DNA of 64,000 nucleotides, from positions 186,001-250,000 of the forward strand of contig BPQB01000040.1 in NCBI GenBank assembly GCA_019973155.2, given 5' to 3'. The notes below the pieces were generated by a model. It ran no database searches, was not told where the DNA came from, and was given only the letters and a program-made list of their open reading frames with translations. Shown in pieces: positions 1 through 64,000 of the stretch. This DNA comes from Phanerochaete sordida (taxonomy: Eukaryota > Basidiomycota > Agaricomycetes > Polyporales > Phanerochaetaceae). How positions within the stretch are numbered: position 1 is the stretch's first letter; each line of letters begins with the position of its first letter. A program made the translations under genes and the position numbers.

Positions 1-1069
1 TCAACTCCGGTTTCTTCTACTCATCTGCTGAGCAGCGCGAGAAGCTCGTGGAGTCCGAGCGCCGCTTCACCGACGCGAAGTGCAAGAAGATCGTCGAGCT
101 GAAGAACCTTGTCTGCGATCAGGCCGTGGGGTCGGGGGAGAAGCCCAAGAACTTTGTCATCATCAACCAGAAGGGTATCGACCCGCTCTCCCTGGACATC
201 CTTGCCAAGAACGGCATCCTGGCTCTTCGTCGGGCGAAGCGGCGTAACATGGAGCGGTAAGCGGTCCAGTAATGTACTGACGCAGCGCGGTTCTTACGAA
301 GTTTTGCAGCTTGCAGCTCGTCTGCGGCGGTGTCGCGCAGAACTCGGTCGATGACCTCACCCCGGACGTGCTCGGCTGGGCCGGCCTCGTCTACGAGCAC
401 ACGCTTGGCGAGGAGAAGTTCACATTCATCGAGGAGGTCAAGGACCCAAAGAGCGTCACACTCCTCATCAAGGGCCCGAACCCGCACACGATCCAGCAGA
501 CCCAAGACGCGCTCCGCGACGGCCTGCGTGCGGTCAAGAACGCGCTCGAAGACGAGGCGCTCGTGCCTGGCGCGGGTGCCTTCGAGGTCGCGTGCGCGGC
601 GCACCTCTCTGGGCCCGTGAAGAAGAATGCGAAGGGCCGGGTAAAGATGGGTGTTCAGGCGTTCGCGGACGCACTGCTTGTCATCCCGAAGATGCTGGCT
701 GCGAACGGCGGCTTCGACGTCCAGGATGCACTCGTGCAGCTTCAGGTTCGTGTGCCGACCCTTACGTATCCACTTCGGACAAATTGATAACGTACGTATT
801 TCGTACAGGAGGAGCAGGCTGACGGCAACATCGTCGGTCTGGATTTGCAATCTGGCGAACCATTTGACCCAACGGTGGAGGGCGTATGGGACAATTATCG
901 GGTCAAGCGGCAGATGCTGCACTCATGGTAAGGCCTTTCCCGCGATGCACCGTTCATCTGGGGGTATTGACATGTTCTTTGCAGTTCTGTGATCGCCGTC
1001 AACCTGCTGTCGACTGACGAGATTCTTCGTGCCGGCCGCAGCTCGCTGAAGCCAGAAGGCCAGCAGTAG
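1..1069 (+). CDS. CCT6: T-complex protein 1 subunit zeta (CCT6), 3' part only
   Basis: C-terminal part of the zeta subunit of the cytosolic group II chaperonin TRiC/CCT, the ATP-driven folding machine for actin, tubulin and WD proteins. The 5' end lies outside the window. Four exons can be joined: 1-256, 310-745, 809-927 and 985-1069, with GT-AG introns of 53-63 nt. The reading frame continues across every junction. Conserved family blocks are visible: [25 protein letters not shown], the [11 protein letters not shown] segment, [22 protein letters not shown], the nucleotide-pocket motif [20 protein letters not shown], and VWDNYRVK followed by the terminal [12 protein letters not shown]. The pattern matches zeta rather than other CCT subunits. 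Nothing is broken. The next gene, set9, is convergent and ends about 290 bp downstream. Confidence 0.95.
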
Positions 1070-1362
1070 ACACTAGAGCACATGCATCTGTCAAGCAATA
1101 CAAACTCTATTGATAGCGACTAGTACTAATGGAACAATGAGCACTATGCGAAGACCATCTGTTGAAAGTCGTCTTCGCGAGAACGTAATATACATGTTAC
1201 AGTAGACACTACATAAGGTAGAAGACGGTGGGTTTGCTGATAAGCAGCAGAGCAATGTCTTGAAGCGAATGACCCATCAGTCCAACCGAAAGCAGCGAAG
1301 GATATAGAGGATGAGAGCTGGTGCAAGGCAAAACGACAAGACGATAGTATAGAGATACACAT

Positions 1363-4300
1363 TCATGGGGAATCAGTGTCTGAAGAAGTGTCCCAGCCTG
1401 CGTAGGTCAGCTTGACCGGTGACCGCGCTATGGGTGCTAGTATGGTTGGCGAGGGCATATAAGGGCGCGCTGGCATGGCGACCACCGCGGCCAGGCGATT
1501 GAAGGAGGGACGTGCGTTGGAGGCGAGTTGTCGTCGGGAATCGTAGGCGTAGTCAGTCGAGGGTATAGGGAATGAGACGTTAGTGGGCAGGTTGAGGATC
1601 CGGTCGGTGCGAGGATCGGTAGGAATGAGCACGGTGCGCTTCCAAGCTGCGCCGGGTGAAGTCTCCAACACTCCAGACACGGCAGTGGGTGGGGTAGGAG
1701 GTGTCGCAGAGCTCTCCGTGGACGTCGAAGCATTGGAGCCGACTCCGAGCAGACGTTCGACGAGACGTTCAGAGCTGTCTGACGTCGCCTCGCCGACGGG
1801 CTCAGGTGTAGGGATCCTCGACAGTTGCGGACGGACTTCTCGCGTCGACTCTGGGCTAGTAAGCGGCGAGACGGGGGAGTTGCGGCCAAAGTGAGGGGTT
1901 GTTGGCCGGCTTATGTGGAAGCTGGCAGGTCGGTAGATAGGACTCCTGGCGCGAGTAACCGGATACCCGTGGGTTTCCGATTCGGAGTTACCGTAGTTGA
2001 GATACGGTGCGCGATACAGAGATGGAGGTCGCGCATCGGGCTGTGTAGAGGCAAGAGCGGACGGGTGGGGCCCATCTGACTCTTCGCTGGAATAATAATC
2101 CTGCGACAGCTTATCAGTCACGTATCTTACACACTGACCGGCCGTAAACTAACCTCATCGTCTGTGGTATAATAGTCGTCAGAGTCGTCCTCGCATGGGT
2201 ACTTCAAGCTCTCAGTAAAAGACTTGCTGATCGAGCCACTGCGTTGGAGGGGTATCTCGTCATCCTGGGAATCGGCTAGATCTGAGGGCTTAGTGTCGCG
2301 TCGTAGGCTGGACTGCCGTGAAGTGGGCTCTTCCGCAGTACCAGAGGGTGCCCAGCGGCGCTTGGCAAAGTTCATAGGTGAGGGTTTGAATGTCAACTTG
2401 GCGGTCCGGACTGCCACAGTCGTGAGACGCGTAGGCGCGTCAAGACCGGCTTGGGGTTCAGCCTCCTCCGGCTCGCTGTCTGTCCGCGTGGTAATGACTG
2501 CCGCGGGGGCCAGCTGCTGGATGTCCGAGCTGGCCTTCTTCGACAACCTAGTCCCGAGCGTTTCGTCGTCGTCCACGGCCCACTTGCGACGAGCAAAGGA
2601 GATAGGATTGGGGCGTAGCAGAGAGCCTCTGCCCATGACGAAGCGTGGTGCGAACGTGGGAGACGTGTCCGAAGCATCGCTGTCGCTGAGTCGAATTCTT
2701 TTTCTGGGAGATTCATCGAGGTCGGAAGAGTCGGAAGAGCGTTTCAGGACGACGTCCTCCAGGGCCTCCTCCCCGAACTCAACGTGTTCGACTCCTTCCG
2801 CGAGGAGGTCGGAGGATGGGTCATTCTCGTCGTCATCCTCGTCATCCTCGTCCTCGTCTGCACCATCCTCGACCACAGTGGTGATGACGGACTTAAGAGC
2901 AGTCGGACGAGGGTTCATCGTGTGCCCTAGAAACCTCTTGCGCACGGAGAACTGCTTGCGGACAAAGCGACCGTTGGTAGACGCCTTCTTGCCAAAGCGG
3001 CCGTTAGCATCGCGAGGCTGCGCGGCGACGGCGAGACTCTTTGGCGTGATGTTTTTCGGCGAGACGGGTGTTATACCGGTGGGGGTAGTTGGCGACGCTG
3101 GCAACGCGAGAGGGCGATCAGGGCTATCCGGCGCAGCACTCAAAGAAGAAGTGGATGGAGGGTACCGGCGCGGAGATACTCTTGTCGGCGGGACATGAGG
3201 TTCACGTTCTCTGAGCTTGAGACTTGGCACTCGTGTCCTGCCGCTGCGCCTGCCATCCATCTTCTCCTTGAGTGCTCGCATTTCCTGTACCGTCTGCTTA
3301 GCCTGCTGAGCCATGGCGGGTCGGCGAGTCATGAACGCCGGTTTCTGCTTCTTCGCAGGTCGCGAGTCCTCCTCGTGCTCTACATGGCGCTTCTGGTTGT
3401 GCGCCGTAGTACTGGCGAGTTTCCTGTTGACCGCAGCCAGAGCGCTGGCAGTGATCTTCTTCGCCTGCGTAGAGAACATGGGTTGGATCGGAATGAAGGT
3501 CCTGCCATCTCCCGGAACCCGCTCCGGCCATTTACGTCCATAGATTGCGAAGTGCCGCAAGCACCTATGAGAATAGCGCGTCAGCTTGCTCCGCCGATAG
3601 TTTGCGTATCGCGCTACATACCTTGGACAATCCGTCGCGACGTCCTTCTTCGGCCTGCCGCGCTTGCCCGTCCTCCCAACGCTCAATCCCCACACGATCT
3701 CTGAATCGACCGCGATCACGGGGAGCACGTTCCCACAGGTGGAGCACATTGGCAGAGGCTTCCCGTCCAGACCTCTAGGCGCGTCGACCAGCTTCTTCTT
3801 CGAAAGTGTAGAGTCGAAGATCGGTGCGGAGACACGTGGTCTGAGGTGACGCGCTTCCGGTTCATGCGACCCCATATCACGAACGTCGGAAACCGATGTT
3901 GTGGTCGCACGGCCCTTCCCTTTCTTGTCCTTCACGGGCGTGGAACGGCGTGAGCTTTCCGTCAGAGAGGACAGCGTGTCGCCGGCGCCGCGGAGGCGAG
4001 ACGACGAGCGGACGCTGGTGGCCGCGCTATCGTTCGTAAGCGGTGGTGTAATCAGTTGCCTCGCAGCGGAAACTGATCGGCCAGTGACGGTCTTGCTTGG
4101 GGCTCTGCTGGTGGCGGTACTGCTCGACGCCTCAAGGGAAGCTTCACGCGCCTTTTGCGCGCGAGTCGAGATGACAGACCTGAACCGGGTAGTCGCAGAG
4201 GATATGCTTTCGGAGGCCTTCCTTGGGACAGGGGCGACAGGCGCAGAGAGCGTTTCCCGGGTCTTGCCCTTGAACAAGGCGCGACCACGAGATTCCCCTT

Positions 4301-5789
4301 CTGGTTCGGGGGTCATGAGCCCATGGTCGACGACTGGGGGCGATGGAACGGAGGACTGGGAAGTGGGAAGGGATGTGAGGTCGGATGCAGCCTCTACGTC
4401 GGCCTCCTTCTCCAGCTCTATGGCTGCTGCTTCAGGCATGACTGCATAAACGCCACGCCGCGTGCGCCGCTCGTTGCAGTTGATGGTTTCTGCGTCTGAT
4501 TCATCCGTAGAATCATCGGCCTGGGATGAACTCTCGTCGCCTGGGCCATCGTGCTCTGAACCGGATGCCGTGTCGGACAAGTCTTCTTCCGATCCCTGAG
4601 GCGCATATCCGCCCCGCCCGTTCTTCTCACAGGTCGCGCACAGGCAGTGACGGTTCTTCTTGCCGACTGTATGCTACGTCAGGACACGCGGGAGGATGCC
4701 ACAGCGGACAACTACTCACAGTATCCTGGGCCATAGTGCGCGGTAAGCTCTTCTCCGACCGCTATCGGTCTCAGGACGCGGAAGGTAATGTAGCGGCCTT
4801 CGCGGAACAGCTCGACGTTGTGATCACAGTCGTGCTACGGCAACGAACATCAGTTCCGCCCCGTTCGAGACGCCGCCGAAGAGTCTCAGGTGAAAACTTA
4901 CGTTCACGAACCGCGCAGGACCCAAGAAGAGGTGGTTCTTCTTGAGCTGGCGGGAATGAATGACGCTGAAATCGCGGCGAATCCCAACGCCGGGGGCGTG
5001 TCTCTCGCCAGTCCGCTTTAGCTCCTTGTCCTCTTCCTCCGTCAAATCTGCCATGGACCCCTTGAGTTCGGAGACGACTGTACCGGGGGCGAGTGGCCGG
5101 GTGGCCAGTATACACAGTTCCGATTTCCCCGTCCGGTGAGAGTAGCGAGAGGTGTGAGATATTTCGATGGAGCCATTGGGAAGGTAGAGCTCGAAGTAAC
5201 GTGAAGCGTGACTGGAGGGCAATGTTAGACGTGCGACTTCCATGCAGTGCATTGTACGGCTGGACGCACGTAGCGAAGGCATTGATTTGTTTCTGGTCGT
5301 AATTAGAGGACTTGAGGTAATATTTCACACCATTCAACCTGGGGCGCGCGAGTCAACAGGAGCATGGGGGGTCACGGTCGAATATGACGTACGTGAGCAA
5401 GTCGTCAACGGCCTGCCTAATCACGGTCAGCTGAACACCTCTGGCAACGACCATCTAGCACAGGCACGTCGGGGGGACGACACGAGCATGAGTACTGCCA
5501 CGGGAAGCGGGCGACAAGGTTTACATACCCGCCGCACAATCTCGAGGAGATCGTCCGCGTCGGTTTTCGGAACCTTTCGGGACGGGTCCATTTTGTGAAC
5601 GACAAGAGGGACATCGCCGGTGCCGAGCTTTTCGACGAGGAGATGGCTGAGAAAGTCATCGTCCCGGGAGAGGTCCCGCATGTTCATTATCTTGGTTGGT
5701 TTCCATACTGTTTTCGACGAGGATGCGCTCGTGCTCGCCGCTACGGGTGCCATCTGGCAGAACGAGGGCGATGGTGCGGGAGGTAGCAC
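1363..5789 (-). CDS. set9: Histone H4-K20 methyltransferase Set9 / SUV4-20 family (KMT5)
   Basis: SET-domain enzyme expected to methylate lysine 20 of histone H4 in the nucleus (DNA-damage checkpoint and heterochromatin roles in the family). The N-terminal exon (5789-5529) has the Set9 signature MRDLSRDDDFLSHLLVEKLG. Later exons give KYYLKSSNYDQKQINAF, joined to THASRYFELYLPNGSIEI by an intron at 5269-5212. Then come ATRPLAPGTVVSELKGSM, RRDFSVIHS and LGPARFVN, joined to HDCDHNVELF by splicing. Last are VGEELTAHYGPGY and the post-SET zinc cysteines CLCATC. The catalytic NHDC and GEELTxxYG motifs are intact. After the SET domain there is a very long (over 1000 residues) Ser/Arg/acid-rich, probably disordered tail (4580-1363) with a Glu/Asp run encoded near 2816-2875. 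The last exon joins at about 2104 through a GTTAGT...CGCAG intron. ATGs at 5789 and at the inner MAPVAAS and MNMRDLS are all possible starts. Confidence 0.9.
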
Positions 5790-6404
5790 GAGGCGCAGGT
5801 CGTGGTGGAGAAAACAGGAGGTGGTACGTAGTAGAAAGGTACAAGAGCAGCGATCACGAGAGGCGCGGGGGTCGAACGCTGGGAAAACGGAAACTGGGTC
5901 GCGTGGCGGTCCCGCTTGCCGGTTGGACGCCCTCTTATATCACTGTCTCCAGCCACCCGGACGTGCACAGCAACACAAAACGGCGCAGACCAAACGAGAG
6001 AACAAACGACGGAGTGGCCTGCGACCGAGCACCGGAACCAAACTTTTGTTCTCGTTGGCACCGCACCCCTGCCAGTGCACGGCCGGCCCCGCTGATCCCA
6101 ACGCAAACGCTCATCCACCACAGCATCGATATCCCGTCAGATCCCTCGAGCCCTCCCAATGTGTGATGGTGATATTACAGCTGGAGCGATGGAGGCATGC
6201 ATTGCGACAGAACATGGGATAGAAGACATAGTCTCATACAATAAAAGCGGAAGGGAAGGAGGGTCGTTCGAGGTCATAGCTGCCAGTTTTGCCCATGCCC
6301 GCGTCGGTGTCAGCCCATGCGCCACCACCGTCCAGATGCCTCGACCCCCGAGCAAGGGAGAACGTCACGTAGTACAAAACAGAAGCGACTCCATGCAGAT
6401 TGGT
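5790..6404. other. Intergenic, set9 promoter and eS8 3' flank
   Basis: About 615 bp between the eS8 stop and the set9 start, both genes on the minus strand. Several short open frames cross it in both directions, but none has a recognisable domain or splice structure. I see no clear TATA box; it presumably holds the set9 promoter and the eS8 3' UTR. Confidence 0.5.
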
Positions 6405-7381
6405 TTATGCTGCGTGGGCGTGCTTCTGCTTGCCGGTCCTGATCTTCCTGAGGTAGAACTAGAAGCGCGTCAGTGGAGGCTCTCACATTGCTGTCGACGT
6501 CGAACGTACCTCGAGCTCCTTGCCCTCGAGGATGTAGCCGTCGGCGCGGCCGGACTGCCCTGGCCGGCTGGAGATGCAGGCGTAGAGACGGCCAGCAGCG
6601 AACTGGGACTCGAGGAGGGTGTCAATCTTGGCGTCTGTTGGTCTATGATTAAAGGCTGCGCGTTTCATCATAGCAGAAGCGAAACACACCCTTGCGCTTC
6701 TCGTCCAAGTGACGCTGAGCGTGGCTCGAGAGCTTTTTCTCCTCAGCGGTCTCGGTGGTCTCCTTCTTGGCGCCCTTCTTGGTCACGGGCTGGGCGTACT
6801 GATGACCACCAGTTGTCAGCACCTGAAAATCTTCATACATGGAAAATCTACGCACGTGAGCCTCGTACCACTGACGGAAGGGGGTCGCGTCGACCTGGAT
6901 GATAGCGCTCTTGACGAGGGTGTTCGTGCGCACCAACTCGTTGTTCGAGGCGTTGTAGACCTGAGTCCCAGGTTAAGCGATCCATCCCCTATCGACAAAA
7001 TCGCCTTCTACTCACGACAGTGAGGATACGAGTCTTGCGGGTCGTGTGCTCGCTGGCCCAGGCGAAGTTACCAGTCTCCAGGCGGAGGGCACGGTACTTC
7101 AGGTTTCCTCCACGGACACGGACAGTGTGGATGCGCTTGGCACCGAGCTTGGTGTTCGCGGGCTGACGACCGAGCTCGAATTTGCGCTTCTTGCGGTAGT
7201 GGGGGCGCTGGGCACCCGAGGCCGAACGTTTGTGCCGGGAGGAACGGGAGATACCTACAGGTCAAGGAGACGACCAAAACGAGCACCGACGAGCAGGATA
7301 TCAAACGAGACGTAGAGAAACGATGGTCAGCATTTCTGTCTTGTCGGACATCGTACAAACGACCGGCAGCAACGCACCCAT
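6405..7381 (-). CDS. RPS8: 40S ribosomal protein eS8 (RPS8)
   Basis: Structural protein of the small cytosolic ribosomal subunit. The start is split: ATGG at 7381-7378, a 123-nt intron (7377-7255) and then exon 2 from 7254 restore [10 protein letters not shown], the invariant eS8 N-terminus. Downstream exons give [76 protein letters not shown], the fungal insertion [59 protein letters not shown] and a basic end KQKHAHAA with stop at 6407-6405. The total is near 205 residues, normal for the family. A tiny first coding exon followed by a longer intron is typical of ribosomal protein genes. Several further short introns interrupt the frame. No defects seen. Confidence 0.95.
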
Positions 7382-8005
7382 GTCGAGAGTCTTGAGGCTG
7401 GAGGATAGTCGCCGCCTAGGCTGTTTTGGTGGACAGCGCCCTTACAGTTCACAGATTAAGGTTTGATGGGTTAAAGCTCCGCCCAAATTTCAAGTTCCCA
7501 CGCCCACTCTGCCCTTGGCGCTGTGCAACACAGCGGCGGCGAGATCTCTCCCGATGATGGACCCTTGACCTGCTTTGTCGACTCCTGCGGCCTGCGCTTT
7601 GCGACGTCTCTCTTCATGCTTCGTTTCCTGTGCTTTGCCTCGTCCTACGGCGAGTTCCCCGGGCTCCGGGGAAGCCTGCGTTTCCTCTCTCGCGCTACTG
7701 GCCGGTCTCGTAAAGTCATACCGACATCCTTTCGGCCGCCGTACTCTCCGGCCGTATGCCACCGGGTTCGCTGAGGCTGTTGTGTATCCGAAGGTTACGC
7801 AGCACACCCTTGTGTATCCATTGGCAATAGCCTGCGTACTTCCATCTTGTGCCACAGCTATGTGGCTCTGTACTGGCCTTTAATCACTACGCCTTCTGCT
7901 GTGTCCACATAGCACGCGTCCGCAATTACATCCACGGCTTCATCTATCATACGTTTGCATCTCCGCGTGGGACCACGAGGTCTGAATTCAACATGCAGTC
8001 GAGGT
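7382..8005. other. Intergenic, eS8 promoter and P450 3' flank
   Basis: About 620 bp upstream of eS8. A minus-strand open frame of about 120 codons (7855-7490) has no recognised domain, no TATA box and a composition like non-coding sequence. I do not call it a gene. Confidence 0.45.
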
Positions 8006-10220
8006 CTACAGCTGCCGTGCGGTGAGGTGCACATACAACGGTCCTTTGACTGTCACATAAACATCCATCAGCCCCCTCTCGTAGTTCTCGAGGTTCGATT
8101 TCTCTGAGGGCGTCATGTCGAACCTGCGGAACAGCGCGCACGCCACCGCGCGCAGCTCGAGCAGGGCCAGGTTCTTTCCGGCGCACTGCTGCAGGCCGAC
8201 GGAGAACGGCATGAACGCGTTGCGGTTCGTGTGTACCTGCGCTCTATCGATGGCCCCGCCGGTGGGCAAGACGTAGGTATCTTGTTCGAGCCACCGGTCC
8301 GGCCAGAACGTGTCCGGGAGAGGCGAGAATTCCTTCGGGTTGCGCTGCACCGAGTAGTGGTGCACGGACACTTCGGTTCCTTCAGGGACAAAGCTAGAAA
8401 CAGTTTACGGGGCGCCCCTGCTGCAGAACGGGGCGAGCTCACTAGCCAGCAATCATAGCCCCTCCGGTACCATCCTCGACAGACCGCTGCAGGCCCGTCA
8501 ACACCGGCGGCAGTAAGCGCAAGGTCTCGTTCCTGATGAACCTCGTAAGCTGGTATGCATGCATATCAGTAAGTATTCGCCACTCACAGGCAAGCGTTCA
8601 GGTACAGCATGTCCGCTTGACGAGCTAGATCCTCAAGCTCATCGCCCAACGAGGGATACACCTCCTCGATTTCATGCCGAAGCCTCCTCAGGCATTCGGG
8701 ACGCTGGAGGAAATAGTAGCAAAGGTGGGTTAATGCCGTAGCTGCCGTGTCGGACCCGGCTATGATGGCCACGACACCGTCAGAGAGACCCTCTTTCCTG
8801 GTGAGCTGGGATTTCGACGAGCCATCTTCGTTCATCTGTGCATGGTGAGTGAAACGCTGCGAGGTTGACTGCAGTAAATTCACCAGATAGTAGTACAGGT
8901 CCTTGGTGCCTGATCCTCCAGAGTCGATCCGAGCTATGCAGCTGTTATCGCCCATCTCTTTCATCTTGTTGACCTCAGCAGGCGGTGACAAGAGCTGCAT
9001 AATTGGGTAGATCCACGGAACTTGGGACAACCAGGCGAGCATGCTGTTGGTAATAATCAGTAGATGCTTAAAGGTGAGTTGAGCAGTGCGATGGCTCACA
9101 TGACACACTTGTCTATCGTGTGGCAATAATCACCAACATCCCTGGCCTCCCTCAACATTCCCCATTCGCGACCGAAGCTGGGATAATCGTCAAAGTCAGG
9201 CAGCTGGCCATAAAGAAGCGGATGGCACTTAGGCACTTACACGACCCTACCCATGAGGTCAAATCTATAGCGTCCATCAGCGAACACGCCTACGAAAGAG
9301 GCTGCGAGTGCCTACCCGTAGAAGTTCATCCAGTCCGACATATTGACCTCTCCGCCGACGCGTTTGTCGAGCTGCTCGATGAGTTCGGCGACCGTAGAGC
9401 TGACGATCGGCTGGTAGGTCTTGATTGCCGTGCCATTCATGGCCTTGGCCCACGGCTTGCTGCGGCGCGCGTGTTCCTTGAAGTCGCTTACGCCGTCAAT
9501 CTGCACGACGCCGTCGAGGCTTTGCCGCGTGATGTAGTCTGACAGTTGTCTGTAGCGTCAATATCGATGCCAACGCTCGCATGAGCGGACGCACAAGGGC
9601 CCTTGGGCATGGTCTTCTCCGCATAGATCGTCGGGATCGCGTCGCTCCGGTTAAATGACAGTTCATTGGGCCCTGTCGTCCGATCAGAGTCTGCAGCGAT
9701 GCCAACAGAAAAGCTGCGCTCACCGATGCGCACGACGTCGCCGTAGTCGCGATGAAGCGCTCGTATGTTCTCGTGGGCACGACCCTTCACGATCAGATTC
9801 GCGAGATAAAACTTCGACAGCTTCGCCGCGAGCGGTCCCGGATACCGCGCTAGAGGATGCAGTGGCGAGATGCGGTACAGAACGGTCAAAGCGGCCACTA
9901 TCGTCCAGTAGATGAGGACATGGCTACACTGTTGAATGACTGAGAGCCGGCGCGCGAACAGCGAAACGAGCGCGACGGGCACGAGGAGCAGTAGGACGAG
10001 ATGCACCACAGGGCGAGGGGCTCTGTACAAGTATCTGTGATAGAGAAGGTAGCAGGCCTGCCTTGAACGTCAACTTGTAGAAGACTTCACAGAGCAAGCC
10101 GACACTCACAGCTGCTGCAACGCCAATGGCGGTTGTAGGGTCCGCGCGGTCAAAGACGTTTCGCAGAATCCGTCGAGTCATGACAACGGTACTCAGCTTG
10201 GATGGCCTGGTCGCGGCCAT
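8006..10220 (-). CDS. Cytochrome P450 monooxygenase (microsomal, CYP67/CYP5037-like)
   Basis: Haem-thiolate monooxygenase anchored in the ER. Two hydrophobic N-terminal segments (VHLVLLLLVPVALVSLF and a second around LIYWTIVAALTVLYRI) precede the proline-rich hinge HPLARYPGP. Helix C/D region segments HENIRALHRDYGDVVRIG and PNELSFNRSDAIPTIY follow. The I-helix is AGSDTAATALTH, the ExxR motif is in NETLRLLPPV (exon near 8545-8450), the PERF-like loop is FWPDRWLE, and the haem loop is FSVGLQQCAGKNLALLELR with the ligand cysteine present. The usual Arg two residues before Cys is Gln here; this position is variable in agaricomycete P450s. At least eight exons are needed. The most economical N-terminal model starts at 10220 or 10181 and uses a short (about 40 nt) intron before YLYRAPRP. 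Subfamily and substrate cannot be told. There is no neighbouring biosynthetic cluster. Confidence 0.85.
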
Positions 10221-11365
10221 TTATACAGTCCAAATTTGCAGGCAGCGGATCTGACGTGATGCATTCAGTGAGCATCGGCGGGAGTGCCATGTAGGCCCCT
10301 GAACGGCGCACACCGGCGTCCGCGGAGATCAAGAGTGGCAACTCGGTGGACCAGCTGCAGTGCGAAGTTAGAAACGGGAATCGAGGGTCCGAGTTGGTAG
10401 CAGGCGATGCGTGTCTTGGCGCACATGCCGCCGCGTGCTATCGAAATGGCGGTGCGGAAACACTTCGACCCGCGAATCCTCGGGCAGCGTGGCAGAGCGG
10501 GGCCAAGTGTCTTTAGCTGCCTCCAGGCTCGTACAACCGGTACCTTTCCGCTGGCCAATAGGATCTCCCCCATGGTGTAGCCTCACGTCGAGTGAAGCTC
10601 CGAGTCGTCTCACGCCACAAAGTGTCGGTACGACACTTTCTGTGGGGAACTTGAATACCCTGTCCCCGTCCCAGGCAGATTTTTTCCTGCAACTTTGCAT
10701 AGTTGAGATGCCACTGTGAAAATGCCACTATCCCAGTTATCCAGAGTAGGCTGCTACGTGTCAAAGGGAGCAGGAAATAAGGGAAACGCATCTGGTCGCC
10801 ACCAAGATTCTCGTATTTCACTTGTGGCACAAGTCCCTGAAGGTCTTCACTGGACCATGTCGGGGCCATGTCTAGCGCGCGGCTGTACGCAGGTGTGATC
10901 AGAGCTGTCGGTCTGCCAGATGGGAGAGGACTTACTGGCGCATTCGCAGACAACCTTGCCTCCTGGCTTCAAACAGCCTGCCGCTGGAAGGAAGGGTCCG
11001 CTGAAGGCAGAGACTCGCTGAGAGGATTACTCTCGCACGTCTATTGCCCACTCGCCGCCCGTGCGCACGGCGCGTTCCGCCACCCCCTATCCAAGCCCGA
11101 AATGCTTCAAACATTTAAATTTCGACGCGCCAGATCCTCGGGGCACGCGATGCACCTGCGCGAGTCAGGTGTCTCTGCGCTCGCAGATTCGGGCAGTCTT
11201 TCTGCTATCACACAGGGCATTGCTAGCCCTATGTGGCACGACGGTGCAGCTCACTGCCATGTCAGATGGGAAGCAGAGGGGACCTGGCGCCACAGAATTC
11301 CGGTAGAGCAATTTCTGGAGAATGTCCAGTGTATGTCTGTAATGTTATCTGCTGCTGCCTTTCAA
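10221..11365. other. Gene-poor stretch upstream of the P450
   Basis: Roughly 1.1 kb. Overlapping open frames of 60-170 codons exist on both strands (for example 10953-10513 minus, 10868-11380 plus), but none has a domain, signal or convincing exon structure that I recognise. It could be decayed sequence; I find no intact gene. Confidence 0.4.
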
Positions 11366-11436
11366 GCATTAATGGGGTAGTGGTAACCTGGGTCGTTGCC
11401 ATCGACCCGCCGGGGGTTCGATTCCCCCTTAATGCA
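11366..11436 (+). tRNA. tRNA-Gly (anticodon GCC)
   Basis: A 71-nt cloverleaf without intron. Acceptor strands GCATTAA (11366-11372) and TTAATGC (11429-11435) pair fully, with discriminator A at 11436. The D arm carries GTAGTGGTAA. The anticodon stem GGGTCG/CGACCC closes the loop TTGCCAT, giving anticodon GCC. The T arm is GGGGG-TTCGATT-CCCCC. The internal Pol III A and B boxes (around TAGTGGTAA and GGTTCGATTCC) are present. Confidence 0.95.
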
Positions 11437-11463
11437 TTCTCTCACGCAGTTCACGTTTCATAC

Positions 11464-11468
11464 TTTTT
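11464..11468 (+). terminator. Pol III T-run terminator of tRNA-Gly
   Basis: First run of five T residues downstream of the tRNA-Gly gene, 28 nt after its 3' end. It is the expected RNA polymerase III stop signal. Confidence 0.6.
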
Positions 11469-12686
11469 GATTCTTCATAGTACACACTGATAGTATCTAA
11501 GTAAGGGACCAAGTTTCTGTGTACTTTTTCTATGATAAATACACGGACACGGTTGTAAACGTGTAAGAACAGTTTATATACAGTAAACACACAATTTTCC
11601 CTATTTCCCGCTCTGAACATTGAACAGGCTCATATAAAGACTCGTAGAGGTCTCCTGCAGATGCTACAGTAGATCAGTCACCTGGCTAGTTAGGAGGTCC
11701 GTGCTAATGCAGATGTTGTTTGAAGCCGTCTACCAGCTGCCGAGCCAAGACCTAGCTCCTCCGGTGATAAGCGGCAGCAAGCTGCGCACTCTGCAGCACC
11801 CTGGGCTCAACTACTTGTCCGCACAGGACCACTCACAGCGCTGTCAACGCGGCCAGCAAGTGTTATACTCATACCGGCGACTCTCGGGATATGTGCGGTC
11901 GCGCACCGTCGCAATGGCGACAAAATGGCGATCGCGATCATACCGCGAACGGTGTGACCTCGGGAATGCGTGCCCCGCTACCAACGCATCCAAGCCGCCA
12001 CTTATATCGACTGAATGTCATACCAGAAGTGCGCTGTCCATGCTCTCGCCATAAGCTATGAGCCAAGGCACAAGGTAAGGCACCTTGAACTTAAATGCAA
12101 TTTCCGTCTCACGTACCTATCCGTCAACTCGTGCTCGAGGTCGCCTGCCCTTGGTTAAGCACATGCCAAGGGCTTGCGGGGCAGATGTCGAGGAGTCGTG
12201 TGTAACCTGCGGCGGCGCCATCGGCCAGATCGCGCCGACGCTGGCTTGCGCTGCTCACCACGCACAGCTTGTACACAGGCGCAAGATCTTGGCTTTCCCC
12301 AGGCTCGGCGGCACTCGAGGCGTGCGTGACGAGCCGCACACCGTGCGTGCAGAGTACCCAACTGGAATCTGTATTGACTGCCGTACAGCCGAGTTTTGTC
12401 GTCGGACGACAGGCTGTACGGCTGGTAGAACGCTTGCCTCGCCATTTCCAAAACGTTTGTAGGTTCTTTCGGCTTTAAACAGTTAATTTCCGGGAGAAAT
12501 GTAGATAGCCTCGCACTCACCCATGGTAGAGCTCGTCAAGACGCGCTTCGCGCACCACGCCCTCGAAACTAGCGTAGACGCCTGCGTCCGAGCTCAGGCT
12601 GCGGCGTAGCGGTCTGCAGATAGCGCAAAGTACCCTCTCTTTCATCTCTGTGCCTATTTGGCAGTTTCATGAGTCGGTCTTCCAAG
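11469..12686. other. AT-richer non-coding stretch between the two tRNA genes
   Basis: The first 200 bp are noticeably AT-rich compared with flanking genes and contain two isolated GTAAAC motifs (near 11553 and 11583). The rest holds only short, unrelated open frames. No gene can be supported. Confidence 0.4.
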
Positions 12687-12798
12687 GTAAACAAAGCTGA
12701 GGCGTGCAGGTGGGAACCGTTTGTTTACCGTGTAAAAACGTTTACCTCGTGTTTACCAGGTCTCCACTACACACACGTAAACGTAAACGGCAGTAAAC
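12687..12798. repeat. Cluster of GTAAAC / GTTTAC motifs
   Basis: Seven perfect copies of GTAAAC in 112 bp, on either strand: 12687 (GTAAACA), 12722 (TGTTTAC), 12739 (CGTTTAC), 12750 (TGTTTAC), 12777, 12783 and 12793. One-mismatch relatives lie at 12732 and 12810. Spacing is irregular, so this is a motif cluster rather than a satellite. The core equals the fungal forkhead-type recognition sequence GTAAACA. It sits just past the 3' end of the minus-strand tRNA-Gln, with no nearby protein gene. Confidence 0.6.
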
Positions 12799-12869
12799 GT
12801 TTATACACAGTAAATCACCAAAACGGTTGGAGCCTTACGTCCGAGTCTGCCTCAGGGGTGCAAAATGAA

Positions 12870-12965
12870 AGGCCTAGCTAGGAGTCGAACCTAGGTCTTG
12901 AGAACACATGGTTTTTACACCAGTGCCGTCAGAATCTCATGTGATAACCGTTACACTACAAGGCC
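12870..12965 (-). tRNA. tRNA-Gln (anticodon CUG) with 24-nt intron
   Basis: Minus-strand cloverleaf closely following the fungal tRNA-Gln pattern. The acceptor strand GGCCTTG (12965-12959) pairs with CTAGGCC (one T-T mismatch), discriminator T at 12870. The D arm is GTGTAACGGTTATCAC. The anticodon stem is TGAGA/TCTCA and the split loop is TTCTGA+T, giving anticodon CUG. The T arm is CTAGG-TTCGACT-CCTAG. A 24-nt intron (12928-12905) sits at the canonical position, one base 3' of the anticodon. A short T-run follows (AAAA on the plus strand, 12862-12865). Confidence 0.92.
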
Positions 12966-13798
12966 TTGATACGCTATATCTGTACCGCAATTCTATCGGC
13001 GTTATTTCGTACCGGCTGCAGCTTTGTCTTCTCCGACAGGCCTCCTACTCTTACTTACCCGACCGTTGACTAGAACTATCGACATAACAGGCGTTCGAAA
13101 CCTGTGTGTTCTGTATTGTACCTTTCAATCTGTCAGCCGTACAATGCACCGCGCGGAGTCGTGCCAACAAGGCTTGCCACGACCAGAACTTGCAATCGTG
13201 GAGTGACTGTGAAGTAAGTAGTCGTCGCCGAGCACCATCCTCCATTGGCGAAACCGTGAAAGGACGGCTACAAGGCTGCGAAGCTCTTCAACACTTGTTC
13301 AGGCTATGGATGGTCTTCGCCTTCTTCCGGGACGTAGATCCGTGTACCGAAACTTCAGTACTAGTGGGAACAACGCCTCCGGTAAGTCTTCACACGCTTC
13401 TTCCGGAGACTCCAGGTACGCTGTTGGTGTAAGAGCTGACATGGGCAATCATTTCGAAGCTTGTTTCAGCCAGTCCGGGGATGAAGCTCGTGGGATCCCT
13501 CTCGGGCCCGCGCGACATTCCTTGTAGAGACCCAGTTGTGGTAAGTCGCTGAAACTCGTAGCGGTGCGGCTGTGAGTCGATTGTACTGAAGCTTAGATAC
13601 ATCTAAATATCAAGACGATGGAACTTGCGCTTGATACAGGAGAGCTCTGCGGGCTTCTAGATCTCAGTCATGTAGTTTAAGTCTCCCGGTACGTCTCTTC
13701 TCACCCAGTTCCGCGGACCCCACTGGCATCATCTTTCTCACCAACCATCGCCCAATCAATGTCAATTGACAAGCATTGAGGTAGGGCTCGTGGGGACG
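12966..13798. other. Gene-poor stretch, promoter region of the small secreted protein
   Basis: About 830 bp with only short unrelated open frames. A CCAAT box lies at 13752-13756 on the plus strand, 46 bp upstream of the TATA box of the next gene. Confidence 0.45.
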
Positions 13799-13806
13799 TA
13801 TAAAAG
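13799..13806 (+). promoter_or_regulatory. TATA box (TATAAAAG) of the small secreted protein gene
   Basis: Perfect TATAAAAG 77 bp upstream of the ATG at 13883, with a CCAAT motif further up at 13752. The spacing fits a transcription start near 13830 and a 50-nt leader. TATA promoters of this quality often mark highly or conditionally expressed fungal genes. Confidence 0.7.
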
Positions 13807-13882
13807 GGACACGTCGTGACCGAGACTGCTCTCAGGGTACAGTCCTCATTTCCCAGGTTTCTCCAACGTCGTCTCTGTGACA

Positions 13883-14186
13883 ATGGCTGCCAAGCTCCTC
13901 ATCGCGCTCCTGCTGGCACTCGCCCTTCAGCTCGTCAGCGGTAGGCCGACACTCGGTTCCTTTGGCGGCGCCGTGCGCTCACGCTATTCGTTCAACCATC
14001 GCAGGTACCGATGTCCCTCCGGCCAACGCTCAAACGTTGAAAGAGGAGTTTTCTTGCCATGAAGACAATGACGCGTGCTGCGCATGGCACCCCAACTTCG
14101 ACGATGTACCGGAAGACGACGGACTATGTGACGACGACGACGAGCTGTGCGAAGCTGGTCCAGCCTTGGTCAACCAGGCGGCATAA
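13883..14186 (+). CDS. Small acidic cysteine-containing secreted protein (unknown function)
   Basis: Two exons, 13883-13940 and 14005-14186, joined by a 64-nt intron (GTAGGC...CGCAG) that restores a Gly codon. They encode 79 residues. Residues 1-20 (MAAKLLIALLLALALQLVSG) are a textbook signal peptide. The mature part of about 59 residues has cysteines at 37, 44, 45, 61 and 68 (C-x6-CC-x15-C-x6-C), 17 Asp/Glu and a single Lys, so it is strongly acidic. It is not a hydrophobin (that pattern needs eight Cys) or a cerato-platanin, and no family is recognised. A strong TATA box and CCAAT box lie upstream. A second GTACGT...CGCAG intron-like segment follows the stop (14190-14239), so the 3' UTR may be spliced or an alternative C-terminus may exist. 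The acidic Cys-containing secreted design would suit an effector-like or metal-binding role, but that is inference. Confidence 0.72.
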
Positions 14187-14689
14187 TGGTACGTCGGCAG
14201 GGATATTCGTATCTTACTCGGGCCATTTCTTACTCGCAGCTGCAGTTTTTATGTTGGCGTTCGAGCGTCGCATGATACCAGAATCGATTGCGGAGAACAT
14301 CAAGCTAGCAGCTATGGCTACGTGTACGACGTATAATTTATATATCACGCTCATCGATATCACGGCGATATGCAAGCACTCCGGCCGGCGGACCATGTGC
14401 GACGAGTCGTCCCGTTGCCTGCAGAGACAAGTCAGCGACGATATCTAGCAGAAGAGCAAAGAAATTAAGGCGCGTGTTGGTTTCCCTCCAGCGTCCCCAA
14501 GCTTGCATGCTGGAGGTACTTATCCCGAGGACTATGGAAGAGTCCGCGCCAGGACAGAGGCAAGGGCCCTCTGCCCTCCCTCGGGATGGGACTACGCACC
14601 GTGAATGGGGATAATCTTGATGCGTGCTTGAGGAACGTCGACGGTACCTGCAAAAGTTCGCTGACTATTGCACACGGGCCAACAGGTTG
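14187..14689. other. Non-coding stretch before the splice-donor array
   Basis: About 500 bp. It probably contains the 3' UTR of the small secreted protein gene and, on the minus strand, sequence downstream of the donor-site array. No gene is supported. Confidence 0.4.
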
Positions 14690-15312
14690 ACGTACCTTGC
14701 GTTTGACTGACATCCTCAAGACTCACCTTCACATCGTACGAAGACTTACCTGGAACAGAGACTCACCTTGAGACTGAATCATCGGGAGACTGGCTTACCT
14801 TGTGGGACATACCTTTCTCAGTTGCTACCCGTACTCACCTCATCTTGAACTAGACCTACCTGCGTGCTCCATAGCTGCGACCTACCTCGCACCTGACATT
14901 GATGAACGACTTACCTTGCCACGGACCTACCTCTGTAGAGACCTACCTTTGACACGATGTCTCCTGCCGACTCTCCTCACCTTGATGCGGACGTACCTTT
15001 CTCGAACCTTACCTCGGGACCGGGGCTTACCTTCGTTGAATCACTTACCTTGACACGACTCACCTTGCAATGACTTACCTTCCTTCAGCACGTACCTATC
15101 ATGGACTTGAGGACTCGGACTTACCTTGCCCCTTGCCTAGTGACGCACCTTCGACGTGACCTACCTTCCCCGAAGTCGCTTCATGGGACTCACCTGAGCG
15201 TGGGACTTACCTTTACATGGGACTTACCTAGTGCGGGACTTACCTCTACATGGGACTTACCTGCTATATAGCACTCACCTGAATAGGGACCTACCTTCGG
15301 CAGCACGTACCT
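14690..15312 (-). repeat. Degenerate 16-17 bp tandem array of 5'-splice-site-like units
   Basis: Plus strand carries 31 regular copies of a core AC-N-Y-ACCT (first base sometimes G or C), with ACCT starting at 14694, 14725, 14748, 14765 and so on up to 15277, 15293, 15309. Spacing is 14-18 bp, mostly 16-17, with occasional near-double steps of 21-34. The best-preserved part (15192-15312) has a consensus like GGGACTTACCTNNACAT. Read on the minus strand each core is AG|GTRNG(T): GTAAGT, GTGAGT, GTAGGT, GTACGT, GTATGT and GTGCGT all occur. AG, GT and the +5 G are kept in all 31; +3 is always a purine, +4 is free, +6 is T in 27. The roughly 8-nt spacers are largely unconserved. Unit length is not a multiple of three and no open frame spans it. 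On the plus strand the core equals the 5' end of U1 snRNA (ACUUACCU). Confidence 0.85.
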
Positions 15313-16017
15313 GAGCGATAGCGGGGAAGGTGGAGGAAAGAGAAGAAGAAGTATTGCGGAGGCTCACTCTCCGCACGGCGCCTTATACTAATAGCTTCAT
15401 GGCCCGAGAGCCAGCCTCTTGTCAGCCACTGCCCGCGGGCAAAGTCGATATCTCCTTCCTCAGCTTGTGCCGCCGCCGGCTGCATTATTATGGCAGCGGC
15501 GATTTCGGCATGTGGGCAATGATCGAGGACTACGTCGCTGTTAGCCACTCTGGGGGTGTGTGGCGGCGCTCGTCGCCACGACCGTGTCCGGCGCGAGGGC
15601 CTCGATCGATTTATACATGCCCTCACCCACCCGCAGAGTGTTTCTATAGTATACAAGACTCAGACGTTCGCTATCGGAGAAAGGAGGCTTGGTGCTATGG
15701 CAGTAGCTGTGTGAGGAAACGCGCCTGTCCGTCACGGAGTGCGTGTGGCGCAAGTCATCGTAGTTCGACGGTCACTGGCCACCAGCCAAAGCTCGATGGT
15801 TCACGTAAGGATGGAAAAGCAAGGTCCGAAATAACCGTCCCCGAACTAATTACAAAGGCTAAAAGCTACATGAAGGCATACATGGAATCTCGTTGCGTGC
15901 GGATATATCGTGCGATCTACAGTACGGATGTATGGATGCGACATCCTAATGTCAGGTATAAACGGTCTGGATGCGTAAAAGATCTCATGCAGATAAGAGA
16001 AGAGAAGATAGAGATAT
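15313..16017. other. Region upstream (minus strand) of the donor-site array
   Basis: About 700 bp between the array and the PL14 lyase stop. A plus-strand frame open from 15330 to 16067 (first ATG 15399) has no recognised domain and runs into the antisense of the lyase. A minus-strand frame (15656-15291) is also open but featureless. Neither is called as a gene. Confidence 0.4.
15609..15615 (-). promoter_or_regulatory. Possible minus-strand TATA box upstream of the array
   Basis: TATAAAT on the minus strand, about 300 bp before the first unit of the donor-site array in the direction that would transcribe it as AG|GTRAGT. Only the sequence match supports it. Confidence 0.25.
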
Positions 16018-17264
16018 TTATAGTAGTCCGCCGAGGAGCGCGACCGCGCCGCCTGACAGAAGCGTGAGGAGCCACTTCGTCGCTTGGCTGACAGAGAGCG
16101 CGATGCCAGCGTTCGTGGAGCCAGTGAGGTTCGACGCGGCGGAGCTACCCCAGAGCTGGATGTTGCGGAAGTACGTGTGCGTCGTGACAGGCGTCGCCCA
16201 CGACGAGTCGTCACCGCCAAAGAACGTACTGTGGATGGTAAGCGGTGGTGCGGTCCGCGCTAAAGCCAAATACTCACGAGAAGTACAACCCGCCGATGTT
16301 GATGTCGTCGCTCGTGCGAAGCTGCAGGCCGCTTTGGTCAATGGCCTTGACATTATTGTAGCTGCAAACTGTCAGCAATAACGTTGAAGGAGCTGTCTGA
16401 GAGGGCTCACTAGAGGACGATCTGGCCATTTGCTTCGTCTAGTGGTTCGTTCAAGCGTACAAGCATCGTAACGAGATTCCACCTGACGGCGATATCAGAC
16501 AATGTGCATCAGGGTCAAGATATGCAGTGGACGTACTGGCCGGCAGCATAACTGAAAGAACCACGATTGATACTTGTGCCGAAGCCATCTTGGTTGCAGA
16601 GAACGCTCTTGTCGGAGCAGAGAGAGTTATTCTCGAGCAGGTATGCATAGACTAATCTGGTTAGTACAGTAGCTAATGGCAACAAAACGTCACACTCACC
16701 CTCGCCCTCTCCGTTCTTACGCCACATCAAGCGAGAGCTGAAGCAGTTGCTGCCATTGGCAGCTGAACCGCCCGAGCATCCATTCGGGTCGGGTCCGCCG
16801 CGGAGGCCAGGCAGCTTTCCACCCTGTACCCAGTTGAAGCCAGAGTCGAAGGCAACTTCGTATGTTATGAGCATCGAGTTGAACGTCGAGCCGTCGGTCG
16901 TGTTCCACAGCGAGTACAGCTGCATGCCGCCAGTGCCGTGTGAAAAGCTGCCCTCCGGGTATGTCACCTCTAGGACAGGGCCTGACGGGTTGTTGGTGCT
17001 TGGAACGGGGTTGCTGGGGAAGGGGTCGGCGACGAACGCGACGTCGTCTGCGCCGTTCTGGATGCGACCCTTGCTGAGCGACCAGCCGTCGACCATGAAC
17101 GATTGTGCGTCGTTGTTAGCGAGTGTGGCGGTGGGGAAGGGCATACTGGTGCTGGTCGTGAGTTGATACTGGGAGGCGAGGGCAGTAGCCGACACCAGCT
17201 GTGCGGCGGCGGCGCTGGCCTGAACCAGGAGCGCGCAGAGGCCGACGACGCCAAGGGAGGGCAT
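16018..17264 (-). CDS. Secreted polysaccharide lyase family 14 protein, probably GPI-anchored
   Basis: Extracellular lyase of the PL14 group (alginate/glucuronan-type beta-elimination in the family; substrate here unknown). Signal peptide MPSLGVVGLCALLVQASA is followed by a Ser/Thr-rich stretch. Family blocks are present: QSFMVDGWSLSKGRIQNG, PVLEVTYPEGSFSHG, ITYEVAFDSGFNWVQGGKLP, GLRGGPDPNGCSGG, CFSSRLMWRKNGEGE, then after an intron VYAYLLENN, SVLCNQDGFGTSINRGSFSY, DDINIGGLYFS and TFFGGDDSSWATP. The QGGKLPGL segment and SRLMWRKNGEGE are the characteristic core. About five exons. The end is a Gly/Ser/Asn linker followed by a hydrophobic tail (WLLTLLSGGAVALLGGLL) that runs to the stop, as expected for a GPI-attachment signal. 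It is divergent from the amino-acid transporter; the shared 376-bp spacer holds both promoters. Confidence 0.85.
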
Positions 17265-17640
17265 GACTGAGCGTGTAGCGACGACGACGATGGGAACCAG
17301 CCCGCGTTATAGTCGTGTATGTTCGCGTCGGGTGCCTGCCAAGTCACTGCCAAGGAATTGAGCGTCGGGGACAACGAGCAGAACGGCGATGGAAGACAGG
17401 ACAAGTGTTGCGAAGCGCTGCGCAGCGACCCCGGCCTGCCGACATCTCCCCGAACATTTCCTAGAGAAGAACTGATGCGCTCCCTGGAGGGCGCATCAAA
17501 TGATGGGGCACACAGCTCCCGGCCAGAGAGCGCGCTCATTTCGTTATACCACACGACGACCGCCGCTCTTGCGTCCACCGCTCTCACGCTGGGCAGGCTC
17601 GACCCACTACCCGCTCTACCTCCTTTGCCGACGTCTGACT
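17265..17640. promoter_or_regulatory. Divergent promoter region, PL14 lyase and transporter
   Basis: 376 bp between two start codons pointing away from each other. The transporter frame remains open upstream to 17500, but the ATG at 17641 begins the conserved-looking N-terminus. No clear TATA box on either side. Confidence 0.5.
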
Positions 17641-19719
17641 ATGCTCGGACGCAGCAGGAACACCCGCGAAAGCGACACCGAGGGTTCCACACGGCAACCT
17701 CTGCTCGGCGGTTCGCAAGAGGATCTCCACAGCGGCCTGAATGGCGATGTACTCTTCACCACGGGAAGCGACGACGAAGACGAGGACTATGTAGAAGCTT
17801 CTGCATTAGGCCGCCCCGACTCCCCGCCCGTCAAGTCGAGCCATAGCGTCCGCTTCAATGAGGACGTGCAGGTCATCGCGCCTCCCCTGAGGTCCATGAC
17901 GCAGAGCAGGGAGACCGGTGCGTGAGTCGCTGGAGGCCCAATGAATGCAATCATGCTGACGCGTCTCGTCACGCAGAGTATGAACTCGACACCGACGACC
18001 TGGACGATGCTGCGCTTGAACAGCTGCAGGCCCACCAGGACAGGCCGCGCAGATCAAGACGAGACAATGAGCAGTCGATGCCTCTTCTCGTGGGCCTCCT
18101 CGACTCGGCAACAGCGAGGCGCAGCTTGGACGGCTCGCTGCAATTACAACATCAAGGGGAGCTCGGGGAGCCGCCAGACGAGAACATAGACTTGGAGGAG
18201 CTTGCAGCCAAGCGCACGGCTGGGGGCGGGCTGCTGGACTCGGTGGCGAATATGGCGAATTCGATACTGGGCGCAGGTAATGCACGGCTTCGGCTTTGTC
18301 CCTGGTGCTCATTACCGCGACAGCTCACCTAGTGTGCCCTAGGGATCATCGGTCAGTGAACCACCCAAACTCTGGGTTTTGTCCTCACACGTCTCCCCTC
18401 TAGGCTTGCCCTACGCCGTCCGACAAGCAGGATTTGTCACCGGCATAATACTTCTCGTCATCTTGTGCGGGGTGACGGACTGGACGATTCGTCTCATTGT
18501 GGTGAATGCGAAAATGAGCGGCCAAAACTCGTACATCGGAATAATGAACCACTGCTTTGGCCCAAGCGGGCGCGCCGCCGTGTCATTTTTCCAGTTCGCC
18601 TTTGCGTTTGGAGGCATGTGTGCTTTCGGGATCATCATAGGTACGCTCTTGTGCTCTCTCGTGCGACCACCTCTGACTTCCACTACGCAGGGGACACGAT
18701 TCCACACGTCATTCGCTCGGTCTTCCCCAACCTCTACACAGTACCCGTGCTATCACTCTTAACGAAACGCCAGTTCATCATTGCTCTCTGCACGATCTGC
18801 GTCTCGTATCCCCTCTCGCTGTACCGCGACATCCACAAGCTGTCGCGCGCATCGGGACTCGCGCTCGTGGGCATGGTCATCATCGTCACCTCTGTCCTCG
18901 TCGAAAGCGAGCATGTCACACCCGACCTCAAGGGCGACCCCGCGAAGCGCTTCACCGTCTTTGGCCCTGGCCTCTTCCAAGCCATTGGCGTCATCAGCTT
19001 CGCGTTCGTGTGCCACCACAACTCGTTGCTCATATACGGCAGCCTCCGCACGCCGACGCTGGACCGCTTCGCGAAGGTCACGCATATATCGACCGCAATG
19101 TCGCTAGTCGCGTGTTGTACGCTGGCGATCTCAGCATACGTCGTGTTCACGGACAAGACGCAGGGTAATATACTGAACAACTTTGCTGCAGTACGTATTA
19201 TTACTTGCATGCGGGGAGAGCGAAGGCTTAATGATGCATAGAACGACACGTTGATCAACGTCGCCCGCTTCTGCTTCGGCCTCAACATGTTCACCACCCT
19301 CCCGCTAGAACTCTTCGTATGTCGAGAAGTCATAGAACAGTTCTTCTTCTCGCACGAGACGTTCAATATGCAACGGCACGTCTTCTTCACGACCGCGATC
19401 CTTTTCGCCGCCATGTCACGTATGCTCCCTTTCAACTCCGTGATGAGCTTCCGCTGATCCTTCCCTAGTGTCCCTCATCACTTGCGACCTCGGCGTGATG
19501 CTCGAGATCACAGGCGGCGCGTCCGCCACCGCGCTTGCTTTCATCTTCCCCGCCGCGTGCTACCTCAAACTCGTAGACCAGAGCATACCGTGGTACCACC
19601 GCAGCAAGCTCGGGCCCATCGCGTGCACTGCGTTCGGCGTCGTCGTCATGACCATCTCGATGTACCTCGCGCTCAGCAAGGTCTGGACGCCCGCCGGCGA
19701 GGTCAAGATCTGCGCATAG
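17641..19719 (+). CDS. AAAP-family amino-acid transporter (AVT-like, vacuolar type)
   Basis: Multi-pass amino-acid/auxin permease related to yeast AVT proteins and SLC38, expected to move neutral amino acids across the vacuolar or another internal membrane. A long hydrophilic acidic N-terminus (MLGRSRNTRESDTEGSTRQP, DDEDEDYVEAS, SVRFNEDVQVIAPP) precedes the core. The signature SVANMANSILGAGIIGLPYA is built from three exons, the middle one (18343-18351) only 9 nt long. Transmembrane segments follow: GFVTGIILLVILCGVTDWTI, FFQFAFAFGGMCAFGIIIG, FIIALCTICVSYPLSLYRDI, ALVGMVIIVTSVL, ISFAFVCHHNSLLIYGSL, MSLVACCTLAISAYVVF, RFCFGLNMFTTLPLELFVC, FFTTAILFAAM, TGGASATALAFIFPAACYL and ACTAFGVVVMTISMYLAL. 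About 10-11 helices are seen, typical of the family. Stop TAG at 19717-19719. The gene is convergent with ERG8, 140 bp away. Confidence 0.88.
18343..18351 (+). other. 9-nt micro-exon in the transporter gene
   Basis: Exon GGATCATCG between introns 18277-18342 (GTAATG...CCTAG) and 18352-18403 (GTCAGT...CTCTAG). It supplies the two Ile residues and flanking Gly bases of the family-wide motif AG-IIG-LPYA. Skipping it would delete three residues in frame from the first transmembrane helix. Confidence 0.88.
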
Positions 19720-19859
19720 CCCGTGTCCCCCTGACTCCTGGAGAGACAATGCTGACACAAATAATCGATAACTACGGACCCGTATATAATGTAGACACCT
19801 CTGGACGGACATTCGCGTATACCACCCTCTATCACACTCCTTGCTCAGCCTGCCCACGC

Positions 19860-21957
19860 CTACTGCGCGACGAGCGCACCGAGCCCCGGCACCGCGCCGA
19901 GCTCCTCGACGCGCACGCCCTTCGCGGCGCTCTCGCCCGCCGACAGCGGCGACACGCTCAGCGCGGTCCAGCTCTGCCACTGCGCCTCGACGCGCCGCGA
20001 CGGCAGCTCCTCCGCCGCGATGCCCGCCGGGTCGAACACGAGCACCCAGATCGCGTCGTACCCGCCCGCTGCACCGTGTCAGCACTTCGAGCTGCCGTGG
20101 CGGCGAGGACAGAAACGCACCTCCGGGGACGCCCCCGCCGATGACGCCTGCGACGGCGCCGCAGCCGTCGAGAAGCGCGGTCTGCTCTGGCGGTTCGATC
20201 GGCACGCCCGCCGCGGTGCCCATCTCGCGCATGCGTGCTCGGATGGCCTGGGGCGCGGGTCAGCGGTGTGTGTGGCGGGACAGATGCCGCGGGCGGCGCA
20301 CCTCGGTGAGCTGGTGGGCCTCTGCGAAGGCCTCGATGATCTTCAGTTTGTCAGTGGGGATGTTGGGGTGTGCGAGCCACTGACACGCAATTAGACCAGT
20401 GGAAGAGAGAGGGGGTGCGGGCGCGTACCTGTGCGCTCTGCAGGCTCGCGAGGTACCGCACCACGACTGCGTATAGCTCGGACTGGGCCGCGGCCAGGTC
20501 TGAGAGTTTCAAGAGCACCCGGCTCAGTGCCTGATTGTGCGCATTCAGTGTTTCCCAAAGAGCATCCGCTGTGCACAGTATTGAGAACGTCGGGAGAAGA
20601 GCCGGTAAAGGCAGGAACGGTCCTACCTTCCGCAGGACGCTCTTTTCGCCACTTGAGGACCTTGCCCACCAGCGACGGCGTATCGCTGCCTGCGTCGACA
20701 TCGGCGAGCATAAGGCGCGTGTGCGGTGGCAGCCTAAACGGTGCGACGCGGTAGTCCCAGGCAGGATTCGAGGGTGACAGGATGCGCGACAGCGACTGCA
20801 CAGATTCCTATGCTGACGTGTGAGCCCCAGAACGTGTGCGAGGCACGCCGCGCGGCGCCCGCCTTTGTGGCCGGGCGCGCGCGAACTCACCAGGTGGTTC
20901 TCCATAAGCGGCTGCAGCACCTGCGGGTCGAAGCGCGTGTAGAGCTGGCTGCCGAAGACGGCCGAGGAGACGTCGAAGCCACTCCCGACCTTGCCCTGCG
21001 CGAGGCAGTGCACGTACTGCGCGACGTTGTGCGCGAGCTTGCGCCCGTCGCTCGCGCTCGCGAGCCCGTCCGCCGCGGCGAACGAGTCGCGTGGGATCGC
21101 GCCTAGGTGCAGCAGCAGCGCGGAGACGAGCGAGGTGATCAGCGCCGCGGACGAGCCGAGCCCCGTCTTGTGCACCTCGGGCAGGCGCACGCCTGTGTGC
21201 AGGAAGGGCGGGAGCTGGGCTAGCGATGCGAGCGTTGGCGGGAGCTTTCTGTTGGCGAGCTAAAGCGCAGGTTGTCAGATTATATCACATCATCGAGAGC
21301 ATGGGAAATGGCGGATAAGCAACCATACGAGAACACGCCCTGGGACTCTATTGCAGGACGTAGTAATCACACCAGTGCTGCAACAACGTCCCGAGACGAT
21401 CCTGGGTGCCAGCACCCGCCCTGAAGTTACGCCAGGCGCTTGTACTGGCCTGAGATGGTCAAGGAACAGCTGTACTGACCTGCGCACGCTGCGAGTAGAA
21501 GTCGTTATCACCCGCTATCGTGACATCGAGGCCAGTCGCGAGCGAGTCACGCAGGTCCTGCGGACCCTTGGCCTCCCAGACAAGCCGGAGAGTCTCCTGC
21601 AGCGCAAGCTGGACGAATTTATTCTTGGTCGACGTGACCGATCTGCGGCGCGCTTCAGAGATCAGTCTCGCGCTGCTCTGGCGTCGGTACTCACTCGTCC
21701 GCGGCCTGCTCGACGCGAACGCCGGTCTGGTCGACGTGGACCAGGTAAAGCCAGGTCGCGTCGACGAACTGGGGCGATCGGACGCGGATCTGTACCGGGC
21801 CCTGTGTACGCGCTGCGCTCGCTGGCAGCGCGGCGACGACGGTGTAAAAGCGGGAGCTGGTGGCGACGACGACGCCCGAGTACTTGGGGTCGAGGACGAG
21901 GTAGCCCCCGGCGAGCAGGACCTTGCCTGGCGAGGAGACGGCGGTGGCGGGCGGCAT
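19860..21957 (-). CDS. ERG8: Phosphomevalonate kinase (ERG8)
   Basis: GHMP-family kinase converting mevalonate-5-phosphate to the diphosphate in isoprenoid/ergosterol synthesis. The N-terminus TAVSSPGKVLLAGGYLVLDP is diagnostic of ERG8. Later exons give NKFVQLALQETLRLVWEA, LDVTIAGDNDFYSQR, the ATP-binding loop EVHKTGLGSSAALITSLVSA, KVGSGFDVSSAVFGSQLYTR, LMLADVDAGSDTPSLVGKVL, WETLNAHNQALSRVLLKL, and the C-terminal GHMP motif VIGGGVPGG joined to AGGYDAIWVLVF. At least nine exons with short introns. Stop TAG at 19862-19860. All key motifs are intact. Length is roughly 500 residues, normal for fungi. Confidence 0.92.
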
Positions 21958-22317
21958 CGGCTGGGCTGGGAGCGGTGGTGCGACTGGGCAGAGCGCGACC
22001 GACTATAACCTCTCGCGATTTGCTGAGTCAGCAGGGGCTCGTACGCGATGGACGCCGTCGTAAGATGGCGCGAATTCCAGCCTTGCTCGTGCGCTGTCGC
22101 GTCTCTTGCCTGAACAGACGTCGGACTGAAGCTTACAGACAAGCTTCGGGTCTAGGGATCGCGGGGCAACCGGAGCCGCACGCCAGCCAGATAGATGCAG
22201 TGCCACGCTTTCCGTCGCCTCCGCGGATTTGCAGGCACGACAGGCCCACGAGTCTTCTACGACATCCCAAGATGGTACATACAACAGACTACTAGCAACA
22301 ACAGTCGCGCAGTGCCC
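21958..22317. other. Intergenic, ERG8 promoter and HEM15 3' flank
   Basis: 360 bp between two minus-strand genes. No recognisable feature beyond short open frames. Confidence 0.45.
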
Positions 22318-23753
22318 CTAGCGGCCGCCACGCTCGAACCATGCCCTTTGCGCGCCGCAGGTGGCATTCGTGCAGCCAGGACACCGGAGCCCCATTTGGA
22401 TGCTCGTTGGGCCGATCCGACCTACGGCGTAGTCCCGCAGGTGCGTCGAAGCCATGTCTGCCAGTGCACGGATAAAGACCGGCGAGTCGTTTAGTGCCTC
22501 TGCCCGTTCAACGTGCATGCCGAGCTGCAAGGTGCGGAGGTCAGATCTGGGGTGACAGAAGTCGTTTGAAGTTTGCCGCACCTCCTTGCCCTCGTGCGCG
22601 TACTCCATATCGAGCTCGAACAGGGTCTCGATGTGGTCGCTCGTGAACGCGATGGGTATGAGCACGACGTTCTTCCGGCCTAGCCGTGCGAGGCCCTTTA
22701 TCGCGTCGCCTGTCTGCATGCCCATCCACGCTGAGGGGCCGACCTGGCTCTGCCACACCAAGCGGTATGGGTTCGAGTGCTTCAGGCGGTCCATGACGGC
22801 GTTGACGGATGCCGCGACTTCCGCCACGTATGGATCGCCACGGTTGACGACAGACATGGGGAGGGAATGCGCCGAGAAGAGAAGCACGGCGTCCTTGCGC
22901 GCTTCTTCTGGGAACTTGGCGAGCGAACGCTCAATGTTCTGCGCCATGGCCTGTCGCACGGCAGGCATTAGTACAGCGTCAACGTGATTGGATGCGGGGT
23001 CGCGTACCTCGACAAAGCCTGAGTGCGTCCCCCAGCGATCAATCACGCTCCATTCAACACCGTCGAAGTCGCCAACCTTGCCCCTCCGGTACAGCTCGTT
23101 GAGGCTGCTGCCCGTCGTGCTGCAGCTATACTGGGGATACTGCGTGAACGCCACGGCGCGCTTGACACCGTCTGCCTTCATTTCCTTCGCCGTCACGTCC
23201 GTGAGCGGGTTCGCGTACCGGAACGCGACATACGCCTTGTGCGGGGCCGTCGCCGGGTGGAGCTCGTCCAGCAGAGCTGCCATGCGCTCGCCCTGCAAAC
23301 GAGTGTACTTCAGGATCGGCGAGCCGCCGCCAATGTCCTCGTACTGCTTCTCGATTTGGGGCGTACGACGGCGCGCGATGAGGGGTGCGAGGACCGATTG
23401 GAACGGCAGCGGAATTAGGTCGCCGTCGGAGAACAGGTTCTTCAAGAAGTCGTGTGTCTCCGGGACCTATGTCTCACTGAGTTTAGGTTAAAGCGAGCGC
23501 ATATACTCGTGTAGTACGCACCGTCGAGGGACCGCCCATGTTCAGCATAACGATAGCTGCAGCTCCTCTTAGCTCATGCTGAAACGAGTACTACGTACAC
23601 AACACACCTGTAGGACTAGACCCTGGTCAGCCACGTATTGCATACGAAATGAAGAGGCACATACGGCTTGCCCGCCGGGGGCGCGTTGTTTAAGGTTGCG
23701 AGCGAACGCTGGAAGGTCCTCGCGATGGTGTTCGCGCGACGGATGCCCGACAT
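22318..23753 (-). CDS. HEM15: Ferrochelatase, mitochondrial (HEM15)
   Basis: Inserts Fe2+ into protoporphyrin IX, the last step of haem synthesis, at the mitochondrial inner membrane. The ATG at 23753 begins an Arg-rich, Ser/Thr-containing targeting peptide (MSGIRRANTIARTFQRSLAT). Next come AAAIVMLNMGGPSTV, then PETHDFLKNLFSDGDLIPLP, GGGSPILKYTRLQGERM, VAFRYANPLTD and AFTQYPQYSCSTTGSSLNEL. The active-site block is DAVLLFSAHSLPMSVVNRGD with the metal-binding His in SAHS. WQSQVGPSAWMGMQT, PIAFTSDHIETLFELDMEY and the C-terminal cluster motif CPGCTNATCGAQ follow, as in [2Fe-2S]-containing ferrochelatases. Three introns are needed; the first appears to use an AAG acceptor at about 23581, the last is near 22590-22525. 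Divergent from the coiled-coil gene. Confidence 0.95.
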
Positions 23754-24390
23754 TGCTTCGTGGACTATGCGGGGCGTGAAGAAGGAGTGCGTCGCTGCGA
23801 GAGAGGGGTTTTTGTGGGCGCAAGGGCGGAGGACATGTCCAAAACGTCGTGCGAAGGGCGTCCACGCTCCGGTGCCGGGTACAGACGCAAGCGCGCGTTG
23901 CTTACACGGCGAGCGTGACTGGCTCGCGTGCTCTCACCGCTGCGACACGTTCTCCGACATACGGAAGCAAACAGACGACGTCCAAGGTGCGGGCTCTTGA
24001 CCCCCAACCACCATCTGCGCCGTGCAATGTTCCCTCCCAGACTCTTGACCATGTCTGACTTGCATAGTTATCGATCAGAGCCCGCCTCGTGCCCATTCCA
24101 ACCAGCACCAACAACGCCTTCCATATCTTGTTTTCAACCTGCCATGACGCTTTGCCCTCTGCGCATTAGGCCTTCATGATTTTTCAACGAATGCGACGAC
24201 ATGACAGCCCTGCACCGGACTTTTCATCGCGAATGAATCGCACAACGATAGTCAGTATCTTATCCCCCCTACCAGGCGCATACACCGAGGCTGACCTGCT
24301 GGACACGTCGACAGCCTTCAGCCTACCTTAGAATACCACACGGTATATAGCCATCCTCCGCTCCCCCTCTCGCCTGCACTCACAGACAGC
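23754..24390. promoter_or_regulatory. Divergent promoter region, HEM15 and coiled-coil gene
   Basis: 637 bp between divergent start codons. Plus-strand sequence before 24391 includes ACACGGTATATAGCC (about 24338), a possible TATA element for the coiled-coil gene. No other gene is seen. Confidence 0.45.
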
Positions 24391-26838
24391 ATGTTTCCAG
24401 TGCTCGACTTTATACCCTCACGCGAAATCAACCGCCTGCGCAAGTACCCTTCACCTACCGTCGCATGGCACGCACTCGACAGCGATGCGGCTTCGTTCCC
24501 CTTCACCGTAATCGCCCTCATGGTCCTGTTCGTCCTGCTGGTTCAGTTCGGTCGCTCCGCTCTCTTCGCACCGTGCCTCCCCTCGCTTCCAACATGGCTC
24601 TCGGAGGGGCTCAGGCTCAAGCAGCACCCCAGAACCAACACGCATGCGACCCGCGCTATCTCCAACATCCCCTCAGCTGTCCCCTCATCCTGGCAGTCGT
24701 TCACCGTCACTTTCACTCTGCCTTCAATTTCGCCATTCTCAGCACCAACATGGATCGTCAATTGGTTAAAGGATCCCCTCGGAACCCGAACACAAGCCAT
24801 TCGTTTCGCACATCTCCACGACCGATATCGCGTCGCAGTGGAAAAATTGGTCAAAATTTCGCATCGCTACAAGAGTCTGCAGGCCCAGCTCAAGGTTGGT
24901 CTCAGCACTCGCGATGCATTCCCCTCGCACAATAACAGACTCATTGTTTGCAGGAGCGCGACGAACGGTTGTACCGGCAGGGTGCCGCTCTGCAAGCTAC
25001 GACCGCGCAGCTCGAGGGTGCCCAAGCGCAGGTAGGACGGCTGCGCGAGGACAACAGGAGGCTGTGCACCGCGAACGAGCGTCTGCACTCGGAGAAGTCG
25101 TTGCTAGAGCAACGATCGGTGGACCAGTTCTACGAGCACGCCCGCCAGCTGCACGAGCGGGAGCGGGAGCAGGAGGCTCTCGAGCGGGTCATCGATCTGC
25201 TCGAGCAGGACAAGGCGGCGTCCCAGGTGAGCGGGTTTCTTCGCTATAAAGCGCGCGATCGGTGCTGAACAAAGGCAGGGTACGCTTTCGGAGCTGTCGC
25301 TTTCCAATGAAGCCCTCAAGGACCGAGTCGACGAGCTTGAGCACGAGCTCACGCATCAGCACGACACCAGCATACATGCGGAATCCGCGCTGGAAGAGGC
25401 TGTCAGGTGTAACGAGTCACTACTCCAGCAGCTCCACGAAACGCAGGCAGACCAGGGCCGACAAGAGCTTGTCGTTGGCGCACGAATAGCCGCTGCCGAA
25501 GCGGAGTATCGAGACACGCTTGAGGAGGCTCGCAAGGAAAACGATGCGTTGCGGGAGCAGCTCGCTTATCAGCAGGCAGAGCACGCGAGGGAGCGTGTTG
25601 AGTGGGGTGCGCGGCTCGAAGCGCTCGAGGACAAGTACCACGTCGCAATGGAGGAAGCGCGCAAGGAGATCCAGGCCGTTCGCGACGAGATGGCGAAGAA
25701 GGAGCAGGATCATCGTGCTGAGCGGGAGCTCCTGGCTGAGAAACTTGCGTTGGCCAAGGCAGACAAGAAGGAAGTGAAGGTGAATACTCGTGCGGGAGAA
25801 ATGTGATTATCTGGCTGAACGTGTTTTCAGGTCAAACTACGCAGGGCAAGGGAAGAAGCGCGACTCAAGGCTTCTGACATCGCCCGCCTCGAGTCCCAGG
25901 CGGCGCAGTACGAGCACAGCTTCGAGGAGCAGCGCGAAAGCTTCCAGCACGACCTCCACTTTGTGCATGTCGAGACGTCGTACCAGCGCGACATGTACGA
26001 GGACCAGATCCACACTACGCAGGCCGAGTCCTCCGCGTTGCGGAAGCAGCTCGCAGAATGCGTCAAGCGCTACGAGGATCAGTCTGCCCGGTTGCGGAAC
26101 GCCCAGACTGGGCTGCGCGACGCGTCGGACACGTACCATCAGCTCGAGCTCAAGCTCAAGGCGGCGGCGGCAGAGAAAGAGGTCGCGGACGACCTCGAGA
26201 ACCTGCTCTCTGATGCGCTGCGGCGCGAGCAGGACAAGTACGAGACGCTCGAGATCAGCTTCGACGTCCTCGAAAGCGCATACAGCTTCCTCGCGCGCGA
26301 GCTCGTCCGCACGGAACATGCGCTCGAAGACGCACTCGAGATCCAGCAGCAGCTCCGCGAGCGCTCCGCTCCCCTCTACGACGAGCCCGCGGCCCAGTAC
26401 GATGGCGAAGAGCTGCCCGCAGAAGAGTATGCCCGGGAGTACTCCCGCCAGGAATACTCCCGTCGGTCGTTCGTCGCGAAAGAGTACGCGGAGGAGGGCG
26501 AGTCGCAGACCACCGGATCTGTCTATTCCGACGGCGATGCGAGCTCCTGGCCCGCGACGCCCGCGCTCATCCGCAGCCGGCAGAACGCCGCGACGCCCGC
26601 CTCGGTGTACTCCGACGGCGACGCAAGCTCCTGGCCCGCGACGCCGGGCCTCACGCGCAGCATGCACAGCACCGCGACGTCAATATCCTCGCCCGTCGTC
26701 ACGACGCCGCCCCTCCCGCCGCTCATGCTCGAGGCGATCCCGTCCGCAGACGGCCTCGCCAAGCATCTCCCGCCCGAGAGCGACGACTTCTTCGGCCCGC
26801 AATGGACTATGGATGCTATGCAGCACATTGGACACTAG
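24391..26838 (+). CDS. Membrane-anchored long coiled-coil protein, function unknown
   Basis: The ATG at 24391 opens a frame with one hydrophobic segment near residues 37-54 (FPFTVIALMVLFVLLVQF), a likely single membrane anchor. It is followed by a Ser/Thr/Pro-rich linker and then, over four or more exons, several hundred residues of Glu/Lys/Gln/Leu-rich heptad sequence (for example QLEGAQAQVGRLREDNRRL, LEALEDKYHVAMEEARKEI, KLRRAREEARLKASDIARLE). The coiled coil ends around QLRERSAPLYDEP. The C-terminal region is Tyr/Ser/Pro-rich and contains two 28-residue repeats. Stop at 26836-26838. The architecture resembles organelle tethers or golgin-like proteins, but no homologue is recognised and no function is assigned. 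Confidence 0.75.
26518..26685 (+). repeat. Two 84-bp (28-residue) tandem coding repeats
   Basis: Units 26518-26601 and 26602-26685 in the C-terminal region of the coiled-coil protein. Both start with the same 15 residues, SVYSDGDASSWPATP, then diverge. The synonymous changes between units show the duplication is not brand new. Confidence 0.85.
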
Positions 26839-27299
26839 GCCCGCGGCGATCCGCGACACATCTCCAGCGCGTCTCCTTGCCACTACTTAGAGTGCTCCCA
26901 GTGGCCTGCTGGTCGACGTGGGACGGTGGTGCGCTGGACAAACACAACGTAATCAATGCAACATTATATTAATCTGGCTACAGTACTGTAACTATGCACA
27001 TGGTGTAAGCAGTGTATCAAGCACGATGTACTCTCCTTTCTGCAATCTAGTTTTCTTCCAGCATACATGACTTACGGTGACTCGTCCTGTGAGAGTTTTC
27101 TACGGCCCCGGCACTTGTGCGCGGAGCTGCGCCAGCGCCACAAAGGCTATCACCAAACCGCGTATGGACGTACGACTCCTGCGATCTGACCACGATGTCG
27201 GGCCATCCCGTTCACGTGGACATTCACTGCCTCTTAACCTGAAGCTACCATGCAACGTCAACTGAGACCTCGACCACCATCTCCTCTGTAGCCCAAGCA
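26839..27299. other. Intergenic between coiled-coil and DUF3632-like genes
   Basis: 460 bp between two plus-strand genes. It holds the 3' flank of one and the promoter of the other; no feature recognised. Confidence 0.4.
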
Positions 27300-28466
27300 A
27301 TGTCGAACACACAGGGCACCCAGAGCAGCCAGGATTCTCTCTCAGACCAAGGTGGGTCGTTTAGAAGTCTAGACATCCATTTTATCGGGTTTAATCTAAG
27401 CTGACAAGCCACGACCTGGGTCGACGCCATCATCGTCGACGTGAAGGACATCAGCGTCCCTCCTGTCCAGGTGGCAGACAAGATCGTCTCACTCCTGAGG
27501 GACGGCTTGAAAGACCACGCCGAGAATGGTTCGATCAACGATACTGGCGACACGCCAGGCCTCGAAGGTTTTCTCTGGTGCTTTTGGGGCAAACTCCTGA
27601 CACTCGTCACACGAGAGGAGCCCGGGCTGCAGGGTCGCGTCATCTTGATCCTGCAGGAGCTGAAGACACGCGGCAAGACAGGCTTCGAGGGCATGACGAT
27701 CTGGAGCCGGCCCATGGACTGGAATGACCTGCCGCTCTTCGGCGCAGTCTCCAGGGAAAATATCAACTGTATGCTTTGAATACTCGTTTGCTAGAGTCTA
27801 ATGCTGATATGTCCAGGTCCCGATACAAGCCTACCGTCGGGCATAATGTTGCCACTGGACACCACTCAGGCGTACGACATACTCTCTGGGGCTACCCCGG
27901 AAGATCCAACGGACCCAACGAGCAAGGCGTATACCGACGCACGTGCGGCGTGGCTCAACCTCGTCCGCTTCTTCATGCAGGTGTGGGCGGCGGACGTCTA
28001 CGACTTCGCGCTCTACGGCATCTGGTTCATGCGCGCCGGCCTGGAAGACTTCGACCCCGCCGACCCCGGGCGCGTCACGGAGATCGCGCCGCCCGCCCTC
28101 GATCTCGAGGCCGCGAGCGTGTGTGTGCAAGTCGCCGGCGCGCAGATGTACCGCTCGCACCTCATCGCGGGGCCGAACGGCGACCCGACCTGGGACTCTG
28201 ACTTGAGAGGTGCGCCGGGTCGGGGCGGGAAGAGGTGGACAGGCATCGATGGGTACAGCCCTGATCGTTGGAAGCTATGGAAGACTGTCTTTGGGGAGTA
28301 CGTCGCTGCCGAAGGCAAACCTAGCATATGGCACAATGCAGTCCAGGCTGCGAAGGTAAGAATGGCCGCCACATCGATTACGAACGAACTGCTCATTTCC
28401 GAATAGGCAGCGATCGTAGCGATGGACAAGGTCGAGGAGGCTGCCGACCTAGCGGTAGTTGGCTAG
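27300..28466 (+). CDS. DUF3632-like protein, function unknown
   Basis: Soluble helical protein. Exon 1 starts at ATG 27300 (MSNTQGTQSSQDSLSDQ). After a short intron the frame gives TTWVDAIIVDVKDISVPP, VADKIVSLLRDGLKDHAE, LEGFLWCFWGKLLTLVTRE and QGRVILILQELKTRG. Another intron leads to GIMLPLDTTQAYDIL, AWLNLVRFFMQVWAADVYDF, ALYGIWFMRAGLEDF, APPALDLEAASVCVQVAGAQ, and a last exon AAIVAMDKVEEAADLAVVG with stop at 28464-28466. The arrangement (helical, Trp-rich 'YxIWxMRAGLE' block and terminal Ala-rich helix) is what I associate with fungal DUF3632 proteins; the family name is tentative. Introns keep the frame and the gene looks intact. Convergent with the left gtaA copy. Confidence 0.7.
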
Positions 28467-28794
28467 CTTCGTGTTCGACCTAGATTCGCTTCTCCTTCAA
28501 TTCCTCCCTTTGCTTTATACCTTTAATCCTCCCAACCTTCCCCATTTATCATCTGCCCCGGTCGGAATCTTCATCGTCGTTCTTGAATGCTCGTTGTCCC
28601 CTCCCTCTCCGTCCGTTCTGTACGCTGACCCACGTATGCTGAAGTGCTTATCTAATGCTCACTAGTAGAGTTGAAGTCTGACGACGACGGAGAGGAATTT
28701 CTCAGAAAGCGACAATTACCCAAGTCAGCGAAGATATAATACATAACACACGATCGAACATGTGGAGAAGAAAAAATCAAGAAACTCGCTACTA
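28467..28794. other. Convergent 3' flanks
   Basis: 328 bp between the stops of the DUF3632-like gene and the left gtaA copy. The sequence is pyrimidine-rich on the plus strand and holds no gene. Confidence 0.4.
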
Positions 28795-31700
28795 TCAGTC
28801 CTCTGCTTCATGATACGTCGGCGGCGGCTCCATCGCTTCCGCGCGGATCGACTGCATCACCAGCCGCAAATTCTGCACCTCCTCCCGCAGGCCCTGCACC
28901 TCCTGCGGCGAGACCGGGCTCGCGATATCGCTCCGCGACGCGACCGTCGGCGGCTCGCGGCTGCTCGCGGGACCGCTGCTGCTCGTGTACGCCGAGCCTG
29001 TTGTCGCTAGGGGCGGCGTCTGGCGGGCCTCGGCCGCCTTCGCCGTCGTGCGCAGGTACGCGCCGACGGGCGCGGCGGGCGCGACGGGCGCGTCGACGGG
29101 CGAGTGCGCCGTCGCGGACGAGCCCCATGCCTGTGAAGTCTGGCGCGCGTAGCTGTACGGCCGCGGTTGCGTGGCGGCCGCGTCGAGCTTCTCGTCCTCC
29201 GCTGCGCGGCGCCGGCGCCACAGGAAGAAGCCCACGCCGAGCAGCACCAGAAGCCCGATGCCGCCCACGACGCCGCCGACGATTGGCCCGACGTTGGAGT
29301 GTGACGAGTTGGCAGAGTTGGCAGGGCTGTCTGGGCTGGTGGAGTTGGTGGATGTACTGTTTGAGAGCTGTGGGACAGTGATTCTGGAGTTGGGAAGGCT
29401 GTGGCGCGTCGTTAGCGGAGGAAGAACAGAGTTGCAGGTATTTCATACCTCAGAGCGATAGGTGCAAACATCGCACCCACTCCTGGGCTAACGAGAAGCT
29501 TCAGCACGGAGTATAGCCTACTCGACGCCGGGGTCTTACCTTGTGGCCGAATTGCTTTCCGCCCCACCCTTCCCATCGAGGGCGACGAGGGTCGAAAAAA
29601 TTGATCCGGACATGTTCTTCGACGCAATATTCCAAACGTAGTCGATGAGGCTACTCCTCACGCCACTGTCGGTCATGGTCATGGCGGTGAAGAGCGTCCA
29701 AGCTATACGCCGAATTTAGAATCAATGCCTGAGGAGCTTCAAATCGGCGCACCTGTATCAGCGTTTGCGTTAGAGCTGGAGCTCAGTTGGTCACTGCTGA
29801 TAGGCAAACCATCTAGGAGCAAAGATCAGCACGTCGACGGCGGCTGCACGCTTGCGCGAAATGGTGCCTACTCGGATTGGCGGCCAGAAGGCCCTGCACG
29901 AACGACGTCTCTGAGCTGTACGTCTGTAGACATTCTGATTAGTGCGCCACTCGCTGGCATTGAGTGAAGACAGCGTACGGCAGCGTCCAGGATATCTGTG
30001 CCGAGCCACTTGTCCGCATACAAGTTGTACTCGAGCGCCCACGACGGATTCGCGGTGTCGCCATAGCTCGAGAGAATGTGCCCGTCCGACGCGAGCGCGA
30101 GCGACTTCCAAGTGTTCGCATACGCCTGCGCCACGCTCTGCGTTTCGTCAGCCATGGCATTGTGGCGGCGAAAGCAGCATCAGTCGACGCACCAAGTAGC
30201 GCTGCGCATCTGCTGGTTCGTTCATTGCAGCGCAGGCCTGCGACATCGCGGCGATGGCGATGATACCCTTGATGGCTAGGTTCGTCGAGTTCGGTTTTGA
30301 GCCGACGTCTGCAGTAACTCTATTCCCGTGTCATCATGGGCTATGTCGAAGCTCGAAGGCAACGTACTGGTTGGAAGGCATCGGAGATGTGTTGTTTACA
30401 AGGTAGTCAGCCCATTGTTTCAGGACCGGGTACTGCGTGTTGATTAGAAGCAGAGGACTACGAAGACAGCGAAAGCTCACATATGCGCCGATCAGAGAGC
30501 CGTCGCCCGTTGCACGCGCATGTGCGACGGTCATGATAAGCATATTGCCCGATTCTGAGCATGGCTCAATTAAACCATGTGATACGAGGCGGATGCAGAC
30601 TTACGTTCGACGCCTTGTACATGGGCCGTTACTGGGCTCCCCGTGGCATTGGGGTAACTGTCACCTTCACGTACCGTCAGTCCGCAAGGTATTTCCCGCG
30701 CGCGACGCAACACACCGATGTCCCTCGGAGCGTACGCCTGCTGCCACACAGGAGAGGCCGCAAAGTCCAGCACCGGCCTCAGCAGCCACCCGCCCCAGGT
30801 CGCGTTCACGCTCAGGAAGGCAGGGAACGCGGCGTACATGACCTCCACAGGGTTGACCCGCCCGGTCGCGCCGAGGTCTTTCATGAAGACCTTCACATCG
30901 CTCGTGTTGAAGGAAGTGCCCGAGCCGCCGACGGTGAGCTCTGTGCCGGCGAAGGCCTGGCGCGCTGCGAGGGAGACGAGATCCGCGGCGTGCGGCGAGA
31001 CTGCAGACGCATTTGTTGCGAGCGCGAGGTCGAGAGACTCGGCGCGTTCGACGGCGTTGGAGTAGTCTTGTAGGAAAGACGTGAGCTGGGGGTGACGTGA
31101 GTGGACAAAAGCGGTCTAAATGACACGGACGCATACCATGTCCACGGCAGTGCCCGTGGTACGCCAGTACGGGCTGCGCGTCTCCTGTGCACCGGTCGCG
31201 GTCACGGCTTGGACCGCGGGATCACGCACCATGCCCACCGCCCAGACGACGGGATCAGTGGTCGTCGTGACCTCTCCGAGGTCCATCGAGATCGCAAAGA
31301 CATTGAATGCGCTGTATGCGGTGAGCACCATGGTATTACGCCTGGAAGGAGGGGTCATACTCTGAAATCTTCTTGGGCCCTTGGTTGGCACTGTTCGTCA
31401 GTTTACCCTGGCTGCTGAACTGGCCCCGGCAGTTTGCATCAGAGTCGGCCATCCAGGTCATTTGCTGCGTCTAAAGGAGCTGTTAGCACTAATATCGAGA
31501 TTGTGCGATAGCACGCACGAGCAGTGATGCGAAATATGTGGAGGTGTCTTCGGCCTGATTAGTGATTTCTGAGAACGCCAGAGGTGTGGCGAGGGTTACT
31601 GAATGGTATAAGATGGTATCCGTTGGAACTGTTTGCCAATTCATAACATCGTTACGATTCCCCGAGACCCATTCTGCGACAATGTTCTATCAGATTGAGA

Positions 31701-32348
31701 ATAGGTAGAGTCACAGATTGAGCACACCTCCACTTATATCAGAGTAAACCTGTACAGTGTGAGGCTGTCCGTCGTTTGATGTTGCAGTGAGAGAAATGTA
31801 TGTGAACGGGAATGACTGCTTTGCAGGGTCGGATGGCTGTTGAAGAGTTAGTGACGGTTGGGCTGCAGTTTGCACAGACGACGTGCCTCAATGGGCGACA
31901 AGTATGTGACGTTTAGATCTATTGGGCCTGAGGTAATGCTCATCACTGTACGTGTGGGCGTGATTTGTATGTTGTTCAGGACGGAGAAGTTCAGACCGCC
32001 GGGGCTGCCTGCATCCCCGAGCCATTTGTACGTGAGATTATTGTCGATGCGGATGTGACCCGCCCATCCTAGGATGCCCTGTAGCGCAGACAGATGAGCA
32101 GCGCATCTTGCAGATGTGGTAGGATGCAATCTTACACCGCTCCAGAACTGTGGCCAGAATTCTGGTGCACGCTTCACGGTGGGTGTGTACGGTATGTTCG
32201 TTGTATTCATCCATCCGCTCAAGTACGGACTTCGCACGGCGAGGGGGACCCACGACGTCCAGAGCGAATCGCTGAGCTGTGCATGCGCGACCAGAGCGAC
32301 GCAAGCCAGGTGGAATATCAGGGAGAGCAGGTGGGCCCTTGGCAGCAT
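28795..32348 (-). CDS. gtaA: GtaA-type glutaminase with C-terminal membrane anchor, copy 1 (intact)
   Basis: Secreted or surface glutaminase family (glutamine to glutamate + ammonia). The signal peptide MLPRAHLLSLIFHLACVALV ends before AQLSDSLWTSWVPLAVRSPY. Spliced exons then give SGWMNTTNIPYTPTVKRAPE, GWAGHIRIDNNLTYKWLGDA, FSVLNNIQITPTRTVMSITS, NDGQPHTVQVYSDISG, WMADSDANCRGQFSSQGKL, VVWAVGMVRDPAVQAVTATG, QDYSNAVERAESLDLALATN, KVFMKDLGATGRVNPVEVMY, SYPNATGSPVTAHVQGVEES, NMLIMTVAHARATGDGSLI, LKQWADYLVNNTSPMPSNQ and TWKSLALASDGHILSSYGD. The C-terminus has a Ser/Asn/Thr/Pro stalk, one helix GGIGLLVLLGVGFFLWRRRR and a cytosolic tail of about 130 residues ending PPPTYHEAED, which contains a PPxY motif. 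More than ten short introns. No break found. The duplicate lies at 43344-46920 in the opposite orientation. Confidence 0.88.
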
Positions 32349-32610
32349 ATTGCGAAGATGATGCGAAGGAGCCTCTCTGAGGTCGTCAAGGCGGTGGGTA
32401 GAGAGTAGACCGTGGAGAGACTGCGGGAGCTGGCCAGCAGGTTGTAAGCCGAGTGGGCAATGTCGACGAAGCCATCACAGAGGCTAGTGGGTTACCCTTG
32501 ACGGCGAGCATCACGTCGAGCCTGTGCTGATAGATGAGATGGCCGCTTTGACCGTAGTCTACTTTCCGTGTTCGAGGACCTGGCTGTGCTCTGGCAGATG
32601 CGACACAGAC
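28795..32610 (-). repeat. Left arm of the inverted gtaA duplication
   Basis: The whole gene with all its introns and about 260 bp of 5' flank is repeated in inverted orientation at about 43010-46920. Flank similarity is visible, for example TCGAACACGGAAA in both arms, TCAAGGGTAACCCACTAGCC versus TCGAGGGTAACTCACTAGCC, and GATGGCTTC. Similarity fades just upstream of about 32610. Confidence 0.8.
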
Positions 32611-32781
32611 GCGATGTAACCCAAGCAAGGGCGGGATTGATGCGCCTCGGGCGCATCAAAGCTCTCCATTTACGGATTCACATGCTTCGGAAGCGGCTGC
32701 TCTAAACCCGCACGCGGCGGCACTTGGCTGTAGCACTCTTCTCTCCGCTCGTCCACCTCCGCTCGCTGCTCGTCGTTCACA
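32349..32781. promoter_or_regulatory. Divergent promoter region, gtaA copy 1 and PEX5
   Basis: 433 bp between divergent starts. The left 260 bp belong to the duplicated gtaA flank; the right part is unique and should hold the PEX5 promoter. Confidence 0.5.
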
Positions 32782-35202
32782 ATGTCGCTGCAAGGACTCG
32801 TTTCTGGCGCAGAGTGCGCCGTGCCCTTCAACCCGCTCTCGCAAGTCCTCAAACACACCGAGGGAGACCGCAGCGTGCAGCAGGTGCGCTTAGCAAGCAA
32901 ATTGGGACTAGACTGTGCCATACTCATTAACTCCGTTCTCGCCCAGGACCGTGTCGCTGGCCCGTCATCTTCACGAGTACGTCTGCCAGTCTGTCACTCG
33001 CTCATCCCGCTCCGTGTTTGCTCACTATGGCAACAGCTGCACCACCTGCCTGCCTCCGCTGGTCCTGCCGCCGCAGAGCAAGACCGCGCCCTCGCCCGCC
33101 AGTTCTTCGACGGCGCACCGCAGGGCGGCATCCCCAATGGCCTCGCCGCGATGCCACACGTTCCCCCTCCCCAGATGGCCATGCAGGCGCCGCGCGCGGC
33201 CCCCATGGATTTCAACGGCGCGTGGGCGGGCGTACACGACCGCGGACCGATGATGAAGCAAGAACACGCGCAAGGCTCGTCAGGGTGGGCCTCGGAGTTC
33301 AGCCCTGTGCCGCACATCATGTCCCCAGCGACCATGGCGCAGCAACAGAGCCCCCAACAGGGCTTCCAACCGCAGACGCCATCGTACATGTCCAGCATGG
33401 CGAACATGTCGTCCGGCATGTACGGCATGCGCACCAACATGATGTACCCCATGGGCATGGGTAGCGCGATGAGCCCGCCGCCCGCGCAGGTCGTCGACAA
33501 GGGTAAGGGCAAGAGCCGTGATGTCGACTTTGACGCCGCGTTCGCGCAGCTCGACGAGGCCCTGGGCCCGAGCGAAGAGGAGATGGCGCGTATCGCAGAG
33601 TTCGACGATGTGGCGGACCTTGCGGAGGCAATGGAGAGGGCACAGATGAGAGATACGACGGGTTTGGCTGCGGACCCCACCGAGACGGATTCGGATTTCA
33701 AGGCGTACGTCCCCTTGCACGTACGGATCTTTACGACTGACGGCTTACCTGCTGCAGTGTGTGGGAGCAGATGAAGAACTCTGATCTACCACCTGCGGAC
33801 GATGAACTGGCAAAGTGGGAAGCACAATATAATGAGCTTATGGACTCTCAACGAGCAAATCTCGACTTTGACTACGGAGCTTCCATGGAGGAGGCATGGA
33901 GGAACGGCGAGATCGACGAAGACTTCTCCAAGACCATGTTCGATGACGAAGGTCTTCCGCAGATGCAATCTTATGTCTTCGGTATGTGTTCAAGCATCCC
34001 TCCGCTCGTTCTCTTTCTCTGACCCATCACTTCTCAGAGCCAGAAAACAAATACCTCGACCCTTCCGCATCCTCGCCGTCGTTCTTGAACGATGCGAAAG
34101 CCCTGCTTGATCAAGGAGGGTCGCTCACGGAGGTTGGCCTCATGCTCGAGGCAGCGATTCAGAAGGGCGACCTGGGCAAGGGCGGCTACGAAGCTTGGAT
34201 CCTGCTCGGCGAAGTCAGGAGCATGGACGAGCGTGAGGACGCCAGCATGCGCGCCCTGAACGAAGGTGTGAAACGCGCCGAGGAGGCTGGCGCTGCTGGT
34301 GAAGGCATGATCGTGAGTGTCCACAGGCCCTGCCATGTCGATCCACTAACAGCCATCCCGCAGTCCCTCGCCATCTCTTTCACGAATGAGAACTACGAGC
34401 GCGCGTCGCACACGATGCTTCTTCGCTGGCTGCACGCGCGGTATCCCGACTTCGCGGTGCCGCAGGAGGCATGGGACAGCCTGCGCGGCTCGGCCTGGGC
34501 GTCGCACGAGCGCGTGTCCGACGTGTTCATCGCGCTCGCCCGCGAGCAGCACGCACGCGGTGAGCTCGATCCGGAAGTGCAGATCGGCCTCGGTGTGCTG
34601 TTCTACACCCATGGCATGTACGACCGCGCGAAGGATTGTTTCGAGGCTGCTCTGAGTGTCCGGCCGAACGTAAGTCGCGTCGCCCATGTGGGTGTTTGTT
34701 CTCATTGGCATGTGCTGCAGGATTACTTGTTGTGGAACCGTCTCGGTTCCAGCTTGTCGAACGGCAGCAAGCCGGAGGAGGCCCTCGGCGCGTACAAGCA
34801 GGCTCTGCAGCTTCGGCCGACATACACTCGTGCTATCTACAACGTCGGCGTTGCCTGTGCGTATCACTGACCCGTACCCGCCTTTCTTTTCGCTGACGCC
34901 CTGTCACAGGCCTTAACCTCGGCGCGCACAAGGAGGCCGCCGAGCACTTCCTGAGCACGCTCGTCATGCAGGACTCGGACGGCAAGGGCACGAAGAGCGA
35001 CCAGGTGTGGATCACGCTCAGCAAGACGTTCATCGCCATGGTGCGTCTCTCCCGTCCGCCCTTATCCGCCGTGTCGGAGCTCGCTGCTTCGGACGTCCCG
35101 CTCACATTCCGTACTGCTGCACAGGACCGGCCAGACCTTGCCGACCGTGCGCGGGCCGGCGCCGACCTCGAGGTGTTTCGCAGGGAGGGCTTCGACTTCT
35201 AG
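32782..35202 (+). CDS. PEX5: Peroxisomal targeting signal 1 receptor PEX5
   Basis: Cytosolic shuttling receptor that binds C-terminal SKL-type signals and carries matrix proteins to the peroxisome. The N-terminus MSLQGLVSGAECAVPFNPL has the conserved Cys (residue 12) used for monoubiquitination and export. A disordered Met/Gln/Pro/Gly-rich region follows, with a WxxxF/Y-type PEX14-binding motif WASEF and later WEQMK and WEAQY. The C-terminal half is TPR: ENKYLDPSASSPSFLNDAKA, GGYEAWILLGEVRSMDERED, AISFTNENYERASHTMLLRW, VQIGLGVLFYTHGMYDRAKD, DYLLWNRLGSSLSNGSKPEE, ALGAYKQALQLRPTYTRAIY and LNLGAHKEAAEHFLSTLVMQ. It ends RAGADLEVFRREGFDF with TAG at 35200-35202. About eight exons. Intact; lies inside the segment between the gtaA arms. 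Confidence 0.95.
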
Positions 35203-35653
35203 AGGCGTCCCGCAGGAGTGGAAGATGGTTAGAAGGTGTGCGTATTTCAAGGGCTGAGGGTAGGTTGGATGGACATGCCGTGCTGTACAATATAGTGCTC
35301 GAGATATTCATGCACAGGCTCCTCGGAAGGGCCGCATTACATGCGTAGCTGTGGCCTCCGCCCGCGTCGCACTCGTGGGGGTCAGCGACGTCTCAGACCG
35401 CGTCGGCGAGCGCGTCGAGAACGCGGTTTAGCGCGCGTCACAAACGGGTGGGCGCTGATTGGCTTGGGCGGGCCGTGGTTGCCATTGCGCGCGTGCGTGA
35501 CGCGATCATCTGCACATCCTCCGAGCCCCTGCGACTCGCTCGAGAGCGGGTGCGCAATGCCTCGGAATATCGCAAAATCGAAAAGGGTCCGCGGGCCTCG
35601 CTCCCAGTTTTTCTCGCCCCCATCCTCTCTCTCCCCTACCCCCACCACCAGCC
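35203..35653. other. Intergenic, PEX5 3' flank and ILV3 promoter
   Basis: 450 bp between two plus-strand genes. A pyrimidine-rich stretch (CCCATCCTCTCTCTCCCCTAC, near 35620-35645) immediately precedes the ILV3 ATG, as is common in highly expressed fungal genes. No other feature. Confidence 0.45.
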
Positions 35654-37950
35654 ATGTCCGACGGCGTCGAAATGTACGTGCACGCGCTCGGGCGGCGCGG
35701 CGGGCACTGACGGGCACGCAGCCACTCCATCGCGAAGCCTGCGCAGGGCAATGGCAAGCTCAACAAGTTCTCGAGCGAGCTCACGCAGAACAAGGTGCGC
35801 GTCGTCGTCGTCCGCGTTCCGAGAGGCTTCGTGCTCATGCACTCCTGTAGATCCGCGGCGGAGCACAGGCTATGCGTACGCGCACATCCGGAGCAGTGAC
35901 GATTTTGTGCTGATCGATGAATGCAGTCTATGCCGTCGGCCTGACCGAGGAGGACATGGACAAGCCCCAGGTGCGTCCACAGCCATAACGTACAAAGCGA
36001 GCACTCCTAACCCCAGATTCGTTCACAGGTCGGCATCTCGCCCATCTGGTGGGAGGGTAACCCTTGCAACTCGCACCTGGTAGGCCCTGCGAATGATTTC
36101 TTTCCGACTGCGCTAACGTTTCCTGCAGCTCGACCTGGCTCAAAAGGTCAAGGAAGGATGCGCCCAGGAGGGTCTCGTCGGCCTGATCTTCAGCACGATT
36201 GGTATCAGGTATATCGCTCGTGAGTCTGGCAAGACTGCTTCTGACCAGATAATCTTTCTAGTGACGCTATCACGATGGGTACTGACGGCATGCGTTACTC
36301 GTAAGTGCGCATCGTGCCTTGCTGAGGAACGTCACTGAACCTGCTGCACAGGCTGCCGAGTCGCGACATCATCGCCGACTCGATCGAGGCGGTGGTCAAG
36401 GGCCAGTACTACGACGGCAACATCTCGATCCCGGGCTGCGACAAGAACATGCCGGGCTGCCTCATGGCCGCGGTGCGCCACAACCGGCCGACGGTCATCG
36501 TCTACGGCGGCACGATCCAGCCGGGCCAGCGGCACGTCGACTGCCCCGCGCTCGGCGCGAAGAAGGGCGACGACATGACCGCCGTCGACGCGTTCGAGAG
36601 CTACGGCGCGTTCGTCACCGGCAAGATCAGCGAGGAGGAGCGCTTCGACGTCGTCCGCCACTCGTGCCCCGGCGCGGGCGCGTGCGGCGGCATGTTCACT
36701 GCGAACACGATGTCCAGTGCCCTCGAGGTGCTCGGCATGTCGCTGCCCTTCTCCGCGAGCACGCCTGCTGTGTACCAAGGTGCGTGTTTTTTTGGACCAA
36801 TGATATCTACGCATACTCAGATAGCGCTCGCGCTTTGACAGAGAAGGCCCAGGAGTGCTACAAGGCAGCCAAGTACCTCAAGCACCTGCTTGCGATTGAC
36901 CTCAAGCCCAAGGACATCCTCACCCGCCAGTCCTTCCTGAACGCGGTCACCATCGTCAACGTACTCGGTGGCTCGACCAACGCCGTCCTTCACTTGCTCG
37001 CGATGGCTCGCGCCGCCGACATCGAACTTACCATCGATGACTTCCAGGCTGTCCGCGACCGTACCCCTTACCTCGCCGATCTCAAGTACGCATTGTTTTC
37101 GTAAAATTGTAGCTTGGGCTGACCTCTCATCCGCAGGCCTTCTGGCAAGTACGTCATGGAGGACCTCCACAAGGTCGGCGGCATCCCCGCGCTTGTCAAG
37201 TACTTGCTCAAGCACACGAACCTCATCGACGGCAACCAACTGACCGTCACGGGCAAGACGCTCGCGGAGAACTACGCCGACGTGCCCGAACTCGACTTCG
37301 AAAAACAAAGCGTCGTGCGCTCGATCGAGAACCCGCTCAAGCCAACGGGCCACCTGACGATTCTGCGCGGGAACCTCGCGCCGGGCACGGCCGTCGCGAA
37401 GCTGACGGGCAAGGAGGGCGACCGCTTCGACGGGCGCGCCAAGGTGTTCGACCGCCTCGACGACTTCTACCCCGCGCTCGCGGCGGGCGAGATCACGGAG
37501 GGCACCGTCGTCATCTTCCGGTACATGGGCCCGAAGGGCGCGCCGGGCATGCCCGAGATGCTGGGCCCGACGGGCGCGCTCATGGGCGCGGGCCTCGGCG
37601 GGAAGACCGCGCTCATCACGGACGGCCGCTTCTCGGGCGCGTCGCGCGGCTTCATCATCGGGCACGTCGTCCCCGAGGCCATCAACGGCGGCCCCATTGC
37701 GCTTGTCAAGGACGGCGACAGGATCGTCATCGACGCCGCGAGCCGTGAGATCAACTGGCACGTCGATGAGGCCGAGCAGGCCAGCCGCAGGAAGGAGTGG
37801 GAGGCGTCGGGCAAGGACCAGATCCGCGAGAGGCGCGGCATCCTTTACAAGTATGCGCGCGATGTTGCCGTAAGTTTCTGTTATCTGGTGTGGTCGTCGA
37901 GATGCTGACCCTGTTCGCAGCCTGCCAACGTCGGTGCTTACACTGACTAG
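35654..37950 (+). CDS. ILV3: Dihydroxy-acid dehydratase (ILV3)
   Basis: Fe-S dehydratase of valine/isoleucine synthesis (EC 4.2.1.9). The gene starts with several very small exons: ATG at 35654 (MSDGVEI), [42 protein letters not shown]. Then [40 protein letters not shown], cluster cysteines in [16 protein letters not shown] and [117 protein letters not shown] and [15 protein letters not shown] are all family-conserved. A last mini-exon PANVGAYTD ends at 37950. All three cluster-associated Cys blocks are present. The N-terminus is short and acidic and shows no obvious mitochondrial presequence, unlike usual ILV3, so this could be a cytosolic paralogue or there may be an unrecognised upstream exon. 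Confidence 0.93.
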
Positions 37951-38131
37951 AGTTCAACTTTCAAAAGGAGGGTATCGGCAAGTGTCATTAAAGCAAGTGT
38001 ATCAATACAAGGTCTACTGTAACAGTGCTTGGAGAGAAAAAATACAAGTCGTGTATTATCTGCTCGGACTTCAGCACGTGAGTTTAGTAGGGGGGTGTGA
38101 ACCAACGTACCCAGGAGATATCCAGGCGAAG

Positions 38132-38726
38132 CTAATGCTTAGGTATGGTCATCTCCGACGAGATGCTCCTTTGAGACGATCCGGGCCAGTGACCCATCTT
38201 GGACGACGAAGCAGGAGTTTGGTCACCGTACCACGTTGGCTCCGACGAACTGTGCTTCATCTCCGGCCTCGGTGTCTCCGAAGTGTCCTCCACCATCTCA
38301 TCGTGCGTGTGCTTGAGCACGGACATGGGGATGGTGTGCGCGTGCTTAGGGAAGTCGTCGCCCCTGACCTTGGGGTCGTTGTAGATGCGCTGCCCAGGGT
38401 GGAGGCCGGCCTCGACGATGGCAGGATCGGGGGGAATGATGAACGCCTCCTTCTTCTTGGGCGGGTCGAGCATCTCGCGGTGGCTCCGGAAGCCGAGTGC
38501 GCGCGCACGTTTCTCGCGGCGATGACGCTTGTAGAAGTAGATGATGAAGCCGATGAACCAGGCGAGCGCGACCGCGCCACCGGACACCAGCCCGGAGATT
38601 GTGGGGGTCTTGGAGACATGTCTGCGGGTGGGTCAGGGAGGGCACGGGTAACAGCAGCTGGGGGGCCTACCCGAGGAAAAGGCGTTGGGTCGCTGATGCC
38701 GAGGCAGACGCTGCTGAAGATGACAT
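38132..38726 (-). CDS. Small single-pass membrane protein, unknown function
   Basis: Two exons joined by a 49-nt intron (38670-38622). Exon 1 from ATG 38726 encodes MSSSAASASATQRLFLG, and exon 2 continues HVSKTPTISGLVSGGAVALA, the hydrophobic segment ALAWFIGFIIYFY, then a strongly basic KRHRREKRARALGF, followed by LDPPKKKEAFIIPPDPAIVE, GLHPGQRIYNDPKVRGDD and a polar tail ending SEMTIPKH. About 168 residues. The short N-terminus outside, one transmembrane helix, then a positive cytosolic flank suggests type III topology. A Pro/Lys-rich conserved-looking block (residues about 65-95) may be functional. No family recognised. Only this start and intron keep the frame across the membrane helix. Confidence 0.65.
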
Positions 38727-39465
38727 CTTGGCTGATTCGTGCAGAGGGCGCTCGGACCGGGTCGAGAGAGGGTGCTGGCACCGTCTGAGGGTGCGGACAG
38801 GCCTGGGGGGAGGGAGGGACGGTGGTGGTAGTGGTTAGAGTGCTGGAGGAGCAGGCATGACAGACTGGCGGTGGTGCGGGTCCTGCTGCGCTAAGGCGCC
38901 TAACCCTTCGTGGCGCGCATTTCGTAACCGTTCGTAACATCTCCGTGGAGGACCGCGAGCACGCCAGCGCGGCCTGCCAACGGTCTCCGACGTACCTCGG
39001 TGCGACGGCGACAACGTGCATGAGCGTGGGTGGGTACGGGCACCTGCAAAGTCAAGTTTGGCCTGCCCTACGCGACATCACGCTGCGATGGCGATGTAGG
39101 CCCTCGGACTCGTGCACGGATCACTCGCGCCTCGACCCACCCCTCGTCTTCCTTCCGCTGTTCCTGGGCTTCAGGACACCCCGGACAAAAGTCTGGAGTT
39201 TGGCTCGAAGAACCTCAGAAGAATCCCTTACAACGGACAGACGCAAAGGTGTGTAGCCCGTCCGCGGTTATTAAGCCCCGGACTTAGTGCGCCACCGCCA
39301 GGAGCCCAGGACTGCGTACCGCGTACTCCCATGGACATATCTGTTTTTAATGTGGTGAACCCTGTGATTGCAGACGGACACTGGGACGCGGGTGGGAACG
39401 CCGAAACCCGTACATATATGCCGGCGGGCAGCGGGGAGGCGGACTGAACCACTCCCACACTTACC
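38727..39465. promoter_or_regulatory. Divergent promoter region, membrane protein and DJ-1-like gene
   Basis: 740 bp between divergent starts. A minus-strand frame (39021-38700) is open but reads out of phase with the membrane protein. A plus-strand ACATATATGCC near 39411 is a possible TATA-like element for the DJ-1-like gene. Confidence 0.4.
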
Positions 39466-40300
39466 ATGCGCCCGATGCCTCGCACACTCTCACTCGCCGT
39501 CTGCCTCTTCGACAATGTGGCCTCGACGGACTTCCAGGGGCCCGCCGAGCTCTTTGGCTTCATCTCGCCGCGCGGGTACCCCAAGCGCGACTGGGCGATC
39601 GAGCCTGCCTACCTGATCGACGCGACCTACTTGTCGGTCACCATGGACCCCGTGTACACCATGTCCGGGCCCGCCCTGGTGCCCAGCAGGACCTACGAGT
39701 CGATCGAGGAGGACGAGCAGTTCGATATTCTCCTTGTGCCCGGAGGTGCGTCGCATCTGTGTCGCGAATTACAGCGGAGGGGTTCACGTCTTCCCACAGG
39801 CATTGGCAGCCGCACTACTCCTCAGGCTGTGCTCGACTTCCTCAAGTCCCAAGCTCCGCGTGCCAAGTACATCCTTTCCGTGTGCACCGGAGCAGAAGTC
39901 CTCGGCCGCGCTGGTATCCTGCAGGGACACAAAGCGACGACCAACAAACGGGCTTTCACCCGTATCAGCTCCAGCGTACGCCTTTCTCCAGTTCTTATTT
40001 GGTTTCTGTTCTAACACGATCTACAGGAGGACGGCAAGGGTGTCGAATGGATCCCCACCGCTCGTTATGTCGTCGACGGCAAGATCTGGTCCTCAGCTGG
40101 CGTTACCGCCGGTTCGTATTTACTTCATCGACTTCTTGCCCTCACTGATACCTATTAACCTAGGCATGGACATGGCCTATGCCTTCCTGCAGAAGCTTGT
40201 CGGCCCGGAGGTGTCCGACGTGATCCGCACCATCGTCGAGCTGCCCAAGCGAGGTGACGACGTTGAGGAAGAGTTCGCACGGTACTATAAGCTCATCTAA
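39466..40300 (+). CDS. DJ-1/PfpI family class I glutamine-amidotransferase-like protein
   Basis: Soluble enzyme-like protein of the ThiJ/DJ-1/PfpI superfamily. Exon 1 from ATG 39466 gives TLSLAVCLFDNVASTDFQGP (the GPAELFGF region), DWAIEPAYLIDATYLSVTMD and EDEQFDILLVPGG. After an intron, TTPQAVLDFLKSQAPRAKYI leads to the nucleophile elbow SVCTGAEVLGRAGILQGHKA (active-site Cys in VCTGA). Then EDGKGVEWIPTARYVVDGKI, SSAGVTAGMDMAYAFLQKLV and a C-terminal helix ending in FARYYKLI, stop 40298-40300. The ATTN and GV(T)AGMDMA blocks resemble isonitrile hydratase/transcriptional-regulator-type members more than human DJ-1. Substrate unknown. Four exons, intact. Confidence 0.87.
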
Positions 40301-41501
40301 TACGCTACCGACTGCTTTCTCTCTGCAACCCATACCATACCGTTACCCCGCGCATTCTATTCCGTGCATAATCTATCTTCATCCGAAGGATCTTGGATCC
40401 CAGTAGCCCGTTGACTGCACAGCTACATGATATCTCACGCATATATCGGTACCAAACGTTCGCCTTTACAAACCCGAGATGGCTAACCGGTTCTTGATCT
40501 CAGAGCCTTCACGTATACGGCTAGTCGCAAGCTCTCAATCGCTGACTACTCTACAGTGTCAGGCGGCATGTTCTACACACATTTACGGCAACACATCGAA
40601 GCATCACCGTCTCTTGACCTACTGACGCCTTCACGTAACCCGAGTCGGACGCGTTGAGCATGGCCTGCGCGCGTCGGACATATTCTCTAGCATCTCAATC
40701 AGCCCAAGCTTTTGTGGCGAGCATCTTGGTGGGCTGCGAATGCTTCAGCCTGGTACATTGTACTATCAAGCATCCTAGAGTGTGTTCGCTGACTGGACAC
40801 GGCCTCTGTGCTGCTGTGGTCGCCCCGTCCAAATGATCGTACTTGCCATCCGTTCGAGGAGCCACACCATCAGCGCGCTATATCGCCTTCGCTCATATTT
40901 CACGTATTGTACTGTGCTACGTACTGCCTTCGCTCCGTGGAGCGTTCGTGGGACGTTCGTCCCTGGCTTGCGCGCCGTTTCACGCTTGTGGTTGCTGGTG
41001 AGAGTGATGTCCGGTTTCGGAAACTCTCATCAAAGCCTGAAGAGCCCGAGTCTCGCGCGACGCGAGGGGTCCGGTACCGTCTTTCCTCTGACCTCGACCT
41101 CGACAACGTTCGAACATCTACAGTGCCATATGCTCCTGCGTCACAGTACCTTTGCTCATCAGTCGATGCTACTTCGGCATGGAATAAGCACAAGATGTGG
41201 CGGTCACTTCTCGGCCAGCGCAATGTTGTGATCACTCGAGTACTCGAGCGCTGCACAGGTTTAGGGGACCATCTCGTCTAGGTTATGGCGCGGACCGCCT
41301 TTTGTTGCACAGCCCGTACGCTCCTTGGCAGCAGCCTGGGGCGAACCGGCCCAATCGATCATGGACCCTGGACAGCATCCGCTGCGATTCGAGGGTGCCT
41401 CGGCGTCCACACCAACCTTGCTCCACGCCCGCGGTACTTAAGGCTCGCAGGCCGCCGCGACAGCTGCACCCGCCACCCTCTGATACCATCTCCCTCGCAC
41501 A
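40301..41501. other. Long intergenic region
   Basis: 1.2 kb between two plus-strand genes. Frames of 120-170 codons occur on both strands (for example 40808-41281 plus and 41256-40900 minus), but none has a domain, signal peptide or splice model I can support. Confidence 0.4.
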
Positions 41502-42606
41502 ATGTCCTTCAACCCGTCGTTCCCCAGCCCCGGCCAGCCAGGCGGCGGCTACCCCGGCGCGCCGCCCCAGCAGGGCTACCCCGGTGCCGGGGGCCAGTCC
41601 GCGTACCCCGGCATGGCGAGCCCTGGGTACCCCCCGCCGCACTCCCCGCAGCCGCCCCAGCAGCAGCAACAACAGCAGGGCGGCAGCGGCGCGCGCAACA
41701 TCGACACGAGCATAAACTTCGAGGGCGCGCAGTTCCGCGTGTCGTACCGCGACAACAACAGTCTGCTCTCCGTGCGCATCCCGCCCGGCATGGAGCTCAA
41801 GGCGAAGCCGGGCTGCATGGTCGCGATGGACGCGTCGGTGAAGATTAGGGGGAAGCTGAAAGTCAGGTGCGTTCGCCCTCAATTTCGTGCGCTCGAGCAG
41901 GGACCTGACGTCGCGCGCGTAGCTTCAAGAAGCTGATCACCGGCTCCGACCTATCCGAGTCGACCTTCACCGGCCCCGGAGAGGTCCTCATGGCCCCCGA
42001 GACCTGGGGTGACATCGTGCCCATCCAACTCGACGGCAGCACCACCTGGAATTTCAGCAAGCATGCGTTCCTGTGCTGCACCCACGGCGTCACTCGCGCG
42101 CACAAGGCTCAGAGCCTGGGGAAAGCTCTCTGTACGTCTCTCCTTGCATGACGGAAGGGAAGAGATATTGATAGCGTTTGATATAGTCTCTGGTGAAGGC
42201 CTGTTCGTCGAGCAGTGCACAGGCGCCGGTATCATCTTCGTCTCTAGCATTGGCGCCATCGTCCAGCGGCACTTGCAGCCTAACGAGCAGTGGATTGGTA
42301 CGTCTAAGCTTGTAAGCTTTTCACTGTGATGTTTTAGACTAATTCCGCAATAGTCGATAACGGACACCTTGTCGCCTGGACCGCCAAATACTCCGTGGAG
42401 CGTATCCAAGCAGGCGGTCTTCTTTCCGGTGCAAAGACTGATGAAGGCCTTGTGTGCCGGTGCGTTCATGTCCTCTACTGCAGCCGTCGACGCGTGTTCT
42501 CTGACTCTTGCGTAGATTCACTGGTCCTGGAACAGTCTACATCCAGACCCGTAACCCTGACGTGCTGATCAGCTGGATCAGCGAGCAGCTCCCGTCATCG
42601 GGATAG
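41502..42606 (+). CDS. AIM24-family (DUF124) protein
   Basis: Beta-rich protein of the AIM24/TRAP-like family. The N-terminus is low complexity: Pro/Gly/Tyr-rich repeats (GQPGGGYPGAPPQQGYPGA) and a seven-Gln run. The domain starts at INFEGAQFRVSYRDNNSLLS, VRIPPGMELKAKPGCMVAMD, ASVKIRGKLKV, then after an intron LITGSDLSESTFTGPGEVLM, APETWGDIVPIQLDG, TTWNFSKHAFLCC, EGLFVEQCTGAGIIFVSSIG, DNGHLVAWTAKYSVERI, LVCRFTGPGTVYIQTRNPD. Stop TAG 42604-42606. Five exons. No mitochondrial presequence is visible, whereas yeast Aim24 is mitochondrial; the annexin-like PGGGYPG head suggests a cytosolic or vesicle-associated role, which is inference. Confidence 0.87.
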
Positions 42607-43009
42607 AAACGACATGAAATACGCTGTACTTCTATAGATCTTGGAGTTTGTCAATTGGTGACGCATATGTAAGACACGCCTGTGGGTCCGCGGACGACCG
42701 TATTGCTCACCAAGCCTCGCTGGAGCTGCTCCTGCCGCCGACTTCCGTGCTCGAATAGCAGTCAGGCGTCGAGCCGCTTCGTCGGCAGCTTCGCCATGGC
42801 CAGAGTATCAAAAGGTCGAGCCATTCCCTTGCGAGCACAGCGAGCAGAAAGGCTCTGAGCGATGTACACGTATTTTCAGTGAGCTTTCTTCTTCTTTTAT
42901 CTCTCATCTCCTTTCCCTCTCCCCGGACATCCTTGGGCGCGGGTGTCAAGCCCCTTGCCACGACTTCCTAGTTGCCAATGAGGGGTCTACCTTGGATCCC
43001 ATCCGCGCA
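42607..43009. other. Spacer between AIM24-like gene and right gtaA arm
   Basis: 400 bp, no gene recognised. The edge of similarity with the left gtaA arm is at its right end (about 43010). Confidence 0.4.
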
Positions 43010-46000
43010 GTATCTGCCAAAGTACCGCCAGGTGCTCGAACACGGAAATTGGAATACGGTCAAGAATGGCCATTCCAATTATTGGCACAGGCTGGCCGTG
43101 CTTCTGGCCCTCGAGGGTAACTCACTAGCCTCTTCGATGGCTTCCTCAACATTATCCATCTGGTTCTCGACCTGCTGGGTTTTCCAAAGTCGATCTTCTA
43201 TCATCCACTGGTTCAATAAGGTCTGCCGTACAGAGACTATGCCGGTTGCCACCCGCAGTCTCTCCACGATTCTACCCGCTCCCACCACGGTTACAGCCCC
43301 ACTGGCAGGAAACTGCCGTCGTACCCGAATCCGAGCAATAAGTATGCCGCCAAGGTCCCGCCCACTATACTTAACATTATACCTATCATGCCTCGCTCTG
43401 GTCGCACATGCTCAGCTCAGCGATTCGCTGTGAACGTCCTGGGTTCCCTTGGCCGTGCGTAGCCCATATATGAGTGGGTGGATGGATACGACGAACGTAC
43501 CATTCAGCCCCACTGTCGAGCGTGCACCAGAACTCTGGCCCGTGTTTTGGACCAATGTGAGGCTGCGGAAATTATTACACGCCTGCAAGATAAACTACTA
43601 ATCCGTCTACGCTACAGTCGGTTCTCGGATGGGCCGGTCACATCCGCATCGATGACAATGTAACGTACATATGGCTAGGAGATGCAACCAGGCCCACCGA
43701 TCTCAACTTTTCTGTCCTAACCAACATTCAAATCACGGCCACACGGACCGTGCTGAGCATCACCTCAGGTCCAATAGATCTCAACATAACGTTTTTGTCC
43801 CCCATCGAGGCAGGTGAGTAGGCAGCAATTCGAATACACGCTTACCTTTCTACAGCCGGCCGACCCCGTGAAGCAATCGTTTCCGTTCACATACATTGCT
43901 CTGACTGCGGCCTCCAATGATGGGCGGCCTCACAATGTACAAGTCTACTCTGATATCAGTGGGCGTACGTACCGCCTTTCAAAATTGGGTTTCTCATACA
44001 CACGTATTGCTTGCAGAGTGGGTCTCTGGGGACTGGAATGACGTTACGAAATGGAATTTAACATCAACAGATACTATTTTGTACCATGCTGTCACGCTTG
44101 AAACCCCCCTCGCGTTCTCGGAGAAGAATAATCAAGCCGAAGACACCATAACATATTACGCGTCGTTGCTGGTACGTGTTTGCTCGCAAGCTGATGCATA
44201 AATATCCTCAGCATCGCTGCCGCAGACCCAGCAAATGACGTACATGGCGGACACAGACGCGAACTGCCGTGGGCAGTTTAGCAGCCAAGGCCACTTGATG
44301 AATACAGTTAACGAGGGACCAGCACCCATCAAGACGTACGCACAATGACTGCTCGCGCCTAGTAAACATCGATCTAATGCTATACGCAGGGGTGCTGATA
44401 ACGTCTTTGCGATCTCGATGGACCTCCGCACAGTCACAGCAACAAGCGAGCCCGTTGTTTGGGCGGTAGGTATGGTCCGCGATCCTGCAGTCCAAGCTGT
44501 GACCGCGTCAGGCATGCAGGAGACACGCAGCCCATACTGGCGCATTGCTGGCACCACCCAGGACATGGTACGCTTCCGAATGCGCACTTCATTTCTTCTA
44601 TCGATGACAACTTCCTAGCTTACTGCCTTCCTGCAAGACTACTCCAACGCCGTCGAGCGCGCCGAGTCTCTGGACTTGGTGCTTGCAATAAATGCGTCCG
44701 CGGTCTCGCCGCACGCCGCGGACCTCGTCTCCCTCGCCGCGCGCCAGGCCTTCGCCGGCACAGAGCTCACTGTCGGCGACTCAGGCACTTCCTATAATAC
44801 GAGCGACGTGAAGATCTTCATGAAGGACCTCGGCGCATCACGGCGGGTCAATCCCGTGGAAGTCATGTACGCCGCGTTCTCTGCCTTCCTGAGCGTGAAC
44901 GCGACCTGGGGTGGGTGGCTGCTGAGGCCGGTGCTGGACTTCGCGGCTTCTCCTATGTGGCGGCAGGCGTACGCTCCGAGGGATATTGGTGCGTTGCGTC
45001 GCTCGCGGGAAATACCTTGCGGACTGACGGTACGTGAAGGTGACAGTTACCCCAATGCCACGGGGAGCCCAGTGACGGCCCATGTACAAGGCGTCGAACG
45101 TCAGTCTGCATCCGCCTCGTATCACATGGTTTAATTGAGCCATGCTCAGAATCGGGCAATATGCTTATCATGACCATCGCACACGCGCGTGCAACGGGCG
45201 ACGGCTCTCTGATCCGCGCATATGATGTGAGCTTTCACTGTCCTCATAATGCTCCGCTTTCTAATCGACACACAGTATACGCTCTTGAAACAATGGGCTG
45301 ACTATCTCGTGAATAATACGTCCTCAATGCCTCCTAACCAGTATGTCGTTTCCGAGCTTCGACATAGCCCATGCTGACACGGGAACAGGATTACAGCAGA
45401 CCTCGGCTCAAAAGAAAACTCGACGAACCTAGCCGTCAAGGGTATTATCGCCATCGCTGCGATGGCTCAGGCCTGCGCTGCAATGGACGAGCCAGCAGAT
45501 GCGCAGCGCTACTTGGTGTGTGGCCCAGTCCTGCTTCCGCCTCCATGAAGCAGTCGTTGCTGACGAAACACAGAGCGTGGCACAGGCGTATGCGAGCACT
45601 TGGAAGTCACTCGCGCTCGCGTCGGACGGGCACATCCTCGCGAGCTATGACGACAGCACGAATCCGTCGTGGGCGCTCGAGTACAACTTGTATGCGGACA
45701 AGTTGCTCGGCACAAATATCTTGGACGCAGCAGTATGCGGTCTTTACTCGAAGCTAGCGAGGCGTAGCGCACTGACAGCAGTATCTGCAGGTGTACAGCT
45801 CGGAGACGTCGTTTGTGCAGAGCCTTCTGAGCGCCAATCCGGGTAAGTGCCATTTGGCAGGCGTGCAGCCGCTGCCGACGTACTAATCTTTACTTCTAGA
45901 TGGTCTGCCTATCAGCAGCGATCAACTGGGCCCCAAGGCAAACGCTGATACAGGTGCGCCGATATGAAGCACCTCAGGCATTAATCCTGAATTCGGCGTA

Positions 46001-46920
46001 CAGCTTGGACGCTGTTCACCGCCATGACCATGACTGACAGCGGCGTGAGGGATAATCTCATTGACTACGTTTGGAATATCGCGTCGAGGAACATGTCTGG
46101 GACAATCTTTTCGACGCTCGTCGCCCTCGATGGGAAGGGTGGGGCGGAAGGTAATTCGGCTGCAAGGTACGAAAGCGGCATCGAGTAGCTGATACTGCGT
46201 GCTGAAGCCTCTGACAAGCCCCGGAGTAGGCGCAATGTTTGCACCTATCGCACTTAAGTAGGAAATATCTGCAACTCTGTTCTTCCTTCGCTAACGACGC
46301 GTCGCAGCCTTCCCAACTCCAGAATCACTGTCCCACAGCTCTCAAACAGCACATCCACCAACCCTTCCAACCCCACCAGCCCAGGCAGCCCAGACAACTC
46401 TGCCAGCTCGTCACATTCCAACGTCAGGCCGATCGTCGGTGGCGTCGTGGGCGGGATCGGCCTTCTGGTGCTGCTCGGCGTGGGCTTCTTCCTGTGGCGC
46501 CGGCGCCGCGCAGCGGAGGACGAGAAGCTCGACGCGGCCGCCACGCAGCCGCGGCCGTACAACTACGCACGCGAGACCTCGCAGGCGTGGGGATCACCCG
46601 CGGCGCTGAACCTGCCGATCGATACGTCAGCTGAGCCTACTGAGCCCACGGCTGCGTATCCGCGCATGATGGCGAAGGCCGCAGAGCCCCGCCAGCCGCA
46701 GGCGCTGGCCACTACAGGCTCGGTACATATGAGCAACAGCGGGCCATCGAGCAACAGCGAGCCGCCGACACTCGCCCCGCGGGGAGACATCGCGAACCAG
46801 GTTTCGCCGCAGGAGGTGCAAAGCCTGCGACAGGAGGTGCAGAACCTGAGGCTGGTGATGCAGTCGCTCCGCGAGGGAGCGATGGAGCCACCGCCGACGT
46901 ATCATGAGGAGGATCTTTGA
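43010..46920 (+). repeat. Right arm of the inverted gtaA duplication
   Basis: Counterpart of 32610-28795, including about 330 bp of 5' flank and the whole intron-containing gene. The arms are 10.4 kb apart with their 5' ends facing each other. Divergence is clearly visible in introns and in many codons. Confidence 0.8.
43344..46920 (+). pseudogene. gtaA: GtaA-type glutaminase, copy 2, with in-frame TGA at codon 30
   Basis: Parallel of copy 1. The ATG at 43344 gives a signal peptide (MPPRSRPLYLTLYLSCLALV) and then AQLSDSL, after which codon 30 is TGA (43431-43433) where copy 1 has TGG (Trp). The rest keeps the family blocks and splice sites: SPYMSGWMDTTNVPFSPTVE, SVLGWAGHIRIDDNVTYIWL, SVLTNIQITATRTVLSITSG, TYMADTDANCRGQFSSQGHL, KIFMKDLGASRRVNPVEVMY, TWKSLALASDGHILASYDD, the membrane helix GGIGLLVLLGVGFFLWRRRR, and a tail ending PPPTYHEEDL. 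No frameshift was found downstream, so the nonsense change looks recent or the copy is tolerated (readthrough, sequencing error, or an unusual splice). An intron from the GT at 43430 to the AG at 43460-43461 would be only about 33 nt, too short to be likely. Confidence 0.75.
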
Positions 46921-47162
46921 TAGCTTTCTTTGACCATTTGTCTTGTTCACTTCCATCCTCTTCGTATCATATCTTCGCTGGCCGGATAATTGTCACCTCG
47001 TTTGGGATTTTCTTCACATTGCATACTTGGACTTGAGATCTAGTTAGCATCGTGCCCGCATTTTTGCATATAGAAGTTGTCGATCCAGGGTGTATCATAG
47101 ATATATGATCCCTCCCTTGACGAATGCCTGGCAGTCCTAACCGGTTCCAGGTGTTCAGCGTT

Positions 47163-47264
47163 CAGGATCTACGTCAGGAGATAGCAAGCTTGCGGATGAT
47201 GATGCGGTCGATTTGTCGGGATAGCCTGCAACCTCTGCCTACGTATCAGTTAGAGGATGTCTGA
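47163..47264 (+). pseudogene. Third gtaA relic: C-terminal tail fragment only
   Basis: 34 codons read QDLRQEIASLRMMMRSICRD then SLQPLPTYQLEDV and a stop. They align without gaps to the end of copy 2 (QSLRQEVQNLRLVMQSLREG, AMEPPPTYHEEDL). The open frame, length and stop position match, while the rest of the gene is absent. It lies 240 bp downstream of copy 2, same strand. Confidence 0.75.
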
Positions 47265-47455
47265 AGGGAACCTTCCAGCTAGCCGTTGCGGTCAATATCG
47301 TTGCCATCGGGTGTTATATTGACTTGCTTGTCAGATTGCACGCTACGGACTTAGTCAACATGGTCATGACATAACAGCATCTAAATGGAGGGACAAGATG
47401 TTCACGGATCCGACGACAAGAGGCTATGGATAGCACGGACACGAAAACCTGAGGT

Positions 47456-50400
47456 CTACACTCCCCAATCCCAAGGACTACGTGCTGCGCCATGCGTGCG
47501 AGCGATCTCTTCATATTGCATGTCGCGAGTGTTGTTGGATATCAGACTATGACCTGTCCCGCCAATGGGTGCGCTGCACTCGGGACAGAACGCCTGTTGA
47601 TTAGCTCCACCGCACTGATCAGAGTCTTAACGTCAGAACAGTAATCGCAAAGGTAGAAACGCCGCTCACGTCGCCTATGACAAAGGTATGTCCGCGCGGG
47701 CATTTGTAAAAATGTCCGGTATGAGCTGTGGACGTGGTCAAAATCTACTCGCAACAGGAATGATGGTAGATTTACTTACAGAAATTCAACCCCTGGACGA
47801 TATCGTGCATCTCCTGCAACGACACTGGCTCGTAGAACGTTTGCATGCGCAAAGATCTCTCGAGCTTCTGCCATTCCTGGATGATGACGTTTGCAGGCTC
47901 GCTGAAAGTCGCGGTCAACCACTCGAGCTCTGGCTTCTGATCAACCCGCTGGATGCGCGAGTGAGCGAGCTTGACACCTTCGCTGGAACGCAGAGCTTCT
48001 TCATGCTTCTCTTTCGCGCGATCGGCCAACTGGTTGCGCTCGTCGCGAAGCTGCCCTCGAATACGGCTGCCCTCGACATTGAAGCGGAAGAACTCGAGGT
48101 CGATGCGCATGAGAAGCAATGATGTCTTGACGATCTGGCGATGACTTTCGGAATCCTGGGCGATCCCTAGCGCGATCCGACCATCTTGAAGACACGACCG
48201 GAAGGCGAAGGAAATGAACCGGTCCCAACGCTGCCTGTTGTCTGACGGATAGGAAGGACGCGAGGTGAGGGCAGTACACCAAGCCTGTGCGAGGTCGGCA
48301 ATTGCGAGACGGATGTGAATAGATGTCCAGAACGCTTCAACCAAGAATCTACGATCTGCGCGGGGCTGAGGTTGGCCAACGCCGAGTCGGGCCATCCGCA
48401 TCGCATGCTCATGAGGGTTCCTAGGGGCGCTCTCCGGGTGCTGCGCAGCGAGGTCCATCTCCCTCTGATATAGGTAGGAGAACGAGGCTTCCCAGGCATG
48501 AACGTGAGCTGAACGAATGCTCGCGACCGCAACCACGTCATGATAAGCGGTGAGGAGGGTTCGGACAGTCGCGCGCCAGGGAGCCACTTCTGGTACCGGG
48601 ACGCCATGCAGTTCGCCATTGCTCGGGTCGAGAGCTTTGCTAGGGAGTGGGGTGCTACGAAGTTGCTGGAGAAGTGCTCGCTGGTTTGTCTGATGGGCAG
48701 CTTTGTTCTTGGAAATCTTGACGATCGACAGCTTGTCGTTCGCAGCTTCTGCCTTGAGCGCGACCTTCAATGTTGCCGATTGAACACCTTCTAGCCTTCT
48801 GCCTATTGCGGCGAGCGATCGTGACATGCGGAACGCCACGTTATTCTCCAAAATGTCGAGATCGGCCCTCTTGAAAACTCGGCCATATCGGTTTGACCTA
48901 ATAGCGGTCCGGCACGTTGGGCAGGTGGGTGGCTTCCGGAAGTCGTTCGGCGGGGCTTCGAGACCTGTCCAGCGCCCTTCATCGTCTGCCTGGTAGTAGT
49001 CTCGCATCGAAGCATGCCCATCGAGGGTCTCCACTGTGAAGACGTGGCGGCAGTTTGGCAAAGTGATCAGAAGATCATCCAGGCCTTCCATATCCGGGTC
49101 GACGTCCGCTAGAGTTCTTGCGAGAATGAGGTCCACAACCGTGTCCTGTTGCTCGAGGCTGGCACAGAATGGGCAGACTTGAATGGTGCAATCCTCGCCG
49201 CATACTGAAGCAACTGGATCAGCTAGAGCCTAGGAGTCCCATGTGCGAAGAATAAACTGACCTGAGGGGCAGCGGTGCCCACATCTCAGAATCGACGTGC
49301 AACGCAGGTCGCAGGGAAGGCGAGCGCACACCTGTATGCACTCAATGAGAGGGCACTTCGACATAGGCACAAATTGAACTCACAGATCCGCATGGTGCAG
49401 GGCATTTTTGATGAGGGCATTGCCTAAGGAAATGACAGGTCAGCTCTCGCTAAGACAACTTGCTCTTCAGATGATTTGCTTCGCGTACCATAGACAGGGT
49501 TCTTGACAGGGAGCACATGGGGTGGAACACGGCTGTCGGCAATGGGCGTGTGCACAGGTTTGACGACAAGGAGCCTTGCACTCTGTAGTGCACTCGTGAT
49601 CTTCCGAACACGCCCTGTCACACTCATGCTCGCAATATAGGCGACGCTGGCATGGGTGAGCCCGATGAAGCCGCCGTGCTACCGCTTCTCCCATGCCTTC
49701 GGTCGTGGCGTTCAGACCTTGGCATTGATGACAGTACGCCTTGCAGTTCCTACCGCAACACGCCAGAATTCCTGCACAGGGTGCGTTGCACTCGTGCTGA
49801 GACGCGTCGTCCGAGCAACCCATGTCCGCCTCGTGTTCGCAGCTCGGAAGCTTCTTCTTGACGCGAACATCGCATCGCACTTGGGACAGATCGTCGAGGG
49901 CAAAACTATCAAGCCAGAAGGTAAATATAATATCACACAGCAAGCCGAAAGATGCTGTAATTGCTCACCAAGACACTTGCGCTTTGAAATGGCCACAGGG
50001 AAGCTCGACATGAGGCACGATGGTCAAGCATTGCCCACATGGCTCTGCGCAAGGTCTAGAGCATGGATGTCCACGGGGACAGAGCCGAGTGCAGCGTTGC
50101 TCGCACCTGACGCTTCGGTGATTCGGGTCGTCGGAGTGACACTATAGTCGCGGTCAGCGACGACATTAGTTATAGAGTTTCTAAGTCTTTAGTACCTTGT
50201 AAGGACAAAGGTGTCCACAACCCAGCCTGGAATCGCACTGCCTGAGGCATCCACCTGGTAAATTGTTAGTCAAAGAAGATTTGACTGGTCGCTTGTAGCG
50301 TGGAGACATACCATCTGGAGCAATTCGGGGTAGCTGTCCAGGTTTCGAAATTCTCTCCAGCTGATCTTGGTGACGTTGGCAGGCGATGGGAAGGTGGTCG

Positions 50401-53400
50401 CCAACGCAGTCGCCTTCGTCTAGGATGGAGAGGATCGATCGCCACATGGGGCTGCGGAGCCTGAGGTCGCGCGCATTGCCCAGGATATATAGGCCTTCCC
50501 TAGCTCTCGATAGAGCGACTAGGATAGATATGAGTGCGAGGATTAAATCGAGAATATTTCAAACTCGCCGTTGGTACGATTCTCGGACTACCAAAGAAGA
50601 ATGTCTCAGAAGCTGTACAGGTTGAGTAGACACCGGCTTACTTTGAGGAAGCCTACGTTCACTCGCCCTTTCGACGAGTGCCCGTAGACCGTCTCGTCAT
50701 CCTCGGCTCCCCCAGAGTTGCGCACAAGAGACAAAATGACAATCTAAGCATGCTACTTATCAACCTGCGCCTGCCAATGCATCAAAGCCAACCCTACCTT
50801 GGCCTCTTCTCCTTGATAATTATCGATAGTTCGCAGGCGAACCTGTATAAGAAATATGAAGCTGCTGCAACATGCCATATTTCAACAGTACGCACTCGAC
50901 GTGTCACTTTGACGTGCTCGACAGTGGTGATATCTGCTCCGACGTCCTCTTGATCAGCTTCGCGATCTGCTAGGTCCCGTTGGTCCCGCTCGTCGATGAC
51001 AACGGCGACCTTTTGCGCCAGAGCGTCACGCATGCGAGCCAACTGCCCTAGGTAAGCGCAGAGAACAACGATATCGCCTTCGGCTGAGTAGGGGCCTTGT
51101 CTGGCATAGTTCAAATCAGCGTCACGAGCTATAGCATAGCTGATTGGATGGCATACCGAAGCAGGTACATGACAAGATCTACAGTCATATCGACCTAGAA
51201 TAGAGCATGGTGAAGACGAAGTCCTGATGGTTGAAGTAAAACCTACCTCAAACTGGTTGTACTTCGAGATCGAATCATCTTCGCCCCCGTTCTCCTTGTG
51301 ACGGTGGTCGAAGAAGAAGGCGTTCTTGTGCATACCACGTACCGCAGGGTATGTTGTCACGGATGCATGGTCTTCGAGCTTTGGATACAGCGTACGGCTA
51401 CCAATGGAGATCAACATTCAGCTCGCTCTAGATGAGGCGATTTTGCCGTACCGTATAAGGTCCGATATTTGGGGACGCATACGTCGCTGTACGTTGATCT
51501 GGGACATGGGGAATCCCGAGGATGATAGACGCTCCATGAGGGACATGTCAAACTTGTGCAGCTTTCCACCGCTCTTGTGCTCGGTGGAAAGCGCTGCGCA
51601 ATGGATGAGCACCTATATACCACCACGAAATAGAACGACATTTACCGAAGTTGTTGATGGTTGGACGCAGTTGCTGTGGGTCTCCGATGAGGATGACATG
51701 CTGGATAGACGGTACGAGAGCACCCAGGATGTGGGCTTCGAGGACTTGGCCCGCTTCTTCGACAAGCATAATTCGGGGCCCAATAGTCTTTCTCGCGAGT
51801 CAGATTCTGGACCGAAGTACACAAAGTTCTGACTCATACCTCAAGCATTGCAGTGAGATTTGCCGCGCCTAGAAGGATGAGCCGGACAAACATGAGCGTT
51901 CTGGTACCGATAAAGCGAGCACTTCTCACCCGTAGTTGTGCAACCAATGATGTCCACGTTCCGAAGCAGCTCACACCGTGCCTGCGATCCACTCTCAGTA
52001 TTGTCTCGCAGGTACAGGAGGAAACGAACGACGTACGGCAGCCCTGCCTTCGTTGTATTGCTGAATAGCGTCGGCATGTTTGCGCCGTAGACGTTCGAAT
52101 TCTTCCGTCCGAGTAATTTGCGAGAGAGCAGAGACTGTTGCGACCCAGTGCTCGTGGAGCCTGCCGCGTTCCACACGAGAGAGCGACCAGACTCCGTCGT
52201 GCTCGAGGAGTACGTTCAGTTCGCGATCAGAAGAGGGGACAGGAGGGAGGTTGGCGTAACCACAGAAGGCAAAGAACTGGCTCAGGTCGCGGAAGTCGGA
52301 GGGCTGAATGCCTTCAGGAAGAGAGGAGGTGTCTGTGACCGTTCGCTCTTGAGGCCGCGCAGGAGTTGGGTTGGCCGCTTGTGGCTGACTCGACGCGACA
52401 GGCGCATCAGCATACACTTCATTGTCCGCGATACCTACGTCCTCGGCCTCCACGGTCATATACATCCATGCTTCTTCCGGCGGTACCTGCTCGGCATCGT
52501 CGAAATCGAGTTCGCTCTCAGCGACGTCGGAAGTATCGATCGCGGACGCGGTCTCGGACGACACCTCTGAACCATCACTCTCGGAGCGCAGGACATCGTA
52601 GGGGTTCGTATCTGGGGACGGATCTGCACTCGGATCAGCTGCAGGCGCAGAGTTCGCTGCACGTGGATTGCGCTCCTGCAAATGCGCGGCCTCCAGGAAG
52701 TCCAAGTCGTCCGAGCGCAGCCAATATCCGTAAAGTGTCGCGTCCGAGAGAAGCGGATCGGTCCCTGCCCTGGACACCCGCGTCCATGCAGCTTCGCCCT
52801 GGTTGGCAGTGAACAGAAGGTGGACCCAAGGCGGTGGCTGTGCGAAATCTTCGAAGAAGACGGGCGTGGCATACTTGAGGTGGTCCATGATGTCTTCGCT
52901 GCCGATACTCGTCTTGAGACATTCCTTCATCAATTCGCGAATCTCCTGTTCAACCGTTTTGACGTCTCTATAGTTCTCCGAAAACGCGCGATCAAGCCGA
53001 GATCGGCCAGCGACAGCCTCCATAGCTTCGATGGAGAACTGCGAGATACGCTCGTCAGACGAACGCGACCCGAGGCGTACGACCTTCTTTGTGATGCCGG
53101 CGTCGAGGACGGAGCAGAGCATGTGATCGAGGGCATGGTTCGTGAACGCAATCATGAGGATAGGCCCGACCTTGTTTGAGAGCAAGACGTCGATTGCCTT
53201 GACGCCTGTGTAACTCTGCATAGATGAATGAATAAATTGTGATAGAAATTGGAGAGTCAGGCTTACCTTGCCGGTGCCAGGAGGTCTGGGTAGACGCAGG
53301 TAACACTTGTCAGAATCGCCAAAATCACGCATGAAGAGGGAACTGACCCTTGTATCAGAGAAACCTCTCGAGTCAGAGCATCAATGATAGCGTCTGCTTG

Positions 53401-55982
53401 GCTAGGATCCAGAGAGCTTCTCGATCGAAGCTCGGTCCTCGCAAGCTCCACAGAGTCAGAGTCTGTCGCCGTCAGCCGCAGGGTCTCAACACCAGATTCA
53501 GATGGAAAGAGCGACGCGAGCTCGAACGAGAAGCCTTCGTTCCGGGCATACACAGGTGGGTCAATCTTGATCTTGGCGAGCTCGCCTGGAGGATGGAGCA
53601 CGAGGTACTTGCTGAACGGTAGCCTGGTCGGCTCGACGCAGAGCGCTTCGAGGAAGGGTCGGACGGACGCGAACATGACAGTCGCCTCGATGAGTAGCTT
53701 GAGGTCGTCGCCGCGGTCCTCAGGGGTGCGCCGGAGCTCCTGCAGGATGCGCAGTTGGATATCGGCATCAAAGAGCGAGACGCGGACCGCGAGGCGCGAG
53801 GCGCTCTGCTTGGCAGACGTGACGTGGTCGTGCACAGAGCTAGAAATGGTGCCGAGGTGCACGTCGAGGCCAGTAGGCCGCTGCCAGACGAGCGCGACGA
53901 GCCCGCCGGAGATGAGCCGCTTGCCGCTCATGCCTTCCCAAAAGGATGCTCTGCGATTGGCGTCGGGGGCTCGCGCCCGGCCGGGTGGGGTGTCGACGAC
54001 GAGGCCAACGGAGAGACCTCGTCTGTCGGGCGTAATTTCCGTGAACTCGGCATTCGTGTAGACATTGAACATGACGGTATCCTCATTGTCGGTGTGACCA
54101 TGGTACTTCCCGCCGCCTCGCTGAAGGACAGTATCGAGCTGCGTGTTCCTGTCAGACGAGTTAAGATCGCTCATGACGAGCTGCACTGATGTGCGAAGTG
54201 AAGCACTGGACAAAGCATTGAGTATATGCGCCATCGAGAGTGAGCTAAGAGGGCGCACGTGAGTTCCTCCCTGAGGAGGCGAAACTGGATATCAAGAAGT
54301 CTCTCTGGACTGTCAAGGGCCGCGGGATGGGGGGCATCGTACAGCGTCGAAGGCAAGAATGCAGGAATACGACAAACAAGTTCTTCATGGGTAGGGGCGA
54401 TGCGGATGTCCTCGATGTCGACATGGTCATTGTCGTGCCGAGGGCCTTCTGGTCGTAATTCGCCTGGGCCGACGTAGCTGTTGTGCAGAGCAGCGATGAC
54501 TCCTTCGTCGGAGTCGACGCTCGCCAAGGGAGAATGCAGTGCCTGCTTGGAGCGCTCGGTCTTCGCGTGCTCGCGATTCACAATGGATACTAGCTGCTCT
54601 ACCTTTACCTTCAGATGTTGAACGATTTGCTCTCGCGTCTGTAGAGGAGCGGAAGTGAGAGGGTCGTTGAAGGAAGGTTGAGCTGCGGTGATCTCTATCG
54701 CCCAAAGCTCGATCCAGCTGTTGAGACTGAGGACCAGCGGTCGAAGTTTGGGGTGTTTTGCTGTAGCGTTCTTGATCCTCGTAAGGCACCTGGACGTCTG
54801 AATGAGTAAAGGCTAGTAGTTTGGGGAAGAGAGCGTACTGAAGCAGGACGACAGCGAGCGCACCGAAGACTTGTGCCCCTCCGACGTTCTTCGAGACCTT
54901 GGAGAATGTCATGCTCGGCTCCTTGAATGACTTGGTGCCGGTCATGATAGTCTCCATACAGGTCTGAAGACGCTCCGAGAAGGCATCGAAGTGCTCCATG
55001 AAAACCATATACAGAGCGCTGCAGGGGATTAGATGGTGAGGAAGGTTGATATGTACTACACATACTTGATCAGGTGAGATAAGACGCTCTTCACAACGAA
55101 ATCAGACGAAAGATACTGCAACATGGCATTCAGACGGGTGTCAAGCCTCGAGAAGATTATCACACACCTGAAGAAGGACGATGTAGCCGCGATGGAAAGA
55201 CAAGATATTTCTGTTGTTATTGACGTTGACCGCGACGGATTCACAGCTTAAGATATCATTGAAGCGCTGCAAGCCGTTACCCTGAATGTACAAAGTGAAA
55301 GGTTAGAGCATCGCTTATGACAGTGTCCAGGAGAAATACCTTTGCAACGGCTGAGAGTAGAAGCTTGATGATTGAAACACGAGATTAGACATGGCCGAAA
55401 GCACGAACATGCAAAGCTTACCTGACCGTCCTCGGTGGTCTGGCATGGCTCGCAGTCAGGAGTGTAGAAGCAATCAAGGGTATGTTCACTTACCCACGAA
55501 ACGTTGTTGGATGTAGCATCGGACAGGAGGGCAAGGAAACTATGCATATCAAGCGCACCGCGGAAGTGATAGTCGTCCCGCAGGTACATCTTCAAGTAGT
55601 TGTGAACCTCCGATGGCGTTTTAGGCTTGGAGCTTCCAGCAAAAAGCGAGTCGCTCCCCGTCTCGAGTAACCTGGAGATACCTGCGGGTGTCAAGAAAGG
55701 CAGCAGGGCATCTGCGTTGTTCGAGGCCGCTGCTACTCCAGGGGGAGACAAGCTGGATTCTACAGGCTGCTCGTGCTTGTAACGGCACTGGAAACCGCGT
55801 TTGCAGTCGCCCGTTCGCCAGTAGAAGATGCATTTTCCCGGAGGCACCGGTGGGGCGGTAGTTGTCGAGGAGCCCTCGGAAGTGGCAACATTGGGTGGTC
55901 GGTCGATGTGAGAGAATTTACAGTTGGCTCCATTGCGGCAGCCACCAGGTTTGAGGTGAAAGTGACAAGGTACCTTGGACAT
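47456..55982 (-). CDS. ZNFX1-like SF1 helicase with CCCH, NFX1-type and RZ-type zinc fingers
   Basis: Very large (over 2000 residues) multi-exon gene. The ATG at 55982 starts [20 protein letters not shown], the first of two CCCH fingers; the second is [21 protein letters not shown] long alpha-helical region follows, then a UPF1/ZNFX1-type SF1 helicase: Walker A PPGTGK (exon near 53280), split from [20 protein letters not shown] and [20 protein letters not shown]; an acidic insert at about 52620-52400; motif [22 protein letters not shown]; motif [36 protein letters not shown]; and C-terminal motifs near 50930-50500 ([20 protein letters not shown]). Cys-rich NFX1-type fingers lie at about 50260-49150 ([48 protein letters not shown]). 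After a helical region (49136-47772) comes an RZ finger: [12 protein letters not shown], spliced to [19 protein letters not shown]; stop at 47458-47456. The family acts in RNA silencing and antiviral RNA sensing. Confidence 0.87.
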
Positions 55983-56508
55983 CGTGGTTGTCAAGGAAGT
56001 GGGGGCGACCGAGTAAGGAGGCCTCTGAGCCCTTATAACTGCACGAAGGAAAGAACTCTAATATCCTGATACAGCGCGGCTTCTGAGTCACGCGCGGCGG
56101 CCTCGAGGCAGCAAATAAGCAGCCTGAGAGTCCCTAGAAGATTCGAGGAGCAATGCAGAGGGCTACAGCACTTCAAAAACGCGTTGCATGGCAAGCAGAC
56201 AGAGCGTAGTTGAGGGACCGAGCGGGTATTAGGTCATATTTATCGTGTTGTCACTACAGGATGCAGATTTGCTAGGATGCCCAGTACCAAATCTGCAGCC
56301 TGAAGAAAATAAAGAAAGGAACAGTCGAACCTTCCTCTATGTCGTCGTGCACACAGGTTGTGGAACGGGCTGAAGTTGTGGGGAAAGCGCGAAGGCCGAA
56401 ATGCGGGCGGCTAACCCTAACCCCATCCGGTTTACCGGGGAGCGGGGAAATCCCGAGCCGTATGCGGATGCGGGGAAGGGTGCTTACAGCCTACGTCTTG
56501 CATCCACC
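55983..56508. promoter_or_regulatory. Divergent promoter region with telobox-like CTAACCCTAACCCC
   Basis: 526 bp between the helicase gene and ETF-alpha start codons. CTAACCCTAACCCC (about 56411-56424) sits roughly 90 bp upstream of the ETF-alpha ATG. It is two telomere-type repeats, too short to be a telomere scar by itself, and could be a telobox bound by a Tbf1/TRF-like factor. Confidence 0.5.
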
Positions 56509-57668
56509 ATGCTCCGTGCTCGCTCTCTCGCATCGTTCAGACCTCTAGTCCTCAGGACATATGCCACGGCTGCAGGCCCCCATGCTCTCGTCTTTCTCGA
56601 GCATCGCGGCGGTGTCATCGACTCAGGCTCACTTTCCGCCCTCACCGCGGCGGAGAAGCTGGGAGGCCAGGTCACTGGCCTTATCGTAGGATCCCAGGAG
56701 GAGGTACAACAAGTGCTGCCCAAAGCTCAGAAGTGCGTACCGATGCTGCTGTCTAGCTCCAGTGCGTCTGACCATCGTCGTGCCAGGCTGAAGGGCCTAA
56801 CAAGCGTGCTCCATGCATCTGCGCCCCAGTACGCGCCACCACTGCCGGAGGCCGTCACTCCTCTCCTCGAGAAGCTTTTGAAGGACTCGCCATTCACACA
56901 CGTCGTCTCAGCACACTCTGCGTCTGCAAAGTCCTTGCTTCCTCGCGTTGCTGCGAGGCTTGACGTCCCGGCCGTCTCTGACATCACCTCGGTCGAGCAC
57001 GACAGCTCATCAAACAGCACGACGTTCACCCGCCCCATATACGCAGGCAACGCCATCGCTACGGTGCGCGCGCCATCCGAGATCCCACTGAAGTTCTTCA
57101 CGGTGCGCTCGACCGCGTTCGGCGCCGCGTCGGCGGACGGGTCCGAAGTTGAGGCTAAGTCGGTCGACGCCGTGGAAGTCGCGAAGCCCGGCTCGGAGCA
57201 CGTGAAGACGGAGCTCACAAAGTCAGACCGCCCCGAACTGGGTGCTGCGAGCCGTGTTGTGTCGGGTGGACGCGCGCTGAAGGACGCGAAGACGTTCAAT
57301 GAGACCCTCGAGCCGCTCGCGGACCTCCTCGGCGCTGCCATCGGAGCCTCCCGCGCGGCCGTCGATGCGGGCTATGCCGACAACTCGCTGCAAGTTGGCC
57401 AGACTGGCAAGGTCGTCGCCCCTGAGCTGTACATTGCCATCGGCATTTCCGGCGCGATTCAGCACTTGGCTGGTATGAAGGACTCGAAGCTCATCGTTGC
57501 CATCAACAAGGTAAGCTAGCTTTTGCGTTCTAGGACCTCTTGTTCAACGCTTTGCACGATCTCCAGGACCCGGACGCTCCCATCTTCCAGGTCGCGGACG
57601 CCGGCCTCGTCGCCGATCTCTTCGAGGCAGTTCCGGAGCTGGTCAAGAAGCTTAAGGAGCAGCAGTAA
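56509..57668 (+). CDS. ETFA: Electron transfer flavoprotein subunit alpha, mitochondrial
   Basis: FAD-carrying ETF subunit that passes electrons from acyl-CoA and other dehydrogenases to ETF-ubiquinone oxidoreductase. The ATG at 56509 begins an Arg/Ser-rich presequence ([20 protein letters not shown]). The ETF N-domain follows: [40 protein letters not shown], then via a 57-nt intron (56732-56788) [70 protein letters not shown]. The C-terminal FAD domain has [80 protein letters not shown], spliced to [20 protein letters not shown]. Stop TAA 57666-57668. About 345 residues, normal. The frame is open upstream to 56401, but the ATG at 56509 gives the proper presequence. Convergent with FAD monooxygenase A. 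Confidence 0.95.
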
Positions 57669-57805
57669 TATGAATGTTTGTATGCCATAACGACTAGAAC
57701 ACATAAATCATACTTCGCTACACTATCTCGCCCATTCGGAGTTTCCCAACGCTTCTACCTGTGTACGAGCATAATCGGCCGTCACAGTCGCGCGACTACG
57801 TCTTG

Positions 57806-59568
57806 CTACTGACTTCCGACCTCACCCGTCTGCGCATTCATCCAATCCAAAGCCCTCTCGAGCTGGGCTGCGGGGTCCTCGCTGTCAACCCAGCCCCACT
57901 GGCCCTGGATTGCAGGCGCCAGCGTCGCTTCGTTATCCCCATGCGCACTCCGGAGCTGACAAAGCTTCCCGGCGTTGCTCGACGCGCTCAGGACGTGGTT
58001 CGCGAACGGCAAGCGGACGTGCTCGTACGCGCGCAGGGCCTGCGCCAGGTTCGCACGCGTCACCGACGCGTGCCCGAGGATGCTCGCGAGCATGTACGCG
58101 TCCTGCGCGGCGCGTCAGCGATGACGAACACGCGGGGTCATCAGACACACCTCGATGCCTTGTCCTGCACCGGAGCCTTGGTGTGGTGGCATCGCGTGGG
58201 CCTTCGCAGCAAATCAGCACCTTCCAGGAAGTCTGCTGCGGACTTGGACCCACCGCGTCGCCCACAAGAGCCACCGTGCCGCGCACATATGCCGGAAGAG
58301 GCTTCAACATATTCAGAGCCCACTTCGACGTACTGTCTACACACTGCCACCATGGTTTAGGAGGATTCGAGGGCAGGTGCGCGCGAGTAGTACGTACCTT
58401 GATGATGTCCTGCACTTCGTCTTCCCAGCCTTCAAAGTCGCTCGCAAGGTCCTCCGGCGTCGCGTCTTCTACCCATGGTCTCGCGTAGGGCACACCCTCA
58501 AGCTCAGGCTTCGTGATGACTGCTCCGACGTTCAGCGTCCGGCCGCCCGATATCGGATAACCGATGAAATGCTACGACGACGCGTCAGGAACTGCAGTGC
58601 AATTCGTGGCTAGCACACTACCTTGTTCTTGCCACAATACTGAGATAGAAAGATGTAAGCGTGTGGTCGCATGTATAGAGCGAGACTGCTCGTAGACGTA
58701 CGATCACCGTTTTTGACAACGCCGGGTGCTTCTCTCCGTTCCTCAGCGGAATGCGCTCCGCAGGGATCATCATCCTGTAGGTAATCTCGCCAGTGAATAC
58801 GGGATCGATGTAGTCGCGCATCTCAGGGCGTCCTTCAGCAGCCATAGCCTCATATATGTGGCGGCGCACAACGGACTTGATCCCATCGCAACCTACGAGA
58901 ACGTCACAGTCTGCAGTGGTACCATCCACGAAGCTGAGGTGGATGGGACCGTTCTCGGCATCCTGCGTGTAAGACTGGAGACGCTTGCCGAGATGCGCCA
59001 TATGTTTGGGCAACCGCTCGACCAGGATGTCCAGGAAATGCGCTCGATGATAGAGGTACAAATCGTCTAGCCCAGAGATGTTAGTCACGATGCGTTGAAC
59101 GGAGGACCCGGACGTACATGGCAGTTCCAAGCGGAGTATGAGATGGCCGTCTGGCCCTATGTCGGCACGGCGATAGTCATAGGAAAACGGACGCTCTGTC
59201 GAATGTGAGATTTATACGCTGCAGCTGGCCCGCGAGAGTGATGTAAAGGCATACTCGTGTCGCCGTCCTTGGTATCGCCAGCAAGCTCCCGGAAGGCGTC
59301 GGCCAAGCCAAGAAGAGATAGCACTCGCCAGACGCGTCCCCACATCATGACACCAGCACCAACCTCCTTGAAGGTCGCTGCGGCTTCATAAACATTCAGC
59401 TCGATGTCAGGGTATTTGGCCAAGGCGACGCCGAGACAAAGCCCGGCTATGCCTCCGCCGCTATAGAGTGTCAGCAATCCCATGCGTAGATTATGGCAGA
59501 AGTAAGCTAACTGACCATACGGCTACCCGGAATTTAGGACTAGCCTGTGATGCAGAAGTAGAGGACAT
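57806..59568 (-). CDS. Salicylate-hydroxylase-like FAD monooxygenase, copy A
   Basis: Group A flavoprotein monooxygenase (NAD(P)H-dependent hydroxylation of aromatic or polyketide substrates in the family). Exon 1 (ATG 59568, MSSTSASQASPKFRVAV) joins through a Cys codon split by an intron to GGGIAGLCLGVALAKYPDIE, the GxGxxG dinucleotide fold. Then AAATFKEVGAGVMMWGRVWR, LYLYHRAHFLDILVERLPKH, DCDVLVGCDGIKSVVRRHIY (DG motif), MRDYIDPVFTGEITYRMMIP, NKHFIGYPISGGRTLNVGAV, AYVRGTVALVGDAV (GD motif) spliced to AHAMPPHQGSGAGQGIE, DAYMLASILGHASVTRANL and ALDWMNAQTGEVGSQ. Stop 57808-57806. About nine exons. Intact. First of three tandem paralogues on this strand. Confidence 0.88.
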
Positions 59569-60183
59569 CTCGGAATCGACGGTCAGCGCGAAGATTGCAT
59601 AGAGGCGTCCTCTTTTATAGGACTCCGCCCTTCGGATCGCCTGCATACAATGCAATCTGCAGAAGTTGATCCATTTCCATGCTTGGTTTGCTACTGGCGG
59701 TAAGATGAAAGCATGGGTGGGAGTATGTTGCGGCAGTCATGAGGCCTGAGGACGCGTTCAGCCGATGGACCAGCTGAATTAGCTGGATCTGATGAGAGAT
59801 AAGATAAGATAGCTGCCGGCTCAGCCACCCTTCAGTGACGTCCTCCTGGCGCACGACGAGCCCGTAGCGCAAACGAACGCAGGCTGCGATATTGTGCTGT
59901 GAAAAGGTCAAAGGATCTCTCATTTAGCAGTGTAGCAACATCGAGATAGGACCAAATGCGCGATTTCGCGCGTCCTCGCTACTACTGCAGCACGGGTCGA
60001 CAAATCATAGCGCCCCCAACCTTTGAGCACATAAAAATCGGGAAGAAGGCTGGAGGTAGAGCTGCCGTACGTTCAGAGTCAACCATAAACAGGTACTAAC
60101 GCTGTCGCACAAGAAGGCGGCGGGGCAGGCCTGGCAGTCGGGGCGCCATATGGGCCATGGGAAGCGTCAGGAGAATGTTCGGT
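59569..60183. other. Spacer between monooxygenases A and B
   Basis: 615 bp, holding the promoter of copy A and the 3' flank of copy B. A minus-strand open frame (59923-59615) has no recognised domain. A possible TATA-like TTTTATAGG lies at 59611-59619 as read on the plus strand. Confidence 0.4.
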
Positions 60184-61946
60184 CTATAGTCTGTGCTCTA
60201 CGACAGAGGTCGCCTCTTCTCTCCTCATCCACCGGAGGGCAGCTTCCAGCTGCTCGGAAGGATCGTTGCTTTCTACCCAATCAAATTGTCGATGAAGAGC
60301 TGAAACCCAGGAAGGGTAGTCATCGCCAGAGTCGGGGCTTCTAAACTCGAACATCGGGCCAGTCTTGCCTGATTTTGACATCACCTCAGCAGCGAGTGGA
60401 AGACGAATGTGTTCGTAAGCCTTGAGTGCAAGCGAGATATTTCTTCTAGCAACGGATGGGTGTCCGAGTATTCCAGCGAGAACATAGGCATCCTGCCAGA
60501 TCAATAAGAGATCGTGCACGGTCGAATACGCATGGCAAACGAAGGGCTTACTTCGAAAGCCTGCCCCGCTCCGGCGGCATGATGCGTGGACATAGCATGA
60601 GCCTAGGCGTCGAGTGAGAATTGAAAAGCGGGATGTCCTCGACATGGAACTGACCGCGTCACCGAGTAGTACGACCGGCCCCAACGTGTAGGTCGGGAGT
60701 GGCAGCAGCTGATGTATAGCCCACTTCAATGGCTTGTCGATAACCTGTGGTGATTTCAGCTGCTAAAAGTGGCACAAGGCATAGACGAATGAGAAGCTTA
60801 CCTTGAGTACATCTTGAAGTTCTAATTCCCAGCCGGAGAAAATGCTGAGCAGTTCCGCCGACGTACTTTCTTGCACCCACGGTTCACGGTAATGCGTGCC
60901 TACGGCGTTCGGGGTTGTGAAGAATGCTCCTACATTTGCCCATTTACCCCTGGCGATGGGGTACCCCATGAAATGCTAGCTTGCCTATGAGCCGATGGCT
61001 CGACAACTTACCAACCTAGTGCTGCGACTCACTTTATATCTTCCACAGTACTGCGCCTCCAAGTCAGCAGCGATAAAGCATCTAAGAAGTTTGACATACC
61101 ATGACAGGGCTTCCAAGAACAGGGTGCATCATCCCGTTCCTCAGCCTCGGTACTCGCTCAGCGGGAATAAGGGCTCGATACACTGTCTCGCCCGTCCAGA
61201 CCGGGTCGATATACTTTCGCATCTCCGGCCTTCCGGCCTTCGCCAAGTCCTCATACATAGTCTTTCTCACCGCAGATTTGATGCCGTCGCACCCAACGAG
61301 GATATCACAGGTGGCCGTTGACCCATCCGCGAACGCGATCGTAACCGGGCTTGAGTCGATGTCTATCTGGTAAGACACGACGCGCTTGCTCAGATGAACG
61401 ATGTGCTGGGGGAGCATGCTGGCTAGAAGCTCAAGGACGTGCGCCCGATGGTATTCGTGCATTGGACCTGCCGTAAGCAGTCAGTTTCGGTTGCCCGAAT
61501 GGCGTACTGTGACTTACATGATGGCAGGGACAGGGTGTGAACGTGATGACCCTCGTCTCCCCCATCGGACCTTCGGTACGTCCAGCTAAACTTAGGGTCT
61601 AGCGTGAACAGAGATGGTCAGCCCTGAAGCCCCCGAGGCAACAACATGTACCTTGCGACCCATCCGCTGGCACACCCGCGAGGTTGCGGAAAGCTTTGTC
61701 CAAACCGAGCAGCGTGATGACCCTCCATGTCCTGCCCCACAGCATCACTCCCGCACCGACCTCTCTCAGGCTGCTCGCCGCTTCATAAACCATTATGTCG
61801 ATGTCCGGATATTTCGAAAGCGCGACGGCTAGGCACATGCCTCCTATGCCTCCGCCGCTTGCATCGGAGAATTATCAGGTCGCGAGCTGCAATTGTGGTC
61901 ACACTGATCAAGCTCACCAGATTGCTATTTTGAACTTCGCTGTCAT
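60184..61946 (-). CDS. Salicylate-hydroxylase-like FAD monooxygenase, copy B
   Basis: Same architecture and intron layout as copy A. Exon 1 (ATG 61946, MTAKFKIAI) joins via a split Cys codon to GGGIGGMCLAVALSKYPDID. Then AASSLREVGAGVMLWGRTWR, MHEYHRAHVLELLASMLPQH, CDILVGCDGIKSAVRKTMYE, MRKYIDPVWTGETVYRALIP, MGYPIARGKWANVGAFFTTP, TYTLGPVVLLGDAVS (GD motif), a spliced block AHAMSTHHAAGAGQAFE, DAYVLAGILGHPSVARRNIS and ALRWMRREEATSVVEHRL. The PHQG of copies A and C is THHA here, a change beside the FAD pyrophosphate site. Stop 60186-60184. Otherwise intact. Length about 430 residues. Confidence 0.87.
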
Positions 61947-62321
61947 GGTACGGCAGGGTCGTTTCGAAGACGTTCACTCGTCGATACTTGCACTTTTATA
62001 GGCTCCCCTCCTGGGCGAGCGCGTGAAAGGATCCTCCGGGGATCAATACGTGGAGAGAGACAGCTGGAACAACCGTCTGTAACGGGAAATTCTGTTCGGC
62101 AGACCCAGGGAACTGCGTACCTTAGGCAGACTGCGTGGGACTGTAACTTGCAGCTTCTCGGGCCGACGGTAAGGGCGAGTCTGTAAAACGGTATGTGTAG
62201 CGTTGCTTCTCGTGTTAAGACCTTCCGCTAGCACAGCTCAAACGGTAATTGTCGCCAAGATAACGAGACTGACCATTACTACTAGTAAGCTGTCAGTACA
62301 CAATCGATTCGCAGGCTGTGA
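61947..62321. other. Spacer between monooxygenases B and C
   Basis: 375 bp containing the copy B promoter (a minus-strand TATAAAAG at 62000-61993, about 47 bp upstream of the ATG) and the 3' flank of copy C. No gene. Confidence 0.5.
61993..62000 (-). promoter_or_regulatory. Likely TATA box of monooxygenase B
   Basis: Plus-strand CTTTTATA reads TATAAAAG on the minus strand, about 47 bp upstream of the copy B ATG. A very similar element (CTCTTTTATAGGACTCC) precedes copy A and CACTTTTATAGGCTCC precedes copy B, so the promoters seem to be related by the same duplication. Confidence 0.65.
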
Positions 62322-63984
62322 TCAGAGAGAAGCCTTCACGGCCGCCACGCCTCGTTCCTTCATCCACTTCAAAGCCCTCTCGAGTTGAGCAAGGACGTCT
62401 TCGCCATCGACCCAGTCCCACTGGTTCTGGATAGCTGGTGCCAAAGTCGAGTAGTCGTCCCCGTGTGCACTCCGCAGCTCGTACATCGCGCCCGCGTGTC
62501 TGGACGTCCCGATGATCTTGTTTGCGAACGGCACGCGAACGTGGTTGTAAGCTTCCAACGCGTCTGTGAGGTTGTTCTTAGTGACCGACGGGTCGCCGAG
62601 TAGGCCGGCGAGGATGAAAGCGTCCTGATGAAGTATGTCAATGCCCGGATTGACAAGCGGGCTCTCGAACCCAGCCTACCTCGATAGCCTGGCCGGCTCC
62701 CGCGCCTTGATGCGGAGTCATGGCATGAGCCTATGCGTCACTCTTTCAGCTACGACAGCAGTACTTGCTGTCTTTGAATTACGCACTGCATCTCCGAGCA
62801 GTGCAACTCGTCTATCAATGTACGTTGGTAACGGGTGTAGCTGATGAACAGCCCACTTCAGCGGCTTCTGTACCAGCTGAGTAGATCATGAGCCATGATG
62901 TCGCTGATGATAAGACGATATTATCTCACTTTAACCAACTCTTCAGCTTCAGGCTCCCAATTTTGGAAGCAGGCGAGGACTTCCTCGCGAGAGCTCTCGG
63001 ATACCCACGGCTTGGTGTACGGGCTCCCTTCTGCCTCGGGGATAGTTGCCATCCCTACGAAGTTCACGAGCGTACCGCGAGCTACAGGATAACATACGAT
63101 GTGCTAACTTGGAGTCAGATAGGGGCACAAAAATCGGCATCGGGGTTGACGTACCTTGTTGAGGCCACAGTACTATGCCATGAAGATGTGTGTAAGCTTC
63201 TACGTCTGGCCGCACGACTTGAAGCGTCTTACCATTGTCGCTTCCCTGCGAGCTCGGTGCATCTGTCCATCCCGGTCACGTAGTGATTCTGCAGGCACAA
63301 GGCTTCTATAGATGACCGTGCCGCTGAAGAAGGGTTGTATAAAATTCAGCATGTCTCGACCGTGTGTCTTCGCGAGGTCGTTGAACATCCAGCGCCGAAC
63401 GACTGATCTGATCCCGTCAGCACCGACGAGGACATCACAGGCGGCACTGGAACCGTCGGTAAAGTTTAGTTCAATGGGGCTGAGGAAGTTTGCCTGGTGG
63501 TAAGACTCGAGTCGTTTGCCGAGATGAGCCGACCCTTCGGGCAGAACATCGACGAATGCCTGAAGGAAGTGTGCACGGTGGAACAGATGCCCAGGGCCTG
63601 CGAACAAATATTATGAGAGTCCAACGAGGCGTAAATCGCGACTTACAAGGTAGTCTCAATAGATGAATTCTGTGGCCTTCCTCGCCTCCCGTATCAGACC
63701 TGCGAAAATCGAACCCAAAATCAGGGTCTGCGTAGCCAAGCATGAGATAGAGTACCAGGAAACGGACACAGAACGTACCTTCTGAGCTGCCCGACTCCAG
63801 CCCTGCGATATCTCGCAACGCGCGCTCCAGACCAAGAAGAGTCAAGACCTGCCAAGTCCGTCCCCATACCATGATACCGGCCCCGACTTCCTTGAAGCTC
63901 TGAGCGGCTTCATATACGTCGATCTTGATTTCCGGGTATCTCGACAGGGCAGCTGCAAAGCATAGTCCCCCTATTCCCCCACCA
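62322..63984 (-). CDS. Salicylate-hydroxylase-like FAD monooxygenase, copy C (5' exon outside window)
   Basis: Third tandem paralogue. The first short exon lies beyond the window end; exon 2 starts at 63984 after a TAG acceptor and gives GGGIGGLCFAAALSRYPEIK, AAQSFKEVGAGIMVWGRTWQ, LFHRAHFLQAFVDVLPEGSA, ACDVLVGADGIRSVVRRWMF, MLNFIQPFFSGTVIYRSLVP, RRVALLGDAV, spliced AHAMTPHQGAGAGQAIE, DAFILAGLLGDPSVTKNNLT and ALKWMKERGVAAVKASL with stop 62324-62322. The DG motif reads GADG rather than GCDG as in A and B, and the HxFLQ/DVLPEG segments differ, so this copy is the most diverged. No break found in the visible part. Confidence 0.85.
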
Positions 63985-64000
63985 CTAACGGGGAGTCAGT

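Follow-up and report, generated by a model that had tools for sequence, protein, structure and literature searches.

The minus strand of positions 14690–15312 of the window (by which we mean the whole 64,000-nt stretch of Phanerochaete sordida DNA that was analysed) carries an array of 32 AGGTRNG cores that resemble 5′ splice sites. We judge it evenly balanced whether this array is a multiplied 5′ splice site within a noncoding RNA that ends in a ribozyme, acting as a platform for U1 binding. The results that bear on this are computed ones: the array itself, its strand bias, its uniqueness in the genome, the covarying fold of an RNA element behind it, the TATA boxes and splice signals that sister units of that element carry, and the stronger pairing of the array to U1. 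The features of the locus, in the order in which a minus-strand transcript would meet them, are as follows.

15609–15615, minus strand: TATAAAT, an alternative and better-matching TATA box, 305 nt before the first array donor.
15382–15387, minus strand: TATAAG, a possible core promoter, with the first array donor (15310) following after 77 nt; weak, and could be due to chance.
14690–15312, minus strand: array of 32 AGGTRNG (5′ splice-site-like) cores in a single direction, from a pattern count.
14648–14695, minus strand: candidate 48-nt intron from the last array donor, GTACGT, to the acceptor TTTTGCAG, with a branch sequence off consensus (CGAAC).
14600–14647, minus strand: candidate short exon from acceptor 14648 to the donor GTGCGT; a short exon also in sister units.
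14594–14599, minus strand: conserved 5′ splice site G/GTGCGT, 14 nt before the predicted cleavage point.
14469–14585, minus strand: predicted HDV-like ribozyme of the fungal variant type, with predicted cleavage between 14586 and 14585.
14419–14599, minus strand: candidate 181-nt intron holding the ribozyme, with GTGCGT, CTGAC at 14435–14431 and CTGCAG ending at 14419.

A preliminary description of this DNA had reported a tandem array of donor-like sites on the minus strand, and this is confirmed: the first bases of the cores run from 15312 to 14697 on the minus strand, and the plus strand of the same interval has none. The remaining 63.4 kb of the window hold 39 minus-strand AGGTRNG sequences, with a chance expectation of about 0.4 per 623 bp. 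The array is therefore real, but the number of units is 32 and not the 31 originally given. The invariance that had been claimed for AG/GT and for the G at +5 does hold in all 32 cores, but it is partly circular because units were recognised by their core. The description was also right about position +3, which is always a purine (A in 23, G in 9), and about position +6, which is T in 27 of the 32. Position +4 is looser (A in 19, C and G in 6 each, T in 1), and C occupies +7 in 24 of 32. Column information amounts to 1.67–2.17 bits for AG/GT and +5, 1.0–1.3 bits for +3, +6 and +7, and 0.47 bits for +4, whereas the flanking columns from −6 to −4 and from +10 to +13 hold at most 0.1 bit, in keeping with the earlier remark that cores were kept while spacers drifted.

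Cores follow one another at 14–18 bp in 19 of the 31 steps, with the other steps ranging from 7 to 34. By a hand estimate, 32 intact cores at about 16.5 bp each account for about 528 of the 623 bp, so few unit slots can be decayed. Tandem Repeats Finder reported the array only in pieces because of the drift in the spacers, and a recent duplication of 33–34 bp is visible inside the array at 15182–15263. As RNA, the array folds worse than its own shuffles (z +2.59), with 20 of 20 shuffles folding better. A protein-coding array was rejected, as units do not follow one another in multiples of three and none of ten ORFs next to sister elements matched Pfam.

The P. sordida genome (40.84 Mb in 222 contigs) was searched with a pair of cores at fixed spacing, with three cores, with two cores carrying C at +7, and with three GTRAGTC sequences. 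The window locus was the only such array found by these patterns. Array DNA matches only itself when compared with the genome, and we therefore rejected a genome-wide repeat as its identity. The search for like arrays, which the preliminary description had proposed, thus returned the window locus, one run of three cores and lone pairs. The run, at C5:265814–265855, consists of three AGGTRNGT cores in a row and, judged by eye, lies in an intron of an oppositely oriented gene, antisense to it. About 0.04 three-core runs are expected by chance across the whole genome (hand estimate), and this one, likely due to chance, was rejected as a second array. The lone core pairs with C at +7 are on contigs C9 and C38. 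In collections of viral and prokaryotic sequences, a 16-mer gave 20 matches, which is the chance level by hand estimate, and a three-part pattern gave no match. Among the papers listed by searches of the open-licence literature, none names a donor array or the ribozyme-bearing RNA family described below in Phanerochaete.

The array donors are distinct from the ordinary spliceosomal introns of this genome, both in donor profile and in downstream signals. For comparison, a finder combining splice-site and codon scores gave 32 introns in the window and none in a reversed-sequence control. These introns were required to carry GTRNG, so the comparison is valid for the other columns only. AG/GT is found in 32 of 32 array donors compared to 6 of 32 window introns. 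The preliminary description held that the donor types were those used by real introns of the window, a claim that fails at two positions: +4 is A in 19 of 32 array donors but in 5 of 32 introns, where C prevails (17; Fisher p 0.0006), and +7 is C in 24 of 32 array donors but in 10 of 32 introns (Fisher p 0.001).

Pairing with U1 was computed using what we take to be the sequence of the U1 5′ end. The mean duplex energy is −10.0 kcal/mol for the array and −4.95 kcal/mol for the window introns (32 each; Mann–Whitney p 4e-9), which upholds the suggestion that array cores pair with U1 and places them above real introns. First donors of sister units (13) average −6.0 kcal/mol, and GTRNG sites outside the array (1059) average −4.4 kcal/mol. 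The C at +7 has no partner in U1, and so is left without explanation by U1 pairing. A search for the U1 gene with RF00003 found no match in the P. sordida genome, nor in any control genome, and therefore carries no weight.

Downstream, 30 of the 32 array donors have no branch point and acceptor at 42–80 nt, even with a relaxed branch pattern. Only donors 14695 and 14726 have a relaxed branch and an acceptor within that range, and both share acceptor 14648. Introns in the window are 47–67 nt long. The branch sequence CTRAY does not occur in the array, compared to 1.7 in shuffles, a difference that is not significant alone. A purine precedes AG in 23 of 32 cores, making them poor as YAG acceptors; together with the lack of CTRAY in the array, this speaks against the recursive AG/GT sites that had been suggested.

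About 100 nt downstream of the array, on the same strand, lies a ribozyme-like RNA. That a minus-strand transcript is plausible, as first proposed, gains support from this position of the array upstream of a covarying RNA element whose sister units have TATA boxes and splice signals. A search with 14430–14700 found 22 places in the genome, the window included; their alignment shows a conserved RNA, about 115 nt long, that follows a 5′ splice site. A simple pattern for the element has 62 matches in the genome and 1 in a reversed control. Close comparison was made on 23 sequences, the window copy among them, with fold statistics taken on the 22 that are distinct. The structure was drawn from these same sequences, and related sequences can exceed their shuffles, so the slid control matters most: double-change cells number 46, whereas shuffles give 14.6 and slid versions no more than 13. 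Paired cells make up 95.6% of the total (89.5 in shuffles), and the covariation score is 0.260 (0.146 in shuffles). P2 is paired in 100% of cells, with compensatory change, and all helices are supported on the 22 distinct sequences.

The helices form a nested double pseudoknot, P1-P2-P3-P1′-P4-P2′, an order that we take to be that of HDV-like ribozymes. One covarying pair joins the P3 loop to the P1–P4 joint. By eye, the helices are intact in the window copy, both strands having changed in the inserted hairpin and in P3. Folded alone, it is better than its shuffles (z −2.71), yet the donor then pairs with the 3′ strand of P2. AGTA stands before P4 in 23 of 23 copies and GAAAC behind it; AGUA/GAA is presumably the mark of a loop E. 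P2 and P3 abut as drawn, and one sub-family has one base fewer there. In the available part of a report on fungal variants of HDV ribozymes, these are described as having C-G at the cleavage site, a P4 partly replaced by a loop E motif, and an extra nucleotide, mostly C, between P2 and P3, and a nested pseudoknot is named for HDV-like ribozymes (PMC5640933). The P. sordida element has in common with them the nested pseudoknot order, the C-G at the cleavage site (23/23 copies) and the loop-E signature AGUA/GAAA at P4 (23/23 copies) (PMC5640933). It differs in an extra hairpin between P1 and P2 and in a 5′ splice site directly upstream, neither of which is mentioned for fungal HDV variants in the part of PMC5640933 available to us; the word Phanerochaete is absent from the main text of that report.

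From its sequence, the element looks like a predicted HDV-like self-cleaving ribozyme of the fungal variant type. Membership of the HDV class was doubted at first, as P1 has no 5′ G, but the fungal variants typically have C-G there (PMC5640933). Rfam returned two tRNAs only for the window at gathering score, with no match to the element, and ten loci searched at E ≤5 gave two weak matches, both outside the element. An omega RNA of Fanzor/TnpB was rejected, as PF07282 has 0 matches in P. sordida compared to 6 of 14 control genomes, a search by which diverged Fanzors could be missed.

In the window (14465–14600, minus strand) the donor GGTGCGT can pair at 7 of 7 positions with ACGCGCC at the 3′ end of the ribozyme, as an alternative to P2. 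Masking of the 5′ splice site by the ribozyme 3′ strand is possible, as is a switch between such masking and ribozyme folding. Across copies, 147 of 154 pairs between the donor and the 3′ strand can form, and the pairing is preferred in the single-sequence fold; against this, one-sided changes go uncompensated, whereas the P2 core keeps 110 of 110 pairs.

Sister units share an architecture. TATAAATA lies 443–1011 nt upstream of the element in 18 of 21 sister loci, and the first donor follows it after 79–118 nt in 13 of 17 sister units. These first donors read GTRAGT in 13 of the 17 units, with A at +4 in 13/13 and C at +7 in 7/13, and at these two positions they resemble the array, unlike the window introns. 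None of the 13 has AG before GT. At the other end, GGTGSGT precedes the ribozyme in all 23 copies. Its distance from the predicted cleavage point is 8 nt in 17, 6 nt in 4, 14 nt in the window copy and 18 nt in one L049 copy, so that it falls within 6–8 nt in 21 of 23. A branch sequence and acceptor stand before this ribozyme-side donor in 20 of 23 rows, or 18 of 21 distinct copies since two are listed twice; upstream sequence is missing for one copy, and the pattern did not catch the window copy. A downstream branch and acceptor behind the ribozyme was found in 1 of the 23 rows compared. Among the sister units examined none has an array, and the sense strand of 17 of them shows no enrichment in GTRNGT (27 sites in 11.7 kb, compared to 26 on the opposite strand), so the U1 theme of the family rests on its 3′ donor alone.

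On this basis, we propose that the array would be the body of a noncoding transcription unit on the minus strand, presumably transcribed, although the evidence for a promoter of the window copy is weak. The unit would belong to a dispersed P. sordida family ending in an HDV-like ribozyme just behind a 5′ splice site, and the array would have arisen by multiplication of the first 5′ splice site of the unit. Its copies keep the bases that pair with U1, and because 30 of the 32 lack an acceptor within range, binding of U1 snRNP would not lead to productive splicing. The transcript would then offer 32 open U1 sites and at most one short terminal intron. Its 3′ end would be made by the ribozyme instead of polyadenylation, and cleavage as predicted would leave an RNA ending at +6 to +8 of a 5′ splice site, which is the U1-pairing stretch. 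Bound U1 may keep the RNA in the nucleus or on chromatin, and may guard it from premature 3′ processing. We consider retention and self-protection more likely than titration of U1, since a single locus is unlikely to titrate it. Rather more doubtful is the full proposal, which we put forward tentatively, of an RNA family with a ribozyme-made 3′ end 6–8 nt past a 5′ splice site as a U1-binding tail, in which one member multiplied its site to 32 and became a largely unspliced U1 sponge or chromatin tether. Against a U1 platform stand the C at +7 (24/32) with no U1 partner, the sister first donors without AG before GT (0/13), and the atypical window copy, whose ribozyme-side donor reads CG/GT, not AG/GT, and is 14 nt from the cleavage point where 6–8 is usual.

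U1-dependent retention of noncoding RNAs on chromatin was reportedly described by Yin et al. in 2020. The available part of a more recent report states that in plants and, by its citation, in animals, noncoding RNAs are retained on chromatin by U1 (PMC12354759). The proposal for P. sordida is alike in that a noncoding RNA would be held via U1 on 5′ splice-site-like sequence, and different in having an array, on a predicted RNA, where the part of PMC12354759 available to us describes none. In papillomaviruses, the 5′ splice sites of the HPV16 late regulatory element and the BPV1 inhibitory element recruit U1 or a U1-like complex and, without being spliced, repress late expression, according to the available text of PMC2635527. 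The likeness lies in 5′ splice sites that serve U1 without splicing, which for P. sordida is presumed; the difference is that HPV16 has four weak sites and BPV1 one, in a viral 3′ region, whereas the P. sordida locus is fungal, has 32 strong sites and is known from sequence alone (PMC2635527). If the proposal is true, this would be a natural RNA whose 5′ splice sites far outnumber the cluster of four described for HPV16 (PMC2635527), and splicing-independent roles of U1 could be tested in a culturable fungus. The pairing of an HDV-type ribozyme with a 5′ splice site at a near-fixed distance (6–8 nt in 21/23) was not found among the papers listed by the searches of the open-licence literature, and such a family would make both ribozyme-made RNA 3′ ends and a connection with U1 directly testable.

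Other explanations of the array are less favoured. It is unlikely that the array is a cluster of sites for a DNA-binding protein (GACNYACCT on the plus strand), serving as an enhancer, silencer or roadblock. A nine-base core with a graded edge (AGGTRNGTC, with the +7 C in 24/32) does have the look of a protein motif, its +7 C is no help to U1 pairing, and its spacing is fairly regular, but all 32 cores point the same way, the whole genome has one array, and the motif is the 5′ splice-site consensus in sense to an RNA unit that bears splice signals; moreover, C at +7 is common in sister first donors too (7/13). We give an equally small share of probability to a functionless expansion of one donor by slippage, in which cores look constrained through short templated copying that left out the flanks, or because the array is partly young. 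The recent 33–34 bp duplication at 15182–15263, the single locus, and the C at +7 and +8, which could be remains of a founder unit, all fit such an expansion. However, plain slippage would copy flanks too. All 32 units retain seven intact core columns, yet the spacers beyond the recent duplication have almost reached saturation.

Two further readings involve the spliceosome itself. In Cryptococcus, RNA interference draws on introns that splice poorly, whereas the donors in P. sordida are isolated. Stalled spliceosomes trigger siRNA there (available text of PMC6643885), and the array RNA would share the unproductive splice signals (PMC6643885), its acceptor-less donors (30 of 32 with no acceptor in range) stalling spliceosomes and feeding small RNAs against the locus or family. 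Piwi-domain matches occur on six contigs of the P. sordida genome, but selection would not keep a self-defeating signal unless the host gains, and we regard this reading, which the preliminary description had also raised, as improbable. Least probable of all is that the donors are alternative 5′ splice sites competing for acceptor 14648 to set exon length: the last donor and this acceptor do form a 48-nt intron, within the 47–67 nt range of the window, but the acceptor is over 80 nt away for 30 of the 32 donors, and its branch sequence departs from the consensus.

Some observations concern the wider family and the surroundings of the locus. In L050 (contig C45), at −650 to −250 in its orientation, and in related units there are repeated hairpin-like segments of their own, e.g. 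GGCGTGACCGCTGCCCC ... GTATCCCCACCGG twice, and other family members may also have multiplied an internal motif. Ribozyme elements are often paired, the two facing outward at a distance of 1.8 to 30 kb and having similar P4 stems; such pairs occur, for instance, on C1, C14, C16 (twice), C20, C45, C53, C126 and C161. This arrangement suggests either divergent gene pairs or larger elements bounded by a ribozyme element at each end, and the ribozyme units may belong to larger elements that are mobile or duplicated. Whether the pairs are terminal inverted repeats of a transposon is left open: many are found among the 62 copies, but no target duplication was seen by eye in five of them and tandem copies also occur. 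Between two ribozyme units, at C45:177700–181850 (L088), lie open frames of retroelement type, suggestive of zinc knuckles, a reverse transcriptase and a tyrosine recombinase. Judged by eye, this retroelement is DIRS-like, with Pfam confirming the zinc knuckles only. We read it as a nested insertion between an outward-facing ribozyme pair because only two of the nine contigs with its relatives also hold a ribozyme element. The array itself is set in a gene-poor interval between two tRNA genes and a polysaccharide lyase gene. Nearby, a separate multicopy element of about 1.3 kb occupies 11512–12837, with copies 66–86% identical on other contigs; a tRNA-Gly gene at 11366–11436 adjoins it, and another tRNA lies at 12870–12965 on the minus strand.
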